Assembly (NCBI GenBank): GCA_018660265.1
Contig: JABJKS010000051.1
Coordinates: 1-64,000, forward strand
DNA length: 64,000 nt
Direction: 5' to 3'
DNA from: Rhodospirillaceae bacterium
GTDB taxonomy: Bacteria > Pseudomonadota > Alphaproteobacteria > GCA-2731375
Positions 1 through 64,000 of the stretch are shown piece by piece. The number at the start of each line of letters is the position of its first letter. Positions within the stretch are counted from its first letter, which is position 1. Position numbers and translations under genes: made by a program. Below the pieces are notes generated by a model. It saw nothing but the letters and a program-made list of their open reading frames with translations. It searched no databases and was not told where the DNA came from.

Positions 1-246
1 ATAGTTTCTTTCATGGTGAACCGTAGGTTTTCCTGGTGTCGTTGTTTCGGTCTAGACATCCAAAACACTACGATATTTCAACAGGTTAATCTACGTTCAC
101 CGCCTAATTCAAAGGCTGGAGTGAATAATTCAGGCTAGGATTACCCGTTGATTACGTTGCATAATCGGGTTTGATCCAGATGCATAAACTGACAAGACTG
201 GAACTAATACCGACAATGTACCCAATTTGTGTACTAGGGGAAATCG
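1..246. other. Upstream intergenic region, no gene seen
   Basis: I see no coding sequence of useful length on either strand. The last 10 bases before the first gene hold a good ribosome binding site (AGGGGAAA at about 235-242). The 7-mer TGCATAA occurs at 158-164 and again at 181-187, so this stretch probably contains the promoter and perhaps an operator of the gene at 247. What lies further upstream is outside the window. Confidence 0.5.
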
Positions 247-1074
247 ATGGGGTTTAAGGTCAAGTTCTGGGGCGTTAGGGGATCGATCGCCTGTCCGTCG
301 TCAAAGTACGTTATGTTTGGCGGCAATACCTCGTGCATTGAGGTGTCTTGCGGTGGCCAGCGCGTCATTTTTGACTGCGGTACGGGCCTGCGAAATTTCG
401 GTCACTGGATGATGAAAAAGGGTGTTCGCCGGGCGGATATCCTGATGTCCCATAGCCATTGGGACCATATCAACGGCTTTCCATTCTTCTCGCCTGCGTT
501 CCAGGCGGATTGCGAATTTCGCATCATGGCAGGCCACCTTTTCGATGTGAAGGAGACTTTGCATGACATCATGTCAGGGCAGATGAACCAGCCCACATTC
601 CCCGTCCCGATCGAGGCCATGCAGTCCAAGATGGTGTTTGAGGATTTCGTGGCCGGTGACAGCTTTACCTTGGGGGACGGTATCAAGGTCACGACAACTT
701 TGCTAAATCATCCCGATAATGCAACCGGCTATCGCATCGATTACGGCGGCAAAAGCTTTTGCTATGTGACCGATACGGAACATGTTCCCGGTAAGCCGGA
801 TGAGAATATTCTGCAGCTGATCGATAACGCCGATGTGGTGGTTTACGACTGCACATATACGGATCGGGAATTCCCGGCAAAGGTTGGCTGGGGCCATTCG
901 ACCTGGCAGGAAGGCGTGCGCCTATGCAAACGCGCCAATGCAAAACGCCTGGTCATCTTCCATCATGATCCAGACCATGAAGACCCTTTCATGGAACTAT
1001 TGGAGGCGGAAGCGCGGATGACCTGGGATGGTGCCCTCATGGGCCGGGAGAATATGCGCCTGACTCTGGCGTAA
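247..1074 (+). CDS. MBL-fold metal-dependent hydrolase
   Basis: This 275-residue protein belongs to the metallo-beta-lactamase fold superfamily. The N-terminus reads FWGVRGSIA, a signature of a large group of bacterial MBL hydrolases. The zinc motif HSHWDH lies at residues 69-74, and further candidate metal ligands are the His in LLNHPDN, the Asp in VTDTEH and the His pair in FHHDPDHED near the C-terminus. It has no signal peptide, so it should be cytosolic. Members of this group act on phosphodiesters or thioesters, but the substrate here cannot be read from the sequence. The start is set by an AGGGGAAA ribosome binding site. It stands alone and converges with the GNAT gene. Confidence 0.85.
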   Translation: MGFKVKFWGVRGSIACPSSKYVMFGGNTSCIEVSCGGQRVIFDCGTGLRNFGHWMMKKGVRRADILMSHSHWDHINGFPFFSPAFQADCEFRIMAGHLFDVKETLHDIMSGQMNQPTFPVPIEAMQSKMVFEDFVAGDSFTLGDGIKVTTTLLNHPDNATGYRIDYGGKSFCYVTDTEHVPGKPDENILQLIDNADVVVYDCTYTDREFPAKVGWGHSTWQEGVRLCKRANAKRLVIFHHDPDHEDPFMELLEAEARMTWDGALMGRENMRLTLA

Positions 1075-1147
1075 TTCGGCGTAAATTGCCGTAAATGCGC
1101 TTAAGGCGGTAAGGCTCGTCTAACCCTGACCCCGGGCGTCTTAGGGA

Positions 1148-1861
1148 CTATCTTCTGGGGCTGGAGCGTATGTCCGCCAAACTGCGTATTTGCCCGCCGT
1201 CCGCATCAAAATTATCGTCCGACAGCCAGGTTTCGAAGGCCGTTTTTACCGCTGGCCAGTCCTGATCGATCATAGCGAACCAGGTGGTGTCCCGGTTGCG
1301 TCCCTTGTAGATCATATGTTGTCGGAACAGCCCCTCGTATTGAAAGCCAAGACGAAGTGCGGCCCGGCGGGACGCTTCATTGAACTTGTCACATTTCCAT
1401 TCATACCGACGATAGCCGAGATCCTCGAAGACATGACGCGCCATGAGATACATGGCCTCTGTCGCGGCCCGGCTGCGCTTTAAGGCAGGCGCATACCAGA
1501 TGGAGCCGACCTCGCAGCAGGCCCATTGCGGTGCAATGCGCAGGTAACTGGCCATGCCCCGTGCCTGGCCGCTGTCCGTATCGACCAGCGCAAAGACCAT
1601 AGGGTCATCACTCTCCCCCTGTGGTGCCAGCCAGGCCGCAAATGCTGCTGCATCCGCAAACGGGCCAAAGCTCATATAAGTCCACATCCGGTTTGTTGGA
1701 TCACCATCCGGACCGCAGGCGGCGGTGTACAAATCTTTGCCGTGGCGGGCGGGGTCAATCGGCTCCAGCCGGACCGATTTTCCCGACAAGACACCGCGAA
1801 CAGGTGAACGTCCGTCCGGGATTTTCGTTAGTGTTGTCCCGACCCTCAAATTCGAGGTCAT
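1148..1861 (-). CDS. GNAT acetyltransferase, RimJ/RimL-like
   Basis: This 237-residue protein resembles the RimJ/RimL-type GNAT family (COG1670). Family features are the SVRLEPID opening of the fold at about residues 29-36, the central strand GSIWYAPALKRSRAATEA that forms the acetyl-CoA loop, and the late segment WKCDKFNEASRRAALRLGF, where N and the R-A-A-L-R-LGF pattern are typical. It transfers an acetyl group to an amine; the acceptor may be a protein N-terminus or a small molecule. It is the last gene of a four-gene minus-strand operon, and its ATG overlaps the stop of the methyltransferase gene (ATGA), so the two are probably translationally coupled. Confidence 0.8.
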   Translation of the reverse strand: MTSNLRVGTTLTKIPDGRSPVRGVLSGKSVRLEPIDPARHGKDLYTAACGPDGDPTNRMWTYMSFGPFADAAAFAAWLAPQGESDDPMVFALVDTDSGQARGMASYLRIAPQWACCEVGSIWYAPALKRSRAATEAMYLMARHVFEDLGYRRYEWKCDKFNEASRRAALRLGFQYEGLFRQHMIYKGRNRDTTWFAMIDQDWPAVKTAFETWLSDDNFDADGGQIRSLADIRSSPRR

Positions 1862-2916
1862 TGCGGCTTGCGCGCTTCAATTTGCCCCAGCCGATTATCC
1901 AGTAGCCATTCGTATTTGGCGTCTTCAAATCCGACTTCCCTAAGGTAGGAGACATATTCCGGGCCACTGGGCACATGCCCGGTATAGTGGCCATCCCGGA
2001 TTGCCTGCAAGTGATAGAAGGCAGGATCGACAGGGCCGGAGCGATCATCGTTCAGCATATAGCCGACGATCAGAATGCCACCGCCTGCAGGCAAAGCATC
2101 ATAGGCGCGCTTCAATGTGGCCAGGACATCGTCACGCAGATACCAGTGCAGGGGCGTGATGTAGGAAATCAAATCACAATCATCGGGATAATCCCCGGCG
2201 TTCAAAAAATCGCCGGGCTGGGCATCAATGCGCTCCTCCAAGCCATGCCTGGCAACGAATTCCCGCGTCACCGGAATAACATTTGGATGATCCTTGACCG
2301 TTACCCGCAGGCCCGGATGCCGTTCGCAGGCGGCAATGGCGTAACAGCCGGACCCGCCGGCAAAATCGAGCCAGTGGTTGAAGCGGGAGAAATCAAACCG
2401 TTTGGCCAGGCGATGGGCCAGGGCGATGGAGGAGTTATAGCCGGCTGTGGTGAAATCCCGAGCCCGCTGGGGATCATCCAAATCACCTTCGTACAATTTA
2501 GAAGGGGGAACTTCAGAGCTGATGCTGCCCAGGTTGTCGGCGAAGCCCTGCATCTCGTTATATTCGGTAGGAATGGTGAAGCGCAGATAGTCGCCAAAGT
2601 ATGTCGGTTTGTCCCGCACCAGGAAACGTTCCACATCGGCCAGATTGACATTGCGACCGTCGACCTCCGCCACCAGGTCCATGGCCTTGCAGATAATCAG
2701 AAGACGGTCAGCGGTTTCCGGATCCATTTTGCAATAAGCGCCAATTTCCTGGGCTGTACTGGCCCCTTCCGACAGGGCGGTGAACAGGCCGCATTCCAGG
2801 GCAGCGGTCATGGCCTGGCTTTTCTTGAATGAAAACGCCAATTCGTTCAGGCGTTCGGAGTTTTTGCCGACTGTGGGGTCATTGGGCACACTGGGAACAT
2901 CGGAAACTTTACTCAT
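1858..2916 (-). CDS. O-methyltransferase-like protein (plant OMT/ASMT type)
   Basis: This 352-residue SAM-dependent methyltransferase has an N-terminal winged-helix dimerization part (about residues 25-110, with DVERFLV) and a C-terminal Rossmann domain with the SAM loop LDFAGGSGCYAI at about residues 185-196. The place where OMTs carry the catalytic His reads TPLHWYLRDD, so a His is present. The family methylates hydroxyl groups of small molecules; the substrate is unknown. The gene overlaps the upstream CoA-transferase by 8 bp and the downstream GNAT gene by 4 bp. A paralogue lies at 53116-54123. Confidence 0.8.
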   Translation of the reverse strand: MSKVSDVPSVPNDPTVGKNSERLNELAFSFKKSQAMTAALECGLFTALSEGASTAQEIGAYCKMDPETADRLLIICKAMDLVAEVDGRNVNLADVERFLVRDKPTYFGDYLRFTIPTEYNEMQGFADNLGSISSEVPPSKLYEGDLDDPQRARDFTTAGYNSSIALAHRLAKRFDFSRFNHWLDFAGGSGCYAIAACERHPGLRVTVKDHPNVIPVTREFVARHGLEERIDAQPGDFLNAGDYPDDCDLISYITPLHWYLRDDVLATLKRAYDALPAGGGILIVGYMLNDDRSGPVDPAFYHLQAIRDGHYTGHVPSGPEYVSYLREVGFEDAKYEWLLDNRLGQIEARKPQ

Positions 2917-4009
2917 TGGAGAGACCTTTCTTTAACAATGTCTGATGGGTACCAGGTTCAGGGGCAGGTTCAAGTGCCCGCGTGCCCGTGGCGGTACCTG
3001 GAAATCCTATTTGGCGCAGGCTTTGACCAGCTTGATCCCGGGTATCCAGGATCATATTACGGCCTTGGAGTTGCGGGCTGTCGTACGCTTCGGTAGGTGT
3101 TTTGACCAGGGCGATTTCAATATCCAGGGCGGATAGGGCATCGACCCAGAATTGGGCGCTTTGGCTGGCGAACTGTTGCCGCAGAAATGCCGTGGCCTCA
3201 CGGCCTTCCGTACCCGGCACCAAACCTTGTTGCCACAGATCTTCACGGTTGAAATAACGAAATAGCGCTTTGCAGGAACTCTCGGAGATGGCGGTTAGGG
3301 CGATGGCGCGGCCATCGCCCGCGCCATAGATGTTGAAGGCGGCGCGCTGTGATCTTGCCGCGGCCTCATCCCCACTGATGGCAACGCCGTCGCGCATGGT
3401 GCCGTGGGAGACAGAGAGAAGGGAGAACACGGTCTCCTGCATGGATAGATCAATATGCCGGCCGGCACCGTCATTCCCGCTGCGGCCTTGCAAAGCAGCG
3501 GAAATGGCAAAGGCCGCCATCACACCCGAGGTCGCATCTGTGAGATAGGTTTGCGGGCCGGCAACCGCCGTAATATTGGCATTGAGGGCGTGTAGCAGGC
3601 CGCTTTCCGCCTGGAAGATCAGATCATAGGCCGCGCGCTGGGCCTCTTCACCTGACTGCCCAAACCCGGACAGGGAGCAATAGATGATGCCGGGGTTTAT
3701 GGCGCGGATAGTGTCGTAGTCTATGCCTAGGCGCGTGGTAACACCGGGGCGATAACTTTCGATCAGCACGTCCGCATCTCGCGCCAAGTCCAGCAGGGTC
3801 CCGCGATCCGCCGCATCCCGTAAATTCAGGACGATGGATTGTTTGCCCCTGTTGAGCAATAGATCCTCGTTCGTGATGTGATCGGGGAAGCCTTCCCGTT
3901 CGATCCGGATTGACCTCGCACCCCAACCGGTCATCAAAAAGCCGCAAAATTTGCCTGGCGTCATCACACCGACTTCAAGGATGGTTATGCCCTTTAAAGC
4001 ATCCTGCAT
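2909..4009 (-). CDS. Family III CoA-transferase (CaiB/BaiF)
   Basis: This 366-residue protein is a family III CoA-transferase, which moves CoA between carboxylic acids through an aspartyl-CoA anhydride. The start GITILEVGVMTPGKFCGFLMTGWGA matches the family opening, followed by the IVLNLRD segment. The predicted catalytic Asp is in GPQTYLTDATSG. At 366 residues it is slightly shorter than the usual 390-410. It begins 9 bp after the phosphotransferase-like gene and overlaps the methyltransferase gene by 8 bp, so all four genes at 1148-4966 form one operon. The acyl substrate cannot be predicted. Confidence 0.88.
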   Translation of the reverse strand: MQDALKGITILEVGVMTPGKFCGFLMTGWGARSIRIEREGFPDHITNEDLLLNRGKQSIVLNLRDAADRGTLLDLARDADVLIESYRPGVTTRLGIDYDTIRAINPGIIYCSLSGFGQSGEEAQRAAYDLIFQAESGLLHALNANITAVAGPQTYLTDATSGVMAAFAISAALQGRSGNDGAGRHIDLSMQETVFSLLSVSHGTMRDGVAISGDEAAARSQRAAFNIYGAGDGRAIALTAISESSCKALFRYFNREDLWQQGLVPGTEGREATAFLRQQFASQSAQFWVDALSALDIEIALVKTPTEAYDSPQLQGRNMILDTRDQAGQSLRQIGFPGTATGTRALEPAPEPGTHQTLLKKGLSNE

Positions 4010-4018
4010 GTGGTCTTC

Positions 4019-4966
4019 CTAGATACTACGAAATTCGGCGATGGTGGCTTCAAGTCGATCGAGGCGTTGTTGACTGTATAGGGTGTAGTCAAAATGGTCA
4101 GCCCCCAACACGGACCCTGGCACTGACCCCGACACTGAACCGGGGTTCGGGAACATTGCGCCCACGCCACCCCAAAGGCCTGACCAGATCAGGGCCGCAC
4201 TTTTCCAGGCTGCGAAGCGCCGCCGGCTCGTTTGATCCGCGTCCTCACCCGTTAACTGGCGGTAACGGTGCAGCATATCCTCCGCTGCCCCGGCCTCCAG
4301 ATCCAGGTTCGTGGCCAAACTGGCCAGATCATACAGACCATCGTTCCAGCCGCCGTATTGCCACTGCGTCAAAAAGAACTGCTCGCCATTATCCAACACC
4401 GTATCGATAGCCAGATTGTTGTGGCAAAATACCGGTTCTATGGCCCCGATGGCCGCTTCCAATTCGTCATTCAGTGCCATGAGCCGTGCCAAAGAAGAGG
4501 CAGGGGCGGACGTCAGGGCAGCGCCGTGCTGCATGATGAGCCGGGCATAGCGGCGGTTCAGATGAAAGACCCAGAACATAGGTCCCGGCACCTCCAACCT
4601 GCCCGGCAGATCCAGATGACATTGGCCCAGCAGTCCGATCAGGCGGTCCATATTGGCGGGTTGTGCCAGATCGTCCGCGTCAGTCGCGCGCGCGTCCGGG
4701 TCATATTCAAACACCAGGGCACCGGGCTCATAATGCAATAAGGCGGGGGACAAGCCCGCCTCGTGCGCGGCTTGGGACACGGCAATTTCGTTATAGCGGT
4801 AAACCATATGTTCCGGTAGGTCATCGCCGATGTGCACGATGTAATGCTCCATGCCGTCATCCGCCAAGAACCGATGCCCGGACGGGCCTGCCGATAAGGA
4901 CCGCAATGTCACCGGCTCAGACCAAAAATCCAACTCCAAAGCCCGGCGGCGGGCATCTTCAACCAT
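4019..4966 (-). CDS. Choline-kinase/APH-like pseudokinase
   Basis: This 315-residue protein has the fold pattern of the choline kinase/aminoglycoside phosphotransferase family: a nucleotide-lobe strand HYIVHIG (41-47), the NEIAVSQAAHEAGLSPALLHYEPGALV helix region, and a catalytic loop and metal region at 180-215. The key residues are changed. The usual HNDLxxxN loop reads HNNLAIDT (182-189), so the catalytic Asp is Asn184 and the metal-binding Asn is Thr189. The usual IDWE reads TQWQ (200-203), so the metal-binding Asp is Gln201 and the following Glu is Gln203. The surrounding fold, such as YDLASLATN, is intact. I infer a catalytically dead binding or scaffold protein. It heads the minus-strand operon. 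A GSV-type tetrapeptide repeat lies near the C-terminus. Confidence 0.8.
   Translation of the reverse strand: MVEDARRRALELDFWSEPVTLRSLSAGPSGHRFLADDGMEHYIVHIGDDLPEHMVYRYNEIAVSQAAHEAGLSPALLHYEPGALVFEYDPDARATDADDLAQPANMDRLIGLLGQCHLDLPGRLEVPGPMFWVFHLNRRYARLIMQHGAALTSAPASSLARLMALNDELEAAIGAIEPVFCHNNLAIDTVLDNGEQFFLTQWQYGGWNDGLYDLASLATNLDLEAGAAEDMLHRYRQLTGEDADQTSRRRFAAWKSAALIWSGLWGGVGAMFPNPGSVSGSVPGSVLGADHFDYTLYSQQRLDRLEATIAEFRSI
4110..4145. repeat. 12-bp tandem repeat, three units
   Basis: Three imperfect 12-bp units (4110-4121, 4122-4133, 4134-4145) lie inside the pseudokinase gene. In frame they encode the repeated PGSV, SGSV, PGSV tetrapeptides near the C-terminus. The unit length is a multiple of three, so the repeat keeps the frame. 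It looks like a slipped-strand expansion in a surface loop. Confidence 0.75.
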
Positions 4967-5089
4967 TACGAACTTCCTATCAATTTCGTGCTCATGCTAG
5001 TGGATTTCGATCCGACTTGCTATGATCAACGAAACAGAGGGGCCCTTCTGTTTCGCTCGCACCACTAGGATCAAAAGAATGGATTTGCC

Positions 5090-6271
5090 ATGCCGTTGAG
5101 CGGTATTCGAGTGATCGATCTGGGCCGGGTCATCGCCGGGCCCTTGGGGCCTATGTTGTTAGGCGATATGGGGGCCGATGTTATCAAGGTCGAATCCGGG
5201 CAGGGCGATATGCTGCGCCAGCAGGCGCCGTCGTTCAGCCCTGGCATGGGCGGTTATTTCACCACCGCCAATCGTAACAAACGCAGTGTGCATGTAGATC
5301 TGCGCAAACCGGGCGGGGATAAGCTGTTGCGTGCGCTGATGGCCTCGGCGGATGTGGTGGTGGAAAATTTCCGCCCCGGTATTTTTGATGAAATGGGATT
5401 TACCGACGAGGTTCTGGCCCGGGACTTCCCGCATTTAGTGGTTGCCCGCCTGTCCGCCTTTGGCGATGTCGGGCCTATGGGCCATCGTTCGGGCGTCGAT
5501 CAATTGGTGCAGGGCTATTCAGGGTTGATGGCGATAACGGGCAGTGAAGAAACCGGGCCAATCCGCTCCGGCGTTGCGATCTCTGATGTTTTGGGTGGGT
5601 TGTGTAATACCATCGGTATCTTAGGTGCCTTGATGGAGAAGGGACAAAGCGGCCGCGGCCAGGTGGTCCGTACCTCGTTGTTGGAGGCGACCATGTCCAT
5701 GCTGACGGTGCAGGCGGGGCGGTATTTTGCCTCCGGCCAGGACCCGATGCCGGAAGGTAATCATCATCCGGCCTCTGCTCCTTACGGTTTGTTTAAAACC
5801 TCTGACGGACAAATCCAGATCATGGTGGCCCGGAACGCTGATTTTCGTCTGTTTGCAGACTTTTGTGGCCGGCCGGAATGGAAGGACGATCCGCGCTTTG
5901 CCAATGCGGGGGCTCGTTCCATCAACAAATACGACATGCGCGCCGTGGTGGCCGAGGCAATGGTGGAAAAAACCACCGAAGACTGGTTGGATTTCTTCAT
6001 CGACAACGACATCCCCCATGGCCCTGTCCTCTCAATTCAAGAAGCCTTTGAAAGCGAGCAGGCAAAGGTTTTGGGCATGACCGTTGCCATGACGGCGGGG
6101 GATGGGGTGGAGATTAAATCACCACGTTTTCCCTGGCGCTTCAATCGGACACCGGCCCAGGTGCGGTATCCGCCACCCAGTGTGGGGGAACATACGGAAG
6201 AAATCCTGGCCGAGGTCGGCCTTGGTGATGACCCAGAGGTCCGGGCAGCACTATTAGAATTGAAAACTTGA
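5090..6271 (+). CDS. Family III CoA-transferase
   Basis: This 393-residue protein is a typical full-length family III CoA-transferase (formyl-CoA transferase/CaiB type). It opens with PLSGIRVIDLGRVIAGPLGPMLLGDMGADVIKVE, and NRNKRSVHVDLRKPGG and VENFRPG are classic family segments. The predicted nucleophilic Asp is in SGVAISDVLGG. It is the first gene of a plus-strand pair; the crotonase gene follows after 16 bp. CoA-transferase plus hydratase suggests activation of a carboxylic acid to its CoA thioester and then hydration. The substrate is not known. The ribosome binding site is weak. Confidence 0.9.
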   Translation: MPLSGIRVIDLGRVIAGPLGPMLLGDMGADVIKVESGQGDMLRQQAPSFSPGMGGYFTTANRNKRSVHVDLRKPGGDKLLRALMASADVVVENFRPGIFDEMGFTDEVLARDFPHLVVARLSAFGDVGPMGHRSGVDQLVQGYSGLMAITGSEETGPIRSGVAISDVLGGLCNTIGILGALMEKGQSGRGQVVRTSLLEATMSMLTVQAGRYFASGQDPMPEGNHHPASAPYGLFKTSDGQIQIMVARNADFRLFADFCGRPEWKDDPRFANAGARSINKYDMRAVVAEAMVEKTTEDWLDFFIDNDIPHGPVLSIQEAFESEQAKVLGMTVAMTAGDGVEIKSPRFPWRFNRTPAQVRYPPPSVGEHTEEILAEVGLGDDPEVRAALLELKT

Positions 6272-6287
6272 GATAGGTAGAAAAATT

Positions 6288-7088
6288 ATGGCGCAGATAA
6301 CAATTGAAAAAGATGGTGCGGTTGCTGTTGTGAGATTTACCAATCCACCCGACGGCTTCATGAACGGCGAAACTGTACCGGAAATCACCGCCATGCTGGA
6401 CCAGGTTGAAGGCGACGATGATGTTCGCGCCGTGATCCTGACCGGTGGTCTGCCGGATGTCTTCGTGCGTCATTATTCGGTGGTGGAGTTGGAGGCCCGT
6501 GCCCGGGATCAGCGCGCCCAGGGCGTGACCTTCGATGTCACCCACCCTATACCCGAACGTGATCTGCATCGGGATTATCGCCGTATCGCGGACAGTCCAA
6601 AGCCGTTCATCGCGGCCATGAACGGCACCACCATGGGCGGCGGGTTCGAATTGGCACTGCGCTGTGATTTCCGTATCGCCCAGGACGGCCCCTATTCCAT
6701 TGGTTTACCCGAAATCAATATCGGTATTCTGCCCGGTGCAGGCGGCACCCAACTGCTCAGCCGCATAATTGGTCAGGCCAAGACGTTGGAGCTGACGCTG
6801 CTGGGCAAGACGCTGTCGCCCCGTGAGGCGGAAGCCTATGGTCTGGTCACCGAATGCTATGATGGCCCGGTGTTGGAGCGGGCCTTGGAAATCGCCCACG
6901 AACTGGCCTCAAAATCCCCCCGTGCCGTGGCTCATATCAAGCATCTTGTGCGCCGCTCCGAATTGGTGGCCCCCACGGATGGCTTTGCGATGGAGCGGAC
7001 GATGATGTCCGATCTGATGGTGCGGGACGAGACCATTGAACTGATGACGGAAATGAACCAGGGCAAGCGTGATATCCGGGATCGTTAG
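6288..7088 (+). CDS. Enoyl-CoA hydratase/isomerase (crotonase)
   Basis: This 266-residue crotonase-fold protein keeps both glutamates used by enoyl-CoA hydratases: one in MGGGFELAL and one in LPEINIGILPGAGGTQ. The oxyanion-hole segment of the first strand region, normally AxxxG, is unusual (RHYSVVELE), so the exact reaction is less certain than the fold. It probably works on the product of the upstream CoA-transferase, 16 bp away. It is one of four crotonases in the window and, with the one at 41888, one of two that keep both Glu residues. Confidence 0.87.
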   Translation: MAQITIEKDGAVAVVRFTNPPDGFMNGETVPEITAMLDQVEGDDDVRAVILTGGLPDVFVRHYSVVELEARARDQRAQGVTFDVTHPIPERDLHRDYRRIADSPKPFIAAMNGTTMGGGFELALRCDFRIAQDGPYSIGLPEINIGILPGAGGTQLLSRIIGQAKTLELTLLGKTLSPREAEAYGLVTECYDGPVLERALEIAHELASKSPRAVAHIKHLVRRSELVAPTDGFAMERTMMSDLMVRDETIELMTEMNQGKRDIRDR

Positions 7089-7203
7089 AGCCCGAATTTC
7101 TGCCGGAATTTCCTTAATTCGTTAAGAAAACTTAACCAGATATTTTGGCATAATCTTAATTTTTTCCCGGTATTGGTAGATAACAGAACAATCTCTGATA
7201 TCT

Positions 7204-7300
7204 ACCGCAAAAAGCGGATGGTGGTGCATCCGATGCGGTTCTTATGAGCGATACGAACCTATTGCTGTCGCTGCGTGCAATGGGTTTGAGGGCAACGCAG
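7204..7300 (+). promoter_or_regulatory. Structured 5' leader of the FecR-domain gene
   Basis: The 225-bp gap 7089-7313 contains two strong predicted hairpins just before the gene at 7314. The first pairs CGGATG (7215-7220) with CATCCG (7227-7232), with an outer ACCGC/GCGGT stem at 7204-7208 and 7235-7239. The second pairs CTGCGTGC (7271-7278) with GCAACGCAG (7292-7300), with one bulged A, and ends 4 bases before the AGGA ribosome binding site at 7304. The segment AACCTATTGC (7256-7265) can also pair with GCAATGGGTT, which overlaps the second hairpin, so two exclusive folds are possible. I cannot match it to a known riboswitch. Confidence 0.45.
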
Positions 7301-7313
7301 ACTAGGAACTGTT

Positions 7314-8081
7314 ATGTATATTCAAGCAAAAGTCACAAAAGCCGCCTATGCTGCGGTTTTGGCCGGCGCATTGTTGGGCGTCAGCATGCCTGTATCTACC
7401 AACGCCGGTAGCCGACTGCTCGACCGCACCACACCCAAGGGTGGGATCAGCAACGTCCTAGCCAAGCCGGCACCCGATGAAGTCGAAAACAGCATTGGTG
7501 CTGTGGCCCGCGCTCAGGCCAGCGTCGAGGGCGAATTGGGTGGTGACCGACGGGATTTGGAACGCGATCTGCCGGTTTTCGAAAACGAGGAAGTGACCAC
7601 CGGTAAGAACGCGCGCGCTGTGCTGCGCTTTCTTGATGGCAGTGTTCTGACCATTGGCGCGGATGCGGAAGTGATCCTTGACGACTATGTTTACGGAAAT
7701 TCCGGCGGCGTAATTACACTTATAAAGGGCGCGTTGCGCTTTACCTCCGGCAAAATGGGCCGCCTGGGATTGAAAATAAAAATGCCAGTTGCTACTATAG
7801 GTATTCGGGGCACGGATTTTTGGGCCGGTGAAATCGACGGCGGCTATGGCGTTTTGTTGATGCATGGTGAGGTTGACGTGACCAATGAGGCGGGCACAGT
7901 CACCTTGAGCGAACCTCATGAGGGCACTTTTATTGCGGCTGATGGCAGCGCCCCGGGTGCCGTGACGATCTGGGAAGATGGTATTCAGGAAAAGGCCCTG
8001 GCAGCCGTTGCTTTCCCCAATGGGCCCCTGTGCACGGTGCTGCAAAAGGTCGCAAAAGGCCTCTTTAACTCCTGTATTTAG
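7314..8081 (+). CDS. Secreted FecR-domain protein
   Basis: This 255-residue protein starts with a Sec signal peptide (about residues 1-32, hydrophobic core YAAVLAGALLGVSMPV, likely cleaved after TNA). The rest is a FecR domain: raised-expression strand VTTGKNARAVLRFLDGSVLTIGADAEVILDDYVY, then a second half ending in the family signature TIGIRGTDFW and a following LMHGEVDV strand. There is no transmembrane anti-sigma part and no sigma factor next to it, so it is not a classic FecR iron regulator. Stand-alone FecR proteins are periplasmic and of unclear role. It is monocistronic, with a structured leader. Confidence 0.85.
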   Translation: MYIQAKVTKAAYAAVLAGALLGVSMPVSTNAGSRLLDRTTPKGGISNVLAKPAPDEVENSIGAVARAQASVEGELGGDRRDLERDLPVFENEEVTTGKNARAVLRFLDGSVLTIGADAEVILDDYVYGNSGGVITLIKGALRFTSGKMGRLGLKIKMPVATIGIRGTDFWAGEIDGGYGVLLMHGEVDVTNEAGTVTLSEPHEGTFIAADGSAPGAVTIWEDGIQEKALAAVAFPNGPLCTVLQKVAKGLFNSCI

Positions 8082-8195
8082 GTCTCGTTATTCTCTGATG
8101 GATTGTTGGATTCTATGATCCGGCACGCGCTATTGGCTTGAGCAATTGGCGGTGAGGGGGCACAATAGCGTCTAAATCCTGGGGAGAGACGTTAT

Positions 8196-9044
8196 ATGGC
8201 CTATCAAACACTGGATGTTGAGCCGCTTGCCGGTGCCATGGGCGCGGTTATTCATGGCGTCGACCTAAGCGGGGAGTTAAGCAATCAGGCCTTTGATGAG
8301 ATCCATCAGGCGTTTCTGGATCACAAGGCGATCTTTTTTCACGACCAAAACCTCGACCCCCATCAACAGATTGCTTTTGGACGGCGGTTTGGCCCCATGG
8401 GTGCCTATCCTTTTATGGAAGGGTTACCGGAGGCACCGGAAACCTTTGAAATCCTAAAGACCGAGGATGATAAACAGAATTTCGGCGGGGCTTGGCATTC
8501 CGATATGTCGTTCACCACCATTCCGCCCCTGGGCACCATGCTGTATTCGCTTGAAATGCCTGAAGCAGGCGGCGATACCCTGTTCGCCAATACCGCACTT
8601 GCCTATGACGCCTTGTCCGATGGCATGAAGGATATGCTGGATGGTCTGATCGGGATTTATAGCGCGGCTTTAAAAAGCAGCGGCGGGCGGGCCAAACGGT
8701 TTGAGGTCAATAAATCCATGAATGCCAAAAACATGGATCAGGTGGATATGGAGGCTGAACATCCCATCGTCCGCACCCATCCCGAAACCGGAAAAAAGGC
8801 GTTGTACCTGGGCAAGGGGCACACGGTCCGTTTCAAGGATATGACCGAGGCGGAGAGCCGGCCGCTCATTAATTTTCTGTCCGAACATTGTGTTCGCCCT
8901 GAATTTACCTGTCGTTTCGCCTGGGGTGTTGGCTCTCTCGCCCTATGGGACAATCGCTGTACTCTGCATTTTGCGGTGGATGATTATCCTGGCCAACGCC
9001 GCCGTATGCGGCGCCTGACCATCGAAGGCGACAAGCCTGTTTAA
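8196..9044 (+). CDS. TauD/TfdA-family Fe(II)/2-oxoglutarate dioxygenase
   Basis: This 282-residue protein belongs to the TauD/TfdA family of iron- and 2-oxoglutarate-dependent dioxygenases. The facial triad is visible: H and D in WHSDMSF and the distal His in WDNRCTLHFAVDDYPGQRR. The Arg in RRMRRLTI is the likely 2-oxoglutarate anchor. The length matches the family. Members release sulfite from taurine, cleave aryloxyacids or hydroxylate small acids; the substrate cannot be told. A GGGGAGAG ribosome binding site supports the start. The next gene lies 32 bp away on the same strand and may be cotranscribed. Confidence 0.88.
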   Translation: MAYQTLDVEPLAGAMGAVIHGVDLSGELSNQAFDEIHQAFLDHKAIFFHDQNLDPHQQIAFGRRFGPMGAYPFMEGLPEAPETFEILKTEDDKQNFGGAWHSDMSFTTIPPLGTMLYSLEMPEAGGDTLFANTALAYDALSDGMKDMLDGLIGIYSAALKSSGGRAKRFEVNKSMNAKNMDQVDMEAEHPIVRTHPETGKKALYLGKGHTVRFKDMTEAESRPLINFLSEHCVRPEFTCRFAWGVGSLALWDNRCTLHFAVDDYPGQRRRMRRLTIEGDKPV

Positions 9045-9076
9045 TTAGTTCCACTATTTGAAAGTGTTTTGAGATT

Positions 9077-10147
9077 ATGAACCAACGGATCCTGATTATC
9101 GGTGCCGGTGCTGTCGGCGCTTACGTAGGGGGTTATTTCTCCCGTGCGGGCATGGATGTCATCTTGGCTGATCCCTGGCCGGCCCACGTGGAACATATGC
9201 AGACTAATGGTTTGCGTCTGGAGGGTATGACGGAGGAAGAATGCTTCCATACCCCGGTGCGCGCCATGCATTTCACGGATCTGCAGAGCCTGGCCAAGGA
9301 ACGCCTGGCTGATATCGCCTTTGTCTGCGTCAAATCCTACGACACGCCGTGGGCTGCGGCCCTGGCGAAGACCTATCTGGCACCCGATGGGTTTATCGTT
9401 TCACTGCAAAACGGTATCAACGAAGACGCCATTGCCGACATTGTCGGCTGGAATAAAGTCATCGGCTGCATCGCCTCAAAAATTGTGGTGGAGCTGGTGG
9501 AACCGGGATTCGTCCGCCGCTCCGTCTCCAAAGGCGGGGAGGCCTATACGACTTTTCGGGTCGGTGAACCCCATGGCCGCCCCAGTGCGCGGGTACAGCT
9601 TATCCACGACATGCTGGCGGATATCGACAGCGTTAAGATCACCACAAATCTGTGGGGAGAGCGTTGGTCCAAATTGGTGCAAAATGCCATGGGCAACGGC
9701 CTTTCCGCCGCCTCGGGGATGTCGAACAAACAATTCACCCAAAACGACATCACCCGCCGCCTTTCCATCCGCCTGGCCGGTGAGGCGGTGCGTGCGGGCC
9801 TGTCACAGGGCCTGTCGTTGGAAAAAATTGCCGGCGTTGATCCCAATGTCTGGGTTCAGGCGGCAGAGGAACTAAATACCGGTGCTAATGACACCCCGGT
9901 TCTGGATGAGTTGGAGGCGCGAATGCTGACCCAGGCGGAACGTATGAGTGATACCGCCCGACCATCCATGGGCCAGGACATGATTAAGGGTCGGCGCACG
10001 GAGATTGAATTCCTTAACGGCCTCGTCGTTCAACGGGCCCACGAAATGGGCCTGGAAGCACCGGCCAACGCAGGCCTGATCGCGGCGGTGCAGATGGTGG
10101 AACGCGGCGATGCGCCGCCTGATTTGGCGCGGGTGCAGGATATTTAG
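9077..10147 (+). CDS. Ketopantoate reductase family protein (PanE/ApbA type)
   Basis: This 356-residue protein has the N-terminal NAD(P)-binding motif ILIIGAGAVGAYVGGYFSRAG and the conserved CVKSYDT and SLQNGINE segments of the 2-dehydropantoate 2-reductase family. The C-terminal helical domain carries WSKLVQNAMGNGLSAASGM, where the Lys is the family's catalytic residue, and SMGQDMIKGRRTEIEFLNG. At 356 residues it is longer than typical PanE (about 300), so it may reduce another 2-oxoacid and not ketopantoate. It follows the dioxygenase gene and converges with the PAS gene 9 bp away. Confidence 0.85.
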   Translation: MNQRILIIGAGAVGAYVGGYFSRAGMDVILADPWPAHVEHMQTNGLRLEGMTEEECFHTPVRAMHFTDLQSLAKERLADIAFVCVKSYDTPWAAALAKTYLAPDGFIVSLQNGINEDAIADIVGWNKVIGCIASKIVVELVEPGFVRRSVSKGGEAYTTFRVGEPHGRPSARVQLIHDMLADIDSVKITTNLWGERWSKLVQNAMGNGLSAASGMSNKQFTQNDITRRLSIRLAGEAVRAGLSQGLSLEKIAGVDPNVWVQAAEELNTGANDTPVLDELEARMLTQAERMSDTARPSMGQDMIKGRRTEIEFLNGLVVQRAHEMGLEAPANAGLIAAVQMVERGDAPPDLARVQDI

Positions 10148-10156
10148 GGTTTCGAT

Positions 10157-10600
10157 TTAGGTGCCGACCTTGTGGGAATAGGCACCGTAAATGAAATTAC
10201 CGCCATTGCTTGATGATTGCACCGGCATCATGATGCAGCGAAAAAGAATTTCGCGCATGTTTTCATCCTGATAACTGCCCTCGATAGGGACCGGATTGCC
10301 ATTATCCAACGTTTGCTGGCAACCCTCTGCAAAGCGATCCTGCAATTCGGCCGGTAATGCTTCCATTAAGGTGCTGCCCAGGCGTTCCATATTCCAATGC
10401 GATTGCAGGCTATCGCCGCAGGCGACGAAAACCGCATGCGGCATGTGTTTGTCACCACGAATAAGAAACCGGTCGCGCCATTCCCTTGCCGTATCGCCGA
10501 TACCAATATTGGCCAGGTAGGGCATGACGTCATCGCCGCAGGCAATCTGCCAGTCAGCACTGGCATGTGCGGTAATCCTACGTTCGCGATCATTTCCCAT
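10157..10600 (-). CDS. PAS-domain protein
   Basis: This 147-residue protein resembles the single-domain PAS proteins common in Rhodospirillales-type alphaproteobacteria. The segment GIGDTAREWRDRFLI and the pattern of helix, VFVACGDSLQSHWNMERLGSTLMEALP, then the strands EGSYQDENMREILFRCIMMPV fit a PAS fold. No output domain is fused to it. It may bind a small ligand or act through a partner. It is monocistronic, with a 250-bp upstream region. The assignment rests on general pattern only. Confidence 0.55.
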   Translation of the reverse strand: MGNDRERRITAHASADWQIACGDDVMPYLANIGIGDTAREWRDRFLIRGDKHMPHAVFVACGDSLQSHWNMERLGSTLMEALPAELQDRFAEGCQQTLDNGNPVPIEGSYQDENMREILFRCIMMPVQSSSNGGNFIYGAYSHKVGT

Positions 10601-10780
10601 TGCTGAAGATACCCCGGCGCTTTGAACTGAATCCGTAATTATACTTTCGGATATACATTTAGCGCGATTTTGTATTCACGCAGTGATGGGAGTCACAAAA
10701 TGGTTAATAGACGGGGTAAAGAGGGTCTTTACCTAATATATATAGGGGATCAGCTCGAATTTTCGACCATGGATAGGTCT

Positions 10781-10799
10781 AGTATTGGGACACAATACT
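10781..10799. promoter_or_regulatory. Inverted repeat upstream of the PAS gene
   Basis: The 250-bp gap 10601-10850 holds an inverted repeat with perfect 7-bp arms, AGTATTG (10781-10787) and CAATACT (10793-10799), around a 5-bp spacer. The gap separates the end of the minus-strand methyltransferase gene from the start of the minus-strand PAS gene, and it is AT-rich. The repeat could be an operator or a weak termination hairpin. It has no T-run on the minus strand that would favour a terminator. Confidence 0.35.
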
Positions 10800-10850
10800 T
10801 ATTTCTGCGGCGATTCGGATGATACAAATATTGTGCCCCACATATAGATT

Positions 10851-11627
10851 TCAGGTTTTTCTGGCAATTATCCGACCGCCGCCAAGCTTCTTTTCTTCGA
10901 AGGCGCGTTGGATGATGGCGTTTGTATCCTGCATGACGCCGTAGACCCGGGGACTGTAGGTTTCGCTGATGTCATCCTTCATACTCTCCAATCTGACCAT
11001 GATGGCCCGATACTGTTCCTGATAATCGGCGGAGGTATCGTATTGCTGGGAAATTGTGAAACCGTGCTTGCCTAGCAGACCCCCATAGCTATCCGGTGTG
11101 GCGATATTTGCGGCCACCAAGGCCCCATCGACGGCTGCGCTTTCCGCCGCCGTCATCTCGCCTATTTGCAGCCAATCCGTAAAGGCGAGGGTGCCGCCGG
11201 GCGCGATGACACGGGCGCAGTCGGCCACAAGACGATCCTTGTCGGGCACATGGCACCAGGCATCCTGTGAAATAATGATATCGAAAGTGCCGTCGGCGAA
11301 CGGCATGGCCGTGGCATCGCCTTGGTGAAAGCTGACCAGATGGTCCAGGGCGCGTGATTTTGCCCGCACAGTTGCCTCGTCCACGTTGCTTTGGACAATA
11401 TCCAGGCCCATGACGTGACAGTGAATGGTGTTTGCCAGATGCAGACTGCCCCCGCCCAGGCCGCAGCCGACATCGAGAACACGACTGTCCTGGGTTATAG
11501 CGGCCTCCCTGGCAAGGATATCCGTAGAGGCCCGCCCGCCCAGGGATAAAAAGTCTTCGCTGTACATTTTTTCGATCAGGCCGGAACCAATCTTGCTGTA
11601 GTTCCGGTTTAACGCATCGATATTCAT
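10851..11627 (-). CDS. Class I SAM-dependent methyltransferase
   Basis: The start MNIDALNRNYSKIG at 11627 is preceded by TAGGAAGA, a good ribosome binding site. A longer reading frame upstream would overlap the crotonase gene and has no support. The 258-residue protein carries the SAM loop VLDVGCGLGGGSLHLA and the later motifs FHQGDATAMPFADGTFDIIISQDAWCHVPDK and APGGTLAFTDWLQ. This pattern resembles sarcosine/dimethylglycine-type and sterol-type C/N-methyltransferases. The substrate is unknown. It lies 10 bp after the crotonase gene in the same operon. Confidence 0.83.
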   Translation of the reverse strand: MNIDALNRNYSKIGSGLIEKMYSEDFLSLGGRASTDILAREAAITQDSRVLDVGCGLGGGSLHLANTIHCHVMGLDIVQSNVDEATVRAKSRALDHLVSFHQGDATAMPFADGTFDIIISQDAWCHVPDKDRLVADCARVIAPGGTLAFTDWLQIGEMTAAESAAVDGALVAANIATPDSYGGLLGKHGFTISQQYDTSADYQEQYRAIMVRLESMKDDISETYSPRVYGVMQDTNAIIQRAFEEKKLGGGRIIARKT

Positions 11628-11637
11628 AAAAATCTTC

Positions 11638-12408
11638 CTAAATGCTGTTGAAATCACCGCCACGGCCTTTGCCGGCGGCAAAACGTGCGGCACCCAAAGG
11701 TGCCTCCATTTTTCTTGGTATTTCACCACCCTCTGCCTCATGGTGCAGTGCTTGAGGTAATTCCAGGCTCCATTGATCATATGACGATGCCCGATCCGCC
11801 CGCATGCAGAGTTGCGGGAACTTTGCGATCTCATGCGCCAGCTCCGTCGCCGTCGCCAGTGCCTCTCCGGCAGGCACCAAACGGTTGGCCAGGCCGAAAG
11901 TTAGCGCTTCTTCCGCCCCTACGCCACGCCCGGTCATGATCATATCCAAGGCCCGGCTGTGGCCGATCAATCGGGGCAGGCGTATTGTGCCGCCGTCAAT
12001 CAAAGGTACCCCCCAGCGTCGACAATAGACCCCGAATATTGCGCTGGTTGAGGCAACGCGCATGTCGCACCACAGGGCCAATTCCAGACCGCCGGCGACA
12101 GCGTGGCCTTCTACGGCTGCGATCACCGGTTTCGACAGCAGCATCCGCGTCGGCCCCATGGCGCCTTCATCGCCAGGCTTTGAGTTGACATCGCCGCCTC
12201 TTGCGGCGACCGATTTTAGATCATAGCCGGCACAAAAGGCACCCTCCGACCCGGTCAGGATGGCGACGCTTTGCCCATCATCGTTGTCGAAATCCTTGAA
12301 GGCCGCGCGCAGGGCAAGGGCGGTTTCCGGATTGACGGCATTGCGCGCCTGGGGGCGGTCGATGGTTACAATAGTGACGGGACCGTCATGTTCAATAATC
12401 AGAGACAT
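11638..12408 (-). CDS. Crotonase-family protein lacking the second Glu
   Basis: This 256-residue crotonase-fold protein has the substrate-binding segment AILTGSEGAFCAGYDLKS and the first catalytic Glu in AVAGGLELALWCD. The second position, where hydratases have PEIxxG, reads GVYCRRWGVPLIDGGT, so that Glu is absent. Such variants often catalyse isomerisation or other enolate reactions. It lies between the monooxygenase gene (29 bp upstream) and the methyltransferase gene (10 bp downstream), all on the minus strand, so the three probably act together on an aromatic or CoA-linked substrate. Confidence 0.82.
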   Translation of the reverse strand: MSLIIEHDGPVTIVTIDRPQARNAVNPETALALRAAFKDFDNDDGQSVAILTGSEGAFCAGYDLKSVAARGGDVNSKPGDEGAMGPTRMLLSKPVIAAVEGHAVAGGLELALWCDMRVASTSAIFGVYCRRWGVPLIDGGTIRLPRLIGHSRALDMIMTGRGVGAEEALTFGLANRLVPAGEALATATELAHEIAKFPQLCMRADRASSYDQWSLELPQALHHEAEGGEIPRKMEAPLGAARFAAGKGRGGDFNSI

Positions 12409-12436
12409 TTGAGGTTTCCTTATATGTATCGCATGA

Positions 12437-13615
12437 CTAACGCAGCTCTACCGTTATGGGATCGTAAGAGAACAGCCAGGCGGTGCGTTCGGCGTTCATA
12501 TCCCGTTGGGCAAAGGCCTCGCGCAACGCGGCCTCTGACGGCAGGTGGAACATATTGCGGTTGGCGGAGCTTTCATTGACGATACGCGCCGTGCGTTCCA
12601 GGCGGTTGCGTTGGTACAACTCCAAAGCCTCGCCTACGTCGTCTTCTTGCTGTAGGGCTCTTGCAATCACCGCGCCGTCCTCAATCGCCATGCCGCCGCC
12701 CTGGGCCATGTAGGGCAGGGTGGGGTGGGCCGCATCGCCCAACAATGTCGTCCGCGCCGTGCGCCAATTGTCCACCGGGGAACGGTTATTCATGGCCCAA
12801 CGGTAACATTGATCCTTGTCCGCGTGGTCGATAATGGCCTGAATATTTTCATGCCAGCCGGCGAAATCCGCCTTCATCTCCTGCCAGGGTCGGCGCGCGG
12901 TCCAGCTTTCATCATCCCAGGTTTCATACTCAACACAGCCCACCATATTAATTAGACCATTGGGGCGAATGGGATAGACTACGCCATGCTTGCCCGGACC
13001 GACACAGATGTTCACCGTGTCGGGACGCATTTCAGGGGCCAGGCGCTCGGCGGGGACCAGGATACGCCAGGATTGATCGCCGGTATAATGCACTGGCGTT
13101 TCACCCAGTATTTTGGCCCTGACCAGGGATTTTATGCCATCGGCCCCAATCAGGACATCGCCGCGCACCTCTGACCCATCAGCGAGTTGCAGGCTCACCC
13201 CTTCGCCATCTTCGCGATAGTCGACGACCTTAGCGTTCAAGCGAACCGCCGCCCCATCCAAGGCCCGCACAGCGCCGATCAGGCTGTCGAGGAGGTCGGC
13301 CCGATGGACCGATAGATAAGGCACGCCGTGGCGTTCCACATAACCATCGCCCAAGGGGATTTCCTGCAGTACTTCGCCCGTATCGAACATCTTGAATTGG
13401 TAGGCTGTAGGGCGCACGCCCAATGCTGCCAGCCGGTCCACCAGACCCAAATGGTCCAGAACACGCATGGGATTGGCGCTGAGCTGAATGCCCGCGCCGA
13501 CTTCACCCAATTCAGAAGCCTGTTCAAAAACCTGCACCTCGAACCCGGCCCTTAATAGGCATGCGGCAGCTGTCATGCCGCCGATGCCGCCCCCCACGAT
13601 CAGTATTTTTTTCAT
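12437..13615 (-). CDS. FAD-dependent monooxygenase (salicylate hydroxylase type)
   Basis: The true start is MKKILIVGGGIGGMTAA at 13615; the longer open frame upstream has no family support and runs into the divergent gene. The 392-residue protein is a class A flavoprotein monooxygenase. It shows the FAD motif GGGIGGM at the N-terminus, the DG motif region VLIGADGIKS, and the second FAD motif LLGDAAHPTLPYMAQGGGMAIEDG. It resembles salicylate and 3-hydroxybenzoate hydroxylases. It starts a minus-strand operon with the crotonase and methyltransferase genes. About 100 bp separate it from the divergent S49 peptidase gene. Confidence 0.88.
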   Translation of the reverse strand: MKKILIVGGGIGGMTAAACLLRAGFEVQVFEQASELGEVGAGIQLSANPMRVLDHLGLVDRLAALGVRPTAYQFKMFDTGEVLQEIPLGDGYVERHGVPYLSVHRADLLDSLIGAVRALDGAAVRLNAKVVDYREDGEGVSLQLADGSEVRGDVLIGADGIKSLVRAKILGETPVHYTGDQSWRILVPAERLAPEMRPDTVNICVGPGKHGVVYPIRPNGLINMVGCVEYETWDDESWTARRPWQEMKADFAGWHENIQAIIDHADKDQCYRWAMNNRSPVDNWRTARTTLLGDAAHPTLPYMAQGGGMAIEDGAVIARALQQEDDVGEALELYQRNRLERTARIVNESSANRNMFHLPSEAALREAFAQRDMNAERTAWLFSYDPITVELR

Positions 13616-13715
13616 AGGCGTCAGCCTATGCCAACGGCGCAGAGGCAACAAGAGCATGCAATTTATCTGATGCCCACCCTTGCGTCCGGCCCCATGACAG
13701 CCCATCTTCCCTTGC

Positions 13716-14573
13716 ATGAACATCGATAAAATTCTCAGCCGTTTGCCCATCAAAGCGCTGCGTGATCGGGTGCCTTTGGTCCCCGTAGTGCGGTTGGACG
13801 GCGTCATCGCAGCCCAGGGTTCTCCCTTGCGCGCTGCCCTGAATATCTCCTCCCTGGCAGAGCCGTTGGAGCGTGCATTTTCCATGAAAGGTGCCAAGGC
13901 TGTGGCCCTGGTGATCAATTCGCCTGGCGGATCGCCGGTGCAATCGGCCCTGGTGCATGACCGAATTCGACTGTTGGCGGACGAGAACGAACTGCCGGTC
14001 TATATTTTTTGCGAAGATGTGGCGGCATCTGGTGGCTATTGGATCGCCTGTGCGGGAGATGAGATCTATGCCGCCGAAACCTCCATCATCGGCTCCATCG
14101 GGGTCATTGCGGCGACCTTCGGCTTTGAAGGTGCCATGGAGAAATTGGGTGTGGAACGCCGTTTGTTCACTGCTGGCGACAAGAAAAGCCTGCTGGACCC
14201 GTTTTTACCTGTGGCAGAGGACGATCTGAAGCGTCTGACCGCACTGCAGAAAGAAATCCACGACGCCTTCAAAAAACACGTCCGTACACGGCGTGAGGGA
14301 CGCTTGAAAGCGGGGGAGAAAAAATTGTTCTCTGGCGAATTCTGGACTGGCGCCAAGGCCGAGGGGCTGGGCCTGATCGACGGCCTCGGCGATTTGAAAT
14401 CCGTGATGCGGCAGAAATTCGGCAAGAAAGTCCGCCTGCCGGTTATCGGGGCGGAAAAAAGCTGGCTACAACGGCGCCTTGGTTTCGCCTCGCAGATCAC
14501 TGCCATGGATCTGCCTGGCGATCTATTGGCTGCAGCGGAAGTCCGGGCTTATTGGGCGCGATACGGCCTATAG
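13716..14573 (+). CDS. S49 family serine peptidase (SppA/SohB-like)
   Basis: This 285-residue protein is a single-domain S49 peptidase. The nucleophile Ser lies in the family motif VAASGGYWIA, the oxyanion segment in NSPGGSPVQ, and the general-base Lys is likely in TAGDKKSLLDPF. It has no clear transmembrane segment or signal peptide, unlike signal peptide peptidase A, so it may act in the cytosol or as a peripheral protein. These enzymes cut membrane-derived or other peptides. It is monocistronic and converges with the acyl-CoA ligase gene. Confidence 0.87.
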   Translation: MNIDKILSRLPIKALRDRVPLVPVVRLDGVIAAQGSPLRAALNISSLAEPLERAFSMKGAKAVALVINSPGGSPVQSALVHDRIRLLADENELPVYIFCEDVAASGGYWIACAGDEIYAAETSIIGSIGVIAATFGFEGAMEKLGVERRLFTAGDKKSLLDPFLPVAEDDLKRLTALQKEIHDAFKKHVRTRREGRLKAGEKKLFSGEFWTGAKAEGLGLIDGLGDLKSVMRQKFGKKVRLPVIGAEKSWLQRRLGFASQITAMDLPGDLLAAAEVRAYWARYGL

Positions 14574-14580
14574 GGCCAGC

Positions 14581-14625
14581 TTATAAGGGGTCGTATTACA
14601 GGGGTTCGTATTACAGGGGATCGTA
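14581..14625. repeat. 15-bp tandem repeat, three units, over a stop codon
   Basis: Three contiguous 15-bp units (14581-14595, 14596-14610, 14611-14625) read, on the minus strand, TACGATCCCCTGTAA, TACGAACCCCTGTAA and TACGACCCCTTATAA. The first unit encodes the last residues Tyr-Asp-Pro-Leu and the TAA stop of the acyl-CoA ligase. Each further unit repeats the same frame and stop. The repeat fills the gap between the two convergent genes. Confidence 0.9.
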
Positions 14626-16224
14626 ATTTCCGGCCGCGACACCGTCGCGAAGCGCAAATTTCTGGACCTTGCCGGATCCCGTCAGGGGATATTCGCTGAC
14701 GGAAAACCACACGGTGGGTGTCTTTTGCGCTGCCAGATGCGACCGGCAAAAGGCGCGCAAGGCTTGGGGATCTATCATTTCTCCCGGCTCGGGCCGGGCA
14801 AAACAGGCGATAACCTCGCCCCATTTGTCATCCGGCAAGCCGACCACCGCGGCTTCCGCCACACTGGGATGCTCCACCAACAAGTTTTCTATTTCGGCGG
14901 GAAACATGTTCTCTCCGCCTCGAATAATCATCTCCTTGACCCGGCCCGTGACGCGGACATAGCCACGGGCGTCCATAGCCCCCAGATCACCGCTATGAAG
15001 CCAGCCATCCGCATCAATGGTTTCCGCCGTAGCCTCTGGGTTGTTGTTGTATTCGATCATCTTGCAATAGCCCCGGGTACAGATCTCACCCACCGTATCG
15101 ATGGGGAGCACCTTGTTATCGGCGACATCGCGGATAGAGATTTCGGTCTGGGGCATGGGCTGGCCCACATTATTACAGATATCTTCGATGCTATCGTTGT
15201 GGTGATGTTGGGTAACCACGGGGGAGAGCTCCGTCTGACCATAGACAGTGATGAAATCACAGCCAAAGGTTTCCCGGACCTGGCGGACCAGCTCCGGTGC
15301 CACCATGGAGCCACCCGATACCGCCATTTGAACCGTGGATACATCACGGGGCGTTTGCGCCAGGGCCTCCAGCATGGCGACCAGCATGGTCGGTACGCCG
15401 GTAATATTGGTCACCTTCTCCGTCTCGATCAGGCGTAAAAGGGCGCCCGGCTCGAACACCTTGAACATAAGCATGCGCGAAGCCGTTTGCAGACAGCCCA
15501 ATGTCGCGATGGCACAGCCGCTTGTGTGAAACATGGGCAGGACGTTGGTCCAGGTGGCACCATGGGCAACACGAGCCCGCTTGAAAATCATCCGGGCGTT
15601 GTTGGTCAGTCCCCGGTGGTGCAACACAGCACCTTTGGGAAAACCCGTCGTGCCGGAGGTATATTGGATCTGCGCGGGATCACCAGGCCGGACCAGGGGC
15701 AATTCGTCCGGCCTATCCCCATGACTAAATAAGGCTGCATGATTTTCCATATCGGTCACTTCGCGGATCGCGTCCAGGCCTTTGCAGGCCTCTACCGCGA
15801 TCTCCGCCATGGGGTTGCCGCGATAGCTTTCTACCAGGAATAAGCCCACGGAATTGGATTGCTCCAAGACATATCGCAGCTCTCGCGCCTGATAACCGGG
15901 GTTTGCGGTTACAAGGGTAATACCTGCCAAAGCACAGGCGTATTCCAGCAACAGCCATTCCGGGATATTCGGGGCCCAGATGGTGATCCGGTCGCCTGGC
16001 GCAAAGCGGCTGGACATCGCCAGGGCCAGTCTTTCACTATCCGCCAGCAACTCCCCATAAGTCCAGGCCCGGCCAGTTTCCCCTGCCATATCGATTTCCA
16101 GCAGGGCAGGGGCGTTGGGTTCCCGGCCGGCGACGTCGCGCAGTAGGCCGCCGACGGTGGTTTCCAGGATGGTGTCGTCGTCTTGCGGCGGAACCAGGGA
16201 TTCCGTCAATTGCAGATGATACAT
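14611..16224 (-). CDS. Acyl-CoA synthetase (AMP-binding)
   Basis: This 537-residue protein belongs to the ANL superfamily of AMP-forming ligases. Visible motifs are the P-loop-like YTSGTTGFPKGA, the YGQTELSPV motif, the SGDLGAMDARGYVRVTGRVKEMI hinge region, and the C-terminal GKVQKF with the catalytic Lys. It activates a fatty or other organic acid to its CoA thioester through an acyl-adenylate; the fit is to the FadD/FadK and medium-chain types. A GNAT gene lies 15 bp upstream in the same direction. Its C-terminal codons lie in a triplicated 15-bp repeat. Confidence 0.9.
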   Translation of the reverse strand: MYHLQLTESLVPPQDDDTILETTVGGLLRDVAGREPNAPALLEIDMAGETGRAWTYGELLADSERLALAMSSRFAPGDRITIWAPNIPEWLLLEYACALAGITLVTANPGYQARELRYVLEQSNSVGLFLVESYRGNPMAEIAVEACKGLDAIREVTDMENHAALFSHGDRPDELPLVRPGDPAQIQYTSGTTGFPKGAVLHHRGLTNNARMIFKRARVAHGATWTNVLPMFHTSGCAIATLGCLQTASRMLMFKVFEPGALLRLIETEKVTNITGVPTMLVAMLEALAQTPRDVSTVQMAVSGGSMVAPELVRQVRETFGCDFITVYGQTELSPVVTQHHHNDSIEDICNNVGQPMPQTEISIRDVADNKVLPIDTVGEICTRGYCKMIEYNNNPEATAETIDADGWLHSGDLGAMDARGYVRVTGRVKEMIIRGGENMFPAEIENLLVEHPSVAEAAVVGLPDDKWGEVIACFARPEPGEMIDPQALRAFCRSHLAAQKTPTVWFSVSEYPLTGSGKVQKFALRDGVAAGNYDPL

Positions 16225-16239
16225 GTCCCTGACCTTGTA

Positions 16240-16686
16240 TTACGGTTTGAATATTATGAAGCCGGTGCGCTGATGCTTATCAAAGCCCAGACCTTCATAA
16301 AGCTTATGCGCAGGCGCCAAGTCACGGCCTGACAACAGCATAACCTCGGTGCAGCCCTGGTTCCAGGCATGTTCAAGAGTGAATTCCATCAATGCCTTGG
16401 CGAAACCCCGTCGGCGGAAATCGGCATGGGTTACGACGTGTTCAATGACGCCATAGCCACTGCCGCCCCGAATGAAGGATGGTGTGATGGACAGGATGCA
16501 AGTGGCGGCAATTCGCCCCTCCTGCTCCAGTGCGAAATATTCTACGCCGGGGTTACGCTCAACCTCGCGCCAGATCTCCGCCATCCGTGCCTCGGATAAG
16601 GGTGGGCGGTTTTCTGAGGCGGTATAGTGGGCATAAAGCGTAAACAGCTCATCCAGATCGGTTTCCAGAACTGGCCGGATGCGCAT
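16240..16686 (-). CDS. GNAT family acetyltransferase
   Basis: This 148-residue protein is a compact single-domain GNAT enzyme. The acetyl-CoA loop is visible in VIEHVVTHADFRRRGFAKALM, where RRRGFAKAL matches the Q/RxxGxG/A pattern. The C-terminal GLGFDKHQRTGFIIF is typical of the family. It begins 18 bp after ilvE and is followed by the acyl-CoA ligase gene after 15 bp, so all three may form one transcript. The acceptor is not known. Confidence 0.83.
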   Translation of the reverse strand: MRIRPVLETDLDELFTLYAHYTASENRPPLSEARMAEIWREVERNPGVEYFALEQEGRIAATCILSITPSFIRGGSGYGVIEHVVTHADFRRRGFAKALMEFTLEHAWNQGCTEVMLLSGRDLAPAHKLYEGLGFDKHQRTGFIIFKP

Positions 16687-16704
16687 GGCTATGTCCGGCA
16701 GGTA

Positions 16705-17589
16705 TCAGGCTGCTGCGCGGCGGTTCACCAGGTTCTCGAAATCTTCGATCAGTTGCGCCGTGATCTTGCCCGGCGTAAAGCGATAGTCGTCAATCACACC
16801 TACCGGCGTGACTTCTGCCGCTGTACCGGTCAGCAGGCATTCCGTGGCCTGGGCCATTTCCTCCGGCATCATCGGGCGCTCAATAATTTCATAGCCCCGG
16901 GCCTTGGCCAGATCGATCACGGTGCGCCGGGTGATGCCGTCCAGGAAACAATCAGGCGTGGGGGTATGCAGTTTGCCGTCGATGACAAAGAAGATATTCG
17001 CACCGGTACTTTCCGCAATTTGGCCGCGCCAATCCAGCATCAGGGCATCATCATAGCCATCCGCCTCTGCTGCGTGCTTGGACAGGGTGCAGATCATGTA
17101 CAGACCGGCTGCCTTTGAATGCACAGGTGCCGTGGCCGGGTCCGGACGACGCCATTTTGAGGTCTTCAGCTTGATGCCGACGGTGCGGGCTTCGGGGTCG
17201 AAATAGGACGGCCACTGCCAGACGGCGACGGCCAGGTTGATCTTGTTAGCCTGGGCGGAAACGCCCATCATCTCGGAACCGCGCCAGGCAACAGGTCGGA
17301 CATAACCATCGACGATGCCGTTTTTCAGTACTGTTTCACGACAGGCTGCATTGATTTCAGCAGCCGTATAGGGGATCTTAAAATCCAGCAAGGTTGCGGA
17401 GTTGATCAGGCGTTCGGTGTGTTCTTCCAATTTGAAGATTTCGCCACTATAGACGCGTTCCCCCTCGAACACGGACGAGGCATAGTGCAGACCGTGGGTC
17501 AAAACATGGACCTGGGCATTTTCCCACGGCACCATTTTGCCATTGTACCAGATTGTGCCGTCCAATTTGTCGTAAGAGATTTCGGCCAT
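16705..17589 (-). CDS. ilvE: Branched-chain amino acid aminotransferase
   Basis: This PLP enzyme of 294 residues carries out the last step of leucine, isoleucine and valine synthesis and the first step of their breakdown. It shows the class IV aminotransferase features: GTIWYNGKMVPWENAQVHVLTHGLHY, the Lys in HSKAAGLY that forms the PLP aldimine, and ESTGANIFFV with TPDCFLDGITRRTV. ATG at 17589 follows GGAGG with an 8-base spacing; an upstream TTG would overlap that site and is rejected. It is divergent from petP, which is a conserved alphaproteobacterial arrangement, and the shared region holds two inverted repeats. Confidence 0.93.
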   Translation of the reverse strand: MAEISYDKLDGTIWYNGKMVPWENAQVHVLTHGLHYASSVFEGERVYSGEIFKLEEHTERLINSATLLDFKIPYTAAEINAACRETVLKNGIVDGYVRPVAWRGSEMMGVSAQANKINLAVAVWQWPSYFDPEARTVGIKLKTSKWRRPDPATAPVHSKAAGLYMICTLSKHAAEADGYDDALMLDWRGQIAESTGANIFFVIDGKLHTPTPDCFLDGITRRTVIDLAKARGYEIIERPMMPEEMAQATECLLTGTAAEVTPVGVIDDYRFTPGKITAQLIEDFENLVNRRAAA

Positions 17590-17634
17590 AATCGATGCCT
17601 CCAAAGGAAAATAGTGACTGAATGTTGCTTGATT

Positions 17635-17706
17635 GTTAGCGTAAACGTAACATCTGGGAAATATATGTCAATGGTGCTGACTAAAAATAATGTCAGCACC
17701 ATTGAC
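17635..17706. promoter_or_regulatory. Divergent ilvE/petP control region with a perfect 15-bp inverted repeat
   Basis: The 139-bp region between ilvE and petP contains a perfect inverted repeat: GTCAATGGTGCTGAC (17667-17681) and GTCAGCACCATTGAC (17692-17706) around a 10-bp AT-rich spacer. The right arm ends 22 bp before the petP start. A second, imperfect palindrome, GTTA-N9-TAAC, lies at 17635-17651 on the ilvE side. Either could bind the MarR-type PetP protein. The long repeat could also form a hairpin in the petP leader. No T-run follows, so it does not look like a terminator. Confidence 0.65.
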
Positions 17707-17728
17707 GCTTCTCGTGTAATATTCAGCT

Positions 17729-18238
17729 ATGTCCGATATCGCTCCTGATACTTTGCAAGATTCCAATGATCTGTCGTACTTGAATGACGACGAATTGATC
17801 CGCGGGATCGAGATGCTGTTCTATGCCTATCGGGATTTCACCTCCGACCCAGACGAAATTCTGACCAAATATGGCTTTGGCCGGGCCCATCATCGGGTCG
17901 TGCATTTTGTCGGTCGAAACCCTGGCATGACGGTGGCGGAGTTGCTGGCAATCCTGAAAGTCACTAAACAAAGTCTAAGCCGGGTTTTAAGCCAGTTGGT
18001 GTCGGAAGCCTTTGTCGTTCAGGAAAAGGGCGTTCGCGACCGCCGCCAGCGTTTGCTGTATTTAAGCCCCAAGGGTGAAACCTTATTCGAAGAATTATCC
18101 CGTCCACAAAAGGATCGCGTCGCCCGGGCCTATCGGGCCGCCGGTGCCGAGGCCGTCGCCGGCTATCGCAAGGTGCTGGAGGATTTGTTGAACGCCGAAG
18201 AACGCGCCGCGGTTCTGCAAGCGGTGGAGCGTTCCTGA
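17729..18238 (+). CDS. petP: MarR-family regulator PetP
   Basis: This 169-residue protein is a MarR-type winged-helix regulator. The segments KYGFGRAHHRVVHFVGRNPGMTVAELL, KVTKQSLSRVLSQLV (recognition helix) and GVRDRRQRLLYLSPKG (wing) closely match the PetP group of alphaproteobacteria. petP precedes the response regulator gene by 25 bp, and in Rhodobacter petP-petR affect expression of the cytochrome bc1 complex; whether that holds here is inference. It probably also controls its own promoter and divergent ilvE through the inverted repeats upstream. Confidence 0.85.
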   Translation: MSDIAPDTLQDSNDLSYLNDDELIRGIEMLFYAYRDFTSDPDEILTKYGFGRAHHRVVHFVGRNPGMTVAELLAILKVTKQSLSRVLSQLVSEAFVVQEKGVRDRRQRLLYLSPKGETLFEELSRPQKDRVARAYRAAGAEAVAGYRKVLEDLLNAEERAAVLQAVERS

Positions 18239-18263
18239 AGATGACGCCGATGAGAAGCTTGTT

Positions 18264-18944
18264 ATGAGCGACGATGCGGTCCACATTCTGGTCGTTGATG
18301 ATGATGACCGCCTGCGGGATCTGCTGCAACGATATCTGGGCGAATATGGCTTTCGCGTATCCACGGCCTCCTCCGCCGCCGAGGCCCGGACCGCCCTGTC
18401 GGGTCTAAGCTTTGATTTATTGGTATTGGATCTGATGATGCCGGGGGAAAGCGGGCTGGATCTGACCAAGGATATTCGCCGCAGCAATAGTTTGCCAATT
18501 TTGTTGCTGACCGCCATGGGCGAGGCGGAAGACCGTATCACCGGCCTGGAGGTGGGGGCGGATGATTATCTGTCAAAGCCGTTTGAGCCGCGGGAGCTGG
18601 TCTTGCGGATCGAAGCCATATTGCGCCGGGGCGGGCCAAAGACAGAAGAATTATCGGAAATTTCCTTTGGTGCCTGCCGCTTTGATATAGAGCGGGGGGA
18701 GCTGATGCGGGACGGCGAAATCGTGCGCCTCACCTCCGGCGAGATGGAGATGCTGCGCCTGTTCGCCCGCCGCCCCGGCGTGACTGTGGGCCGGGCGGAA
18801 TTGCTGAACCAATCTGATGCGGGGAATGTCCGCGCAGTCGATGTGCAGATCACCCGCCTGCGCCGCAAAATCGAGGACGACCCGAAGGAGCCGCGCCACC
18901 TATGCACGGTTTGGGGCCAGGGCTATGTATTCTGGATGGACTAA
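18264..18944 (+). CDS. petR: OmpR-family response regulator PetR
   Basis: This 226-residue protein has a receiver domain (about residues 1-120) and an OmpR-type winged-helix DNA-binding domain (about 130-225). The acidic pocket is VVDDDDR, the phosphorylated Asp is in LLVLDLMMPGESG, and the Thr and Lys of the switch are in LLTAMG and DDYLSKPFEPREL. The recognition helix region is VRAVDVQITRLRRKIEDDP. It is the second gene of petP-petR-kinase and takes phosphate from the kinase 29 bp downstream. Confidence 0.88.
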   Translation: MSDDAVHILVVDDDDRLRDLLQRYLGEYGFRVSTASSAAEARTALSGLSFDLLVLDLMMPGESGLDLTKDIRRSNSLPILLLTAMGEAEDRITGLEVGADDYLSKPFEPRELVLRIEAILRRGGPKTEELSEISFGACRFDIERGELMRDGEIVRLTSGEMEMLRLFARRPGVTVGRAELLNQSDAGNVRAVDVQITRLRRKIEDDPKEPRHLCTVWGQGYVFWMD

Positions 18945-18973
18945 CGTTATTAAATCGGTGAGATACTGGTGAG

Positions 18974-20281
18974 ATGCTAAAGCGGTTTTTACCACGTAGC
19001 CTGTTTGGACGCGCCATCATCATTGTGGTCACGCCGGTGATCTTGTTGCAGGTGGTCGCGGCAATCGTCTTTTATGACCGTCATCTTGATACGGTAACCC
19101 GGCGTCTGGCGCGTAGTGTGGCGGGCGATATTGGCTTTGTTGCCGCCGCCCTGACCCGCAGCGAGGATAACCTGGCCCGCTTCCGTATTTTGCAGTCCGC
19201 CAATCAACGCCTCAATCTCAGTTTCGCGTTGTTGCCGAAACAACCTTTGAAAGCCGGGCCGTTGCCGCAGCCGAACTCTCCGCTGGAGCGGTTGTTGATC
19301 CGAACCATTGATGAAGGGTTGGAGCTTGCCTTCAATATTGAAAACCGCCGGGAACTGAAAAACTACCTTATCGACGTCGCCTTTGAGGGTGGGTTATTGC
19401 GGGTGGTTGTGCCCCATAACCGCATCACCTCGGCGACATTGGATGTTCTTATTTTATGGATGGTCGGTTCCTCCATGTTGCTGCTTGCCATCGCCATTGT
19501 CTTTCTGCGCAATCAGGTTCGGCCCATCTTGCGTTTGGCGGATGCCGCCGACCGGTTTGGCCGGGGCCAGGATGTGGAGGATTTCAAACCCTCGGGTGCG
19601 GTGGAAGTGCGCCGGGCCGGTGACGCCTTCCTGCGTATGCGGGAGCGGATAGAGCGTCATTTGCGCCAACGGACAGAGATGCTCGCGGGTGTCAGCCACG
19701 ACCTGCGCACGCCTTTGACAAGGTTGAAGTTGGAGCTGGCCATGCTGCGCGATGTACCTGCGGCGGAGGCCATGAAATCTGATGTCGACGAGATGGATGG
19801 CATGATCGACGGCTATCTGGATTTCGCCCGCGGTGCGGCAGGCGAACGGGCCGTGGATACGGATGTGAATGCTTTGCTGGAAGACGCGGTCGGCGACGCC
19901 CAGCGCCTGGGCGGCGTGGTGGCATTTACGGCGCGTGGCGATCTGCATGGACGTGTGCGACCGTTGAGCCTGAAGCGCTGTTTAGGCAATCTTTTGGGCA
20001 ATGCCCAACGTTACGCTGAGACCTGTGCCCTGACGGCGCGGCGCAGCGGCGATGTCATCGAGATCATCGTCGATGACGATGGCCCCGGTATCCCAGAGGA
20101 TGAGCGGGAAGCCGCCTTCCGTCCCTTCTATCGCCTGGAAAATTCCCGCAACCAGGGCACAGGCGGCGTCGGCCTTGGCCTTGCCATTACCCGCGATACC
20201 CTACGCAACCAAGGTGGCGATGTGACCCTAGACACCGCCCCCCAAGGCGGCCTGCGCGCAATCATTCATCTACCGGCCTAA
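18974..20281 (+). CDS. Sensor histidine kinase, EnvZ-like
   Basis: This 435-residue inner-membrane kinase has a first transmembrane helix at about residues 14-35 (IIIVVTPVILLQVVAAIVFY), a periplasmic sensor part, a second helix at about 157-177, a HAMP linker, and the dimerization domain with the phosphorylated His in GVSHDLRTPLTRLKLEL. The ATPase domain shows the N box CLGNLLGNAQRYAE, the G1 box DDDGPGIP and GTGGVGLGLAI. It is the partner of the response regulator just upstream. It ends 16 bp from the convergent ggt gene. Confidence 0.88.
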   Translation: MLKRFLPRSLFGRAIIIVVTPVILLQVVAAIVFYDRHLDTVTRRLARSVAGDIGFVAAALTRSEDNLARFRILQSANQRLNLSFALLPKQPLKAGPLPQPNSPLERLLIRTIDEGLELAFNIENRRELKNYLIDVAFEGGLLRVVVPHNRITSATLDVLILWMVGSSMLLLAIAIVFLRNQVRPILRLADAADRFGRGQDVEDFKPSGAVEVRRAGDAFLRMRERIERHLRQRTEMLAGVSHDLRTPLTRLKLELAMLRDVPAAEAMKSDVDEMDGMIDGYLDFARGAAGERAVDTDVNALLEDAVGDAQRLGGVVAFTARGDLHGRVRPLSLKRCLGNLLGNAQRYAETCALTARRSGDVIEIIVDDDGPGIPEDEREAAFRPFYRLENSRNQGTGGVGLGLAITRDTLRNQGGDVTLDTAPQGGLRAIIHLPA

Positions 20282-20297
20282 CCCTTCGCATTTAATC

Positions 20298-21911
20298 TTA
20301 CACCTCCAACGCCATGCCGTCGCGGCCCGGGTCTGCGCCGCCGTCCCATTTGCGGTTGCCGCCTGGGATGCGAATGCCGTGGACACCTGCAAAGACGTAA
20401 CCAAAGGGGTTGCGTTCGATGGGATAGCCTCTGCTGGCCAACTCGTCCGTCACGAAATGTGGGATGCGGTTGGAGAAATCGATGGTGTTGGAATTTGCCG
20501 TGATGCGCGGTGCGGCCACGGCTTCCAACATGGTCATGTCGAAATCCATGACGTTCAGGATGGCCTGTAAAACCCCCATGGTGATGAAGGTGCCGCCCGG
20601 TGCGCCAACCACCACGTAAGGATCATCGCCTTTGAAGACGATGGTCGGGCACATGGCGGTAAAGCGTCGTTTGCCGGGACCGATGGAATGGGGCATGCCG
20701 GGGCGTGGGTCGAACGCACCCATACAGCCGTTGTACATAAAGCCCATGCCGTCCGTGACAACACCTGATGGCATGCCCAATGAATGGGTCATGGAGACGG
20801 CGTTGCCGTATTGATCGACGACGGTGACGTGGGTTGTGTCCTTGGATTCTTCCGGGTTGTCCAGGCGGATGACATTGGCCTTTTCGCCTGCTTTTATCCG
20901 GGCTGCAACGTCGGCGGCATATTGACGATCCAGGAATTCATTAATGGGGACGTCGTCAAAGGATGGATCGCCCATTTTGTTGTCCTTATCGATGGTGGCG
21001 AACTTCATGGCTTCCGCGACGGTCGCAATATAGTCGGGGCTGTTGTGGCCCATATTGCCCAGATCGAAATGCTCCAGAATATTCAGCATCTCGATAATCA
21101 TGGCACCCCCCGCCGGTGGTTGGGCGGAGGCGACTTTGTGCCCCCGATAGGTGCCCCACAAAGGCTCCGAGCGGATGGTTTTGTAGTTCTTCAGATCATC
21201 GAGGTTTAACAGACCACCATTGGCAGCCATGTCGGCGGCGATTTCCTCACCCAATTCACCGCCATAAAAAATCTCCGCCCCGCCATCACGAAGTCGTTCC
21301 AGGGTTCGTTTCATGCCGGGGTTTTGAACGCGCGTGCCGACGGGATAGGTTTGGCCGTTGTCATCGCAATAAATCTCTCGCGTCGGTTTGGTGTAACGCA
21401 TCTTGTCCAGCATGGACATCCGGCCCATGACGTTGGCCGCACTCCAAAACTCGTCTACATGGGGACGGATGACAAAGCCGTCTTCCGCATGTTCGATGGC
21501 CGGTTGGATGATGTCTTTCCAATCGAACGTACCGTATTCGGAAACCGCCTCGTAATAGGCTTTCAGACTGCCCGGCGTCATAATGGCTTCATAGCCGCAT
21601 TCGTTGGCCCGGTTATGCAGGATGAAGCCAAAGCCGTCCCGGGCCTGGGACTTGATCTGATCCGCCCACATGGTTTCCGTGGCCGCACCGGGGGCGGTGG
21701 TATGGAAATCAATATAGCCGTGGTGGTTTCTATCGGGCAGGTACAGCTGCATGGTGCCAAAGCCTGCGATGCCGCACATCATGGGATCAACCACGGTTTG
21801 CACCAGGGCGCAGGTCATGGCAGCATCGACCGCGTTGCCGCCACGCTTCAGGGCCAGGGCGCCGGCTTCAACAGCCTCGGGTTGGGGGGCGCAAACCATG
21901 CCTTTGGTCAT
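20298..21911 (-). CDS. ggt: Gamma-glutamyltransferase-family enzyme without signal peptide
   Basis: This 537-residue Ntn-hydrolase precursor belongs to the GGT family. The autocatalytic nucleophile Thr lies in DTTHVTVVDQYGNAVSMTHS, and the glycine-rich GAPGGTFI segment follows. The large subunit opens with the typical AVEAGALALKRGGNAVDAAM. There is no signal peptide; the start at 21911 (ATG after GGAG) leaves no hydrophobic leader, so the enzyme should be cytosolic, unlike the periplasmic E. coli GGT. It is the last gene of the liv-type ABC operon, 51 bp after livM, which suggests that it processes an imported gamma-glutamyl or amide compound. Confidence 0.87.
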   Translation of the reverse strand: MTKGMVCAPQPEAVEAGALALKRGGNAVDAAMTCALVQTVVDPMMCGIAGFGTMQLYLPDRNHHGYIDFHTTAPGAATETMWADQIKSQARDGFGFILHNRANECGYEAIMTPGSLKAYYEAVSEYGTFDWKDIIQPAIEHAEDGFVIRPHVDEFWSAANVMGRMSMLDKMRYTKPTREIYCDDNGQTYPVGTRVQNPGMKRTLERLRDGGAEIFYGGELGEEIAADMAANGGLLNLDDLKNYKTIRSEPLWGTYRGHKVASAQPPAGGAMIIEMLNILEHFDLGNMGHNSPDYIATVAEAMKFATIDKDNKMGDPSFDDVPINEFLDRQYAADVAARIKAGEKANVIRLDNPEESKDTTHVTVVDQYGNAVSMTHSLGMPSGVVTDGMGFMYNGCMGAFDPRPGMPHSIGPGKRRFTAMCPTIVFKGDDPYVVVGAPGGTFITMGVLQAILNVMDFDMTMLEAVAAPRITANSNTIDFSNRIPHFVTDELASRGYPIERNPFGYVFAGVHGIRIPGGNRKWDGGADPGRDGMALEV

Positions 21912-21962
21912 GAGAGACTCCAATTTGGAAATGCCATATTTCGGGAACTCTTTTTTTGGCCA

Positions 21963-23273
21963 TTACTTTTCAGGTATCAGGCCACGGGGACTAAACCGCA
22001 ATACCAATAATAATATCAGCCCCATGGTCATTAGTCGCATGTGGGCCGCACTGTCGAGGAGGTGTTTGCGCAGGCCGCTGCCTTCATCCATGCCAGAGGT
22101 CAGCATGTCCATGAACCACAGGCCCACGGGCTCTGCCTCAATCCAGCAGAACCAAATAACGAAACCACCCAGCACCGCGCCCCAGTTGTTGCCGGAACCA
22201 CCGACGATGACCATAACCCAGATGATGAAGGTAAAGCGCAATGGCTGATAGGAGGCCGGGGTGAACTGGCCATCCAGTGTGGTCAGCATGGCGCCTGCAA
22301 TACCGATAACGGCAGAGCCCAATATGAAAACCTGCAGATGACGACCGGTGACATTCTTGCCCATGGCGGATGCCGCAACCTCGTTATCCCGGATCGCCCG
22401 CATCATCCGCCCCCAGGGTGAATTCAGCGAACGTTGGGACAGCCAAAGGACAAACAACAACACAATGGTGAACAGTCCGGCATAACAAAGTTTCACATAG
22501 ATAGAGGAGAATTCGACGACACCGACACCCAAGGTGGCGGCCCAGTCCTGAAACCAGATCGCTTGTTGCAAATTAACCTCGTATGGCACCGGGCGGGGCA
22601 GGCCGGAGACATTTTTGACGCCGCGGGTCAGCCAGTCCTCGTTCTTCAGCATGGCGACGATGATTTCGGATATGCCCAGGGTGGCAATGGCCAGATAATC
22701 GGAGCGCAGACCCAGGGCAATCTTGCCGACGATCCAGGCAACGCCTGCGGCAAATATACCGCCAACTACCCAGGAAAGAATAATTGGCAGGCCCAGACCG
22801 CCCAGGAAGCCGGTCTTGGCAGGCTCCACCGCCTCAATCAGTTCCACCGCCGGATCAAAAAATGCCCGGATCAGGAAAAAGCCTGCAACGATAATCACGG
22901 CCAAGACCAAACGCCGCATATTGCCTGGCGGTATATGCCGGGCCGCCAATACGGCAACCACAATGGTGCCGATGGCCAGCATGAGAGAGATCGCGATACC
23001 GCCGCCACCTACCCGCCAGGCTTCTGTGACAGGCGGCACCGACATCAACACACCGGCCACACCGCCCAGGGCGGCAAAGCCCATGACGCCGACATTGAAC
23101 AATCCGGCATAGCCCCATTGAATATTCACGCCCAAAGACATGACGGCGGAAATCAGACATAGGTTGACGATGGCCAGGGCCAATGACCAGCTTTGCGCGA
23201 AGCCAACCGTGGCCAGGGCTGCGAACATCAGAGCAAATAACAGAACCGCCCGGCGGTTGAAATTCTTGCTCAT
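21963..23273 (-). CDS. livM: Branched-chain amino acid-type ABC permease LivM
   Basis: This 436-residue inner-membrane permease has the many hydrophobic segments of the LivM family. Family signatures are LGVNIQWGYAGLFNVGVMGF near residue 50, LGLRSDYLAIATLGISEII, the cytosolic loop LNSPWGRMMRAIRDNEVAASAMGKN that contacts the ATPase, and MLTTLDGQFTPASYQPLRF. At 436 residues it is longer than E. coli LivM, with an extra segment at about 80-140. It overlaps livH by 4 bp (ATGA). With LivH it forms the channel of the transporter. Confidence 0.9.
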   Translation of the reverse strand: MSKNFNRRAVLLFALMFAALATVGFAQSWSLALAIVNLCLISAVMSLGVNIQWGYAGLFNVGVMGFAALGGVAGVLMSVPPVTEAWRVGGGGIAISLMLAIGTIVVAVLAARHIPPGNMRRLVLAVIIVAGFFLIRAFFDPAVELIEAVEPAKTGFLGGLGLPIILSWVVGGIFAAGVAWIVGKIALGLRSDYLAIATLGISEIIVAMLKNEDWLTRGVKNVSGLPRPVPYEVNLQQAIWFQDWAATLGVGVVEFSSIYVKLCYAGLFTIVLLFVLWLSQRSLNSPWGRMMRAIRDNEVAASAMGKNVTGRHLQVFILGSAVIGIAGAMLTTLDGQFTPASYQPLRFTFIIWVMVIVGGSGNNWGAVLGGFVIWFCWIEAEPVGLWFMDMLTSGMDEGSGLRKHLLDSAAHMRLMTMGLILLLVLRFSPRGLIPEK

Positions 23274-24283
23274 ATGGCCTTGCCCCTGAAAATGCCCGTG
23301 GGTCTTATCAACAGGACCAGCACCAGGATGACGAAGGATACGGCGAATTTATAATCGGTTGAGAGTAACTGCATCAAACTATCAGGGGCCCAGTCGGGGG
23401 GGAGGTTATAGGCCAGGAATTTCTTGTAGGCATAGGTCACCGTGACCTCGGAAAAGGCAATGATGAAGCCACCCGCGATGGCACCCAGCGGGTTGCCCAG
23501 GCCGCCGACAATAGCGGAGGCAAAAATGGGCAACAGCAGTTGGAAATAGGTGAAGGGCTTGAAGCTTTTATCCAGGCCATAAAGGGTGCCTGCGATGGTC
23601 GCCAGGGCCGCCGCCAGGATCCAGGTGATCATCACCACCCGTTCGGGATTAATGCCCGACAGCAACGCCAGATCTTCGTTGTCGGAATAGGCCCGCATGG
23701 ACTTGCCCGCGCGGGTGCGGTTCAGGAACCAGAACAATGCGGCGACCACGATGACGGCCGTCACTATGGTCAGGCCTTGAGAGGTTTTGAAGGCGACGCC
23801 TTCGTTCATGCCGGTCAGACGCTTGAATTCGCGCGCCTTTATGATGAAGCGTTCGCCGTCGGCAAACCGCTGATCGTTGGGGCCGATGATGAAGCGGACG
23901 ACGCCGTTCATGACGAACATCACGCCCACGGATGCGATCAGGAAAACCACCGGTGCTGCCTTTTCCCTGCGAAAAAAGCGATAAACCCATCGATCCGTCA
24001 GCAACAATAAAACTATGGTCGCCAGGATACCGAACGGCAGGGCCAGCAAGGCAGTGGGCAGGGGCGAGATGGATACGCCCCAGGCCTGCAACAGCCAGGT
24101 CACCAGGATTACGGCCATGGTGCCGAAGGCCATGGTGTCGCCATGGGCGAAGTTGGAAAAGCGCAGGATGCCGTAGACAAGCGTTACGCCCAGGGCACCA
24201 ATGGCTAGTTGACTGCCATAGGCCATGCCGGGCACCAACACGAAGTTGGACAGCAGCAGGAATGAATTGAGGGCACCGTCCAT
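23270..24283 (-). CDS. livH: Branched-chain amino acid-type ABC permease LivH
   Basis: This 337-residue permease of the LivH family has multiple transmembrane helices. The characteristic early segment QLAIGALGVTLVYGILRFSNFAHGDTMAFG is present, as is the cytosolic ATPase-contact loop TRAGKSMRAYSDNEDLALLSGINPERV and the following AAALATIAGTLYGLD. It pairs with LivM. Its start lies 4 bp after the stop of livF and its stop overlaps livM. Confidence 0.9.
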   Translation of the reverse strand: MDGALNSFLLLSNFVLVPGMAYGSQLAIGALGVTLVYGILRFSNFAHGDTMAFGTMAVILVTWLLQAWGVSISPLPTALLALPFGILATIVLLLLTDRWVYRFFRREKAAPVVFLIASVGVMFVMNGVVRFIIGPNDQRFADGERFIIKAREFKRLTGMNEGVAFKTSQGLTIVTAVIVVAALFWFLNRTRAGKSMRAYSDNEDLALLSGINPERVVMITWILAAALATIAGTLYGLDKSFKPFTYFQLLLPIFASAIVGGLGNPLGAIAGGFIIAFSEVTVTYAYKKFLAYNLPPDWAPDSLMQLLSTDYKFAVSFVILVLVLLIRPTGIFRGKAI

Positions 24284-24287
24284 AATC

Positions 24288-24992
24288 CTACCCCCCCAGG
24301 AACGCTTTGCGGACTTCCGGGTTGGCCATCAGGGCCGCGCCCGTATCTGTATAACGATTACGCCCCTGCACCAGGACATAGCCTTTGTCGGCGATGTTCA
24401 GGGCCTGGCGGGCATTTTGTTCCACCATCAATATGGCGATGCCGCTGCGCGCCACTTCGATAATGCGGTCGAACAATTCATCCATCACGATTGGCGAGAC
24501 GCCCGCTGTCGGTTCGTCCAGCATCAGGACTTTTGGCTGGGTCATCAGGGCCCGGCCCACGGCGACCTGTTGGCGCTGTCCGCCTGACAGTTCACCGGCC
24601 GGTTGGCGGCGTTTATCTTTCAAAATGGGAAACAGATCAAACACCTGCGCCATGGTGTCTGTGAAATCATCCCGGCGGATAAAGGCCCCCATCTCCAGAT
24701 TTTCTTCCACGGACATGGAAGTGAAGACATTCTGGTTCTGCGGCACAAAGCCCATGCCCTTGGCGACACGATCCTGGGGACTTAACCGGGTGATGTCTTC
24801 GCCATCGAGCTGAACCGAGCCTTGGTGAATGTTCAGCATGCCGAACACCGCCTTCATGGCTGTGGATTTGCCGGCACCATTGGGCCCGACGATAACGGCA
24901 ATTTCCCCTTGCTCCACCCCGATGGTGCAATCGTGCAGAATATCGGCACCGCCGTATCCCCCCGTCATGTTCTCGCCACTTAGGAAGCTCAA
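24288..24992 (-). CDS. livF: Branched-chain amino acid-type ABC ATPase LivF
   Basis: This ATP-binding subunit of 234 residues shows Walker A GPNGAGKST, the signature ELSGGQRQQVAVGRAL, Walker B VLMLDEPTAG and the switch His region MVEQNARQAL. I place the start at a TTG (24992) that overlaps the livG stop codon (TTGA). It is preceded by GGAGG at 7 bases, and the family's N-terminal strand begins there. A longer frame that starts at 25124 would run through the livG coding region and is rejected. The TTG start and overlap suggest translational coupling to livG. Confidence 0.88.
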   Translation of the reverse strand: MSFLSGENMTGGYGGADILHDCTIGVEQGEIAVIVGPNGAGKSTAMKAVFGMLNIHQGSVQLDGEDITRLSPQDRVAKGMGFVPQNQNVFTSMSVEENLEMGAFIRRDDFTDTMAQVFDLFPILKDKRRQPAGELSGGQRQQVAVGRALMTQPKVLMLDEPTAGVSPIVMDELFDRIIEVARSGIAILMVEQNARQALNIADKGYVLVQGRNRYTDTGAALMANPEVRKAFLGG

Positions 24993-25771
24993 CTGACCGC
25001 CTCCGGCTTGTTCTTGAGGCCCGTCCCCAAATAGGCTTCGATCACCAGTTCGTTGGCCTTCACCTCGTCGATGGAACCTTGGGTCAGGACAGCGCCTTCC
25101 GCCATGACGATGACCGGATCGCACAGGCGGGAGATGAAATCCATGTCATGTTCGATCATGCAGAAGGTATAGCCGCGTTCCTTTTGCAGGCGCAGGATGG
25201 CATCGCCCAGGGTGTTGAGCAGGGTTCGGTTCACGCCCGCGCCCACTTCGTCGAGGAAAACGATTTTCGCATCCACCATCATTGTGCGGCCCAATTCCAA
25301 CAGCTTCTTCTGGCCACCTGATAGATTGCCCGCCAGCTCGTCTGCAACTTGGCTAATTTCCAGGAACTCAATGACTTCGTCCGCCTTGGCGCGGACTTGC
25401 TCTTCTTCCCGGGCGACCTGCGCCGGTCTGATCCAGGTATCCAACAGGCGTTCGCCGGATTGATTGGCGGGCACCATCATCAGGTTTTCACGCACCGTCA
25501 GAGTGGAGAATTCCTGGGCAATTTGAAAAGTCCGCAGCATGCCCTTGGCGAACAGTTCGTGGGGTTTCAGGCCTGTGATATCCGCCCCGTCCAAAAGGAC
25601 CTGCCCCGAGGTCGGTTGATGCAGCCCGGCGATGACATTGAATAGGGTTGTCTTGCCCGCACCATTGGGGCCGATCAGGCCGGTAATACGGCCACCTTCA
25701 AATGACAGCGAGACCCCGTCGACAGCATGAATGCCGCCGAAATGCATATGCAGGTCTTTAACTTCGATCAT
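24989..25771 (-). CDS. livG: Branched-chain amino acid-type ABC ATPase LivG
   Basis: This 260-residue ATPase shows Walker A GPNGAGKTT at about residue 35, the Q-loop region, the signature LSGGQKKLLELGRTM, Walker B AKIVFLDEVGAGVN and the switch segment MIEHDMDFI. The LivG-type insertion MVPANQSGERLLDTWIRPAQVAREE is present. One point is odd: the Walker B segment reads DEVGAG, where most ABC proteins have DEPxAG. It is separated from livK by 98 bp that contain a strong hairpin. Confidence 0.9.
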   Translation of the reverse strand: MIEVKDLHMHFGGIHAVDGVSLSFEGGRITGLIGPNGAGKTTLFNVIAGLHQPTSGQVLLDGADITGLKPHELFAKGMLRTFQIAQEFSTLTVRENLMMVPANQSGERLLDTWIRPAQVAREEEQVRAKADEVIEFLEISQVADELAGNLSGGQKKLLELGRTMMVDAKIVFLDEVGAGVNRTLLNTLGDAILRLQKERGYTFCMIEHDMDFISRLCDPVIVMAEGAVLTQGSIDEVKANELVIEAYLGTGLKNKPEAVS

Positions 25772-25804
25772 GAAATCAATAAAGCGTAATTCTATAAAGA
25801 GTTA

Positions 25805-25839
25805 GGGGGCGCGCCGGACAAACGGTCCGGAACGCCCCC
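25805..25839 (-). terminator. Intercistronic hairpin between livK and livG
   Basis: A strong GC-rich hairpin pairs GGGGGCG (25805-25811) with CGCCCCC (25833-25839) and CCGGAC (25814-25819) with GTCCGG (25825-25830), with a small internal loop and an AAACG loop. On the transcribed minus strand it follows livK and precedes livG. No T-run follows, so it is more likely a partial terminator or an mRNA-stabilising element that keeps livK mRNA above that of the permease and ATPase genes, as is common in ABC operons. Confidence 0.6.
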
Positions 25840-25869
25840 CACAATTCAGGTCATTTTCAACAGGTCGGC

Positions 25870-27069
25870 TTAGCGGAACTTCGCAGTGGTGTTCTTGCCA
25901 CCGGATACGAGGATCTCGCGATAGTTGCCGGCGCTTTCGCCGGGACCGATCAGCTCAACAGCCGAGGCACCCACGTAATCCACTTCACCACCACCGGCGA
26001 TGATCTTCAGGGCCTTGGCCAATTCGCCAGGATAGATTTTCGTGCCTGGTGCATTGGCGACGCCAATGATCTTGCTTTTGAACATCTTGCTTTCGGATGA
26101 ACCGGCGGCCTGCATGGCCAGCATGATCAAGGCAGCTGCATCATAGGATTCGGATGCGAAAGGACCCGCCTTGAAACCGGCAGCCTTTGCCATGTCACCA
26201 AATTTGGCGGCGCCTGGGCTGTCCGTGCCCGGAACCGTACCATAGGAGCCATTCAGGTCGGCACCAATGGCCATGGGCAGACTGTCACCGATCATGCCGT
26301 CAGGCAGAACGAAGGTTTCAAAAGCACCTGTATCAAGGGCGGCTTGGATGATGCCCTTACCACCTTGGTCCAGATAACCGGCAACGATCAAAACATCGCC
26401 ACCAGCTGCTGCCAAGGCACCGACTTCCGCCGTGTAGTCCGCCTTGCCATCTTCATGGGCTGCGGAAATGGTGATCTTGCCACCGGCTTTTTCGAAGTTC
26501 ATTTTGATGGAATTCGCCAGACCCTTGCCATAGTCATTGTTGGTGTAGGTCAGAGCCGCTGATTTGACGCCTTTTTCCTTCAGGATAGCCGTCAGGACCT
26601 GGCCCTGGCGTGCATCGGAAGGTGCGGTGCGGAAGAACAGGCCGTTGTCTTCAATCGAAGACAATGCCGGTGAGGTCGCAGACGGCGAGATCATGACAAT
26701 GCCATTGGCCAGTGCAACATTTTGTAACATCGCCGTTGTCACGCCAGAGCAATCACCGCCGACGATAGCTTTGATCTTGTCCGATGTGACCAGCCGTTCC
26801 GTTGCCGCCGTCGCAGCAGCCGAGTCCGTGCATGTGGTATCGCCACGTACCGGCATCACTTTGCTGCCGCCCAATAGAGCGCCAGACATGCTGACTTCCT
26901 TGATCGCCAGTTCCGCGCCCGCGGCCATGTCGGGTGTAAGTGATTCAATAGGGCCCGTGTAACCCAAAATGACGCCAAGTTTAATATCCTCAGCGCTGGC
27001 GGCCGTGACCGCAAATGCAGCGATTGCCGCCATTGCCGCCATTGAAGTTCCGATAAGCAACTTTTTCAT
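25870..27069 (-). CDS. livK: Branched-chain amino acid-type ABC substrate-binding protein
   Basis: This periplasmic type I binding protein of 399 residues starts at 27069 (MKKLLIGTSMAAMAAIAAFAVTAASAED) after GGGAGGT; the signal peptide is cleaved after ASA at about residue 26. The body shows the LivJ/LivK family features IKLGVILGYTGPIESLTPDMAAGAELAI, IVGGDCSGVTTAMLQNVALANGIVMISPSATSPALS and ALTYTNNDYGKGLANSI. It delivers substrate to LivH/LivM and is the first gene of the operon. The presence of ggt at the operon end makes me doubt that the ligand is a simple branched-chain amino acid. Confidence 0.88.
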   Translation of the reverse strand: MKKLLIGTSMAAMAAIAAFAVTAASAEDIKLGVILGYTGPIESLTPDMAAGAELAIKEVSMSGALLGGSKVMPVRGDTTCTDSAAATAATERLVTSDKIKAIVGGDCSGVTTAMLQNVALANGIVMISPSATSPALSSIEDNGLFFRTAPSDARQGQVLTAILKEKGVKSAALTYTNNDYGKGLANSIKMNFEKAGGKITISAAHEDGKADYTAEVGALAAAGGDVLIVAGYLDQGGKGIIQAALDTGAFETFVLPDGMIGDSLPMAIGADLNGSYGTVPGTDSPGAAKFGDMAKAAGFKAGPFASESYDAAALIMLAMQAAGSSESKMFKSKIIGVANAPGTKIYPGELAKALKIIAGGGEVDYVGASAVELIGPGESAGNYREILVSGGKNTTAKFR

Positions 27070-27241
27070 TTTATACCTCCCAGAGGGTGTTATTTGGATT
27101 TCCGATTGACTAACGTGCAACAAAAGTACGCTACGAAAACCGGGTGCCTGAATAGTCGTACATTGGCCCGTTAATTCAAGTCTAAAATGGCGGGCGAATG
27201 AAATACCTTATGACGGGGACGACAGCGTGGGAGAAAGACAC

Positions 27242-27685
27242 ATGATCACGGCCAACGACGTTGCGGGCACATGGCTATTGGTGGAACGGGGTGCAAGTGA
27301 GGCGCAGATGCCGGCGTTGCTGGAACGTTATGGGGACAAGTCCGAGGGGGTGGTGGTTCTTTCGCCCGATGGCTGGATGTGTGCCGCCCTTGGGCGGGGG
27401 GATCGGGAAGGTCTACCCGGTAATCCTGAATGGCATGCGGATGCGCCTGATGATGCCCGCTTGGCCGCCTTTGACAGCTTTGTATCCTATGCCGGGCGTT
27501 GGCGGATCGAAGATGGCCGCCTGATCACGAATGTGGAATTCGCCCTGAACCCTGGCTGGGTTGGCGGTGAACAAATCCGCGATGTCGAGATGTTGGCTGA
27601 TGGCACTTTGCGCCTGGTCGTTACCCGCACCTGGCCCAACGGCGAAAAAGTCAGCGTCTGGGTCGATTGGCGGCGGGCGGATTAG
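27242..27685 (+). CDS. Lipocalin-like domain protein
   Basis: This 147-residue protein has the pattern of the bacterial lipocalin-like domain family: an N-terminal VAGTWLLVERG strand, GVVVLSPDGWMCAALGRGDR, then FVSYAGRWRIEDGRLITNVEFALNPGWVGGEQIRDVEMLADGTLRLV and a closing strand. The ATG at 27242 follows GGGAGA at 7-8 bases, so I prefer it to the GTG at 27227. It has no signal peptide. The function is unknown. It is divergent from livK across 172 bp and converges with csaA. Confidence 0.72.
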   Translation: MITANDVAGTWLLVERGASEAQMPALLERYGDKSEGVVVLSPDGWMCAALGRGDREGLPGNPEWHADAPDDARLAAFDSFVSYAGRWRIEDGRLITNVEFALNPGWVGGEQIRDVEMLADGTLRLVVTRTWPNGEKVSVWVDWRRAD

Positions 27686-27691
27686 AAATAG

Positions 27692-28030
27692 CTAAAACAG
27701 GCGTCCGCCGTTGGCGACTTGGCGGTTGGGCTCCACCAGCACCACGCCGCCATTTTCGTCTGGAAAACCTAGGACCAGGATTTCCGACATGAACTTGCCG
27801 ATTTGCTTGGCGGGAAAATTAATCACCGCTGCGACCTGTTTGCCGACGAGCTCCTCCAACGTGTAATGCACCGTGACTTGGGCCGAGGTTTTACGCTCGC
27901 CAATTTCAGGTCCGAAATCCACATACAGCTTGAAGGATGGATTGCGCGCCTCGGGGTAGGGTTCCGCCCTGACGATGGTACCGACGCGAATATCCACCTT
28001 CAGGAAGTCGTCAAAATTGATGTCTGTCAT
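27692..28030 (-). CDS. csaA: tRNA-binding protein CsaA
   Basis: This 112-residue protein is a stand-alone tRNA-binding (EMAP/OB-fold) domain of the CsaA type. The segments FLKVDIRVGTIVRAEPYPEARNPSFKLYVDFG, RKTSAQVTVHY and INFPAKQIGKFMSEILVLGFPDENG are hallmarks. CsaA proteins bind tRNA or act as chaperones in protein export. It overlaps the upstream TetR gene by one base (TAATG), so the two are probably one transcript. Confidence 0.92.
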   Translation of the reverse strand: MTDINFDDFLKVDIRVGTIVRAEPYPEARNPSFKLYVDFGPEIGERKTSAQVTVHYTLEELVGKQVAAVINFPAKQIGKFMSEILVLGFPDENGGVVLVEPNRQVANGGRLF

Positions 28031-28659
28031 TATTCTGTTGTCGTTTCCGCTGTATCATTGTCATCCCGTCGAAAACGACGCGGGCCGCGCCGTAATGTAC
28101 TCAATATGCTTTCCACACGGCCCAGGGCCTTGTCCAGGGCCGCCATGGTTTTCGAAAGATCCTCTCCCTCGTCCGTCAGCCAGACCCGCAGGACAGAGGC
28201 ATAGACCAGGCCTAAACCCTTTATCTGCAAAGGTGCGGCCAGGCCCCAAGGCTGGATACGGGCGGCTTCCAACATCCACTGCAGGGATCGCCGTCCGGGC
28301 CCGGCAGCAAGACAGGCCAGCGCACCGGGATCCCGGGTCAGGTCACGGGCCACGGCTGCGATACCGTCCCGATAGGGGGCCAGGGCATCCAATCGGCGCA
28401 TGATCACATCGAACAGTCGATCACGCACAGGTTCATCCGCCATATCCGCGCCACTGCCCGCCAGGACAATATCATCGGTCTGCCGGATCAGGCCGGCCAG
28501 AATGGCGGTCTTGGAACCATACATATTACGTAATTCCACCAGGCTTAACCCAGCCGTCTCGGCGATATCGGCCATGGTGGTATCCCGCCAGCCTTGCACG
28601 CCGGCCAGCTTCATCGCGGCCCCGATCACATCGACGTTTGTTTTCTTTTTTCCTGCCAT
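28030..28659 (-). CDS. TetR-family transcriptional regulator
   Basis: This 209-residue protein starts with a TetR-type helix-turn-helix at about residues 10-55, with DTTMADIAETAGLSLVELRNMYGSKTAILAGLI. The C-terminal ligand domain is poorly conserved and rich in Ala and Leu. It resembles a COQ9-like or TetR_C group common in alphaproteobacteria, but I cannot decide. It is cotranscribed with csaA and divergent from the Ldh2-type dehydrogenase gene across 163 bp, which it might control. Confidence 0.78.
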   Translation of the reverse strand: MAGKKKTNVDVIGAAMKLAGVQGWRDTTMADIAETAGLSLVELRNMYGSKTAILAGLIRQTDDIVLAGSGADMADEPVRDRLFDVIMRRLDALAPYRDGIAAVARDLTRDPGALACLAAGPGRRSLQWMLEAARIQPWGLAAPLQIKGLGLVYASVLRVWLTDEGEDLSKTMAALDKALGRVESILSTLRRGPRRFRRDDNDTAETTTE

Positions 28660-28822
28660 ATCCGCTACCTCTGCGCTGTGAATAGTTTACCGAGCTTACC
28701 CGGCCAAGGGCAAGAGATGCTGAAATGGATGCTGAATAGTCTATCGCCGTCGCGGGTTTGTCAGACTATGCTGCGCCAAATTTGTAAACTCTTTTCGCAA
28801 ACCAATATGTAGGATCAAAATA

Positions 28823-29893
28823 ATGCAGATACCAGCAGATCGCCTGACCAATTTGGCCCGGACTATATTTGAGCGCGGTGGCACCGACGCGGACGACGCT
28901 GCCCAGGTGGCGGAAAAGCTGATCGAAGCCAATTTGTTCGGTCATGACAGCCACGGCGTCGGTATGGTGCCCTCCTATGTTCTGGGCCTTCAGGAAGGAC
29001 AATTAAAGCCCGATAGTGAGTTGAGCATCGAACTTGATCGTGGCTCGTTCCTATTGATTAACGGCAATGCAGGCTATGGCCAGGTCATTGCCCGGGACGC
29101 CATGAAGCTGACCATTGCGCGGGCCCAGGAATTGGGCGTGGTCGTCATGGGCTTGAAAAATTCCTACCACATTGGCCGGGTTGGGGCCTGGGGTGAGATG
29201 GCGGCAGCAGCGGGCTTCATCTCTATCCATTATGTGAATGCGTTTTCACCGAATTCTTTGGTGGCGCCCTTTGGCGGCTCGGATTCCCGTTTCACCACCA
29301 ATCCTTATTGCACAGCACTTCCCGCCAGCAACGGTGCCGATCCCATCGTCCTGGATATGGCGACCTCCCGCGTTGCCATGGGCAAGGTGCGGGTGGCCCA
29401 CAACAAAGGGCAGGAAATGGTCCCCGATGCCCTGATCGACAACCAGGGCAACCCGACCAATGACCCGGGCGTAATGTATTCGGAGCCTAAAGGCGCATTG
29501 CGCTCTATGGGTCTGCACAAGGGCTATGGCCTGGCGGTGATTTGTGAGGCCTTGGCCGGTGCCTTCACGGGCGGCGGCGTGTTTGGCCTGGATAAGGTGG
29601 CGCCGGGCAAGATCATTAACAACATGCTGACGGTATTGATCGACCCTGACGCCTTTGGCAACCGGGCCGCATTTGATGCGGAGATCAATAAGTTTACGGA
29701 ATGGGTGAAAGCCTCACCGCCGGCACCGGGCGTGGATGAGGTCATGGTGCCGGGCGATCCGGAACGTAAATCAAAGGCGGACCGATTGGAGAACGGCATC
29801 CCGATTGATGACACGACGTTTGAAGAATTGCTGGCTGCCGGTGAAGCCATGGGCCTGGCCAGGGAAGAAGCCATGCGCATTGTCGGCAATTGA
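28823..29893 (+). CDS. Ldh2-family (malate/L-lactate/sulfolactate-type) dehydrogenase
   Basis: This 356-residue NAD(P)-dependent oxidoreductase belongs to the Ldh_2 family, not to the Rossmann-type lactate dehydrogenases. Signatures are SHGVGMVPSYVLGLQ near residue 50, NSYHIGRVGAWGEMAAAAGFISIHYVN with the catalytic His, FTTNPYCTALPA and VLDMATSRVAMGKVR. Members oxidise malate, lactate, sulfolactate, ureidoglycolate or similar 2-hydroxyacids. The next gene, cobS, starts 14 bp after its stop. Confidence 0.88.
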   Translation: MQIPADRLTNLARTIFERGGTDADDAAQVAEKLIEANLFGHDSHGVGMVPSYVLGLQEGQLKPDSELSIELDRGSFLLINGNAGYGQVIARDAMKLTIARAQELGVVVMGLKNSYHIGRVGAWGEMAAAAGFISIHYVNAFSPNSLVAPFGGSDSRFTTNPYCTALPASNGADPIVLDMATSRVAMGKVRVAHNKGQEMVPDALIDNQGNPTNDPGVMYSEPKGALRSMGLHKGYGLAVICEALAGAFTGGGVFGLDKVAPGKIINNMLTVLIDPDAFGNRAAFDAEINKFTEWVKASPPAPGVDEVMVPGDPERKSKADRLENGIPIDDTTFEELLAAGEAMGLAREEAMRIVGN

Positions 29894-29907
29894 CGGAAGA
29901 GCCGAAC

Positions 29908-30663
29908 ATGGCAAAAGGCGCGATGGGTTGGCGGGCCGATCTGCACACCGTTGCTGCCTTTTTGACGATCATCCCGTTGGGGAAGGGGCCCGGCTATCGC
30001 CCTGGTGGCCTGATGGCCGCATCCTGGTGTTTCCCAATTGTCGGCCTATTGATCGGCCTTGGCGGCGGTTTGATCTATGCCGCTGCCGTTTGGTTGGGGT
30101 TCACAGTTTGGTTGGCTGCGATTTTATCTGTTGGCGCACTGGTGCTATTGACCGGGGGCCTGCATGAGGATGGCTTGGGCGATTTTGTCGATGGCCTGGG
30201 CGGGACGACGCGGGATCGTCGGCTCGAGATCATGCATGACAGCCAGGCGGGAAATTTTGCGATCATCGCACTGGTGCTGCTATTCGCGGCGCGTATAGGT
30301 GCTGTGGCCGCATTGGAAACACCTGATCGGGTCATCGCAGCTGTGATAGCTGTCGCCGCAATATCTCGAACGGCCATAGTGGTTGTAATGTACCTTCTGC
30401 CGGCGGCGCGCCGGGATGGGTTAAGTGCGGGGGCGGGGCGACCTGGGGGCGTTGTTACGCTGATCGCGATTGCCGTCGCGGCGGTGGTATCGGTTGTTGC
30501 ATTGGGCGTCACCCAAGCGATAACATCCATTGCCGCTGCCGCAATTGTCGGTGGTCTGATAGCCCTGTTGGCGAAACGCCGGCTGGGTGGGCAGACCGGG
30601 GATGTCCTGGGCGCTGTGCAGTTGACGACGGAAGTGAGCTGTCTACTTGTCATCGGATTTTGA
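29908..30663 (+). CDS. cobS: Adenosylcobinamide-GDP ribazoletransferase CobS
   Basis: This 251-residue membrane enzyme joins adenosylcobinamide-GDP with alpha-ribazole in the last steps of cobalamin synthesis. It shows the family motif LHEDGLGDFVDGLGGTTRDRRLEIMHDSQAGNF with its conserved Asp and His residues, and several hydrophobic segments in the C-terminal half. The ATG at 29908 follows GGAAGAG; a TTG at 29890 that overlaps the upstream stop has no ribosome binding site. No other cobalamin gene lies in the window. Confidence 0.9.
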   Translation: MAKGAMGWRADLHTVAAFLTIIPLGKGPGYRPGGLMAASWCFPIVGLLIGLGGGLIYAAAVWLGFTVWLAAILSVGALVLLTGGLHEDGLGDFVDGLGGTTRDRRLEIMHDSQAGNFAIIALVLLFAARIGAVAALETPDRVIAAVIAVAAISRTAIVVVMYLLPAARRDGLSAGAGRPGGVVTLIAIAVAAVVSVVALGVTQAITSIAAAAIVGGLIALLAKRRLGGQTGDVLGAVQLTTEVSCLLVIGF

Positions 30664-30931
30664 GGAAAGGACGTCATCGCCTTTGACCTGAGCCCAGGCT
30701 TGGTGCATTCTGGGGGCGCTGCGATTCAATTTGCTAACAATTCGACGGGGTTGTCACACATTTCCAGTTGCCTGGGGCGACATGAGGCGGGATGATGTGG
30801 CATAATTGAAATGATGACCGGGCGGTAAAGCTGTTAATTCATTGGAAATTTTCAGTGGAATTAGTAAAAAGATAATAAGTACGGCTATAGTTTAGTGTCG
30901 TGATAATAAGAATCCGGGGGCGTATGGGACG
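30664..30931. promoter_or_regulatory. Upstream region of the redox cluster
   Basis: This 268-bp gap separates cobS from the first gene of the electron-transfer cluster. The second half is AT-rich, which fits a promoter. I found no clear FNR/FixK box (TTGAT-N4-ATCAA) and no CRP-type palindrome by eye. No small gene is evident. Confidence 0.4.
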
Positions 30932-32206
30932 ATGATCGGGTCGGAAACAATACAAATCGTTGGTGGTGTGGTGATCCTCATTGCCTTTGCCCAGTTGGCC
31001 GTGCTGCTTTACGGTACGTGGCGGGGTGCGGCCTTGGCGCGGGTTCAGCAGGGTTTAGCCAATGATTTATTGCGCCGCCGTGTTGACGCTGAAACCCTGC
31101 ACCGTGAGGTGGAGCGGAAAAAAACGACGGCGACTTGGTCGGGCGCACGGAAATTCCGTATTCGCGACAAGATACAGGAAGGCGGCGATATCTGCTCCTT
31201 CTATCTGGTGCCCCACGATGGCAAAGCTTTGCCGCCCTTTCTGCCGGGGCAATATCTGACCTTTAATCTGCGTCTGCCTGATCGGGAAAAGCCGTTGGTG
31301 CGGTGCTATTCCCTATCAGATAGCCCCCTGCAAACCGATTATTATCGGGTAAGCATAAAGCGCCAGGGACCACCACCCAGGGAGCCTGATGCCCCGCCTG
31401 GATTGTCGTCAAACTATTTTCACCATGATCTCCAGGCCGGCGACATTGTTGATGTAAAGGCACCTTCCGGTGTGTTTTTTCTTGATTTGGCGAAACATCG
31501 GCCGATCGTGTTGATCGGTGGTGGCGTTGGTTTGACGCCGATGATTTCCATGTTGAACGCCATTTGTGAATCCGGATCCCAGCGGGAAGTCTGGTTTTTT
31601 TACGGTGTTCGCAATGGTGATGAACACATCATGCGCGAACATCTGGAAGCCATAGAGTCGGAATATGAAAACGTTCATATCCGCGTCTGCTATAGCGACC
31701 CGAAGGAAGATGAAGTCGAAGGTAAGGGCTTTCAACATAGTTGTCGGGTCAGTGTAGACCTGTTCAAAAAGACCCTCCCTTCCAATAACTATGAATTCTA
31801 CATCTGCGGCCCACCCCCGATGATGACCTCTTTGACCACGGATCTTGGTGAATGGGGCGTGCCCGAAAGCGACATTAATTTTGAGGCGTTTGGCCCGGCC
31901 AGCGTCAAGAAAAAGACGCCGAGCGAGGACGCTGCCGTTGCTGCACCCACGGGACAGGTCGTCACCTTCGCGCGCTCCAATAAAAAAGTAACCTGGGATG
32001 GTAGCCATGGCTCCATTCTTGAACTGGCTGAGGCGAATGGCGTCGATTTAGATTTCGGGTGCCGGGCTGGTAGTTGTGGCACTTGTATTACGGCCGTGAA
32101 AACCGGCGATGTGTCTTATGTGGAAGAGCCGGGCTCGCTACCTGAACAGGGATCGTGTCTGGCATGTATTTCGGTGCCCAAAACTGATTTGGCACTGGAT
32201 GCGTAA
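30932..32206 (+). CDS. Membrane-anchored FAD/[2Fe-2S] NAD(P)H reductase
   Basis: This 424-residue protein has one N-terminal transmembrane helix (about 7-27), a ferredoxin-reductase-type FAD domain with RCYSLSD (124-130), an NAD(P) domain with GGGVGLTPM (196-204) and CGPPPMM (292-298), and a C-terminal plant-type [2Fe-2S] domain with Cys377, Cys382, Cys385 and a later Cys409/Cys412. The order anchor-FAD-NAD-[2Fe-2S] fits a one-polypeptide electron input module that takes electrons from NAD(P)H to a membrane partner, like NqrF or Hcr in principle. It is the first gene of a five-gene same-strand cluster; the tetraheme gene follows after 120 bp. Confidence 0.88.
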   Translation: MIGSETIQIVGGVVILIAFAQLAVLLYGTWRGAALARVQQGLANDLLRRRVDAETLHREVERKKTTATWSGARKFRIRDKIQEGGDICSFYLVPHDGKALPPFLPGQYLTFNLRLPDREKPLVRCYSLSDSPLQTDYYRVSIKRQGPPPREPDAPPGLSSNYFHHDLQAGDIVDVKAPSGVFFLDLAKHRPIVLIGGGVGLTPMISMLNAICESGSQREVWFFYGVRNGDEHIMREHLEAIESEYENVHIRVCYSDPKEDEVEGKGFQHSCRVSVDLFKKTLPSNNYEFYICGPPPMMTSLTTDLGEWGVPESDINFEAFGPASVKKKTPSEDAAVAAPTGQVVTFARSNKKVTWDGSHGSILELAEANGVDLDFGCRAGSCGTCITAVKTGDVSYVEEPGSLPEQGSCLACISVPKTDLALDA

Positions 32207-32326
32207 TTTGGGCTGGGCAGGATGTTCTGTCCTGGCCTCGACAAAACAAATTGTTATGCCCGAGCGTATTTTAAATTTGAGCGTTCGGGTCAAGAAAGAT
32301 TGGAAACTAAAATGTGGGGAAGTCTC

Positions 32327-33331
32327 ATGATCAGGAAATCACGCATATTTATGATGGCGTTTGCGGTACTCGGTGCCTTAGTGTTAATGCCGAATTTGGC
32401 CAAAGCTGAGAAGTTGCACCTGGACTCTGCCAAGGTTATGGGACCGGATGCTTGCGGCGAATGTCACAAATCTTCTGTGGAGTCATGGAAGGGCAGCCAC
32501 CATTTTTCAACGTTTAAGACCCTGCCGCGCAAGAAAGAGGCGCGTGAGGTTGCCGATAAGATGGGCATCAAGCGGATCAAGGCGGATAGTGATTGTCTTT
32601 CCTGTCACTTCACCTCTGCCATGGTCAACAATAAGCCCAAGCCCATCGCAGGTATAACCTGTGAATCCTGCCACGGTGCCGGGCGTGATTGGATCAAAGT
32701 CCATAGTGATTTTGGTGGCAAAGGCGTAAAGGCGGAGAATGAAGCCCCGGCCCACAAGACGGAACGTTATGCCAAGTCTGAAGCCGCTGGCATGATCCGG
32801 CCCGGAAATTTGTATCAGGTGGCGCAAAACTGTTACGGCTGCCATACGGTTCCCAACGAAAAATTGGTCAACGTGGGCGGCCATGCAGCAGGCAGTAAGT
32901 TTGAACTGGTTGCGTGGAGCCAGGGCGAAGTTCGCCATAATGTCTGGTACAGCAAAGAGAACCAGATCGCACCGGTGGAGCGTCAACGGATGATGTATCT
33001 GGTTGGCCGGGCCCTGGACTTGGAGTTCAGCCTGCGCGGTGTCGCCAAGGCGACAACCAAGGCCGATTATGCAGTCAAGATGGCGAAGCGGGCCAAAAAG
33101 GCACGTAAGCGGATCAAGGCAATTGCCAAGCTGGTGGATGCACCGGAATTGATGGCAATGTACAAAGCTGCCAAAGGTGTCAAATTAAAGCTGAACAATG
33201 AGGCGGCGTTGACGGCCGCCGCGGACGCGGTTGGTGCCCAGGCGATGGCAATGGCCAAGAATTATGATGGCAGCAAATTTGGCGGTTTGGACCAGTACTT
33301 GCCCAAGGCCTCTAAGTACAAAGGCAAATAG
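32327..33331 (+). CDS. Periplasmic tetraheme cytochrome c (c554-like)
   Basis: The 334-residue protein starts with a signal peptide (about 1-27, cleaved after AKA) and has four CxxCH heme sites: CGECH (43-47), CLSCH (90-94), CESCH (112-116) and CYGCH (169-173). Spacing and context (ACGECHKSSVESWKGSHH) resemble the cytochrome c554 family, which carries electrons for hydroxylamine oxidation in nitrifiers. The C-terminal half has no heme and contains a very basic helix (KMAKRAKKARKRIKAIAK, 251-268). I chose the ATG at 32327 after GGGGAAG because it leaves a proper signal peptide. It should exchange electrons with the decaheme protein of the same cluster. Confidence 0.85.
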   Translation: MIRKSRIFMMAFAVLGALVLMPNLAKAEKLHLDSAKVMGPDACGECHKSSVESWKGSHHFSTFKTLPRKKEAREVADKMGIKRIKADSDCLSCHFTSAMVNNKPKPIAGITCESCHGAGRDWIKVHSDFGGKGVKAENEAPAHKTERYAKSEAAGMIRPGNLYQVAQNCYGCHTVPNEKLVNVGGHAAGSKFELVAWSQGEVRHNVWYSKENQIAPVERQRMMYLVGRALDLEFSLRGVAKATTKADYAVKMAKRAKKARKRIKAIAKLVDAPELMAMYKAAKGVKLKLNNEAALTAAADAVGAQAMAMAKNYDGSKFGGLDQYLPKASKYKGK

Positions 33332-33400
33332 CAGCTATTTGTGGGTTTAAGCCCGGTTGGGCCTTGCATTAGTTCGTACAAAATTGTCGGAGAGGGAATA

Positions 33401-33421
33401 ATGGCAATGTGCCATGGTTGA
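33401..33421 (+). other. Possible six-codon leader peptide overlapping the next start
   Basis: A minimal reading frame (Met-Ala-Met-Cys-His-Gly, then TGA) starts at 33401, 3 bases after a strong GGAGAGGGA site at 33389-33397. It runs through the ATG at 33414 of the large fusion gene in another frame. The large gene itself has no site at normal distance, because its ATG lies 16 bases after that site and an in-frame stop at 33399 excludes earlier starts. Translation of the leader followed by reinitiation is possible. Confidence 0.3.
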
Positions 33422-35225
33422 GGCTGTCACCATACAACGACCCCGGCGTTGGGACGCGCGGTTTTCCGAAGATATGGATAACGCCGCAGTAGATCGTGTC
33501 CTGAAGCTGGAGCCGTTCCGGGATATGGATCACGACCGTTTTCCCGATACTCTGTCTCTCGCCGGTATCGTCAGCAACGACACCCGTATCGTACGCTTTC
33601 AGGATGGCGACATCGTCATGCGCGAAGGTGACTACGGTAATTCCGCCTTTTTGGTTATCAGTGGCCAGGTTCGGGTCGTGTTGCCGCCTGGCTTGCCGGA
33701 GACGATGTTGGGGCGGGCGCCCAGTGAGAAAAAGAGTCTGCTGCAAGCTGTTGCCCAACTTTGGCGCAACCCACCTTATCCGGAAGTGAGGGATTCCTAT
33801 ACGGCGGAAGAGAATAAGGGCACGGCAAGCCGGATTGGTGGCGATCAGGAAGCACGAATTTTCATTCAGGACGTGCCGACGGTTTTGAACGAACATCGCA
33901 CCGCAACATTGGGCGCGGGGGATATGTTCGGCGAAATTGCCGCCCTGGGTCGCAGCCAGCGAACGGCGACAGTTCTATCTGACGGTCCCGCAGAATTGCT
34001 GGAAATACGCTGGCAGGGACTGCGGGATATTCGCCGGCGGGTGGATGATTTCAGAAAGCATGTGGACCGGTTGTATCGGGAACGCAGTCTGGCCTCTCAT
34101 CTGCAGGCAACGCCGATGTTCCAGCATCTCGATCAGGAGGCGATCAACCGCATCGTCGATGAAACCCTGTTCGAGACCTATGGTGATTTCGATTGGCACA
34201 CTCAATACCAGCGCAGCCGCGATGAAAGTTTCAACAGCCGTTTGGCCAGCGAGCCGACAATCGTGGCGGAGGGCGATTATCCCGATGGTCTGTTATTAGT
34301 GCGGGCCGGCTTTGCCAGGGTCAGTCAAGGCGTTAATAATGGCCATCGTACGGTCCGTTATATCGGTCGTGGCGCGGTCTTCGGTATGGCGGAGATCGTT
34401 CATAATTGGCGTCAGGATGTAAGCCGGCGAAATAGCGATACTGATGGGGACGATGGAGACGGGGCACAGAGTCAGTCGGCCCCTACGGACCATGGGTCTA
34501 CGAAAACTTTGCAAACCACACTGCGCGCCCTTGGCTACGTCGACATTCTGCGTGTGCCGACGACGGTGATTGAGGAATTGGTTCTGCCTACGCTGTCGGA
34601 TGAAGAGCTGGCCCTTTATGGCCATCTTGATGAACAGGCAGAGACGAGCGATACGTTTATCGGAGCCAATACCACGGATCATTCAATGATAGATCCTGGC
34701 ATGTTGGAGTTCCTGGTCGAACATCGCTACATCAACGGTACCGCCACTATGTTGATAGACCTTGATCGCTGTGTACGTTGCGATGAATGTGCTGTCGCCT
34801 GTTCCCGGGCACATGATAACAACCCTCGCTTCAATCGTCATGGTCGCCGCCATGACCATTATATGGTGGCGAATGCCTGTATGCATTGTATGGACCCGGT
34901 CTGTATGATTGGCTGCCCCACAGGTGCGATCCATCGCGCCTCGCCCGGCGGCCAGGTGGTTATAAACGATGCGACCTGCATCGGTTGCGCGACCTGTGCA
35001 AATTCCTGCCCCTACGACAACATTCGTATGGTTGAGGTGCGGGGCGGGAATGGCACCTTTATTCGCGATACGGTCACCAATGCGCCCATCGTCAAGGCGA
35101 CCAAATGCGACCTTTGCATGGATCAGTTGGGCGGACCTGCCTGCGAACGGGCTTGTCCACATGATGCCCTGAAGCGCGTGGATATGCAGGACCTGACAGA
35201 CCTTGGGAGGTGGTTAAACCGGTGA
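33414..35225 (+). CDS. Fusion of two cyclic-nucleotide-binding domains and a four-cluster ferredoxin
   Basis: This 603-residue protein without signal peptide has a first cNMP-binding domain (about 55-215) that contains a roughly 60-residue insertion (about 95-160). Its phosphate-binding cassette FGEIAALGRSQRTATV (172-187) has the conserved Glu and Arg. A second, degenerate domain (about 232-390) reads FGMAEI and lacks them. The C-terminal part (about 440-590) is an NrfC/PsrB-like ferredoxin with 16 Cys in four groups: 453/456/459/463, 489/492/497/501, 522/525/528/532 and 565/568/577/581. So it should carry four [4Fe-4S] clusters in the cytosol. Its stop overlaps the start of the heme b gene (GTGA). 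Confidence 0.88.
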   Translation: MVEAVTIQRPRRWDARFSEDMDNAAVDRVLKLEPFRDMDHDRFPDTLSLAGIVSNDTRIVRFQDGDIVMREGDYGNSAFLVISGQVRVVLPPGLPETMLGRAPSEKKSLLQAVAQLWRNPPYPEVRDSYTAEENKGTASRIGGDQEARIFIQDVPTVLNEHRTATLGAGDMFGEIAALGRSQRTATVLSDGPAELLEIRWQGLRDIRRRVDDFRKHVDRLYRERSLASHLQATPMFQHLDQEAINRIVDETLFETYGDFDWHTQYQRSRDESFNSRLASEPTIVAEGDYPDGLLLVRAGFARVSQGVNNGHRTVRYIGRGAVFGMAEIVHNWRQDVSRRNSDTDGDDGDGAQSQSAPTDHGSTKTLQTTLRALGYVDILRVPTTVIEELVLPTLSDEELALYGHLDEQAETSDTFIGANTTDHSMIDPGMLEFLVEHRYINGTATMLIDLDRCVRCDECAVACSRAHDNNPRFNRHGRRHDHYMVANACMHCMDPVCMIGCPTGAIHRASPGGQVVINDATCIGCATCANSCPYDNIRMVEVRGGNGTFIRDTVTNAPIVKATKCDLCMDQLGGPACERACPHDALKRVDMQDLTDLGRWLNR

Positions 35226-36043
35226 TTACATTTTCCCGACGTCGCTGGCGAAATGGTCTTATCAGCGCGATAGCAGCTGTAGGACTGTTCGCTTGGTATA
35301 CGGCCTACGACGTCTCCCTTTATCAACCGGCCTATCTGACCGGGTGGTTGCTGCTGGCCCTCATCGTGCTGTTGACCCTCTATAATGGGCGCAAAAAGCT
35401 GTCCATGGTGCCCCTTGGTACGGCGGCGACCTGGTTGCAATGGCATGTCTATATGGGGCTTTTGGCTGTTCTCACATTTGCCATGCATATTGAATGGAGC
35501 ATCCCGAACGGTTTTCTGGAACGTTTACTGGCGCTGTTTTTTGTCGCTGTAGCGGGTAGCGGGTTGTTGGGGCTTTATCTGTCACGACGCTTTGCCAGGA
35601 TGCTGACCCGTCGGACCGAGGAAGTGGTGCTGGAAAGAATTCCGGAGTTCATCGCGAATTTGCGCGGCGAGGCCGAAGAGCTTGTCATGACCTCCGCAGT
35701 GGAGACGGGGTCGTCCTCAATCGCGGATTATTACGGCAATCGGTTGGCGGACTTCTTTGCCGGGCCGCGAAACATGCGCCTGCATCTGCAAGGCTCGCGG
35801 CGGGCGACGTTCGCGCTCATGACGGATTTGAATATCATGACCAGATACCTGAATGATCAGGAAATGGTCTATGCGGACAGATTGCGCCGTCTGGTCGAGC
35901 GTAAGGATCAATTGGATTATGCCTATGCCTTGCAAAGCGTTCTGAAAGGCTGGTTGTTCGTCCATCTGCCGGCGACGTACGGCATGATATTAATGATCTT
36001 GTTGCACCTGCTGTTAGTTTATTCCTTTGGTGGGGCGCGCTGA
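35222..36043 (+). CDS. Diheme b-type membrane protein
   Basis: The 273-residue protein has about five transmembrane segments (about 11-30, 38-55, 72-92, 99-120, 248-268). Two pairs of His with the same spacing lie in two helices: His75 and His89, and His248 and His262, each H-x13-H, as in ferric reductase and NOX-type heme b proteins, so two stacked hemes b are likely. The loop at about 125-240 is cytosolic by the positive-inside rule. I chose the GTG at 35222, which overlaps the upstream stop and follows GGGAGG, over the GTG at 35210. Its stop overlaps the next start (TGATG). It probably carries electrons across the inner membrane. Confidence 0.78.
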   Translation: MITFSRRRWRNGLISAIAAVGLFAWYTAYDVSLYQPAYLTGWLLLALIVLLTLYNGRKKLSMVPLGTAATWLQWHVYMGLLAVLTFAMHIEWSIPNGFLERLLALFFVAVAGSGLLGLYLSRRFARMLTRRTEEVVLERIPEFIANLRGEAEELVMTSAVETGSSSIADYYGNRLADFFAGPRNMRLHLQGSRRATFALMTDLNIMTRYLNDQEMVYADRLRRLVERKDQLDYAYALQSVLKGWLFVHLPATYGMILMILLHLLLVYSFGGAR

Positions 36044-38502
36044 TGAACGAGCCATTGCAACCTTTCGGCTATCGTGAAAGCCCCTATATACGGCCTGGGC
36101 AAAAGTGGATGTGCGGGCGCGCCGGGGAAGGTTGTCCCTGTCAAAACGGACCCGACGATGCCGGTAACTGCCGCGGCGGTTTTGAATGTGAACCGGCCCG
36201 ACACGGTGATCGTTGGTCGTGCACACGATCGCAGTTTTCAGGTGGACCTTGCGAAAACGGGCCCATGGCCAATGGCATGTGTTGCCGCCAGGTCCCACTT
36301 TGCCGCCCGGTTCGCAGTTGGCGTGCCCGGCGCGGTGCGGTTATGCGCTGGGTCTTTGCCTTGGTTGCGGGTTTGTTGATTTTTGTCCTTGCCTCCAGTT
36401 TCCGTACAGATTTCATCGATCCGGGCGAACTGTCTTTTCAACATGCGGAGTTGACGGACTGTGGGACCTGCCATACGGCATTCCATGGCGGTATGTCGGG
36501 TTGGTGGCGCGCCGCGCTGTCCGATGATGTTGCAAAGGATGACAGCCAGCCCTGTATTGCCTGCCATAAGATGGGTGATCGCGGATTGCTGCCTCATAGC
36601 CTACCGGCGGATGAATTGCAGGCCCGTAGCAAAGACATTGCGCCCGCCACCGCACCGGGTCGAAGCATCGGTGTCAAACTGGCCGGTCTGGCATTTGGGA
36701 AACCGCAGGAAAATGCGGAATCCCTGCCCTGCATGACCTGCCATCAGGAACATGGCGGTGCCGAAGCGGATTTGACCACAATGTCTGATGACCGCTGCAC
36801 CAGTTGCCATCAGGTTCAGTTCGATAGTCTGGCATCGGGCCATCCGGATTTTGCCCAATATCCCTATACACGCCGGACCCGGCTGCAATTTGACCATACC
36901 AGCCATATCGATAAGCATTTCCGCGATCAGAAAATGGTGAAACTGGCACCGGGCGAATGCCGGGATTGTCACAAGACCGACACCAATGGAAGATTGATGG
37001 AGGTTCGATCGTTCGAGACTTCGTGCGGTGCCTGTCATGGAGCCCAGGTTGCGGGTGCTGGGCGGGCCAGTGCCAAGGGCTTGGCTGTCTTTGTCGTGCC
37101 TGGTCTCGACGTAATCTCGTTACGCGACAGCGGTGCTGCAGTAGGTGAATGGCCTGAATATGCCGAAGGCACGGTGCCACCGTTTATGAATATGCTGCTT
37201 TCATCGGATCCTAAATACCGGGATGCCCAAGGTACATTGGCGACCATTGATGATCCGTTGGACCTGTCGGAGGCAACGGCGGATCAATTAGCTGCGGTGG
37301 AAACCCTTGTCTGGGGTGTGAAGTCGTTGCTGTATGATTTACGAGCGGACGGCGTGGCCACCCTGCATGATCGCTTGCAAAAAGTTTTGGGGCGCGCGCT
37401 GACAACGGCTGAAAAGGCATCCCTAACTGCGTTGTTACCCTTGGATACAATTGCCGCCGCCCAGACCGAATGGTTCCCGGCATTAGGCGGCGAGATTCCT
37501 CGCAGGCGTGATGGTGAAAAGATCCTGATGCCCATGGAAGTGGTGCCAGAACCGGCAAAGGCGTCGAATACAGACAATAAAAAGCCTGACGACGACGAAG
37601 AAGACGAAGATGGTGAAATCGGCACCGGCAAAGACGATGATGACGATGACGATGATGAAATCGGCACCGGCAAAGACGATGATGACGATGACGATGATGA
37701 AATCGGCACCGGCAAAGACGATGATGACGATGACGATGGTGAAATCGGCACCGGCAAAGACGATGATGACGATGACGATGACGATGACGAGATTGGCACT
37801 GGCAAAGACGATGACGAAGATGGCGAAATCGCCACGGACGAAGACGACGACGACAAAAAAGATGCGGGTAAAGCTGGCAGCATCACTGCTGTCGCCCTTG
37901 TCCCAGCGATCGAAGGGGCCGGGGCTGAGGATTGGAACCGATCAGGTGGTTGGTATCGTGACGAATTTACCCTGCGCTATAGGCCAACGGGCCACGAGGA
38001 TCAGTTTATTCGTGCCTGGCTGGATTTAACCGCACCTGCGGCTCCGTCGTTTAAGGCAAGCCGCCAGATCTTCGAAGAGTTGATCGATCCCAAAGCGCCG
38101 GGCTTGTGCGGAAAATGTCATTCTGTGGATCAACTTGCCGAGACAGGGTCGAAAAATCAGGGCCATAAAGTCAATTGGACGGCTTACAAGCCTGAAGACG
38201 GCTTAAAGACATCCGTGCATTTTTCTCATTCCGCCCACTTCAGCCTTTTGGATGAACGGGGCTGCCTGACCTGCCATAAGCGGGATCGTGATGCGGACTA
38301 TGCGGGCGGCTTCAAGGATCGCGCGCCGGCCACGTTCCAGGCCAATTTCAAACCATTGCCCAGGGCGGTCTGCGCGGAATGCCACACATCCGCAAAAGCC
38401 GGTGACAACTGCCTGACCTGCCACAACTATCACCTCGGTGTTTATCAACCAGTCGTGGCGCATACCAAGGGAATGCTGCAGGACGCCTCAAATAAACCTT
38501 AG
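36043..38502 (+). CDS. Single-pass decaheme cytochrome c with cytosolic Cys-rich module and Asp-rich linker
   Basis: This 819-residue protein has three parts. Residues 20-90 are Cys-rich and contain two copies of a module: Cys 24/33/43/49 and 60/70/80/87, each with the core C-x-N-G-P-x5-C-x5-C. A transmembrane helix follows (about 102-120), with the Arg-rich side (RARRGAVMR) facing in, so the Cys module is cytosolic and the rest periplasmic. The periplasmic part has ten CxxCH sites starting at residues 140, 171, 230, 252, 306, 328, 689, 741, 777 and 790. An Asp-rich repeat (517-608) separates the first six from the last four. No signal cleavage site is seen. It overlaps the heme b gene and is the last gene of the cluster. 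Confidence 0.83.
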   Translation: MNEPLQPFGYRESPYIRPGQKWMCGRAGEGCPCQNGPDDAGNCRGGFECEPARHGDRWSCTRSQFSGGPCENGPMANGMCCRQVPLCRPVRSWRARRGAVMRWVFALVAGLLIFVLASSFRTDFIDPGELSFQHAELTDCGTCHTAFHGGMSGWWRAALSDDVAKDDSQPCIACHKMGDRGLLPHSLPADELQARSKDIAPATAPGRSIGVKLAGLAFGKPQENAESLPCMTCHQEHGGAEADLTTMSDDRCTSCHQVQFDSLASGHPDFAQYPYTRRTRLQFDHTSHIDKHFRDQKMVKLAPGECRDCHKTDTNGRLMEVRSFETSCGACHGAQVAGAGRASAKGLAVFVVPGLDVISLRDSGAAVGEWPEYAEGTVPPFMNMLLSSDPKYRDAQGTLATIDDPLDLSEATADQLAAVETLVWGVKSLLYDLRADGVATLHDRLQKVLGRALTTAEKASLTALLPLDTIAAAQTEWFPALGGEIPRRRDGEKILMPMEVVPEPAKASNTDNKKPDDDEEDEDGEIGTGKDDDDDDDDEIGTGKDDDDDDDDEIGTGKDDDDDDDGEIGTGKDDDDDDDDDDEIGTGKDDDEDGEIATDEDDDDKKDAGKAGSITAVALVPAIEGAGAEDWNRSGGWYRDEFTLRYRPTGHEDQFIRAWLDLTAPAAPSFKASRQIFEELIDPKAPGLCGKCHSVDQLAETGSKNQGHKVNWTAYKPEDGLKTSVHFSHSAHFSLLDERGCLTCHKRDRDADYAGGFKDRAPATFQANFKPLPRAVCAECHTSAKAGDNCLTCHNYHLGVYQPVVAHTKGMLQDASNKP
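37615..37824 (+). repeat. 42-bp tandem repeat encoding an EIGTGK-poly-Asp linker
   Basis: About five units encode EIGTGK followed by six to ten Asp residues, starting at residues 525, 539, 553, 567 and 583 of the decaheme protein. The first three units are exactly 42 bp (14 residues); later ones have lost or gained GAT/GAC codons. A sixth, degenerate unit (EIATDE) follows. All length changes keep the frame. The repeat makes a long, very acidic and probably flexible linker between the two heme domains. Confidence 0.92.
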
Positions 38503-38612
38503 ATCATGTTTATTTCAGTCATGCGCGGGCTCGTATGAATAGCGGAATTGAAGCAATCGTTTAATTCGCAAAATCGCAATTAATTGATTGAAAAAATCTC
38601 AGGTCGATCTGC

Positions 38613-39680
38613 TCAAATAAACGGCAGATGATCCGGGGCCAGCGATAGATAATCGTCTAACAGCCGGTTTTTTGCATCCGCGACGCAATGATGCTGACAG
38701 GACTTGGCCGGGTCTATGGCCGCCAAATTCTGTTTGTTCTCATCGGAAAACCAGAATTCCCGAAAACTTTGCGCTGTGATGTCGCCCAGGGTTCCGCTTT
38801 GGGTATAGGCCTTGTCCTGACAGGTATAGACTTTGCTGTCAGCCCCGATGACCGTCAACATCTTGGCAAATTCGCAATTCTTGTACGGCTTGAAAAAATT
38901 GACTTCCATGCTGTGATAATGATCAACCACATGAAACGTAGCATCATCCAGCTCTTTGGCTTGTGCGATTTGTTCCTGGACCACATCCTTAAAGGCGTCG
39001 TGATAGAGATTATTGTCAGCCCCGTCGTTGGCAATAATGCAGGGTGAAATTTTGACATGGGCTACACCTGTGTTCTTCAGGCTTTGGCATAGCTCTGCAA
39101 TATGTGATGCATTGCGTTCATCAACGATGATGGATGCGCCTACGACACATTCGGCACCCCGTGCCGAAAAGGCGGTGAGATTGTCCATGACCGCACCAAA
39201 CGCGGTGTCTTCAACAGAGCGGTATAATCCGTATGAAGGCCCGTCCCAGCCATCGATAGAGACGCGCAACCAGGTGCCATGGGCTGCCAGGGCGTCTGCC
39301 ACTTTGCCCTTCAGGCGGGAGCCATTGGTCAATGACGCGATCTTGATGTCGCCCCCGGCCAAACGTTCCACGGTTTCCGCAAAATAGGGATAAATCAGCG
39401 GTTCGCCTCCGCCCGAGAAGGTGACGGCTCGAACTTTCATCGCGATCAGATCATCCACAATCTCAAACATTTTTTCCCGGGGAATGCGGTCGCGTACCAC
39501 CATGTCCTCACCTAATGAGACATCGTCCGTGCGATAGGCGCAGAAATAACAGCTATGATTGCAGACATTGGTCGGCTTAATGCGGACATGCACTGGTGCC
39601 GGCAGTTCGCCTGCGAGCATGGCATCAAGAGAGCCGTGGTAATGCAGGGCTTTTAACGACGAATAAATGGCATTTTGCAT
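38613..39680 (-). CDS. Radical SAM protein with a SPASM-like C-terminus
   Basis: This 355-residue protein has the radical SAM motif CNHSCYFC (Cys40, Cys44, Cys47), which binds a [4Fe-4S] cluster and SAM. The glycine-rich SAM contact VTFSGGGEPLIY follows. The C-terminal part has Cys residues in NCEFAKML, YTCQDKAY and SCQHHCV, which resemble an auxiliary cluster of the SPASM/twitch type. The product is not known. The gene converges with the redox cluster 110 bp away and has its own promoter region. Confidence 0.85.
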   Translation of the reverse strand: MQNAIYSSLKALHYHGSLDAMLAGELPAPVHVRIKPTNVCNHSCYFCAYRTDDVSLGEDMVVRDRIPREKMFEIVDDLIAMKVRAVTFSGGGEPLIYPYFAETVERLAGGDIKIASLTNGSRLKGKVADALAAHGTWLRVSIDGWDGPSYGLYRSVEDTAFGAVMDNLTAFSARGAECVVGASIIVDERNASHIAELCQSLKNTGVAHVKISPCIIANDGADNNLYHDAFKDVVQEQIAQAKELDDATFHVVDHYHSMEVNFFKPYKNCEFAKMLTVIGADSKVYTCQDKAYTQSGTLGDITAQSFREFWFSDENKQNLAAIDPAKSCQHHCVADAKNRLLDDYLSLAPDHLPFI

Positions 39681-39750
39681 AAGGGTACCGAAATATTATT
39701 TCACGGCACCCTACACATTAGGGGTTACGAATTCATTGACGTCTATCAAA

Positions 39751-40650
39751 CTAGGATGTTCGCGTATCAATCATGGCTGCCCGGGCTAGGGTCTGCTCAG
39801 CCCGCTGAATGATCGGTTCATCGATCATCTTGCCGTCGTATTCGATGGAGCCGCGCCCCTCCGCCTTGGCTGCATCATAGGCGGCAATGACACCCCGGGA
39901 TTGTTCCACCAATTCGGGGGCGGGGGTAAATTCTTCATTCAGAATATCAACTTGCAGAGGGTGGATACAAGCGGAGCCTAAAAAGCCCAGACGCGCGGCC
40001 TGTTGCACCCTGGCGCGGAATTTATCCCGGTCGCGGTATTCCGCGATGGAGCCGACAAAGCCAAGGGGTAAAACGCCCGCTGCCCGGGCCGCAAACAATA
40101 TGTGCAGGGTCGGCTGAAACAGCCCCTCATCCTCGGGCAGCATGCCTGCTGAAAGCGCAAAATCTTCCGACCCCAAATTCATCGCCACCACCCGTGGGTG
40201 GGCCTTGGCAATTTCGGTGGCGTGAAAATAGGCCTCCGTCGTTTCGATCATGGGAAACAGGCTCGTATGGCCGATTTCCAAGCCCTGCTCTGCCTCGACC
40301 TCATCCAGAATTTCAGCGATGGCGCGAATATGGCCGGGATCGGCTGCCTTTGGCACCATCATGGCGCAGACATTGGCATCGACGGAAGCTTCAATGTCAG
40401 GGACGGCCAGGCGCCAGGGTCGGTTGATGCGGACAACAACATCCGCGCCGGTGCGCCCAACTTTTCCAGCAGCCTCGCGCACCATGGCCCGTGCCTCGGC
40501 CTTTTGGGCCATAGGAATAGAATCTTCCAGGTCCAGAATATAGGCATCCGCGCCTCTGGTCGGTGCGCTCTCGACAAATTTTTCGACATTTGTCGGTACG
40601 AACAGCATGCTTCGCCATAAGGGCAGGGGTCTTGCGCCAGCAGTCGTCAT
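39751..40650 (-). CDS. CitE-like CoA ester lyase (HpcH/HpaI family)
   Basis: This 299-residue protein belongs to the HpcH/HpaI aldolase/citrate lyase beta family. Features are PLPLWRSMLFVPTN near the start, DAYILDLEDSIPMAQKAEAR with the acidic residues, VVRINRPW, PMIETTEA with the metal-binding Glu, LGSEDFALSAGM with the metal-binding Asp, and GSACIHPLQVDILNEEFTP. Relatives cleave malyl-CoA or citramalyl-CoA or act as thioesterases. The start overlaps the stop of the CoA-transferase gene (TGATG), so the two proteins probably work in one pathway with the crotonase. Confidence 0.88.
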   Translation of the reverse strand: MTTAGARPLPLWRSMLFVPTNVEKFVESAPTRGADAYILDLEDSIPMAQKAEARAMVREAAGKVGRTGADVVVRINRPWRLAVPDIEASVDANVCAMMVPKAADPGHIRAIAEILDEVEAEQGLEIGHTSLFPMIETTEAYFHATEIAKAHPRVVAMNLGSEDFALSAGMLPEDEGLFQPTLHILFAARAAGVLPLGFVGSIAEYRDRDKFRARVQQAARLGFLGSACIHPLQVDILNEEFTPAPELVEQSRGVIAAYDAAKAEGRGSIEYDGKMIDEPIIQRAEQTLARAAMIDTRTS

Positions 40651-41903
40651 CAGATTACATCCTCTTTTACCAATGCGGCGATCTCCCCGGGATCCAGGCC
40701 CAGGGTGCCGAAAATTTCAATGTTGTGTTGTCCCAGTTCCGGTGCGGGCCGGCGGATCTGACCCGGCGTGTTGGAAAGGTGGGCCGCGACGTTGTGCATT
40801 GGTAATTCGCCCATTTCCTCGTCGGGAAAGCGCAACATCACCTCTCGCTCGCGCACCATATCATCAGCTATCATGCCTGCGGTGTCATGGACCGCCCCGA
40901 CCGTCACGCCCGCTGCCTGAAAAATCTCCAACAATTCCGACTGATCATGCCGCGCCATGAATTCGGCAACGATTGGATCCAAAATATCATTGTTGCGAAC
41001 CCGGTCCGCATTGGTCAGGAAACGTCGATCAGTAATCAGATCCTTGCGCCCTATTGTTTTGAACAATCTCTCGGCCATGGATTGCATGGAAGCCGAAAGC
41101 GCCACATAGCGACCGTCCTTGGTACGATAGGTATTGCGCGGCGCCGTGGTCGCCGAACGGCTACCCGCGCGCGCTGGAACTTGTCCGGTCAGTTGATACT
41201 CAGCCGCCTGGGGACCCAGAATAGCCAGCATGGGATCGAACAACGGCAGATCGATAACCTGTCCCTGGCCCCCCCTTACTTCGACCTCCCGCAGGGCCGT
41301 CAAGGTGGCCATGCCGCCATACAGGCCCGCCACCATATCGGCCAACGCCAGGGGCGGCAGGACGGGCGGGCGGTCGGGAAAACCGTTCATGGCGGCAAAG
41401 CCCGTGCGCGCCTCCACCAAGCTGCCAAAGCCCGGTTGCTCACGCTCCGGTCCGGTCTGCCCCCAGCCGGATATTCGGACGATGACCAGGGCCGGATTTT
41501 GTAGCAACAAAACATCAGGCCCCAAACCCCATTTTTCCAACGTGCCGGGCAGGAAGTTTTCCACCAAAACCTGCGCACTTTCGACCAGGCGCAGTAACAA
41601 CGCCCGGCCTTTCGGGCTGCGCGGGTTCAGGGTGATGCTTTTTTTGTTCCGGGCATAGACTTTCCAAAAGGCGGAAATGCCCTCGACACGCCAGTTGCGC
41701 AAATCGTCGCCGTGGCCGGGGCGTTCGACCTTTATAACTTCAGCCCCGAAATCGGCCAGCACGTGGGTCAGGGCATTGCCCGCAACCAGGCGCGAAAGAT
41801 CCAACACCCGCACCGCGTCAAGGGGTGCGGGTGCGTCCGGTGCATAGTCCCGTCTGTGTAGATCATCCACGGGTTGGGTCGATCCGACTACCGGCCCTTC
41901 CAA
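40650..41903 (-). CDS. Family III CoA-transferase
   Basis: This protein of up to 417 residues is a family III CoA-transferase, with VRVLDLSRLVAGNALTHVLADFGAEVIKVE, RNKKSITLNPRSPKG, VENFLPGTLEKWG and the likely catalytic Asp in LALADMVAGLYGG. The start is uncertain: a TTG at 41903 that overlaps the crotonase gene, or a GTG at 41870; neither has a strong ribosome binding site. Sandwiched between a crotonase and a CitE-like lyase, it probably makes the CoA thioester that those enzymes use, for example of a C5 dicarboxylic acid. Confidence 0.88.
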   Translation of the reverse strand: MEGPVVGSTQPVDDLHRRDYAPDAPAPLDAVRVLDLSRLVAGNALTHVLADFGAEVIKVERPGHGDDLRNWRVEGISAFWKVYARNKKSITLNPRSPKGRALLLRLVESAQVLVENFLPGTLEKWGLGPDVLLLQNPALVIVRISGWGQTGPEREQPGFGSLVEARTGFAAMNGFPDRPPVLPPLALADMVAGLYGGMATLTALREVEVRGGQGQVIDLPLFDPMLAILGPQAAEYQLTGQVPARAGSRSATTAPRNTYRTKDGRYVALSASMQSMAERLFKTIGRKDLITDRRFLTNADRVRNNDILDPIVAEFMARHDQSELLEIFQAAGVTVGAVHDTAGMIADDMVREREVMLRFPDEEMGELPMHNVAAHLSNTPGQIRRPAPELGQHNIEIFGTLGLDPGEIAALVKEDVI

Positions 41904-42661
41904 TCGGGGGCACGTTTTTCCGAAAACGCCAGGGGTCCCTCGATGAAGTCCAGACTGTCGCGCATGGCGGCGACGGATTGATAATCCGCATCAAAGGCCT
42001 CCCGTACAGAGGGATACTCCTGGCCACGCATGACCACGTCTTTTGACGTTCGTATGGATACGGGGGAGCATTCGGCGATCAAGCCAGCCCAGCGCTTTGC
42101 CCCTTCCAATGCATCACCTTCAGGTACCACTTCGGTGACAAAGCCAAGCTTGTAACCTTCTTCAGCCATCACCCGGCGGCCGGTCAGGATCATACCCATT
42201 GCCTGCTTCATGGGGATTTGCCGGGACAGACGGTGCAGACCGCCGGCCAGGGCGGCCAAGCCAACCCGGGGTTCGGGCAGGGCAAAAAAGGCATTTTCAG
42301 CCGCGATAATGATGTCGCAGGCCAGGGCCACTTCGAAACCACCGCCCATGGCAAGGCCATTGACGGCGGCTATAACCGGCTTTGTCATGGTATAACGCTT
42401 CACAAGGCCGGCAAAACCAGCGGGCGGGCTGTCCGTGGGGTTGCCTTCTGCCTGCCATTTAAGGTCATTGCCGGCGGAAAACGCCTTATCGCCCGCCCCT
42501 GTGACGATCGCCACCCACAATTCTGGGTCTTTTTCGAAATCATCAAAGATCTCACTCATCTCAAAATGGGCGTGCGTATGCAGGGCATTCATGCGCTCGG
42601 GCCGGTTCATGGTGACGGTCAGAATATGGCCGTCCCGTTCGGCTTTGCAATATTCGGGCAT
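41888..42661 (-). CDS. Enoyl-CoA hydratase/isomerase (crotonase)
   Basis: This 257-residue crotonase has the oxyanion segments GAGDKAFSAGNDLK and NGLAMGGGFEVALACD, and both catalytic Glu residues (in GGGFEVAL and LPEPRVGL). It starts a three-gene minus-strand operon, with an overlap of 16 bp with the CoA-transferase gene. By context it may hydrate an unsaturated acyl-CoA made by the transferase before cleavage by the lyase. Its promoter region lies between 42661 and 42805 and is shared with the divergent TPP-enzyme operon. Confidence 0.88.
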   Translation of the reverse strand: MPEYCKAERDGHILTVTMNRPERMNALHTHAHFEMSEIFDDFEKDPELWVAIVTGAGDKAFSAGNDLKWQAEGNPTDSPPAGFAGLVKRYTMTKPVIAAVNGLAMGGGFEVALACDIIIAAENAFFALPEPRVGLAALAGGLHRLSRQIPMKQAMGMILTGRRVMAEEGYKLGFVTEVVPEGDALEGAKRWAGLIAECSPVSIRTSKDVVMRGQEYPSVREAFDADYQSVAAMRDSLDFIEGPLAFSEKRAPDWKGR

Positions 42662-42722
42662 TTTTTTGTTTCCTATCTACGATTTTTTACATTCCGTCGC
42701 CATCCTTCCCTAAAATACCCCT

Positions 42723-42764
42723 GTTGGCCAGTGCCAGTTGACCAAAGCCAGTTGACCGAAGAAG
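42723..42764. repeat. 14-bp tandem repeat in a divergent promoter region
   Basis: Three 14-bp units, GTTGGCCAGTGCCA (42723-42736), GTTGACCAAAGCCA (42737-42750) and GTTGACCGAAGAAG (42751-42764), lie in the 143-bp region between the crotonase and TPP-enzyme operons. They may be binding sites for a regulator, or a byproduct of slipped replication. TTGACC hexamers in units 2 and 3 resemble -35 boxes, but I see no -10 box at the right distance. Confidence 0.55.
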
Positions 42765-42804
42765 GTGTATGCTGGGCCGGAACAAATTTTGAAGGGGATA
42801 GGTT

Positions 42805-44478
42805 ATGAGCGATCAAGGAATAAAGGCGTCGGATCTTTTTGTCCGTTGTTTGGAGGCGGAAGGCGTCACTCATATCTTCGGCGTGCCGGGGGAGGAAAAT
42901 GCAGACGTCATGATGTCGTTGATGGACAGTACAATCGATTTTGTCCTTTGCCGTCACGAACAAGCCGCTGCCTTCATGGCAGATACATATGGCCGTCTGA
43001 CGGGTAAGCCAGGGGTTTGTCTCGCGACCCTGGGGCCGGGAGCGACCAATCTTGTGACCGGTGTGGCGGATGCCAATATGGACCGGGCGCCCTTGGTGGC
43101 GATTATCGGCCAGGCCTCAACCTCACGCCTGCATAAGGAAAGCCATCAGAATATGGACGCCATTGCCATGTTCCGTCCCATCACCAAGTGGGCGCACTCA
43201 ATCGGCAATGCCAAAACCATACCCGAGGTGATCCGCAAGGCGTTCAAAGTGGCGACCACGGAAAAGCCCGGTGCGACGGTTATCGAACTGCCGGAGGATC
43301 TGGCCAAGCATAACATCGTCGCCAAGCCTATGCCGGTAGACATCACGCGCCGTCCTGCCGCCGATCATAAGGCGGTGGCCCGTGCGGTCGATGCCCTTGT
43401 CGCGGCCAAGAACCCGTTAATCCTGGCGGGCAATGGCGCGGTGCGCAAACGCGCCTCGCAACAGCTGCGGCGTCTGGCCCACAACAGCGGCATTGGCGTC
43501 GTGAATACTTTTATGGGCAAGGGCGCGGTTTCGCTGGAGGATCCCCATTGCCTTTACACCATCGGGCTACAGGGCCGGGATCATGTCACTGCGGCATTTG
43601 AAGCGTCCGACGTTGTTATTGCCGTCGGTTATGATCTGGTGGAATACGCGCCCAGTTCGTGGAATGGCAAAGGCGACAAGACCATCGTGCATATTGATTT
43701 CGAACCGGCGGAGATTGACGATGACTTTATTGTCGCCGTCGACGTGGTTGGCGATATTGCTGATGCCTTGTGGCAAATGAATGAGTTGATGGAAGAACGT
43801 TATGGCGATTCTCTGCCCAAGTTCAAAATCGCTGATCGCGCCGCCCTGCGTGAAGCCATCAATGCCGACCTGACGGGAGAGGCGGCGGATACCGCATTCC
43901 CCATGAAACCGCAAACCGTGGTCAATGACGTGCGCGCGGCCCTTGGTCCGGACGACATCATGCTGTCCGATGTGGGCGCCCATAAGATGTGGGTTTCCCG
44001 CTATTACCAATGTTACGAGCCGAATACCTGCCTCATTTCCAACGGCTTTTGCTCCATGGGCTTTGCCTTGCCAGGTGCCATTGGCGCGAAGATTGCCCAT
44101 CCCGATCGCCGGGTTGGCTTCATTTGTGGTGATGCGGGCTTTTTGATGAACGTGCAGGACCTGGAAACAGCTGTGCGCCGGGGCATCAACTTTGTTTGTG
44201 TTATCCTGGTCGATGGAGAATACGGCCTGATCAAATGGAAACAGCAGAACCAGTTCGATGGCCGTCATTCGGACCTGGCCTTTACCAACCCGGACTTTGA
44301 ATTGTTGGCGAAGTCCTTCGGGATGTGGGGCAAACACCTCGATGGCCCCGGTCAATTGGCTGGCGCGTTGGAGGAAGCGTTCCAACAAAAGGGCCCAGCA
44401 CTTATCGCCGTGCCGGTTGATTATGCCGAAAATATCAAACTGACTGAGCGTTTGGGTAATCTGCAAGCTGCAATTTAG
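42805..44478 (+). CDS. Acetolactate synthase-like TPP enzyme
   Basis: This 557-residue TPP-dependent enzyme has the acetolactate synthase layout: N-terminal Pyr domain with the catalytic Glu in CRHEQAAAFMAD, a central domain, and a C-terminal PP domain with CGDAGFLMNVQDLETAVRRG and LVDGEYGLIKWKQ. The metal-ligand position is Asp (VDG) and not Asn, as in the catabolic, FAD-free acetolactate synthases as I remember them. It may be a pyruvate-using or other 2-oxoacid decarboxylase. It is the first of seven plus-strand genes (42805-50985), with an AAGGGGA site before ATG. No regulatory subunit gene follows. Confidence 0.85.
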   Translation: MSDQGIKASDLFVRCLEAEGVTHIFGVPGEENADVMMSLMDSTIDFVLCRHEQAAAFMADTYGRLTGKPGVCLATLGPGATNLVTGVADANMDRAPLVAIIGQASTSRLHKESHQNMDAIAMFRPITKWAHSIGNAKTIPEVIRKAFKVATTEKPGATVIELPEDLAKHNIVAKPMPVDITRRPAADHKAVARAVDALVAAKNPLILAGNGAVRKRASQQLRRLAHNSGIGVVNTFMGKGAVSLEDPHCLYTIGLQGRDHVTAAFEASDVVIAVGYDLVEYAPSSWNGKGDKTIVHIDFEPAEIDDDFIVAVDVVGDIADALWQMNELMEERYGDSLPKFKIADRAALREAINADLTGEAADTAFPMKPQTVVNDVRAALGPDDIMLSDVGAHKMWVSRYYQCYEPNTCLISNGFCSMGFALPGAIGAKIAHPDRRVGFICGDAGFLMNVQDLETAVRRGINFVCVILVDGEYGLIKWKQQNQFDGRHSDLAFTNPDFELLAKSFGMWGKHLDGPGQLAGALEEAFQQKGPALIAVPVDYAENIKLTERLGNLQAAI

Positions 44479-44490
44479 GGAGTGGGAAAA

Positions 44491-45321
44491 ATGGCGTTAC
44501 GGGATTTCGAGGAACAGGACCAGCCCGGAAACTCGGCTGGGGAACTAGCAGATGCCAGCGCGGCCTATGTGCGCGGGTTGATCCGACGACAGGAGATTAC
44601 CGCGCATACGGGCGGTATGGCCCTGGGTCGGATGCAGGGTAATCTGGCGATCCTGCCGGCGGATCTGGCGTTGGATTTCGCTCGCTATTGCCAGCGTAAT
44701 CCAAAACCCTGTCCATTGGTGGGGGTGTCAGAAACCGGCGATCCCATGTTGCCCACCTTGGGCAAGGACATTGATATCCGCAGCGATGTCTCCTCCTACA
44801 ACATCTATCGGGATGGGAAACTGGCGGATACGGTCCTTGATATCTCCGATCTGTGGCGTGATGATCTGGTCACCTTCGTTCTGGGCTGTTCTTTCTCGTT
44901 TGAAGCCGCCCTGATCGCCGACGGCGTGCCCATGCGGCATCTGGAAGAAGATTATCTGGTGCCGATGTATCAGACCAATATCATGACAACGCCAGCGGGC
45001 CCTTTTTCAGGGCCCACGGTCACCTCCATGCGCCCGATGCCTATGTCGGAGGCAATTCGTGCGGTTGAGGTCACAGCCCGGTTTCCCATGATGCATGGCA
45101 CGCCCGTGCATATTGGCGATCCCAGCCAGATCGGTGTCGCTGATATTATGAAACCGGATTGGGGCGACGTACCGGTCTTTAAATCCGGCGATGTGCCTGT
45201 GTTCTGGGCTTGCGGGGTTACACCCCAGGCAGCAGTGCGGGCTGCTAAACCGCCCCTGTGTATCACACATACGCCGGGGTCTATGTTGATTACCGACCTG
45301 CCCAGTGGCCGTCCGGCTTGA
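44491..45321 (+). CDS. DUF1445 (D-glutamate cyclase-like) putative hydro-lyase
   Basis: This 276-residue protein belongs to the DUF1445 family. Recognisable segments are RRQEITAHTGGMALGRMQGNLAILP, CPLVGVSETGDP, VTFVLGCSFSFEAALIADGVPMRH and GTPVHIGDPSQIGVADI. Family members are described as putative hydro-lyases, and the mammalian homologue converts D-glutamate to 5-oxo-D-proline. I chose the ATG at 44491 (after GGGAG) over a GTG at 44482. It lies 12 bp after the TPP-enzyme gene. Confidence 0.85.
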   Translation: MALRDFEEQDQPGNSAGELADASAAYVRGLIRRQEITAHTGGMALGRMQGNLAILPADLALDFARYCQRNPKPCPLVGVSETGDPMLPTLGKDIDIRSDVSSYNIYRDGKLADTVLDISDLWRDDLVTFVLGCSFSFEAALIADGVPMRHLEEDYLVPMYQTNIMTTPAGPFSGPTVTSMRPMPMSEAIRAVEVTARFPMMHGTPVHIGDPSQIGVADIMKPDWGDVPVFKSGDVPVFWACGVTPQAAVRAAKPPLCITHTPGSMLITDLPSGRPA

Positions 45322-45355
45322 AAAGCCTGTGGTCGCCGACCTGAGAGAAGGCGTC

Positions 45356-46132
45356 ATGTTTAAAACTGAAATTATCCGCTGCGAGATTGCTGACCATATC
45401 GCAGTGGTCACCATGGACAATCCCCCTGTGAACGCACAGGATCAGCAATTCCATGAAGAGATGATGTTGGTTTTTGACACCATTTCGGACATGGATGATG
45501 TCCGCGTAGCGGTACTGACGGGGGCCGGCAAGATATTCTCCGCCGGTGCCAATATTAAAAATAAGGCGGGGGAGGAGCGGGGACCCGGCGATGCCTGGCA
45601 ACATAACCGCCGGGCGCGTGAATGTTTTCATTCGATAATGGAATGCCGCAAACCGGTTATTGCGGCCTTGAATGGTGCGGCCCTTGGTGCGGGCCTCGCC
45701 GTTGCGGCCAGTTGCGATATTCTGGTGGCGTCTGAAAAGGCCAGTCTTGGTTTGCCCGAGATTGATGTCGGCCTGATGGGCGGGGGGCGTCATGCCATGC
45801 GCCTATTCCCGCATTCCCTGATCCGGCGTGTCATGCTGACCGGCTATCGGGTTCCGGGATCAGAGCTGTATCGCCTCGGGATCGTGGAGGCATGCGTGCC
45901 GCCTGAGGATTTGATGGAAACGGCAATGGACCTGGCGCGCACGATTGCGGCGAAAAGCCCTGTCGCCTCCCGCATCGCCAAACATGCTCTCAACACGATT
46001 GAGGAAATGAGCCTGCGGGACGGTTATCGCTTCGAACAGAACATGACCTACGATCTTTCGGGTTACGAGGATTCGAAAGAGGCGATGCTGGCCTTCTCCG
46101 AAAAACGCGCGCCTGTCTTTAAGGGTCGTTGA
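45356..46132 (+). CDS. Crotonase-family protein lacking the first Glu
   Basis: This 258-residue crotonase has the segments VLTGAGKIFSAGANIK and NGAALGAGLAVAASCD. The first catalytic Glu position is Ala (GLAVAA), while the second Glu is kept in LPEIDVGLMGGG. Such enzymes often act as isomerases, hydrolases or lyases. I chose the ATG at 45356 (preceded by GAGAGAAGG) over a GTG at 45305 that overlaps the DUF1445 gene. The GGT-like gene follows after 11 bp. Confidence 0.83.
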   Translation: MFKTEIIRCEIADHIAVVTMDNPPVNAQDQQFHEEMMLVFDTISDMDDVRVAVLTGAGKIFSAGANIKNKAGEERGPGDAWQHNRRARECFHSIMECRKPVIAALNGAALGAGLAVAASCDILVASEKASLGLPEIDVGLMGGGRHAMRLFPHSLIRRVMLTGYRVPGSELYRLGIVEACVPPEDLMETAMDLARTIAAKSPVASRIAKHALNTIEEMSLRDGYRFEQNMTYDLSGYEDSKEAMLAFSEKRAPVFKGR

Positions 46133-46143
46133 TAGGACCGATC

Positions 46144-47856
46144 ATGCAACCGCCCGCCTCGTTCATGGATGCCTATCGCCCCTCGTTGCGGGGACGACGG
46201 CATATGACATCCGCCGGACATTACCTGGCCGCCCAGGCCAGCTTTCAGGTGATGGAGGCAGGGGGGAACGCCATTGACGGCGGTGTTGCCGCCGGCATTG
46301 CCTTGGGCGTGGTGCAATCGGAATTGGTCGGCGTGGCTGGTGTCGCCCCGATTATTATTTATCTGGCGGAGGAAGACCGGGTCGTGACTATTTCGGGCCT
46401 GGGGATCTGGCCCGCCGCTACGGATCCGGAATTCTTTGCCAGGGAATATCCTGACGCGGTGCCCGAAGGTATTCTGCGTTGTATCGTGCCGGCCGCGCCA
46501 GCTGCCTGGATCAAGGCATTGGAGCTGTATGGCAGCATGACCTTTGGCGAGGTTGCCGCGGCGGCGATCCGACTGGCCCGTGATGGCTTTGCCATGTATG
46601 CCCTGATGGCGGAGCTGTTGGGCGAGAAGGCGGAAAAATATGCCCGCTGGCCGGCTAGTGCGGAGATCTATATCCCGGGCGGCAAAACGCCCCAGGTGGG
46701 TGATAATTTCCGTCAAGAGGACCTGGGCCGCAGCCTGCAATATATGGCAGACTGTGAAGCTGCGGCGGGTGGTGATCGTAAAGCCGGACTGCAGGCCGCC
46801 CGCGATGCCTTCTACAAGGGTGATATCGCCGAGAAAATATCTGCCTACCACCAGGCGAATGGCGGCCTGATCCGTATGGCGGATTTGGCTGGTTTCGAGG
46901 TCGAAGTTGAAGACGCCCTGTCCGTCAATGTGGCGGGTACGGATGTCTACAGCTGTGGGCCCTGGTGCCAGGGCCCTATGTTGTTGCAGATCATGCAGTT
47001 GCTGGAGGGGCAGAATATCGCCGCCATGGGCCACAATTCAGCGGCTCATATTCATCATGTAACCGAGGCGGTAAAGTTGGCGGTGGCGGACCGGGAACGT
47101 TGGTATGGCGATCCTCGCTTCGTTGATGTGCCTATGGATCGTTTGCTCTCGGACGATTATGCGGCCCAGCGCCGGGCTATGATAGACCCTGACAGGGCCT
47201 GGCCGGAAATGCCGCCCTCGGGTGATCCGGACGCCGCGCGTCCCGTTGCCTCACCGACACCATTGACGGCCATGGATACCTCGTACACCTGTGTCATTGA
47301 CGCCAAGGGCAATATATTTTCCGCCACGCCGTCGGATACTTCTTCCGATGGGCCGGTGATACCGGGCCTGGGGTTTGTGCCATCGTCTCGGGGGTCGCAA
47401 TCGCGGCCTAACCCACAGCATCCATCTTCGATCGAACCTGGTAAGCGGCCGCGCTTAACGCCCAATCCCGCCATTGCGATCAGACCCGGTGAATGGGCTT
47501 TGCCGTTGGGGACGCCGGGGGCGGATGTGCAGTGCCAGGCCATGGCGCAGACATTGCTGAACATCGACGCCTTCGGAATGAACCCGCAAATGGCAGTCGA
47601 AGCGCCGCGTTTTGCCTCCTATTCCTTTCCGCAATCCTTTGCCCCTCACGCTTATCATCCTGGCCTGTTGAAAATGGAAGCGCGCATTGGTCAGGATGTA
47701 GGTGCACAGCTGACCGAAATGGGACATAAAATCGAATGGTGGGGGGATTGGTCCTGGATGGCCGGGTCCATGTGCACCATTCGCCAGGATCTAAAGACCG
47801 GTTTGCTGGAATCCGGTGCCGATCCCCGCCGCGCCGGTTATGCGCTCGGTTGGTGA
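46144..47856 (+). CDS. GGT-like Ntn-hydrolase family protein
   Basis: This 570-residue protein belongs to the gamma-glutamyltransferase family but is divergent. The large-subunit start HYLAAQASFQVMEAGGNAIDGGVAAGIALGVVQSE and the predicted nucleophile Thr in MDTSYTCVIDAKGNIFSATPSD are present; the usual TTH reads TSY. It has no signal peptide. An aminoacylase or amidase role on a gamma-glutamyl or N-acyl compound is possible. ATG 46144 is preceded by TAGGA; an upstream TTG overlaps the previous stop. It is the fourth gene of the seven-gene operon. A 13-bp triplet repeat spans its stop codon. Confidence 0.82.
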   Translation: MQPPASFMDAYRPSLRGRRHMTSAGHYLAAQASFQVMEAGGNAIDGGVAAGIALGVVQSELVGVAGVAPIIIYLAEEDRVVTISGLGIWPAATDPEFFAREYPDAVPEGILRCIVPAAPAAWIKALELYGSMTFGEVAAAAIRLARDGFAMYALMAELLGEKAEKYARWPASAEIYIPGGKTPQVGDNFRQEDLGRSLQYMADCEAAAGGDRKAGLQAARDAFYKGDIAEKISAYHQANGGLIRMADLAGFEVEVEDALSVNVAGTDVYSCGPWCQGPMLLQIMQLLEGQNIAAMGHNSAAHIHHVTEAVKLAVADRERWYGDPRFVDVPMDRLLSDDYAAQRRAMIDPDRAWPEMPPSGDPDAARPVASPTPLTAMDTSYTCVIDAKGNIFSATPSDTSSDGPVIPGLGFVPSSRGSQSRPNPQHPSSIEPGKRPRLTPNPAIAIRPGEWALPLGTPGADVQCQAMAQTLLNIDAFGMNPQMAVEAPRFASYSFPQSFAPHAYHPGLLKMEARIGQDVGAQLTEMGHKIEWWGDWSWMAGSMCTIRQDLKTGLLESGADPRRAGYALGW

Positions 47857-47884
47857 AGGGTGTTGGTGAACGGTGCTGGTGAAA
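47846..47884 (+). repeat. 13-bp tandem repeat, three units, over a stop codon
   Basis: Three imperfect 13-bp units (47846-47858, 47859-47871, 47872-47884) share the core GTTGGTGAA or GCTGGTGAA. The first unit contains the TGA stop (47854-47856) of the GGT-like gene. The repeats extend into the gap before the enolase-superfamily gene. Confidence 0.75.
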
Positions 47885-47902
47885 TAAGTAGGTTGAGCTT
47901 TC

Positions 47903-49072
47903 ATGAAGATCACTGATATCCGGGAAGCCACGGCCTCCATCGGTTCCAGCATTTCCAATGCCTATGTTGATTTTTCCCAGATGACCATTTCCGTCGTCGC
48001 CGTGGAAAGTGACATCATGCGCAATGGCAGGCCGGTCACCGGTTACGGTTTCTCCTCCAACGGGCGATATGCCCAGGGTGGTATCTTGCGGGAGCGGTTG
48101 ATCCCCCGCATTCGGGCGGCAGCGCCGCAGGCCTTGCTGAACGATGCAGGTGATAACTTCGACCCGCGCAAAATTCGTACCGTCATGCTGACAAATGAAA
48201 AACCGGGCGGCCATGGCGACCGCGCATTTGCCGCCGCGGCCCTTGATATGGCGATTTGGGATTTGATGGCGAAGTTGGCGGAACAGCCCCTGTGGCGCTT
48301 CCTCTCCGATCACTATAACGCCGGCGCTTACGACGAACAGGTCCTGGTTTATCCAGGCGGTGGTTACTATAACCCCGGCAAGGGCCTGGACGGCCTGCAA
48401 GATGAAATGCGCGGCTATCTGGACCAGGGTTACAAAGCCGTCAAGATGAAGATCGGCGCGGCCTCCCTGGATGAGGATATGGCCCGTATAGAAGCCGTCA
48501 TGGAAGTTACGGGCAGTGGCGGCGATCTGGCGGTTGATGCCAATGGCCGGTTCGATCTTGAAACAGCCCTGATCTACGGCAAGGCTATGGCACCCTTTGA
48601 TCTTTTTTGGTTCGAGGAACCTGGCGACCCCTTGGATTTTGCCTTGAATGCGGAACTGGCCCAGGCCTATCCAGCGGCCATTGCCACGGGTGAAAATCTA
48701 TTCTCGTTGCAGGATGCGCGTAATCTGATGCTGCATGCGGGCATGCGCGCGGACCGGGACTGGATTCAATTGGACCCGGCCTTGTGCTATGGCCTGACTG
48801 AATTTCTCGATGTGATACATATGGTGGAGGATATGGGCTGGTCCCGACGGCGGATCGTACCCCACGGCGGTCATCAACTGGGCCTGGCAATGACTGTGGG
48901 GCTGCAACTCGGCGGTACAGAATCTTATCCCGGCGTCTTCCAGCCCTTTGGTGGTTTTGCCGATGACACAATGATCGAAGGCGGCATGGCCCGGCCCGAT
49001 GAACATATCGGCATTGGCATGGAAGCGAAGGCAAAGATGTTTGCCGAAATCCAGCGACTGGTGGGAGTTTGA
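47903..49072 (+). CDS. Enolase-superfamily enzyme (mandelate racemase/muconate lactonizing type)
   Basis: This 389-residue protein has the enolase-superfamily layout: capping domain, then a barrel with the KxK motif in YKAVKMKIG, metal ligands Asp in LAVDANGRFD, Glu in WFEEPGDPLD and Glu in ATGENLFSLQD, and the later His in VPHGGHQLGL. The KxK plus His pattern suits acid-sugar dehydratases or racemases in the MR group. It is the fifth gene of the operon, 46 bp after the GGT-like gene. Confidence 0.88.
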   Translation: MKITDIREATASIGSSISNAYVDFSQMTISVVAVESDIMRNGRPVTGYGFSSNGRYAQGGILRERLIPRIRAAAPQALLNDAGDNFDPRKIRTVMLTNEKPGGHGDRAFAAAALDMAIWDLMAKLAEQPLWRFLSDHYNAGAYDEQVLVYPGGGYYNPGKGLDGLQDEMRGYLDQGYKAVKMKIGAASLDEDMARIEAVMEVTGSGGDLAVDANGRFDLETALIYGKAMAPFDLFWFEEPGDPLDFALNAELAQAYPAAIATGENLFSLQDARNLMLHAGMRADRDWIQLDPALCYGLTEFLDVIHMVEDMGWSRRRIVPHGGHQLGLAMTVGLQLGGTESYPGVFQPFGGFADDTMIEGGMARPDEHIGIGMEAKAKMFAEIQRLVGV

Positions 49073-49076
49073 AATT

Positions 49077-49772
49077 ATGGACCTAAAGTCGACGACAAAG
49101 GCGTTGCTGTTTGATCAATATGGCACGATCGTTGATATGCAGGCCGGTTTGACGGCAGCCGTTGCGGATTTTCTCAAACAAAAGGGGTGGCATGATGAAC
49201 CCCACCGCTTCGTCACCTGGTGGCGGCGTACCCATTTCGAAAATTCAATGATCGATGCCCTAAGCGAAGGAGCGCATACGCCCTATCGTGAGATTGGCCA
49301 TATGGCGGTGGCACATGTGATGGATCGTTGCGGCTTTGCCTACAGTATGGATGAAGTGCGTTGGCTGGTGAGCGAGATAGAGCGTCTAAAACCGTTTCCC
49401 GACGTCATTGTCGCCCTGCAACGTCTGAAAGATGCCGGTTACACACTGGCTATTCTGTCGAACGGTGATGTAGATATGCTGGAGGCGGCGAAGGCCCATA
49501 TCGGCTTCCCGTTTGATCATGTTATCTCGGTCCAGGCAGCAGGCTATTTTAAGCCCCACAAGGCGACCTATATGAAGGCGGCGGAGATCATTGATCTTGC
49601 GCCCGAGCAGATTTTGTTCGTGGCCAACCATGCCTTTGATTGCATCGGGGCAAAGTCTTGTGGCATACCTACCGCCTTCATTGACCGGCGCCTACGGCCC
49701 TTCGGCCATACGCCGCACCAACCGGATATTATTGTAAAAGACTTTAAGGAGCTTGCCCATGTCCTCTGTTGA
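49077..49772 (+). CDS. HAD-superfamily hydrolase, haloacid dehalogenase-like (type II)
   Basis: This 231-residue HAD hydrolase starts with the nucleophile motif LLFDQYGTIVD. The dehalogenase-type cap segment WWRRTHFENSMIDAL, ILSNGDVDMLEAA (motif II), AGYFKPHKATYM with the Lys (motif III) and FVANHAFDCIGAKSCG (motif IV) follow. It resembles L-2-haloacid dehalogenases but with changes in several positions, so it may be a phosphatase or a dehalogenase. The start at 49077 follows GGGAG; a longer frame overlaps the upstream gene. Its 3' end overlaps the CoA-transferase gene by 14 bp. Confidence 0.83.
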   Translation: MDLKSTTKALLFDQYGTIVDMQAGLTAAVADFLKQKGWHDEPHRFVTWWRRTHFENSMIDALSEGAHTPYREIGHMAVAHVMDRCGFAYSMDEVRWLVSEIERLKPFPDVIVALQRLKDAGYTLAILSNGDVDMLEAAKAHIGFPFDHVISVQAAGYFKPHKATYMKAAEIIDLAPEQILFVANHAFDCIGAKSCGIPTAFIDRRLRPFGHTPHQPDIIVKDFKELAHVLC

Positions 49773-50985
49773 AGCGCCCTCTGCTGATGGCGCCACCAAA
49801 GGTCCGCTTGACGGATTGCGGGTCATTGATCTGACCCGGGTCCTTGCGGGTCCGTTTTGCACGCAGACCCTTGGCGACATGGGTGCGGAAGTGATCAAGG
49901 TAGAGCATCCCGTTGGTGGCGATGATACCCGTGCCTTCGCCCCCCCCTATCAGGGTGATCAATCAGCCTATTTCCTGTCCGTTAACAGAAACAAAAAGAG
50001 TGTTACGCTCAATCTCAAGGACGATGCCGCCAAGGACGTGCTGTGGGAGCTGATCGATAACGCCGACATCATCGTGGAAAACTTCCGCCCCGGTGCGGCC
50101 AAGCGTCTTGGTTTTGGTTATGAGGATGTGGCGGCCCGCTGTCCGGGCGTTATCTATGCCTCGATCTCCGGTTTTGGTGATACGGGCCCGGATGCGACCC
50201 GTCCCGGCTATGATCTGATCATCCAGGGCGAAAGTTCGATGATGAATATCACCGGTGCCCCTGATACCCCGCCCTTCAAGATGGGGACATCAATTGCCGA
50301 TCTGGTATCCGGTATGACCCTGGTGCAGGGTATTCTGGTTGCCCTCTATGCCCGCCGTGACAGCGGCAAGGGCCAGCACGTCAAGGTATCCATGCTGGAG
50401 GCGCTGTCGGCGCTGTTGACCTATCATGCGGGCAACTACTTCGCGACGGGTGTTTCTTCGGAACGCCGTGGTAACGCCCATCCTTCGATCGTGCCTTACG
50501 AGACATTTCAGGCTGCCGATGGCTGGCTGAATATTGCGGTGGGTAATGATCCACAATGGAGAACCTTTTGCGAGGCCGTAGGCCGCCTGGATCTTCGCGA
50601 TGATGAACGCTATGCCAAATCGCCGGACCGGGTTGGTCACCGTGATCAATTACTGCCCATCGTCACGGAAATCCTGCAAGCCAAGACCCGCGATGAATGG
50701 ATTTCCATTCTGGGAGGGGCCGGTATTCCATGCGGGGCAATTTACACCACTGGCGAAGCCTGCGAGAGCGAGACCCTTAAAGAGCGCGGCATGATCTGGA
50801 AAACAGAGCATCCGACGGCGGGTGAAGTGCGTAGCATCGGCAATCCGATTGAGCTGACGGGCACACCGTTTGCCCAACCCACGCCGCCGCCGACCCTGGG
50901 CCAGCATACGGAAGACGTGCTGGCGGATCTGCTGGACTACAGTGCCGAAAAAATCGCTGCCCTAAAAGATCAAGGCGCGCTCTAA
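49759..50985 (+). CDS. Family III CoA-transferase
   Basis: This 408-residue family III CoA-transferase closes the seven-gene operon. It shows GLRVIDLTRVLAGPFCTQTLGDMGAEVIKVEHP, NRNKKSVTLNLKDD, VENFRPGAAKRLGFGYEDV and the likely catalytic Asp in GTSIADLVSG. ATG 49759 follows AAGGAG at 7 bases and overlaps the HAD gene by 14 bp, so the two are coupled. It would give a CoA thioester of an intermediate. The acyl group is unknown. Confidence 0.9.
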   Translation: MSSVEAPSADGATKGPLDGLRVIDLTRVLAGPFCTQTLGDMGAEVIKVEHPVGGDDTRAFAPPYQGDQSAYFLSVNRNKKSVTLNLKDDAAKDVLWELIDNADIIVENFRPGAAKRLGFGYEDVAARCPGVIYASISGFGDTGPDATRPGYDLIIQGESSMMNITGAPDTPPFKMGTSIADLVSGMTLVQGILVALYARRDSGKGQHVKVSMLEALSALLTYHAGNYFATGVSSERRGNAHPSIVPYETFQAADGWLNIAVGNDPQWRTFCEAVGRLDLRDDERYAKSPDRVGHRDQLLPIVTEILQAKTRDEWISILGGAGIPCGAIYTTGEACESETLKERGMIWKTEHPTAGEVRSIGNPIELTGTPFAQPTPPPTLGQHTEDVLADLLDYSAEKIAALKDQGAL

Positions 50986-50997
50986 CACCTGTCATCG

Positions 50998-51016
50998 CGC
51001 TAATTTGAAATTAGCG
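50998..51016. terminator. Bidirectional hairpin between convergent genes
   Basis: A perfect inverted repeat, CGCTAATTT (50998-51006) and AAATTAGCG (51008-51016), lies between the CoA-transferase stop (50985) and the thiolase stop (51011-51013) and slightly overlaps the latter. It can form a hairpin from either strand with A/T-rich inner pairs. It lacks a clear T-run, so its strength as a terminator is uncertain. Confidence 0.55.
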
Positions 51017-52216
51017 ACTGCTTACATCGAGCACGACGGACATGGCGGAATCTCCTGCCGCGCAACCCTGAAACAGGCCGCGACCGCCACCTTTCAAGGC
51101 CAGCTCCTCAATCAGCTCAACAATCGTCCTCAGACCCGTTGGCCCTTGCGGGTGGCCCCAGATCAACGAGCAGCCGAAATTATTCATGGCCCCCAGATCG
51201 AAACCAGTTTCGCGGCTAAACACAATGTCGTTGACGGCAAAGGGATTGTGCGACTTCACAGCATCCATATCACCGATGCCCAGATCAGCATCGTCGAGAG
51301 CCCTCTGCGCCGCCTCGACAGGGGCCTGGGGCATATAGCCTTTTTCCGTTCGCGACTGGCCAAATCCCAGGACACGAATACGGATAGAAGGATCCTTGGC
51401 GCATTGCCGGGCCTTTTCTTCCGTCGTCACCAGTAACCCGACGGTGCCGTCTGCGGGATGTGTCTGTCCGCCAAAAGTTATGGTGCCGTTTGGTCTTACC
51501 GGTTTCAGCTTTGCCAGACCTTCCGCGGTGGCGTTCGCCACACCCTCGTCCGTGGTAAGGCTGCCGACGGTTTTGCGAAAACGCCCGTCGGGGATATCAA
51601 AGGGCAGTGTCATATAACGTCTTTGAAAGGCATGGTCGTCGGCCAGGGCATCGTTGTACTGGGCATGGCGGCGCAGGACAACATCATGCTGTTCCGCCGT
51701 GCTGATCTGATATTTGGCGGCGACGTTCTCCGCTGTGTCGACCATGGCGTTTTTGGCGTAGGGGTCATGATTAAAATTGTCCATCACCACGTCTTCATGA
51801 CTGCCCGTACCCCCCGGTCCCGCAGGGGCGGGATAATAGACATGCGGGCCGTTGGACGTCCGATCCGTCGTCAGGATCAAGGCGCTGTCCGACAGGCCAC
51901 TACGCACTTCATGGCAGGCCGCCGCCAGGGTGCGGGCACCGGTGGCGCAGGCTTGGCTGATGGTGGGACCCGCCACGCCGTCGGCCCCCATCATGCCCGT
52001 AACCCAGGGCAGGCCGTAAAATGACTGATGTTGGGGGACCGTCATGCCAAGGATACCGTGATCGATTTGATCCAACGGAATATTGCGACGGGCCAGTTCC
52101 TCCCCGGCCACATGGGCGGCAAATTCCAAGCTGTGCAAATGCGACAGGCTGCCTTGCCAGCGGGCAAAAGGTGTCGACCAATAGGCACCGTATGGGATTT
52201 CTGCGTCGCGGGGCAT
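51011..52216 (-). CDS. Thiolase-family protein
   Basis: This 401-residue thiolase-fold protein has the nucleophile Cys in TISQACATGARTL and the C-terminal signature WGHPQGPTGLRTIVELIEEL, with a late Cys in FQGCAAGDSAMS. It therefore probably condenses or cleaves 3-ketoacyl-CoA. The central part differs from standard acetyl-CoA acetyltransferases, so the chain type is not clear. ATG 52216 follows GGAG; a TTG at 52228 is unlikely. It is divergent from the class II aldolase gene across 93 bp. Confidence 0.87.
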   Translation of the reverse strand: MPRDAEIPYGAYWSTPFARWQGSLSHLHSLEFAAHVAGEELARRNIPLDQIDHGILGMTVPQHQSFYGLPWVTGMMGADGVAGPTISQACATGARTLAAACHEVRSGLSDSALILTTDRTSNGPHVYYPAPAGPGGTGSHEDVVMDNFNHDPYAKNAMVDTAENVAAKYQISTAEQHDVVLRRHAQYNDALADDHAFQRRYMTLPFDIPDGRFRKTVGSLTTDEGVANATAEGLAKLKPVRPNGTITFGGQTHPADGTVGLLVTTEEKARQCAKDPSIRIRVLGFGQSRTEKGYMPQAPVEAAQRALDDADLGIGDMDAVKSHNPFAVNDIVFSRETGFDLGAMNNFGCSLIWGHPQGPTGLRTIVELIEELALKGGGRGLFQGCAAGDSAMSVVLDVSSR

Positions 52217-52309
52217 GGGGAACTCCAATAGTCTGATTTGACAGGCAGGGCGGTTCGCCTCAACCTAGCGCAAAGTTGGAGGTTTTGGCAGCAAGGATTG
52301 GAGAATGTC

Positions 52310-53083
52310 ATGGTCGATTTGACGGTTGATAGGTCGAACAGCGTCACCGCCCAGGAATGGGATCAACGAACCAAATTGGCTGCCGTCTATCGCGCCTTTG
52401 CGCGCATGGGCTGGGACGATCTGATCTATACCCATATCTCGGCCCGGGTACCGGGACCAGAGGCGCATTTCCTGATCAATCCTTTTGGTCTGATGTATGA
52501 GGAGGTGACCGCCTCCAATTTGGTGAAGATCGACTTGGCCGGCGAAAAGGTTGAGGCGGATGAGCCGAACGAGATCAACTATGCCGGATATATTATTCAT
52601 TCCGCTGTGCATGAGGCGTTGGAAAATATCCACTGTGTGGTCCATTTGCACACGGATTGGGGCGTGGCCGTCGCATCGCAAAAGAACGGTTTGTTGCCGT
52701 TGTCGCAATTCAATCTGTTTCACTATGGCGGCGTTGCCTATCACGACTATGAAGGCCTGGCCCTGGACGCGGACGAAAAACAACGCCTGGTCGGCGATCT
52801 TGGCGTCCACCGTATGATGGTTCTACGCAACCACGGCACCATGACGGTGGGCGAAACTATCGGGGAAGCCTTTTTCCATATGTACAATCTGGAACGGGCC
52901 TGCAAAATACAGATCGCCGCGCAAGCGGGCGGTGAAGGGGATTTGGCCCTGATCGACAAGGCGACGATGAAGGAATATCAACGCGAAGTGCCGGAGGGGA
53001 CCCGATTTGGAGACTATGGGTCCTTGGAACTGGCAGCCTGGATGCGTAAGCTGGACCGGGAAGAACCTGACTATCGAAACTAA
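52310..53083 (+). CDS. Class II aldolase/adducin-family protein
   Basis: This 257-residue protein has the class II aldolase fold: RTKLAAVYRAFARMGWDDLIYTHISARVPG near the start, HLHTDWGVAVAS with two of the metal-binding His, and VLRNHGTMTVGETIGEAF with the third. Relatives include L-fuculose-phosphate aldolase and decarboxylases of this family. ATG 52310 follows GGAG at 7 bases; the longer frame has no family support. It is the first of four plus-strand genes (aldolase, methyltransferase, SDR, GST). Confidence 0.86.
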   Translation: MVDLTVDRSNSVTAQEWDQRTKLAAVYRAFARMGWDDLIYTHISARVPGPEAHFLINPFGLMYEEVTASNLVKIDLAGEKVEADEPNEINYAGYIIHSAVHEALENIHCVVHLHTDWGVAVASQKNGLLPLSQFNLFHYGGVAYHDYEGLALDADEKQRLVGDLGVHRMMVLRNHGTMTVGETIGEAFFHMYNLERACKIQIAAQAGGEGDLALIDKATMKEYQREVPEGTRFGDYGSLELAAWMRKLDREEPDYRN

Positions 53084-53115
53084 CGAATAATCAAAATTGT
53101 ACGAGGAGTAGTAAG

Positions 53116-54123
53116 ATGAGCACGACGCGGGTGAATACGGTTCGTTTGCAGACGATGGTCAAGGGGTTTTGGGAGTCCGCCGCTTTGATGAGCGGGGTGG
53201 AGCTGGGTTTGTTCACGGCTATATCGAAAGGCCATAATACGGTTGAAAGTGCGGCCACCGCGCTTGGTATCGAGGTCGAGAACGCCGAACGCCTGATGAC
53301 CGCCCTGACGGCGATGACCTTGCTGGAACGGGACGGCGATAGCTTCACAAACGCAGCCGACGTGGAACGCTTTTTGGTCGAAGGGGCATCCAGCTATGCC
53401 GGGCCGTGGATGCTGTTTGGCAAGCCGGCCTGGAATGAATGGGGCAATCTGACGGAGCATCTGCGCCAACCAAGGTCCGAGCAAAAGGTTTTGGGCAAAT
53501 ACGACGATACCTTCACCGTTGAACATGCGCGGGAATATCATGCCGCAACTTATTCCATCGGCTTGGGGGCGGCGCGATGGTTTCATAAACGGGTAGACCT
53601 GACGGGCCGGAAACGGATCATGGATTTGGGTGGCGGGTCCGGTTGCTATTGCATTGTCGCGGCCCAAAAATTCCCCGATATGACTGCGGTGGTCCTGGAT
53701 TTGCCTTCGGTCGCGGTCGTGGCGCGGGAGTTTATTGCCGAGAATAATGTTCAGGATCGGGTAACGGCGGAACCATGTGATTTCACCGCCGATGCCTTGC
53801 CCACCGATGCGGATGTCGCAATCATGGCGTCGAACTTGCCCATATACAGCCGTGAAATTATCGCCGGTGTTGTCCAGCGTGTGCACGATGCGTTGTTGCC
53901 CGGCGGGGAATTCCATTTGATTGGCGAAATTTTGGATGATGATCGCCGTGGCCCCATCGCACCGGCCCTGTGGGGACTGTCCGAGGCCGTCAGCGGTTCC
54001 ACTGGATTGGCCCATTCCGAGAGCGATGTCATCGGATATTTCACCAAAGCCGGCTTTAACAACGTCACGGCAACCGAATTCATTCCCGGTACTCTGACCC
54101 GGATCACAGGGTACAAGTCCTGA
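53116..54123 (+). CDS. O-methyltransferase-like protein without the usual catalytic His
   Basis: This 335-residue protein is a paralogue of the one at 1858-2916. It has the dimerization part (about 1-95, AADVERFLV) and the SAM loop IMDLGGGSGCYCI. The place where OMTs have a catalytic His, in an LHDW-like motif, reads SNLPIYSREI, so that His is absent. It may methylate through another mechanism, or bind without methyl transfer. A GAGGAG site precedes the ATG. The gene lies 32 bp after the aldolase gene and 10 bp before the SDR gene. Confidence 0.78.
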   Translation: MSTTRVNTVRLQTMVKGFWESAALMSGVELGLFTAISKGHNTVESAATALGIEVENAERLMTALTAMTLLERDGDSFTNAADVERFLVEGASSYAGPWMLFGKPAWNEWGNLTEHLRQPRSEQKVLGKYDDTFTVEHAREYHAATYSIGLGAARWFHKRVDLTGRKRIMDLGGGSGCYCIVAAQKFPDMTAVVLDLPSVAVVAREFIAENNVQDRVTAEPCDFTADALPTDADVAIMASNLPIYSREIIAGVVQRVHDALLPGGEFHLIGEILDDDRRGPIAPALWGLSEAVSGSTGLAHSESDVIGYFTKAGFNNVTATEFIPGTLTRITGYKS

Positions 54124-54133
54124 CGGTCCTGAA

Positions 54134-54877
54134 ATGAACGATAGGATAGCTCTATCACCCGGCACCGTGGCCCTGGTAACAGGTGCCAGCGCTGGTATCG
54201 GGCGGGCTATTGCCCAGACGTTGAGCGGTCAAGGTTGCCGGGTCATATGCGCGGCCCGGCGCAGGGATCGGTTGGAAGCGTTGGTCGAGGCGATGCCAAA
54301 TCCCGCTTTCGCCCTCGCGTTGGATATCGCCGATGGTAAGTCCGTCGACGGTCTGTTGGATCGACTGCCGCCTGAATGGCGGCAGATTGATATTCTGGTC
54401 AATAACGCGGGGCATGATCTCGGTGGACGGCAGGCTTTTCATCTGCGGGACCCAGACGATATGGCTGCCGTGATGGAGACCAACGCGACGGGTATGATGC
54501 GCGCCACCCTGGCCGTTTTGCCCGGTATGCAGTCACGCGGCAAGGGGCACATTGTCACCATCGGTTCCGTCAACGGTGTCGAATGGACAGCTAATCATAG
54601 TGTTTATGTGGCCTCTAAATTTGCCGTGCACGGCTTCACCAACAGCCTGCGGATGGAATTGCAAGGCACTGGTATTCGATTGAGTGAGGTTATGCCGGGC
54701 CTGGTACGCACTGAATTTGCCGCCGCCCGTTGGCGCGGGGACGAGGCGCGCGCGGAAGAGTTCTACGCACGCCGTGAGGCCGCCCTATCGCCCCAGGATG
54801 TGGCCGATGCGGTTCTTTATGTGCTCAACACACCCGCCCATGTGAATATCTGCGATCTGGTTCTGCGCCCGGCATAA
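54134..54877 (+). CDS. Short-chain dehydrogenase/reductase
   Basis: This 247-residue SDR shows the cofactor motif LVTGASAGIGRAIA, the NNAGHD segment, and the catalytic triad with Ser in VTIGSVNG and Tyr-x3-Lys in HSVYVASKFAVHGF. It resembles the YdfG/3-hydroxyacid dehydrogenase group. The basic CAARRRDR segment after the second strand suggests preference for NADP. It starts 10 bp after the methyltransferase gene, with no strong ribosome binding site. Confidence 0.88.
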   Translation: MNDRIALSPGTVALVTGASAGIGRAIAQTLSGQGCRVICAARRRDRLEALVEAMPNPAFALALDIADGKSVDGLLDRLPPEWRQIDILVNNAGHDLGGRQAFHLRDPDDMAAVMETNATGMMRATLAVLPGMQSRGKGHIVTIGSVNGVEWTANHSVYVASKFAVHGFTNSLRMELQGTGIRLSEVMPGLVRTEFAAARWRGDEARAEEFYARREAALSPQDVADAVLYVLNTPAHVNICDLVLRPA

Positions 54878-54903
54878 ACCCGTATAGTTTGGAGATAGCA
54901 AAG

Positions 54904-55551
54904 ATGAAACTACACAGCTCCCCCACCTCACCCTATGTGCGCAAGGTTCGTATCCTGTTATTGGAAACAGGACTGGATGATCGGGTTGAACAGGTTGTCC
55001 AGGCCGTCACGCCCATTGCCCTTAACAAGGAGGTTAATGCGGATAATCCCATGGGCAAGGTGCCGGCGTTCGTGACCGATGATGGCATCTCACTGTACGA
55101 CAGCCCCGTGATCTGTGAATACCTGGATAGCTTGCATGCCGGGGCAAAGATGTTTCCGCCATCAGGCCCGACCCGCTGGACGGCCATCCGCCGACAAGCC
55201 CTGGGCGACGGTCTGTTGGATGCGGCCATCCTGGGGCGATACGAGGCCACATTGCGCCCGGAAGGCTATCGCTGGCCCGATTGGATGGATGCCCAGATGC
55301 TGAAGATTGAACGCAGTCTGGATGCAATGGCGGCGGAGGCGGCGGAGGCCACCGAAGATGTCGGATTAGGCGATACGGTTGATATTGGCACAATCTCTTT
55401 TGCCTGCGCCTTGGGCTATATGGATTTCCGTTATGATGAGGCCGATTGGCGCGCCGGTCGTCCCGCCTTGGCGGAATGGTACAAAGGTTTTGCCCAGCGC
55501 CCGTCTATGCAGGCAACTGAGGCACCGAATTCAGACCCTCTTGCGCGTTAG
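54904..55551 (+). CDS. Glutathione S-transferase-family protein
   Basis: This 215-residue protein has the N-terminal thioredoxin-fold part (MKLHSSPTSPYVRKVRILLLE, then NPMGKVPAFVTDDGISLYDSPVICEYLD with the cis-Pro and SNAIL-like DSxxI motif) and a helical C-terminal domain. The Ser residues near SPTSPYV are candidate catalytic residues. ATG 54904 follows GGAGATAG; a TTG at 54889 is less likely. It ends the four-gene run and converges with the dehydratase gene 4 bp away. GSTs of this class often detoxify or dehalogenate small organics. Confidence 0.88.
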   Translation: MKLHSSPTSPYVRKVRILLLETGLDDRVEQVVQAVTPIALNKEVNADNPMGKVPAFVTDDGISLYDSPVICEYLDSLHAGAKMFPPSGPTRWTAIRRQALGDGLLDAAILGRYEATLRPEGYRWPDWMDAQMLKIERSLDAMAAEAAEATEDVGLGDTVDIGTISFACALGYMDFRYDEADWRAGRPALAEWYKGFAQRPSMQATEAPNSDPLAR

Positions 55552-55555
55552 CGCC

Positions 55556-56539
55556 TTAAAGGTTGCCGGCGAACAGGGCGGGATCCACGTTGCCCCCCGA
55601 TAGCACGATGACGCTGACACCGGTGGCTAAATCCAGTTTGCCTGATAGTGCCGCCGCCAGGGCAACCGCGCCCCCAGGCTCCAGCACCAATTTCAGGTGC
55701 CCGAAGGCAGCGGCCATGGCCCCCGTAACTTCTGTATCGCTAACCGCCAGGCCGCCGGTGCATAGCTGGCTGTTGACCTGATAGGTCAACCGGCCCGGTT
55801 CCGGTGCCAGTAAGGCATCGCAAAAACTGCTGGTCGTCATGTCCGCCTGCTGTCTGACGCCGGTGGAGATTGATCGTGCGGTATCGTCATAGCCTTCGGG
55901 CTCAACCGTGTATACCTGTGCGTCCGGTTGATGATGTTTCACCGCTGTTGCCACGCCCGCCGTCAAACCGCCGCCGCCGCACGGCACCAGGACGCGGGCT
56001 GGGCTCAATGCCTGCTCCGCCAACTGTTCCATGATTTCCAGCCCCACGGTGCCCTGACCAGCCATGATCAATTGGTCATCGTAGGGGCGCACCATGGTCA
56101 GGCCGCGTTCCGCCGCCAATCTGGCGGCAATGGCTTCCCGCGGTTCGCTGCCATATCGGTCGTAGGTGACAATTTCCGCCCCCCAGGAAGCGGTACCGCG
56201 CTTTTTGACTTCCGGTGCGTCTTCGGGCATGACGATCAGGGCCGGTGTGTCGCAGTAAAATGCAGCCGCTGCGACACCTTGAGCATGATTGCCGGAGGAA
56301 TAGGCGATCACGCCGGCCTTTCGGGCAGCGGCATCAAGACGGCTGATATGGTTGTAGGCACCGCGAAATTTGAATGACCCGGTGACCTGCAATGGCTCGG
56401 GCTTAAAGAACAGCCGCCCCCCGGCCATTTCGTTGAGGGCCCTGTTCTCCAACAAAGGTGTGCGCACAGCCACGCCGGAAAGAACCCGGGCGGCATCTGC
56501 GACATCGTCATAACTGACGGGTGGGTCAATGTCCGCCAT
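55556..56539 (-). CDS. Threonine/serine dehydratase-like PLP enzyme
   Basis: This 327-residue fold II PLP enzyme has the cofactor Lys in GSFKFRGAYNHI and the substrate-binding SSGNHAQGVAAAA, plus the glycine-rich phosphate loop VLVPCGGGGLTAG. It lacks the C-terminal regulatory domain of biosynthetic IlvA, so it should be a catabolic threonine/serine ammonia-lyase or a serine racemase-like protein. It overlaps the alpha/beta-hydrolase gene by 14 bp. Confidence 0.88.
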   Translation of the reverse strand: MADIDPPVSYDDVADAARVLSGVAVRTPLLENRALNEMAGGRLFFKPEPLQVTGSFKFRGAYNHISRLDAAARKAGVIAYSSGNHAQGVAAAAFYCDTPALIVMPEDAPEVKKRGTASWGAEIVTYDRYGSEPREAIAARLAAERGLTMVRPYDDQLIMAGQGTVGLEIMEQLAEQALSPARVLVPCGGGGLTAGVATAVKHHQPDAQVYTVEPEGYDDTARSISTGVRQQADMTTSSFCDALLAPEPGRLTYQVNSQLCTGGLAVSDTEVTGAMAAAFGHLKLVLEPGGAVALAAALSGKLDLATGVSVIVLSGGNVDPALFAGNL

Positions 56540-57392
56540 GGCCGTGGGCCTCTAAAAAATCGTCAATCGCGCGTAGGCATTCCGGCTCGTCCAGTTGCGG
56601 GGCATGGCCACGATTGGCCACGATGACCTGGGTCAGATCCGGTTTCACCGCCGCCATGCGGGCAAATGTTTCCGCACTTAGAATGTCGGACAGGGCACCC
56701 CGGATAGCCAGGGCCGGCACGTGCGCCAGGGCTTTGAAGTAAGGCCAGAATTCCATAGGCTCGTCCCCCTGTTCCGTGGCGGAGCGGGAGATGGCGGGGT
56801 CGTAGTTTTGCACCAACAGGCCATCGTCCCGCTGGCGAAATGTGCGTTCCGCCTCCTCCCCCCATTGGGCCTCGGTGAAATCAGGAAATGCTGGCGCGAA
56901 CAGGGTTTTCAGATGCGCAATCGCCTGTTCTTTTGTCATTGCAGCCGGTGTCTTACCCGCATAGCCGCTGATGCGGGCGATGCCGGTGGGATCAATTTCG
57001 GGCCCGATGTCGTTGATAATGACACCGGCCAGGGCAGTTGGACGGGCCGCTGCCAGGCCCATGGCCATAATGCCTCCCATCGATGTGCCGATGACGATCA
57101 CCTTGTGACAACCGGTCACGGTCAACAGATGGCCGATGTCGGAAAGATAGGTGGGAGGCGTATAATTATCCGGGTTCGGATCGTAGGCTGATTGCCCCCG
57201 GCCGCGCAGATCAAGGACCAGCACCCGCCGGGTTGTTGCCATGCGTAGGGCCAGCGCGTGAAAATCAACCGCATTGCGGGTCAACCCGGCCAGACACAGC
57301 ACAGGTGTTGCCGTGGATAACGGATCGCCATAGTCGCGATAATACAGCTCCAGATCATCCTGGGCATGGAAGCGATGTTCGCGATATTCCAA
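56526..57392 (-). CDS. Alpha/beta hydrolase
   Basis: This 288-residue protein has the alpha/beta-hydrolase triad: the nucleophile Ser in VIGTSMGGIMAMG, an Asp in IRGALSDILSAETF, and the His in ANRGHAPQLDEPE. The oxyanion segment is near LCLAGLTRNAVDF and LDLRGRGQSAYDPN. Relatives include esterases, haloalkane dehalogenases and C-C hydrolases. It lies 5 bp after the haloacid dehalogenase-type gene, so both may act on one substrate. Confidence 0.88.
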   Translation of the reverse strand: MEYREHRFHAQDDLELYYRDYGDPLSTATPVLCLAGLTRNAVDFHALALRMATTRRVLVLDLRGRGQSAYDPNPDNYTPPTYLSDIGHLLTVTGCHKVIVIGTSMGGIMAMGLAAARPTALAGVIINDIGPEIDPTGIARISGYAGKTPAAMTKEQAIAHLKTLFAPAFPDFTEAQWGEEAERTFRQRDDGLLVQNYDPAISRSATEQGDEPMEFWPYFKALAHVPALAIRGALSDILSAETFARMAAVKPDLTQVIVANRGHAPQLDEPECLRAIDDFLEAHGHGGH

Positions 57393-57397
57393 ACGAT

Positions 57398-58090
57398 CTA
57401 TCCTTCTACGCCGACGATGGACGGCAGGCTTTCCAAGCTGTCCAGCATCACATCCGGGTTGCCGGGCAACCTCTCCCGGGGCTGACCGAAACGGTTAACC
57501 CAGACCACGCGAAAGCCAAAGTTGGATGCAGCATGGGCGTCCCAGGCGTTGGAAGACTGAAAGCTGATGGCACCAGGTGCGACGCCCAACTGATCCACGG
57601 CCATTTGATAGACCCCTGGGGCGGTTTTGTAGACCTTTATCTGATCGGCTGAGATAACAGCGTCCAAGGCTCCGCCGATGCCCGCATTGGCCACCGCGGC
57701 GTCGAGCATCTTAGGTGAGCCATTGGATAGAATTGCTGTCTTCATGCCACCATCTTGCAGGCGGCGCAGCACATCGCCGACCTCAGGGTAGGCATCGAGC
57801 TGCAGATACAATTCCATCAACCGTTCCCGCAGCTGGGCATCCTCCAGATCCAGGGCATCCATGGCGAAATCCAATGCTTCCCCCGTGACCTGCCAGAAAT
57901 CGGCATACTCACCCATCAGGCTGCGCAGCCAAGTATATTGCAACTGCCGCCCGCGCCACAGCTCCGCCAAGGGCAGCCATTTATCCCCCAGGTCGGCAGC
58001 GCAATGTTGCGCCGCAGCGTTGACATCGAACAATGTGCCATAGGCGTCAAAAACGCAGGCACCTATTCCGTCAAGTTTCGTTACATTCAT
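57398..58090 (-). CDS. L-2-haloacid dehalogenase-type HAD enzyme
   Basis: This 230-residue protein shows nearly all residues of L-2-haloacid dehalogenase: the nucleophile Asp in VFDAYGTLFD, the Arg in LWRGRQLQYTWLRSL, Ser in ILSNGSPKML, Lys in KVYKTAPGVYQ, and FQSSNAWDAHAASNFG, where the canonical reads SSNGWDxxGA. It should hydrolyse 2-haloalkanoic acids. ATG 58090 follows GGAGG at 7 bases; a longer frame at 58117 is unlikely. It heads a minus-strand operon with the hydrolase and dehydratase genes. Confidence 0.87.
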   Translation of the reverse strand: MNVTKLDGIGACVFDAYGTLFDVNAAAQHCAADLGDKWLPLAELWRGRQLQYTWLRSLMGEYADFWQVTGEALDFAMDALDLEDAQLRERLMELYLQLDAYPEVGDVLRRLQDGGMKTAILSNGSPKMLDAAVANAGIGGALDAVISADQIKVYKTAPGVYQMAVDQLGVAPGAISFQSSNAWDAHAASNFGFRVVWVNRFGQPRERLPGNPDVMLDSLESLPSIVGVEG

Positions 58091-58216
58091 GCATTTGCCT
58101 CCGCATTTCATCTGCAAGTTTACGCGAATGCCAGGGCGACAACAACAACCCGTCCCTTTGGCATTGGCGTTGAATTCCTGTAGAATGGCGAAAATAGATT
58201 TTGGAGGATCGATCAG

Positions 58217-59842
58217 ATGAGTGCAAAAAAGTGTGATGTGGTCATTGTTGGTGCCGGCTTTGCGGGCATGTATTTACTCCACCGCATGCGCAAACTGGGT
58301 TTTTCAACGCGGGTGTTCGAAACCGGCACGGATGTAGGCGGAACCTGGTATTGGAACCGCTATCCAGGTGCCCGCTGCGATGTTGAAAGCATGCAGTATT
58401 CCTATTCCTTCTCGGAAGAATTGCAGCAGGAATGGAATTGGAGCGAGGTGTTTTCCGCCCAGCCGGAAATCCTCGAATATGCGGGGCATGTGGCTGATCG
58501 CTTTGATTTGCGCCGGGATATCGACTTCAACACGACGGTGACATCCGCCCATTATGACGAAGGAACCAGTCGGTGGGATGTCACGACGGACAAGGGCGAA
58601 AGCCTCTCAGCACAATATGTCGTCATGGCGACGGGCTGTATCTCAACCGCGCAGACGCCGGACTTCAAAGGCCTGGACGACTACAAGGGCGCGGTCTATC
58701 ACACGGGCAATTGGCCGCATGAGAAGGTGGACTTCACGGGCCAGCGGGTCGCTGTGATCGGCACCGGGTCATCCGGCATCCAGGCCATTCCGGTTATTGC
58801 TGAGCAGGCAGGTCACGTCACCGTCTTCCAACGGACACCAAACTATTCCCTGCCGGCGCAGAACGCTCCCATGACGGAGGATTATGCCCGTTCCTGGAAG
58901 GATGAATACCCCAACCTTCGCGAACAAATGCGCCAAACGGCCAAAGGTGCCTTGGGCGAGTTTAGCGACGTCATGGGCCTGGAGGCTTCACAAGCTGAAC
59001 GCGCCACGGAATATGAAAGGCGCTGGGCCCTTGGCGGCACCGCGTTGCTGGGCAGCTTCCGGGATATGATGGTCAACCGTGACGTCAATGAAACAGCTGC
59101 CGAGTTCGTACGCGATAAGATCCGCGACATTGTACATGATCCTAAGGTTGCTGATAAATTGGTGGCCAAAGACTATCCCATCGGCACCAAGCGCATTTGT
59201 GTGGATAGCGGTTATTTTGAAACCTTCAATCGGAATAACGTGGCGTTGGTGGATATCAACGAGACCCCGATTGAAAACCTGACCGCCAATGGACTGGCGA
59301 CCAGCACAGAAGAGTTCGAATTTGACGCTATTGTGTTTGCGACTGGTTTCGACGCTATGACGGGCACGTTATTCAAAGTCGACATCGAGGGGCAGGGTGG
59401 GGCCAGGCTGCGGGATAAGTGGGATGCGGGTCCGCGCACCTATTTCGGCCTGATGAGCGAAGCCTTCCCAAACATGTTCATGGTCACGGGACCCGGCAGC
59501 CCGTCCGTCCTGACCAACATGATGGTCTCTATCGAGCAGCATGTGGACTGGATCACCGATTGTCTGGTGCATATGCGTGACAATGGTTTGGCAACCATTG
59601 CGCCGGAGTTGCAGGCACAGGACGACTGGGTTGAGCATGTCAATGAAGTTGCCCATGGAACCCTGTTTCCGCTTGCGGCGTCCTGGTATATGGGCGCAAA
59701 TATCGCCGGTAAACCCCGGATATTTATGCCTTATATAGGTGGTGCCGGGAGCTATCGGGAGATTTGCGACAAAGTCGTCGCCGATGGTTATGACGGCTTT
59801 AGTTTCGAACCGGCATCGGCGCAGGCTACCGCCGCAGAATAG
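58217..59842 (+). CDS. Flavin-containing Baeyer-Villiger-type monooxygenase
   Basis: This 541-residue FAD/NADPH enzyme has the first Rossmann motif VVIVGAGFAGMYL, a second VAVIGTGSSGIQ, and the type I BVMO fingerprint at the centre (YKGAVYHTGNWPHE, where the first residue is Tyr and not Phe). The layout and length fit cyclohexanone monooxygenase relatives. It inserts oxygen next to a ketone to form esters or lactones, which the neighbouring hydrolase could open. A GGAGG site precedes the start. The gene is monocistronic and divergent from the dehalogenase-type gene. Confidence 0.9.
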   Translation: MSAKKCDVVIVGAGFAGMYLLHRMRKLGFSTRVFETGTDVGGTWYWNRYPGARCDVESMQYSYSFSEELQQEWNWSEVFSAQPEILEYAGHVADRFDLRRDIDFNTTVTSAHYDEGTSRWDVTTDKGESLSAQYVVMATGCISTAQTPDFKGLDDYKGAVYHTGNWPHEKVDFTGQRVAVIGTGSSGIQAIPVIAEQAGHVTVFQRTPNYSLPAQNAPMTEDYARSWKDEYPNLREQMRQTAKGALGEFSDVMGLEASQAERATEYERRWALGGTALLGSFRDMMVNRDVNETAAEFVRDKIRDIVHDPKVADKLVAKDYPIGTKRICVDSGYFETFNRNNVALVDINETPIENLTANGLATSTEEFEFDAIVFATGFDAMTGTLFKVDIEGQGGARLRDKWDAGPRTYFGLMSEAFPNMFMVTGPGSPSVLTNMMVSIEQHVDWITDCLVHMRDNGLATIAPELQAQDDWVEHVNEVAHGTLFPLAASWYMGANIAGKPRIFMPYIGGAGSYREICDKVVADGYDGFSFEPASAQATAAE

Positions 59843-59854
59843 AGGCATTGAATC

Positions 59855-59877
59855 TTACAGGGCAGCTGTAGCTGTAA
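59855..59877. terminator. Hairpin between convergent genes
   Basis: The 37-bp gap between the BVMO stop and the slt stop holds the inverted repeat TTACAG (59855-59860) and CTGTAA (59872-59877). It could act as a weak terminator in both directions. No long T-run is seen. Confidence 0.35.
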
Positions 59878-59879
59878 AT

Positions 59880-61976
59880 TCATCGCGATTTGATTTTGTT
59901 GCGATGAAGATCACGCAGCAAGGCCAACTTGGCTGACTTTGGGTGGAACCGCCAGCGGTAGACTTGCAGGTTCTCCATCACCCGTTGGACATAGTTGCGG
60001 GTCTCGGAAATGGGAATGGCCTCAACCCAGTCAATGGGATCAACCTTGCCTTTGCGGGGATCACCGTTTTGCCGCAGCCACCGCTTCACCCGGTTCGGCC
60101 CCGCGTTATAGGCCGCCAGCGCCATGATATACGAGCCCCGATAGTTCTTGATCAATTGCCCCAGATAGGCTGAACCCAGCCGCATATTGTAATGAGGATC
60201 GAACAAGCGTTCCTTGCGATAGCGCAGGCGCAGGCTTTTGGCGACTGTGCGGGCCGTGCGCGGCAACAGCTGCATCAAACCACGGGCCGCGGCCGAGGAC
60301 ACGGCTGTTGGGTTGAACTCGCTCTCCTGACGTGCGACGGCGTGGGCCAAGGCTGGTTCTATCGGCATGGGGCGCAATCCCGACAGTATGGGATAGCCCG
60401 TTTTGGGCAACAATGTCCCCTTGCGTAGCGCTTCCTTAGAGGCGCGAACCGCCAGGGCTGATTGCCCCAGTTCATGACCCAGGCGGGCGGCCAGCAGGCT
60501 GTCTGTGGGATTTTCGGCGCTGCGCGAGAGATGCAGGATCAGCGGGTACAAATGCTCCTCCTGATCGAAACTCACCAGCATGTGGCTTAGGCGGACCAGC
60601 TCTCGTTCATTGAATGCCTGTACGACCTTGCTAACAGATCGTGGTTCCTGGGGCATGCGCCAACGCGCCTTTTTCCCTAACGCTTCTATCGCCAACTGTC
60701 CGTAGTAAGTGGAGGGATAGCGCGCTGCGGCTTGATACCATTTTATAGCACCTATGGATTTGTTCATTGCCATGCTGGCCCGTCCCGACCAATAGGCCGC
60801 CCTGGCCAGGCTGACGGGGTAACGCAAATGTCCGTGCAGATTGGCAAAATGGCTCAAGGCAATTTTTGGCTTGTTCAGATAGCGCAGGGCAATCCAGCCT
60901 GACAGCCATTCCGCCTGGGCATAGCTGAAATGGCCGGCCAGTTGACCATGGCCCGAGGCCAGACGATAGGCCAGACCGGCCTTGCCTTCCCGCAAGGCGC
61001 CGCGACTTTGAATATGGCGTTCGAGCCACCATTTCTTTGGCCTGGGGCCCAGATGGGTCAAAGGTTGTAGCAATATTTCCCGGGCCCGTTCATCGAGATT
61101 CTTGCGGCGTCGCCAGCGCAACCGCTCATAAGCCAAGCCGCCGTCGCGTAATAGATCATCGGGGATTGCCGCGATCTTACTATCGACGCCGGGGCCCCGG
61201 ACCATCAGGCTTTCCCGCGCTTCCGCCAGTTTGCGATATTCGGGCGGCACCAGACTGTAGAGGCGCCGGGCGCTATAGCGATGGCCTTGCCACAAAAGAT
61301 AATCCAGGCGGGCAACGTGGTCAGACTTGCGCAACACTTTACGATGCCGACGATACAGGGCCTTTGATGTGCGACGGGCAAAGACATTGTTGATCCAGGC
61401 ATAGCGCAGCCATTGCAGGCCATCGTCGGTCATGCCGTTCGCCAGCATTGCCTCTGCCAGGCGAATTTGGCCGGGTCCGGACAGGGGGCGATTACTGGTA
61501 AACCAATCCATGGCGACCTGATCGCTGACCCGGCTGGTCTCCATGGCCTCTTCCGCCCGCCTGATCAAACGGTGCTGGGATGGCCAGGTCGGATTTGCTG
61601 CAATGAAGCCGGATATCTGCTCAAACGTCCCTCGATTGCCGCGCTCACGGTAGTTCAACCACCGCAGTGCTTTTGCGGGCAGGGGCTCTTTGGCCCTGCG
61701 GGCAAGGCGATGGGCACCGGGCCAATCCCGTTTCTTTGCCGCCTTATAGGCTTTTTGATAAATTTTTTTGTCTTTTGGCGATAACAACTCATTCGCGGTT
61801 TGTGCGTCGACCGGGCGAACAATTGAAACCAAACCTGCCAGGGATACCACTGCTGTGGCGCATATGAGCGTGCCAATAGGCCAAATCGCCGCGCGAATCG
61901 GTATTTTTGGCGCAATCGCCAGTGCAATCGAATGTGAAATAAAGGACCGGATAGGCGTTCTCTCGGCTTGCCCCAC
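59880..61976 (-). CDS. slt: Soluble lytic murein transglycosylase (Slt70-like)
   Basis: This protein of up to 698 residues has a hydrophobic N-terminal segment (about 28-55, a signal peptide or anchor), a long superhelical alpha domain of Slt70 type (about 60-500), and a C-terminal SLT lysozyme-like domain with the catalytic Glu in RQESEFNPTAVSSAAARGLMQLLP and the AYNAGPNRVKRWL motif. It cuts the peptidoglycan glycan chain in the periplasm with formation of 1,6-anhydromuramic acid. The GTG start at 61976 lacks a clear ribosome binding site, so the exact start is not settled. It is divergent from dapA, as in many alphaproteobacteria. Confidence 0.88.
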   Translation of the reverse strand: MGQAERTPIRSFISHSIALAIAPKIPIRAAIWPIGTLICATAVVSLAGLVSIVRPVDAQTANELLSPKDKKIYQKAYKAAKKRDWPGAHRLARRAKEPLPAKALRWLNYRERGNRGTFEQISGFIAANPTWPSQHRLIRRAEEAMETSRVSDQVAMDWFTSNRPLSGPGQIRLAEAMLANGMTDDGLQWLRYAWINNVFARRTSKALYRRHRKVLRKSDHVARLDYLLWQGHRYSARRLYSLVPPEYRKLAEARESLMVRGPGVDSKIAAIPDDLLRDGGLAYERLRWRRRKNLDERAREILLQPLTHLGPRPKKWWLERHIQSRGALREGKAGLAYRLASGHGQLAGHFSYAQAEWLSGWIALRYLNKPKIALSHFANLHGHLRYPVSLARAAYWSGRASMAMNKSIGAIKWYQAAARYPSTYYGQLAIEALGKKARWRMPQEPRSVSKVVQAFNERELVRLSHMLVSFDQEEHLYPLILHLSRSAENPTDSLLAARLGHELGQSALAVRASKEALRKGTLLPKTGYPILSGLRPMPIEPALAHAVARQESEFNPTAVSSAAARGLMQLLPRTARTVAKSLRLRYRKERLFDPHYNMRLGSAYLGQLIKNYRGSYIMALAAYNAGPNRVKRWLRQNGDPRKGKVDPIDWVEAIPISETRNYVQRVMENLQVYRWRFHPKSAKLALLRDLHRNKIKSR

Positions 61977-62040
61977 TGCCGGGGAAAAGGTTAAGTTCGC
62001 GGCTCTTAATAACAGAATAGCATTTCTCTAGGAGAGAACC

Positions 62041-62916
62041 ATGTTCAAGGGCTCGATTGTTGCGCTTATTACACCGTTCCGCGATGGCCAGGTGGATGAA
62101 GACGCACTGCGAAAACTTGTCGATTGGCATGTGGAGCAGGGCACCCACGGCATTGTCCCGTGCGGCACCACCGGTGAAAGCCCCACTCTGTCTCATGAAG
62201 AGCATCGCCGGGTCGTGGAAATCGTCATCGACCAGAACGCGGGCCGGTTACCGATCATTGCCGGTGCGGGGTCTAATAACACGGCCGAGGCGGTGATGCT
62301 GACACAACACGCCGAGGCGGCGGGTGCGGATGCGGTATTGCATGTGGCGGGATACTATAATCGCCCGAATCAGGAGGGGCTGTATCAGCATTTCAAGGCT
62401 CTCCACGACGCTTCCGACATCCCTATTATCGTCTACAACATCCCCCCGCGCGCGATTGTGGATATTTTGCCCGAGACCATGGGCCGTCTGGCAGAGTTGC
62501 CGCGTATTGTCGGTGTTAAGGACGCCACCGGCGATGTGGCCCGGGTCAGCCGGGAGCGGCTGTTGCTCGGCTCTGACTTTTGTCATTTGTCGGGTGAGGA
62601 CGGCACGGCGCTGGCCTACAACTCTCAAGGTGGCCATGGCTGTATTTCTGTCTCCGCCAATATCGTGCCGAAACTATGCGCGGAGTTCCAGGAGGCCTGC
62701 CTGGCCGGCAAGTATGATCTGGCTCTTAACCTCCATGATCGCCTGATGCCTTTGCATGTGGCTTTGTTTTTGGAACCCAGCCCGGCTGGCCCGAAGTACG
62801 CCGCCTGGCGTCTTGGTCTGTGCGAGGCCGAGGCTCGTTTGCCGGTGGTGCCTTTGACGGAAGGGACTGCGGAAAGGATAGATGTCGCGCTACGTCACGT
62901 CGGCGTGCTCGACTAG
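62041..62916 (+). CDS. dapA: 4-Hydroxy-tetrahydrodipicolinate synthase
   Basis: This 291-residue TIM-barrel enzyme condenses pyruvate with aspartate semialdehyde in lysine and meso-diaminopimelate synthesis. It shows the Schiff-base Lys in [11 protein letters not shown], the Tyr in [12 protein letters not shown], and the substrate motif [11 protein letters not shown]. An AGGAGAGAA site precedes ATG. It is followed by smpB after 5 bp, which suggests a joint transcript. Confidence 0.95.
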
Positions 62917-62921
62917 GTAAT

Positions 62922-63374
62922 ATGAGCCGCTCAATTGCCGAAAACAGGAAGGCCCGCCACAACTATTTCATTGATGATACGTTGGAGGCGGGCCTGATCC
63001 TTACCGGAACGGAGGTGAAATCCCTTCGTGCCGGCCAGGCGAGTATTGGCGAAGCCTATGCAGTTGAGCGCGATGGCGATCTGGTTCTGATCAACGCTCA
63101 CATCTCGGAATACAAAGGGGGCAACCGTTTCAATCATGATCCCCTGCGCCCACGCCAGTTGCTGTTGCACAAGCGCGAGATAACAAAGTTGACAAATTCC
63201 ATTGCCCGCGCCGGCGTCACCGTCGTGCCCCTGAAATTGTATTTTAATGACCGGGGCATCGCGAAAATTCTGCTGGGGATTGCCAAAGGTAAAAAACAGC
63301 ATGATAAGCGCGCGACTTCGAAAGATCGGGATTGGAAGCGGGACCAAGGTCGCCTGATGCGTGATCGCAGCTGA
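62922..63374 (+). CDS. smpB: SsrA-binding protein SmpB
   Basis: This 150-residue protein binds tmRNA and is essential for trans-translation that frees stalled ribosomes. The start [47 protein letters not shown] matches the family, as do [20 protein letters not shown] and [17 protein letters not shown] at the C-terminus. The ATG at 62922 fits the family start; a longer frame overlaps dapA and is rejected. No tmRNA gene is seen in the window. Confidence 0.95.
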
Positions 63375-63781
63375 AATGCTGAGCCAGGGCATGTTTCTTT
63401 TAAATATGCCATAGGCGCTGGACTCCTAGCGCATTCCGTTAAACTGAAATTTCTCCATGATCGAGGTTCCTTGCTTGCATTGAATGAAGTTCATGCCTTT
63501 CATAGATGCGGGGCCATCATGAAATTGCGCCGCCGTACCATTTCGTCAGATTAATCATTCATTTATTCGGATATGCGATCATTCGTTTGCATCATTCATT
63601 GTAAAATGGTGTGATATTGGGGCTCTCTACTAGAAATACTGGCATTGATGAGGACGTAGCTTTAAATTGTGCATATCTTCAATTGATTAGGGATGGCCAG
63701 ATTTTGAAATCACAAGGAACGAGCAGGGCCCCTGGCTTGACTTAGGCAGTAAAGCGATAAATTGTATCTGACGGATTTGGG
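63375..63781. other. 407-bp intergenic region after smpB
   Basis: I see no gene of useful length here. Just after smpB a hairpin pairs GGCATGTTT (63388-63396) with AAATATGCC (63402-63410) and could end the smpB transcript, though it lacks a T-run. A second small hairpin pairs GCGCT (63415-63419) with AGCGC (63428-63432). Further on, the 10-mer ATCATTC(A/G)TT occurs three times (63554-63563, 63578-63587, 63591-63600). The region is AT-rich before the next gene and probably holds its promoter. Confidence 0.5.
63554..63600. repeat. Three direct repeats of ATCATTCRTT
   Basis: ATCATTCATT (63554-63563), ATCATTCGTT (63578-63587) and ATCATTCATT (63591-63600) are spaced 24 and 13 bp apart (start to start). 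They lie in the AT-rich part of the intergenic region before the pentapeptide-repeat gene and may bind a regulator. Confidence 0.4.
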
Positions 63782-64000
63782 ATGGAAGACCTCAAAAAAA
63801 TTCCTCGATCAGAGCTGATCGCGATCTTGGCGGAGCATAAGAAGCTTCTTGCCCCGAACGGTGCGGGCCGGCGCGCCAATCTTTCGTTTTGCGATCTCTC
63901 GAACGAGGATTTTTCATCCCGGGATTTCTCGACAGCAGATTTTTCCGGGGCCAGTCTGCGGCACGCAATATTGACCAAATCAAATTTCACCCGGGCTACT
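63782..64000 (+). CDS. Pentapeptide-repeat protein (5' end only)
   Basis: The reading frame from ATG at 63782 stays open to the window end (73 codons). After an N-terminal helix (MEDLKKIPRSELIAILAEHKKLL), the sequence becomes a series of five-residue repeats such as ANLSF, CDLSN, EDFSS, RDFST, ADFSG, ASLRH, AILTK and SNFTR. This is the quadrilateral beta-helix pattern of pentapeptide-repeat proteins. The function is not known. The 3' part lies outside the window. Confidence 0.75.
   Translation, partial: MEDLKKIPRSELIAILAEHKKLLAPNGAGRRANLSFCDLSNEDFSSRDFSTADFSGASLRHAILTKSNFTRAT

Follow-up and report, generated by a model that had tools for sequence, protein, structure and literature searches.

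A putative NAD(P)H-coupled trans-envelope electron conduit with a candidate cyclic-nucleotide site, corresponding to the inner-membrane half of PCC4, in a Rhodospirillaceae bacterium

The window analyzed here, a 64-kb stretch of a Rhodospirillaceae genome, carries five open reading frames on the same strand at positions 30932-38502, which we call p1 to p5. All five were found where a preliminary description of this DNA had placed them, each with the cofactor motifs that it had counted, and the start/stop overlaps that it had reported among the last three genes are present in the sequence (GTGA at 35222-35225 for p3/p4, TGATG at 36041-36045 for p4/p5). We found no Rfam elements or tRNAs within the window, and promoter and terminator scans scored equally well on shuffled sequence.

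The first gene, p1 (30932..32206, plus strand), encodes a membrane-anchored NAD(P)H-type FAD/[2Fe-2S] reductase, with an N-terminal transmembrane (TM) helix at residues 9-27, FAD and NAD domains and a C-terminal plant-type ferredoxin domain (PF00175, E 6e-22; PF00111, E 3e-11; PF00970, E 3e-6). It scores 260 bits against the reductase part of flavohemoprotein, and the cluster cysteines C377, C382, C385 and C412, together with the FAD and NAD motifs, are at least 95% conserved across 64 sequences. The sphingomonad p3 carries a fused Pyr_redox domain, with no p1 nearby. The p2 product (32327..33331, plus strand) is a periplasmic tetraheme c554-like cytochrome with four CXXCH motifs (PF13435, E 1e-16; PDB 1bvb, E 4e-11). 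Its reading frame opens at 32222, and its true start is probably the ATG at 32327, which is preceded by GGGGAAG and opens a signal peptide; p1 and p2 would therefore be uncoupled. For c554/c552-like cytochromes, action on nitrogen oxides is also possible.

The p3 product (33414..35225, plus strand) is a cytoplasmic protein, with no predicted TM helices, that combines two cyclic-nucleotide-binding domains (CNBDs) with four [4Fe-4S] motifs (PF00027, cNMP_binding, E 6e-23; PF13247, E 5e-9). Each of the 16 cysteines of these motifs is conserved at 99-100% across 72 sequences from several phyla. CNBD 1 is interrupted by an insert, and CNBD 2 has a degenerate cassette in the type found in the window. 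The phosphate-binding cassette of CNBD 1 (33927..33974, plus strand; FGEIAALGRSQRTATV) includes E174 and R183, the residues that in CNBDs contact the ribose phosphate. It has the G-E pair and the R at +9 of the PF00027 cassette, and the FGE...R pattern is kept across phyla, with G173 and E174 in 72/72 sequences (100%) and R183 in 71/72 (99%); the cassette is also retained in the distant sphingomonad type. The nearest CNBDs in the PDB are those of cGMP-dependent kinases. The cyclic-nucleotide-binding subunit of the preliminary description is thus upheld as a predicted, intact site. The likeness to NrfC noted there scores 36.8 bits, far below the family cut-off of 377.6 (TIGR03149).

The p4 gene (35210..36043, plus strand; candidate starts GTG 35210 or GTG 35222) encodes a predicted five-TM diheme b membrane protein, which corresponds to the PCC4 "IMP". 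It lacks cysteines and carries two histidine pairs, H79/H93 and H252/H266, within the motifs W75-x3-H79-x13-H93 and W248-x3-H252-x13-H266, as well as S117-G-x-x-G121. Across 55 aligned sequences the four histidines are invariant, and W75, W248 and S117-G118-G121 are invariant or at least 90% conserved. The AF2 model has a pLDDT of 93, with the helices present. No Foldseek match fell below E 0.5, and therefore the heme-b fold rests on the motifs. VIA scored SpNOX at Z 6.8 and cytochrome b561 at 7.5, values within the noise for helical bundles; its matches to McpS, TorS and PilJ resemble generic long helices and were set aside. Pfam gave no match to the ferric reductase TM domain (PF01794) in p4.

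The last gene, p5 (36043..38502, plus strand), encodes a single-pass decaheme c-type cytochrome with a periplasmic heme domain (ten CXXCH motifs, one TM helix; PF14522, E 4e-15); the heme motifs are 95-100% kept across 77 sequences. Its score against the DmsE/MtrA decaheme family (TIGR03508) is 16.9 bits, for a cut-off of 192.2. The cytoplasmic N-terminal tail (36112..36309, plus strand), which gave no match in Pfam, contains tandem 4-Cys repeats, C24 C33 C43 C49 and C60 C70 C80 C87, with G/P spacers. These eight cysteines, each conserved at 94-95% in the 77 sequences, had been overlooked earlier. The repeats probably bind metal.

Relatives of the five-gene set occur in several phyla, and full synteny is kept in the source genus, in one further genus of the family and also across several phyla. 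In the 51 GTDB loci with sufficient flank, p5 is accompanied by p4 in all 51, by p3 in 48, by p1 in 49 and by a c554-like cytochrome in 49, which bears out the earlier claim that the genes form one set. Such a set is no chance neighborhood. Nor are the motifs accidental: the p4 histidines are invariant (n=55) and the 16 p3 cysteines are kept at 99-100% (n=72) over several phyla. A tree of p3 was built with a quick method, and its deep branches are weak. We found no relatives of p4 among viral contigs. The only relevant matches in the plasmid search were from Sphingobium, where the cultured strain Sphingobium herbicidovorans MH has a version of the system on its plasmid pMSHV; matches to E. coli and HydN were dismissed as generic ferredoxins.

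The preliminary description knew of no such complex and claimed a new system. However, He et al. 2017 (PMC5566968) had predicted a putative porin-cytochrome complex, PCC4, whose Subgroup II the set matches feature by feature. By the condition that the preliminary description itself had set, its claim of a new system therefore fails, and we rejected the idea of a five-gene system unknown to science. According to its main text, Subgroup II combines a porin with cytochromes of 4, 5 and 10 hemes; the IMP has five TMs, with SGXXG on TM4 and WX3HX13H on TM3 and TM5; a pfam13247 Fe-S gene precedes the IMP gene and a redox gene precedes the tetraheme gene; and the hosts are Alpha- and Gammaproteobacteria and Planctomycetes. 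Correspondingly, p4 has SGXXG and both WX3HX13H motifs, in the alignment of 55 sequences and with the helices of the AF2 model; p2 and p5 account for 4 and 10 hemes, with a pentaheme gene elsewhere in the genome; p3 lies directly upstream of p4, and p1 directly upstream of p2. Matched in this way against the published feature descriptions, the five genes are the predicted inner-membrane half of PCC4 Subgroup II. The main text of PMC5566968 mentions neither a cyclic-nucleotide domain nor FAD, and neither a 4-Cys tail nor a second kind of outer module; relative to it, the conserved p3 cassette, the p5 4-Cys sites, NAD(P)H-type reductases as the cytoplasmic partner and two mutually exclusive outer-membrane modules are new.

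The source genome differs from PCC4 in that its porin and pentaheme genes are on other contigs, unlinked from the five-gene core. The pentaheme gene is found on C102 and C73, each piece ended by the contig end, and a homologue of the outer-membrane barrel lies beside the pentaheme gene (L183, 905-2536). To the preliminary description no terminal acceptor or donor had been apparent; the exit that was missing is now placed in this barrel and pentaheme on the other contigs. The barrel family accompanies the pentaheme in 21/22 loci; its members have an outer-membrane barrel fold (Foldseek E ~1e-11 to AlgE, MOMP and OprD), nearly all with a C-terminal aromatic residue, and the best fold matches are to substrate channels and not to conduits of the MtrB type. 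The pentaheme profile matches the T. tepidum pentaheme c552 (E 2e-15), a protein described as related to Geobacter ExtKL (PMC11976967), and five invariant histidines outside the CXXCH motifs make bis-His ligation possible for all its hemes. Among 385 alphaproteobacterial genomes, 64 are p4-positive, and all 31 with the pentaheme are among them (hypergeometric P 4e-28, with no correction for phylogeny). The association holds even where the genes are unlinked, and about half of the p4-positive Alphaproteobacteria are without the pentaheme. In verrucomicrobial and sphingomonad versions, an unrelated 10-heme LVIVD cytochrome and another barrel replace it, so that a pentaheme goes with a barrel of ~500 aa and an LVIVD decaheme with one of ~800 aa.

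We also compared the set with other known systems. The Geobacter ExtHIJKL/PHC family shares a pentaheme and a porin-like barrel with ours (PMC6148476, PMC5877670, PMC11976967), whereas the ext cluster is described with a rhodanese lipoprotein alongside a Rieske/cytochrome b pair, and its description names no cNMP-Fe-S protein. The logic of a decaheme plus a porin is common to MtrCAB, PioAB and MtoAB, but our p5 is membrane-anchored and below the DmsE/MtrA cut-off, and the matches listed for the barrel are AlgE, OprD and MOMP. CymA, CbcL/MtoC and ImcH, inner-membrane quinol oxidases of extracellular electron transfer (EET; PMC6295460), have a similar role between the inner membrane and periplasmic multihemes, whereas the window set has separate Fe-S, heme-b and decaheme subunits and an NAD(P)H-type reductase. 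He et al. 2017 (PMC5615132) reported porin-multiheme clusters in Verrucomicrobia, including Opitutus, which likewise combine a porin with multiheme and extracellular cytochromes, but are described with 8-heme periplasmic cytochromes. Our literature searches turned up no cNMP-Fe-S subunit in EET.

The gene set, its motifs, their conservation, the synteny and the co-occurrence with pentaheme and barrel are established at the level of sequence. We consider it probable that the window set forms the half of PCC4 (Subgroup II) at the inner membrane and that this system is an NAD(P)H-coupled trans-envelope electron conduit. In such a conduit, p1 would trade electrons with NAD(P)H, and its [2Fe-2S] cluster would connect to the four [4Fe-4S] clusters of p3 at the cytoplasmic face. 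From p3, electrons would reach two stacked hemes b of p4, an inner one at H79/H252 and an outer one at H93/H266, and then the decaheme p5. Beyond p5, the tetraheme p2 would link the decaheme to the pentaheme, which would sit at the outer-membrane barrel and exchange electrons with a partner outside the cell. Binding of a cyclic nucleotide to CNBD 1 of p3 would probably alter docking or electron flow. The route suggested in the preliminary description, from NAD(P)H through Fe-S clusters and heme b to periplasmic hemes, is thus plausible. Against the model stand the motif basis of the p4 heme-b fold, the likeness of the barrel to substrate channels, the p4-positive genomes without the pentaheme, the possible action of c554/c552-like cytochromes on nitrogen oxides, and the published model, which ties PCC4 to the quinone pool with inward flow. 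Direction and substrate are the parts that we infer with least support; a net outward flow would be slightly preferred because an NAD(P)H reductase is present.

Reasoning from habitats and from the resemblance between the IMP and quinone-active cytochromes b, He et al. proposed the opposite direction (main text of PMC5566968). An extracellular donor, e.g., Fe(II) or Mn(II), would be oxidized at the outer membrane and electrons would flow inward, p4 reducing quinone, with p3 and p1 as side branches, e.g., for NAD+ reduction. Cytochrome conduits are described as bidirectional, and we regard this reading as a serious possibility, albeit not the favored one. Yet p3, with its 16 near-invariant cysteines, adjoins p4 at almost every locus, 49/51 loci have p1, and the sphingomonad p3 is fused to an NAD(P)H-flavin domain; this constancy and the fusion suggest a main role for the cytoplasmic branch. 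Periplasmic detoxification of nitrogen oxides or oxyanions, with NADH feeding p2 and the pentaheme to reduce NO, hydroxylamine, nitrite or selenite and with the barrel as an import channel, could draw on the c554 kinship of p2, the match of the pentaheme to the c552 structure, the resemblance of p1 to the reductase half of the NO-detoxifying flavohemoprotein and of the barrel to OprD/AlgE channels, and the defective selenite/tellurite reduction of Geobacter extI mutants. We consider it improbable: the exchange of the pentaheme for an unrelated LVIVD 10-heme cytochrome with another barrel is easier to reconcile with a conduit than with a single fixed enzyme, and the five invariant pentaheme histidines suffice for bis-His ligation throughout.

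The CNBD of p3 might instead be a structural relic or bind another ligand, with no cyclic-nucleotide control, as the degenerate second cassette of the window type would allow; we judge this quite possible, if on balance doubtful, given that E174 and R183 persist from phylum to phylum, the distant sphingomonad type included. In favor of control, a class III cyclase is encoded in 75/75 of the core-positive genomes searched and in 50/75 core-negative ones; genome size and phylogeny confound this contrast, which shrinks when genomes below 2 Mb are dropped (34/40 core-negatives then have one). In favor of a relic, cyclases close to the locus are about as frequent as their number per genome would predict: one lies next to 17 loci, but the source genome alone has 33 such domains in 5.5 Mb, and we rejected proximity as proof of signaling. 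Still, p3 holds an intact candidate cAMP/cGMP site, so the chain could be switchable by a messenger.

A broader proposal, which we put forward only tentatively, is a widespread NAD(P)H-coupled electron exit gated by cAMP/cGMP, in which two previously unrecognized 4-Cys metal sites would lie between the Fe-S subunit and the decaheme chain, and two outer modules would be interchangeable. If true, extracellular electron transfer would be under second-messenger control at the level of the protein. If the conduit model holds, the core would be a candidate EET trunk over several phyla. Among these are Verrucomicrobiota and Planctomycetota, for which the literature we found describes it only partly (Planctomycetes under PCC4). 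This trunk would take electrons from NAD(P)H, not from quinol alone, and be tuned by a second messenger. The plasmid-borne version of Sphingobium herbicidovorans MH makes the idea open to laboratory test.

The five genes p1 to p5 lie on the forward strand of the window (30932-38502), with the coordinates, strand, and cofactor motifs that the preliminary description had assigned to them. The first, p1, is a FAD/NAD/[2Fe-2S] reductase with one N-terminal helix; p2 is a c554-like cytochrome with four CXXCH motifs and a signal peptide; p3 combines cNMP-binding domains (CNBDs) with 16 cysteines for four [4Fe-4S] clusters and has zero transmembrane (TM) helices; p4 carries two H-x13-H pairs; and p5 has ten CXXCH motifs and one TM helix (signal peptide and helices from hydropathy). 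The overlaps GTGA (35222) and TGATG (36041) are present as well. The start of p2 is probably ATG 32327, preceded by a ribosome-binding-like GGGGAAG and followed by the signal peptide; with this start, p1 and p2 are neighbors that lack translational coupling. The AlphaFold model of p4 is confident (pLDDT 93), and its helices fit five TM segments plus a helical insert (residues ~136-243), which by the positive-inside rule would be cytoplasmic. A radical SAM gene (38613-39680, reverse strand, 355 aa) is convergent to p5, and a 355-aa gene occupies the equivalent position in a relative (L044). The first ~138 bases of the window (1-138), found in about ten further copies at 99-100% identity, mostly at contig ends, are a dispersed repeat breaking this assembly.

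The preliminary description knew of no described respiratory complex with this gene set. The set does, in fact, match Subgroup II of PCC4, a putative cluster of a porin with 4-, 5-, and 10-heme cytochromes (He et al. 2017, PMC5566968). The PCC4 inner-membrane protein has five TM helices, with SGXXG on TM4 and WX3HX13H on TM3 and TM5, and a redox gene lies upstream of the tetraheme gene; in Subgroup II, reported from Zeta-, Gamma-, and other Alphaproteobacteria and from Planctomycetes, a pfam13247 Fe-S gene lies upstream of the inner-membrane protein (PMC5566968). The window p4 shows the same motifs (W75-x3-H79-x13-H93, S117-G-x-x-G121, and W248-x3-H252-x13-H266). Since every feature stated for Subgroup II is found in the window's genome, we regard the five-gene set as a new member, with its outer-membrane genes unlinked from the five-gene core. 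Our literature search found no experimental work on PCC4, which goes unmentioned in PMC10654088, PMC10734462, and PMC12016527.

The joint synteny for which the preliminary description had proposed to search is conserved. Most of the genus genomes searched keep p1 to p5 in the window's order, as does one other genus of the family. A p4 alignment, run against 84,980 species, gave 263 confirmed relatives; the best 80 of these, taken as named loci, belong to Alpha- and Gammaproteobacteria, Verrucomicrobiota, Planctomycetota, Nitrospinota, Myxococcota, and Hydrogenedentota. For 51 loci, the available flank is at least 5 kb on the upstream side and at least 2.5 kb on the downstream side; in these, p5 accompanies p4 on the same strand in all 51, p3 is directly adjacent to p4 in 48, p1 is present in 49, and 49 have p2, either as a tetraheme protein or as a variant with mostly 3 hemes. 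All four histidines of p4 are invariant (55 sequences), and the 16 cysteines of p3 are each kept in 99-100% of 72 sequences. Whole genomes positive for p4 number 64/385 in the Alphaproteobacteria set and 36/398 in the Pseudomonadota set. One related species (G004) has two copies of the core, L030 on contig C11 and L031 on C24; in the second, p2 is reordered and on the opposite strand, and this copy is accompanied by a separate pentaheme and a separate member of the barrel family.

A ~690-aa pentaheme cytochrome adjoins the core in 22 loci, and a ~500-aa protein in 21, all of which also have the pentaheme. The pentaheme profile matches T. tepidum pentaheme c552 (5ze8, E 1.6e-15), whose structure PMC11976967 links to Geobacter ExtKL and archaeal cytochrome nanowires. 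Nearly all members of the ~500-aa family start with a signal sequence and end in an aromatic residue; the AlphaFold model (pLDDT 70, ~20 strands) matches the AlgE, MOMP, and OprD barrels (Foldseek E ~1e-11), and the protein is a predicted outer-membrane barrel. This pair would form the exit of the chain, the strongest evidence being co-occurrence: all 31 pentaheme-positive Alphaproteobacteria genomes fall among the 64 p4-positive ones (385 genomes; hypergeometric P 4e-28, uncorrected for phylogeny), including genomes with the genes on separate contigs. In the window's genome, both genes lie outside the window, on contigs C102 and C73. The pentaheme pieces there, L182 3-1628 (-) and L183 3-827 (+), overlap in the family alignment and differ at several residues (e.g., DNIPNGM/DNIPSGM); both are truncated where their contigs end, and they may represent either two copies of the gene or variants from different strains.

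Instead of this pair, 13 of the 51 loci, almost entirely from Verrucomicrobiota, carry a ~1300-aa LVIVD-repeat decaheme cytochrome and a ~800-aa barrel, and none carries both modules. Where the pentaheme is present, p2 is the tetraheme form (17/17); where the LVIVD module is present, p2 is the mostly 3-heme variant (13/13). The LVIVD module also occurs at L037, from a genus in the same family as the window, and beside a distant p3-p4-p5 core on a Sphingobium herbicidovorans plasmid (46% identity over ~1300 aa). In these two, the CNBDs and [4Fe-4S] motifs of p3 are fused to a pyridine-nucleotide-disulphide oxidoreductase domain at the N-terminus, and p1 is absent from the vicinity; by this Rosetta-stone argument, the cytoplasmic partner of p3 would be a NAD(P)H flavoreductase. 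The Sphingobium locus (pMSHV, L042 1-21161) holds, besides the LVIVD cytochrome and its barrel, a CcmH-type TPR protein, a metallophosphoesterase, a FhaC-like transporter, and an EAL protein. Neighbors of the core in Verrucomicrobiota loci such as L074, L072, L075, and L086 include a CHASE2-class III cyclase, a FecR protein, and a small protein of outer-membrane type, frequently together with one resembling HbpS.

In the first CNBD of p3, the phosphate-binding cassette takes its classical form, FGE-x8-R, with E174 kept in 72/72 and R183 in 71/72 sequences; in the PDB, the closest sequences belong to kinases dependent on cGMP or cAMP. The second CNBD has lost the cassette arginine in window-type p3; in the distant sphingomonad type, the first cassette is kept and the second CNBD is canonical too. 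Class III cyclases occur in 75/75 core-positive genomes searched versus 50/75 core-negative ones, a weak consistency check; proximity of a cyclase to the locus was not significant. The terms "cyclic," "cNMP," "pfam00027," and "FAD" are absent from the main text of PMC5566968, relative to which the cNMP domain is new, with priority uncertain. An apparent N-terminal FHA domain, seen by eye on p1 of a Hwanghaeella MAG (L058 6315-8243), is a possible second regulatory input.

The account of p5 as a single-pass decaheme protein stands, but it overlooked two tandem ~37-residue repeats in the cytoplasmic N-terminus, before the TM helix, each with four conserved cysteines (C24 C33 C43 C49; C60 C70 C80 C87; in ~94% of 77 sequences). 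A Pfam search of p5 found no family over these repeats, which, to judge from sequence, likely bind metal at two cytoplasmic sites, as Fe-S clusters or as Zn. Between hemes 6 and 7, p5 has an acidic low-complexity repeat (window ~37600-37860, built from about five D(n)EIGTGK units), a region where its homologs differ in length.

Beyond the observed composition, conservation, linkage, and co-occurrence of the system, we infer a carrier order, a membrane sidedness, and cyclic-nucleotide gating. The chain would most likely lead from NAD(P)H through FAD to the [2Fe-2S] cluster of p1, then through the four [4Fe-4S] clusters of p3 and the two hemes b of p4 to the ten hemes c of p5, and on to the outside by way of p2 and the pentaheme at the barrel, with electrons slightly more likely to flow outward than inward; a cyclic nucleotide on p3 is a plausible valve. 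In the model proposed for PCC4, an extracellular donor supplies electrons that end in the quinone pool (PMC5566968); here, the Fe-S subunit together with reductases of the NAD(P)H type argues for a NAD(P)H link, in either direction. The earlier interpretation is partly supported, the claim of a new kind of system giving way to the PCC4 match. The main interest lies in the cyclic-nucleotide site and its conservation, the 4-Cys tail of p5, the interchange of outer modules, and the much wider distribution.
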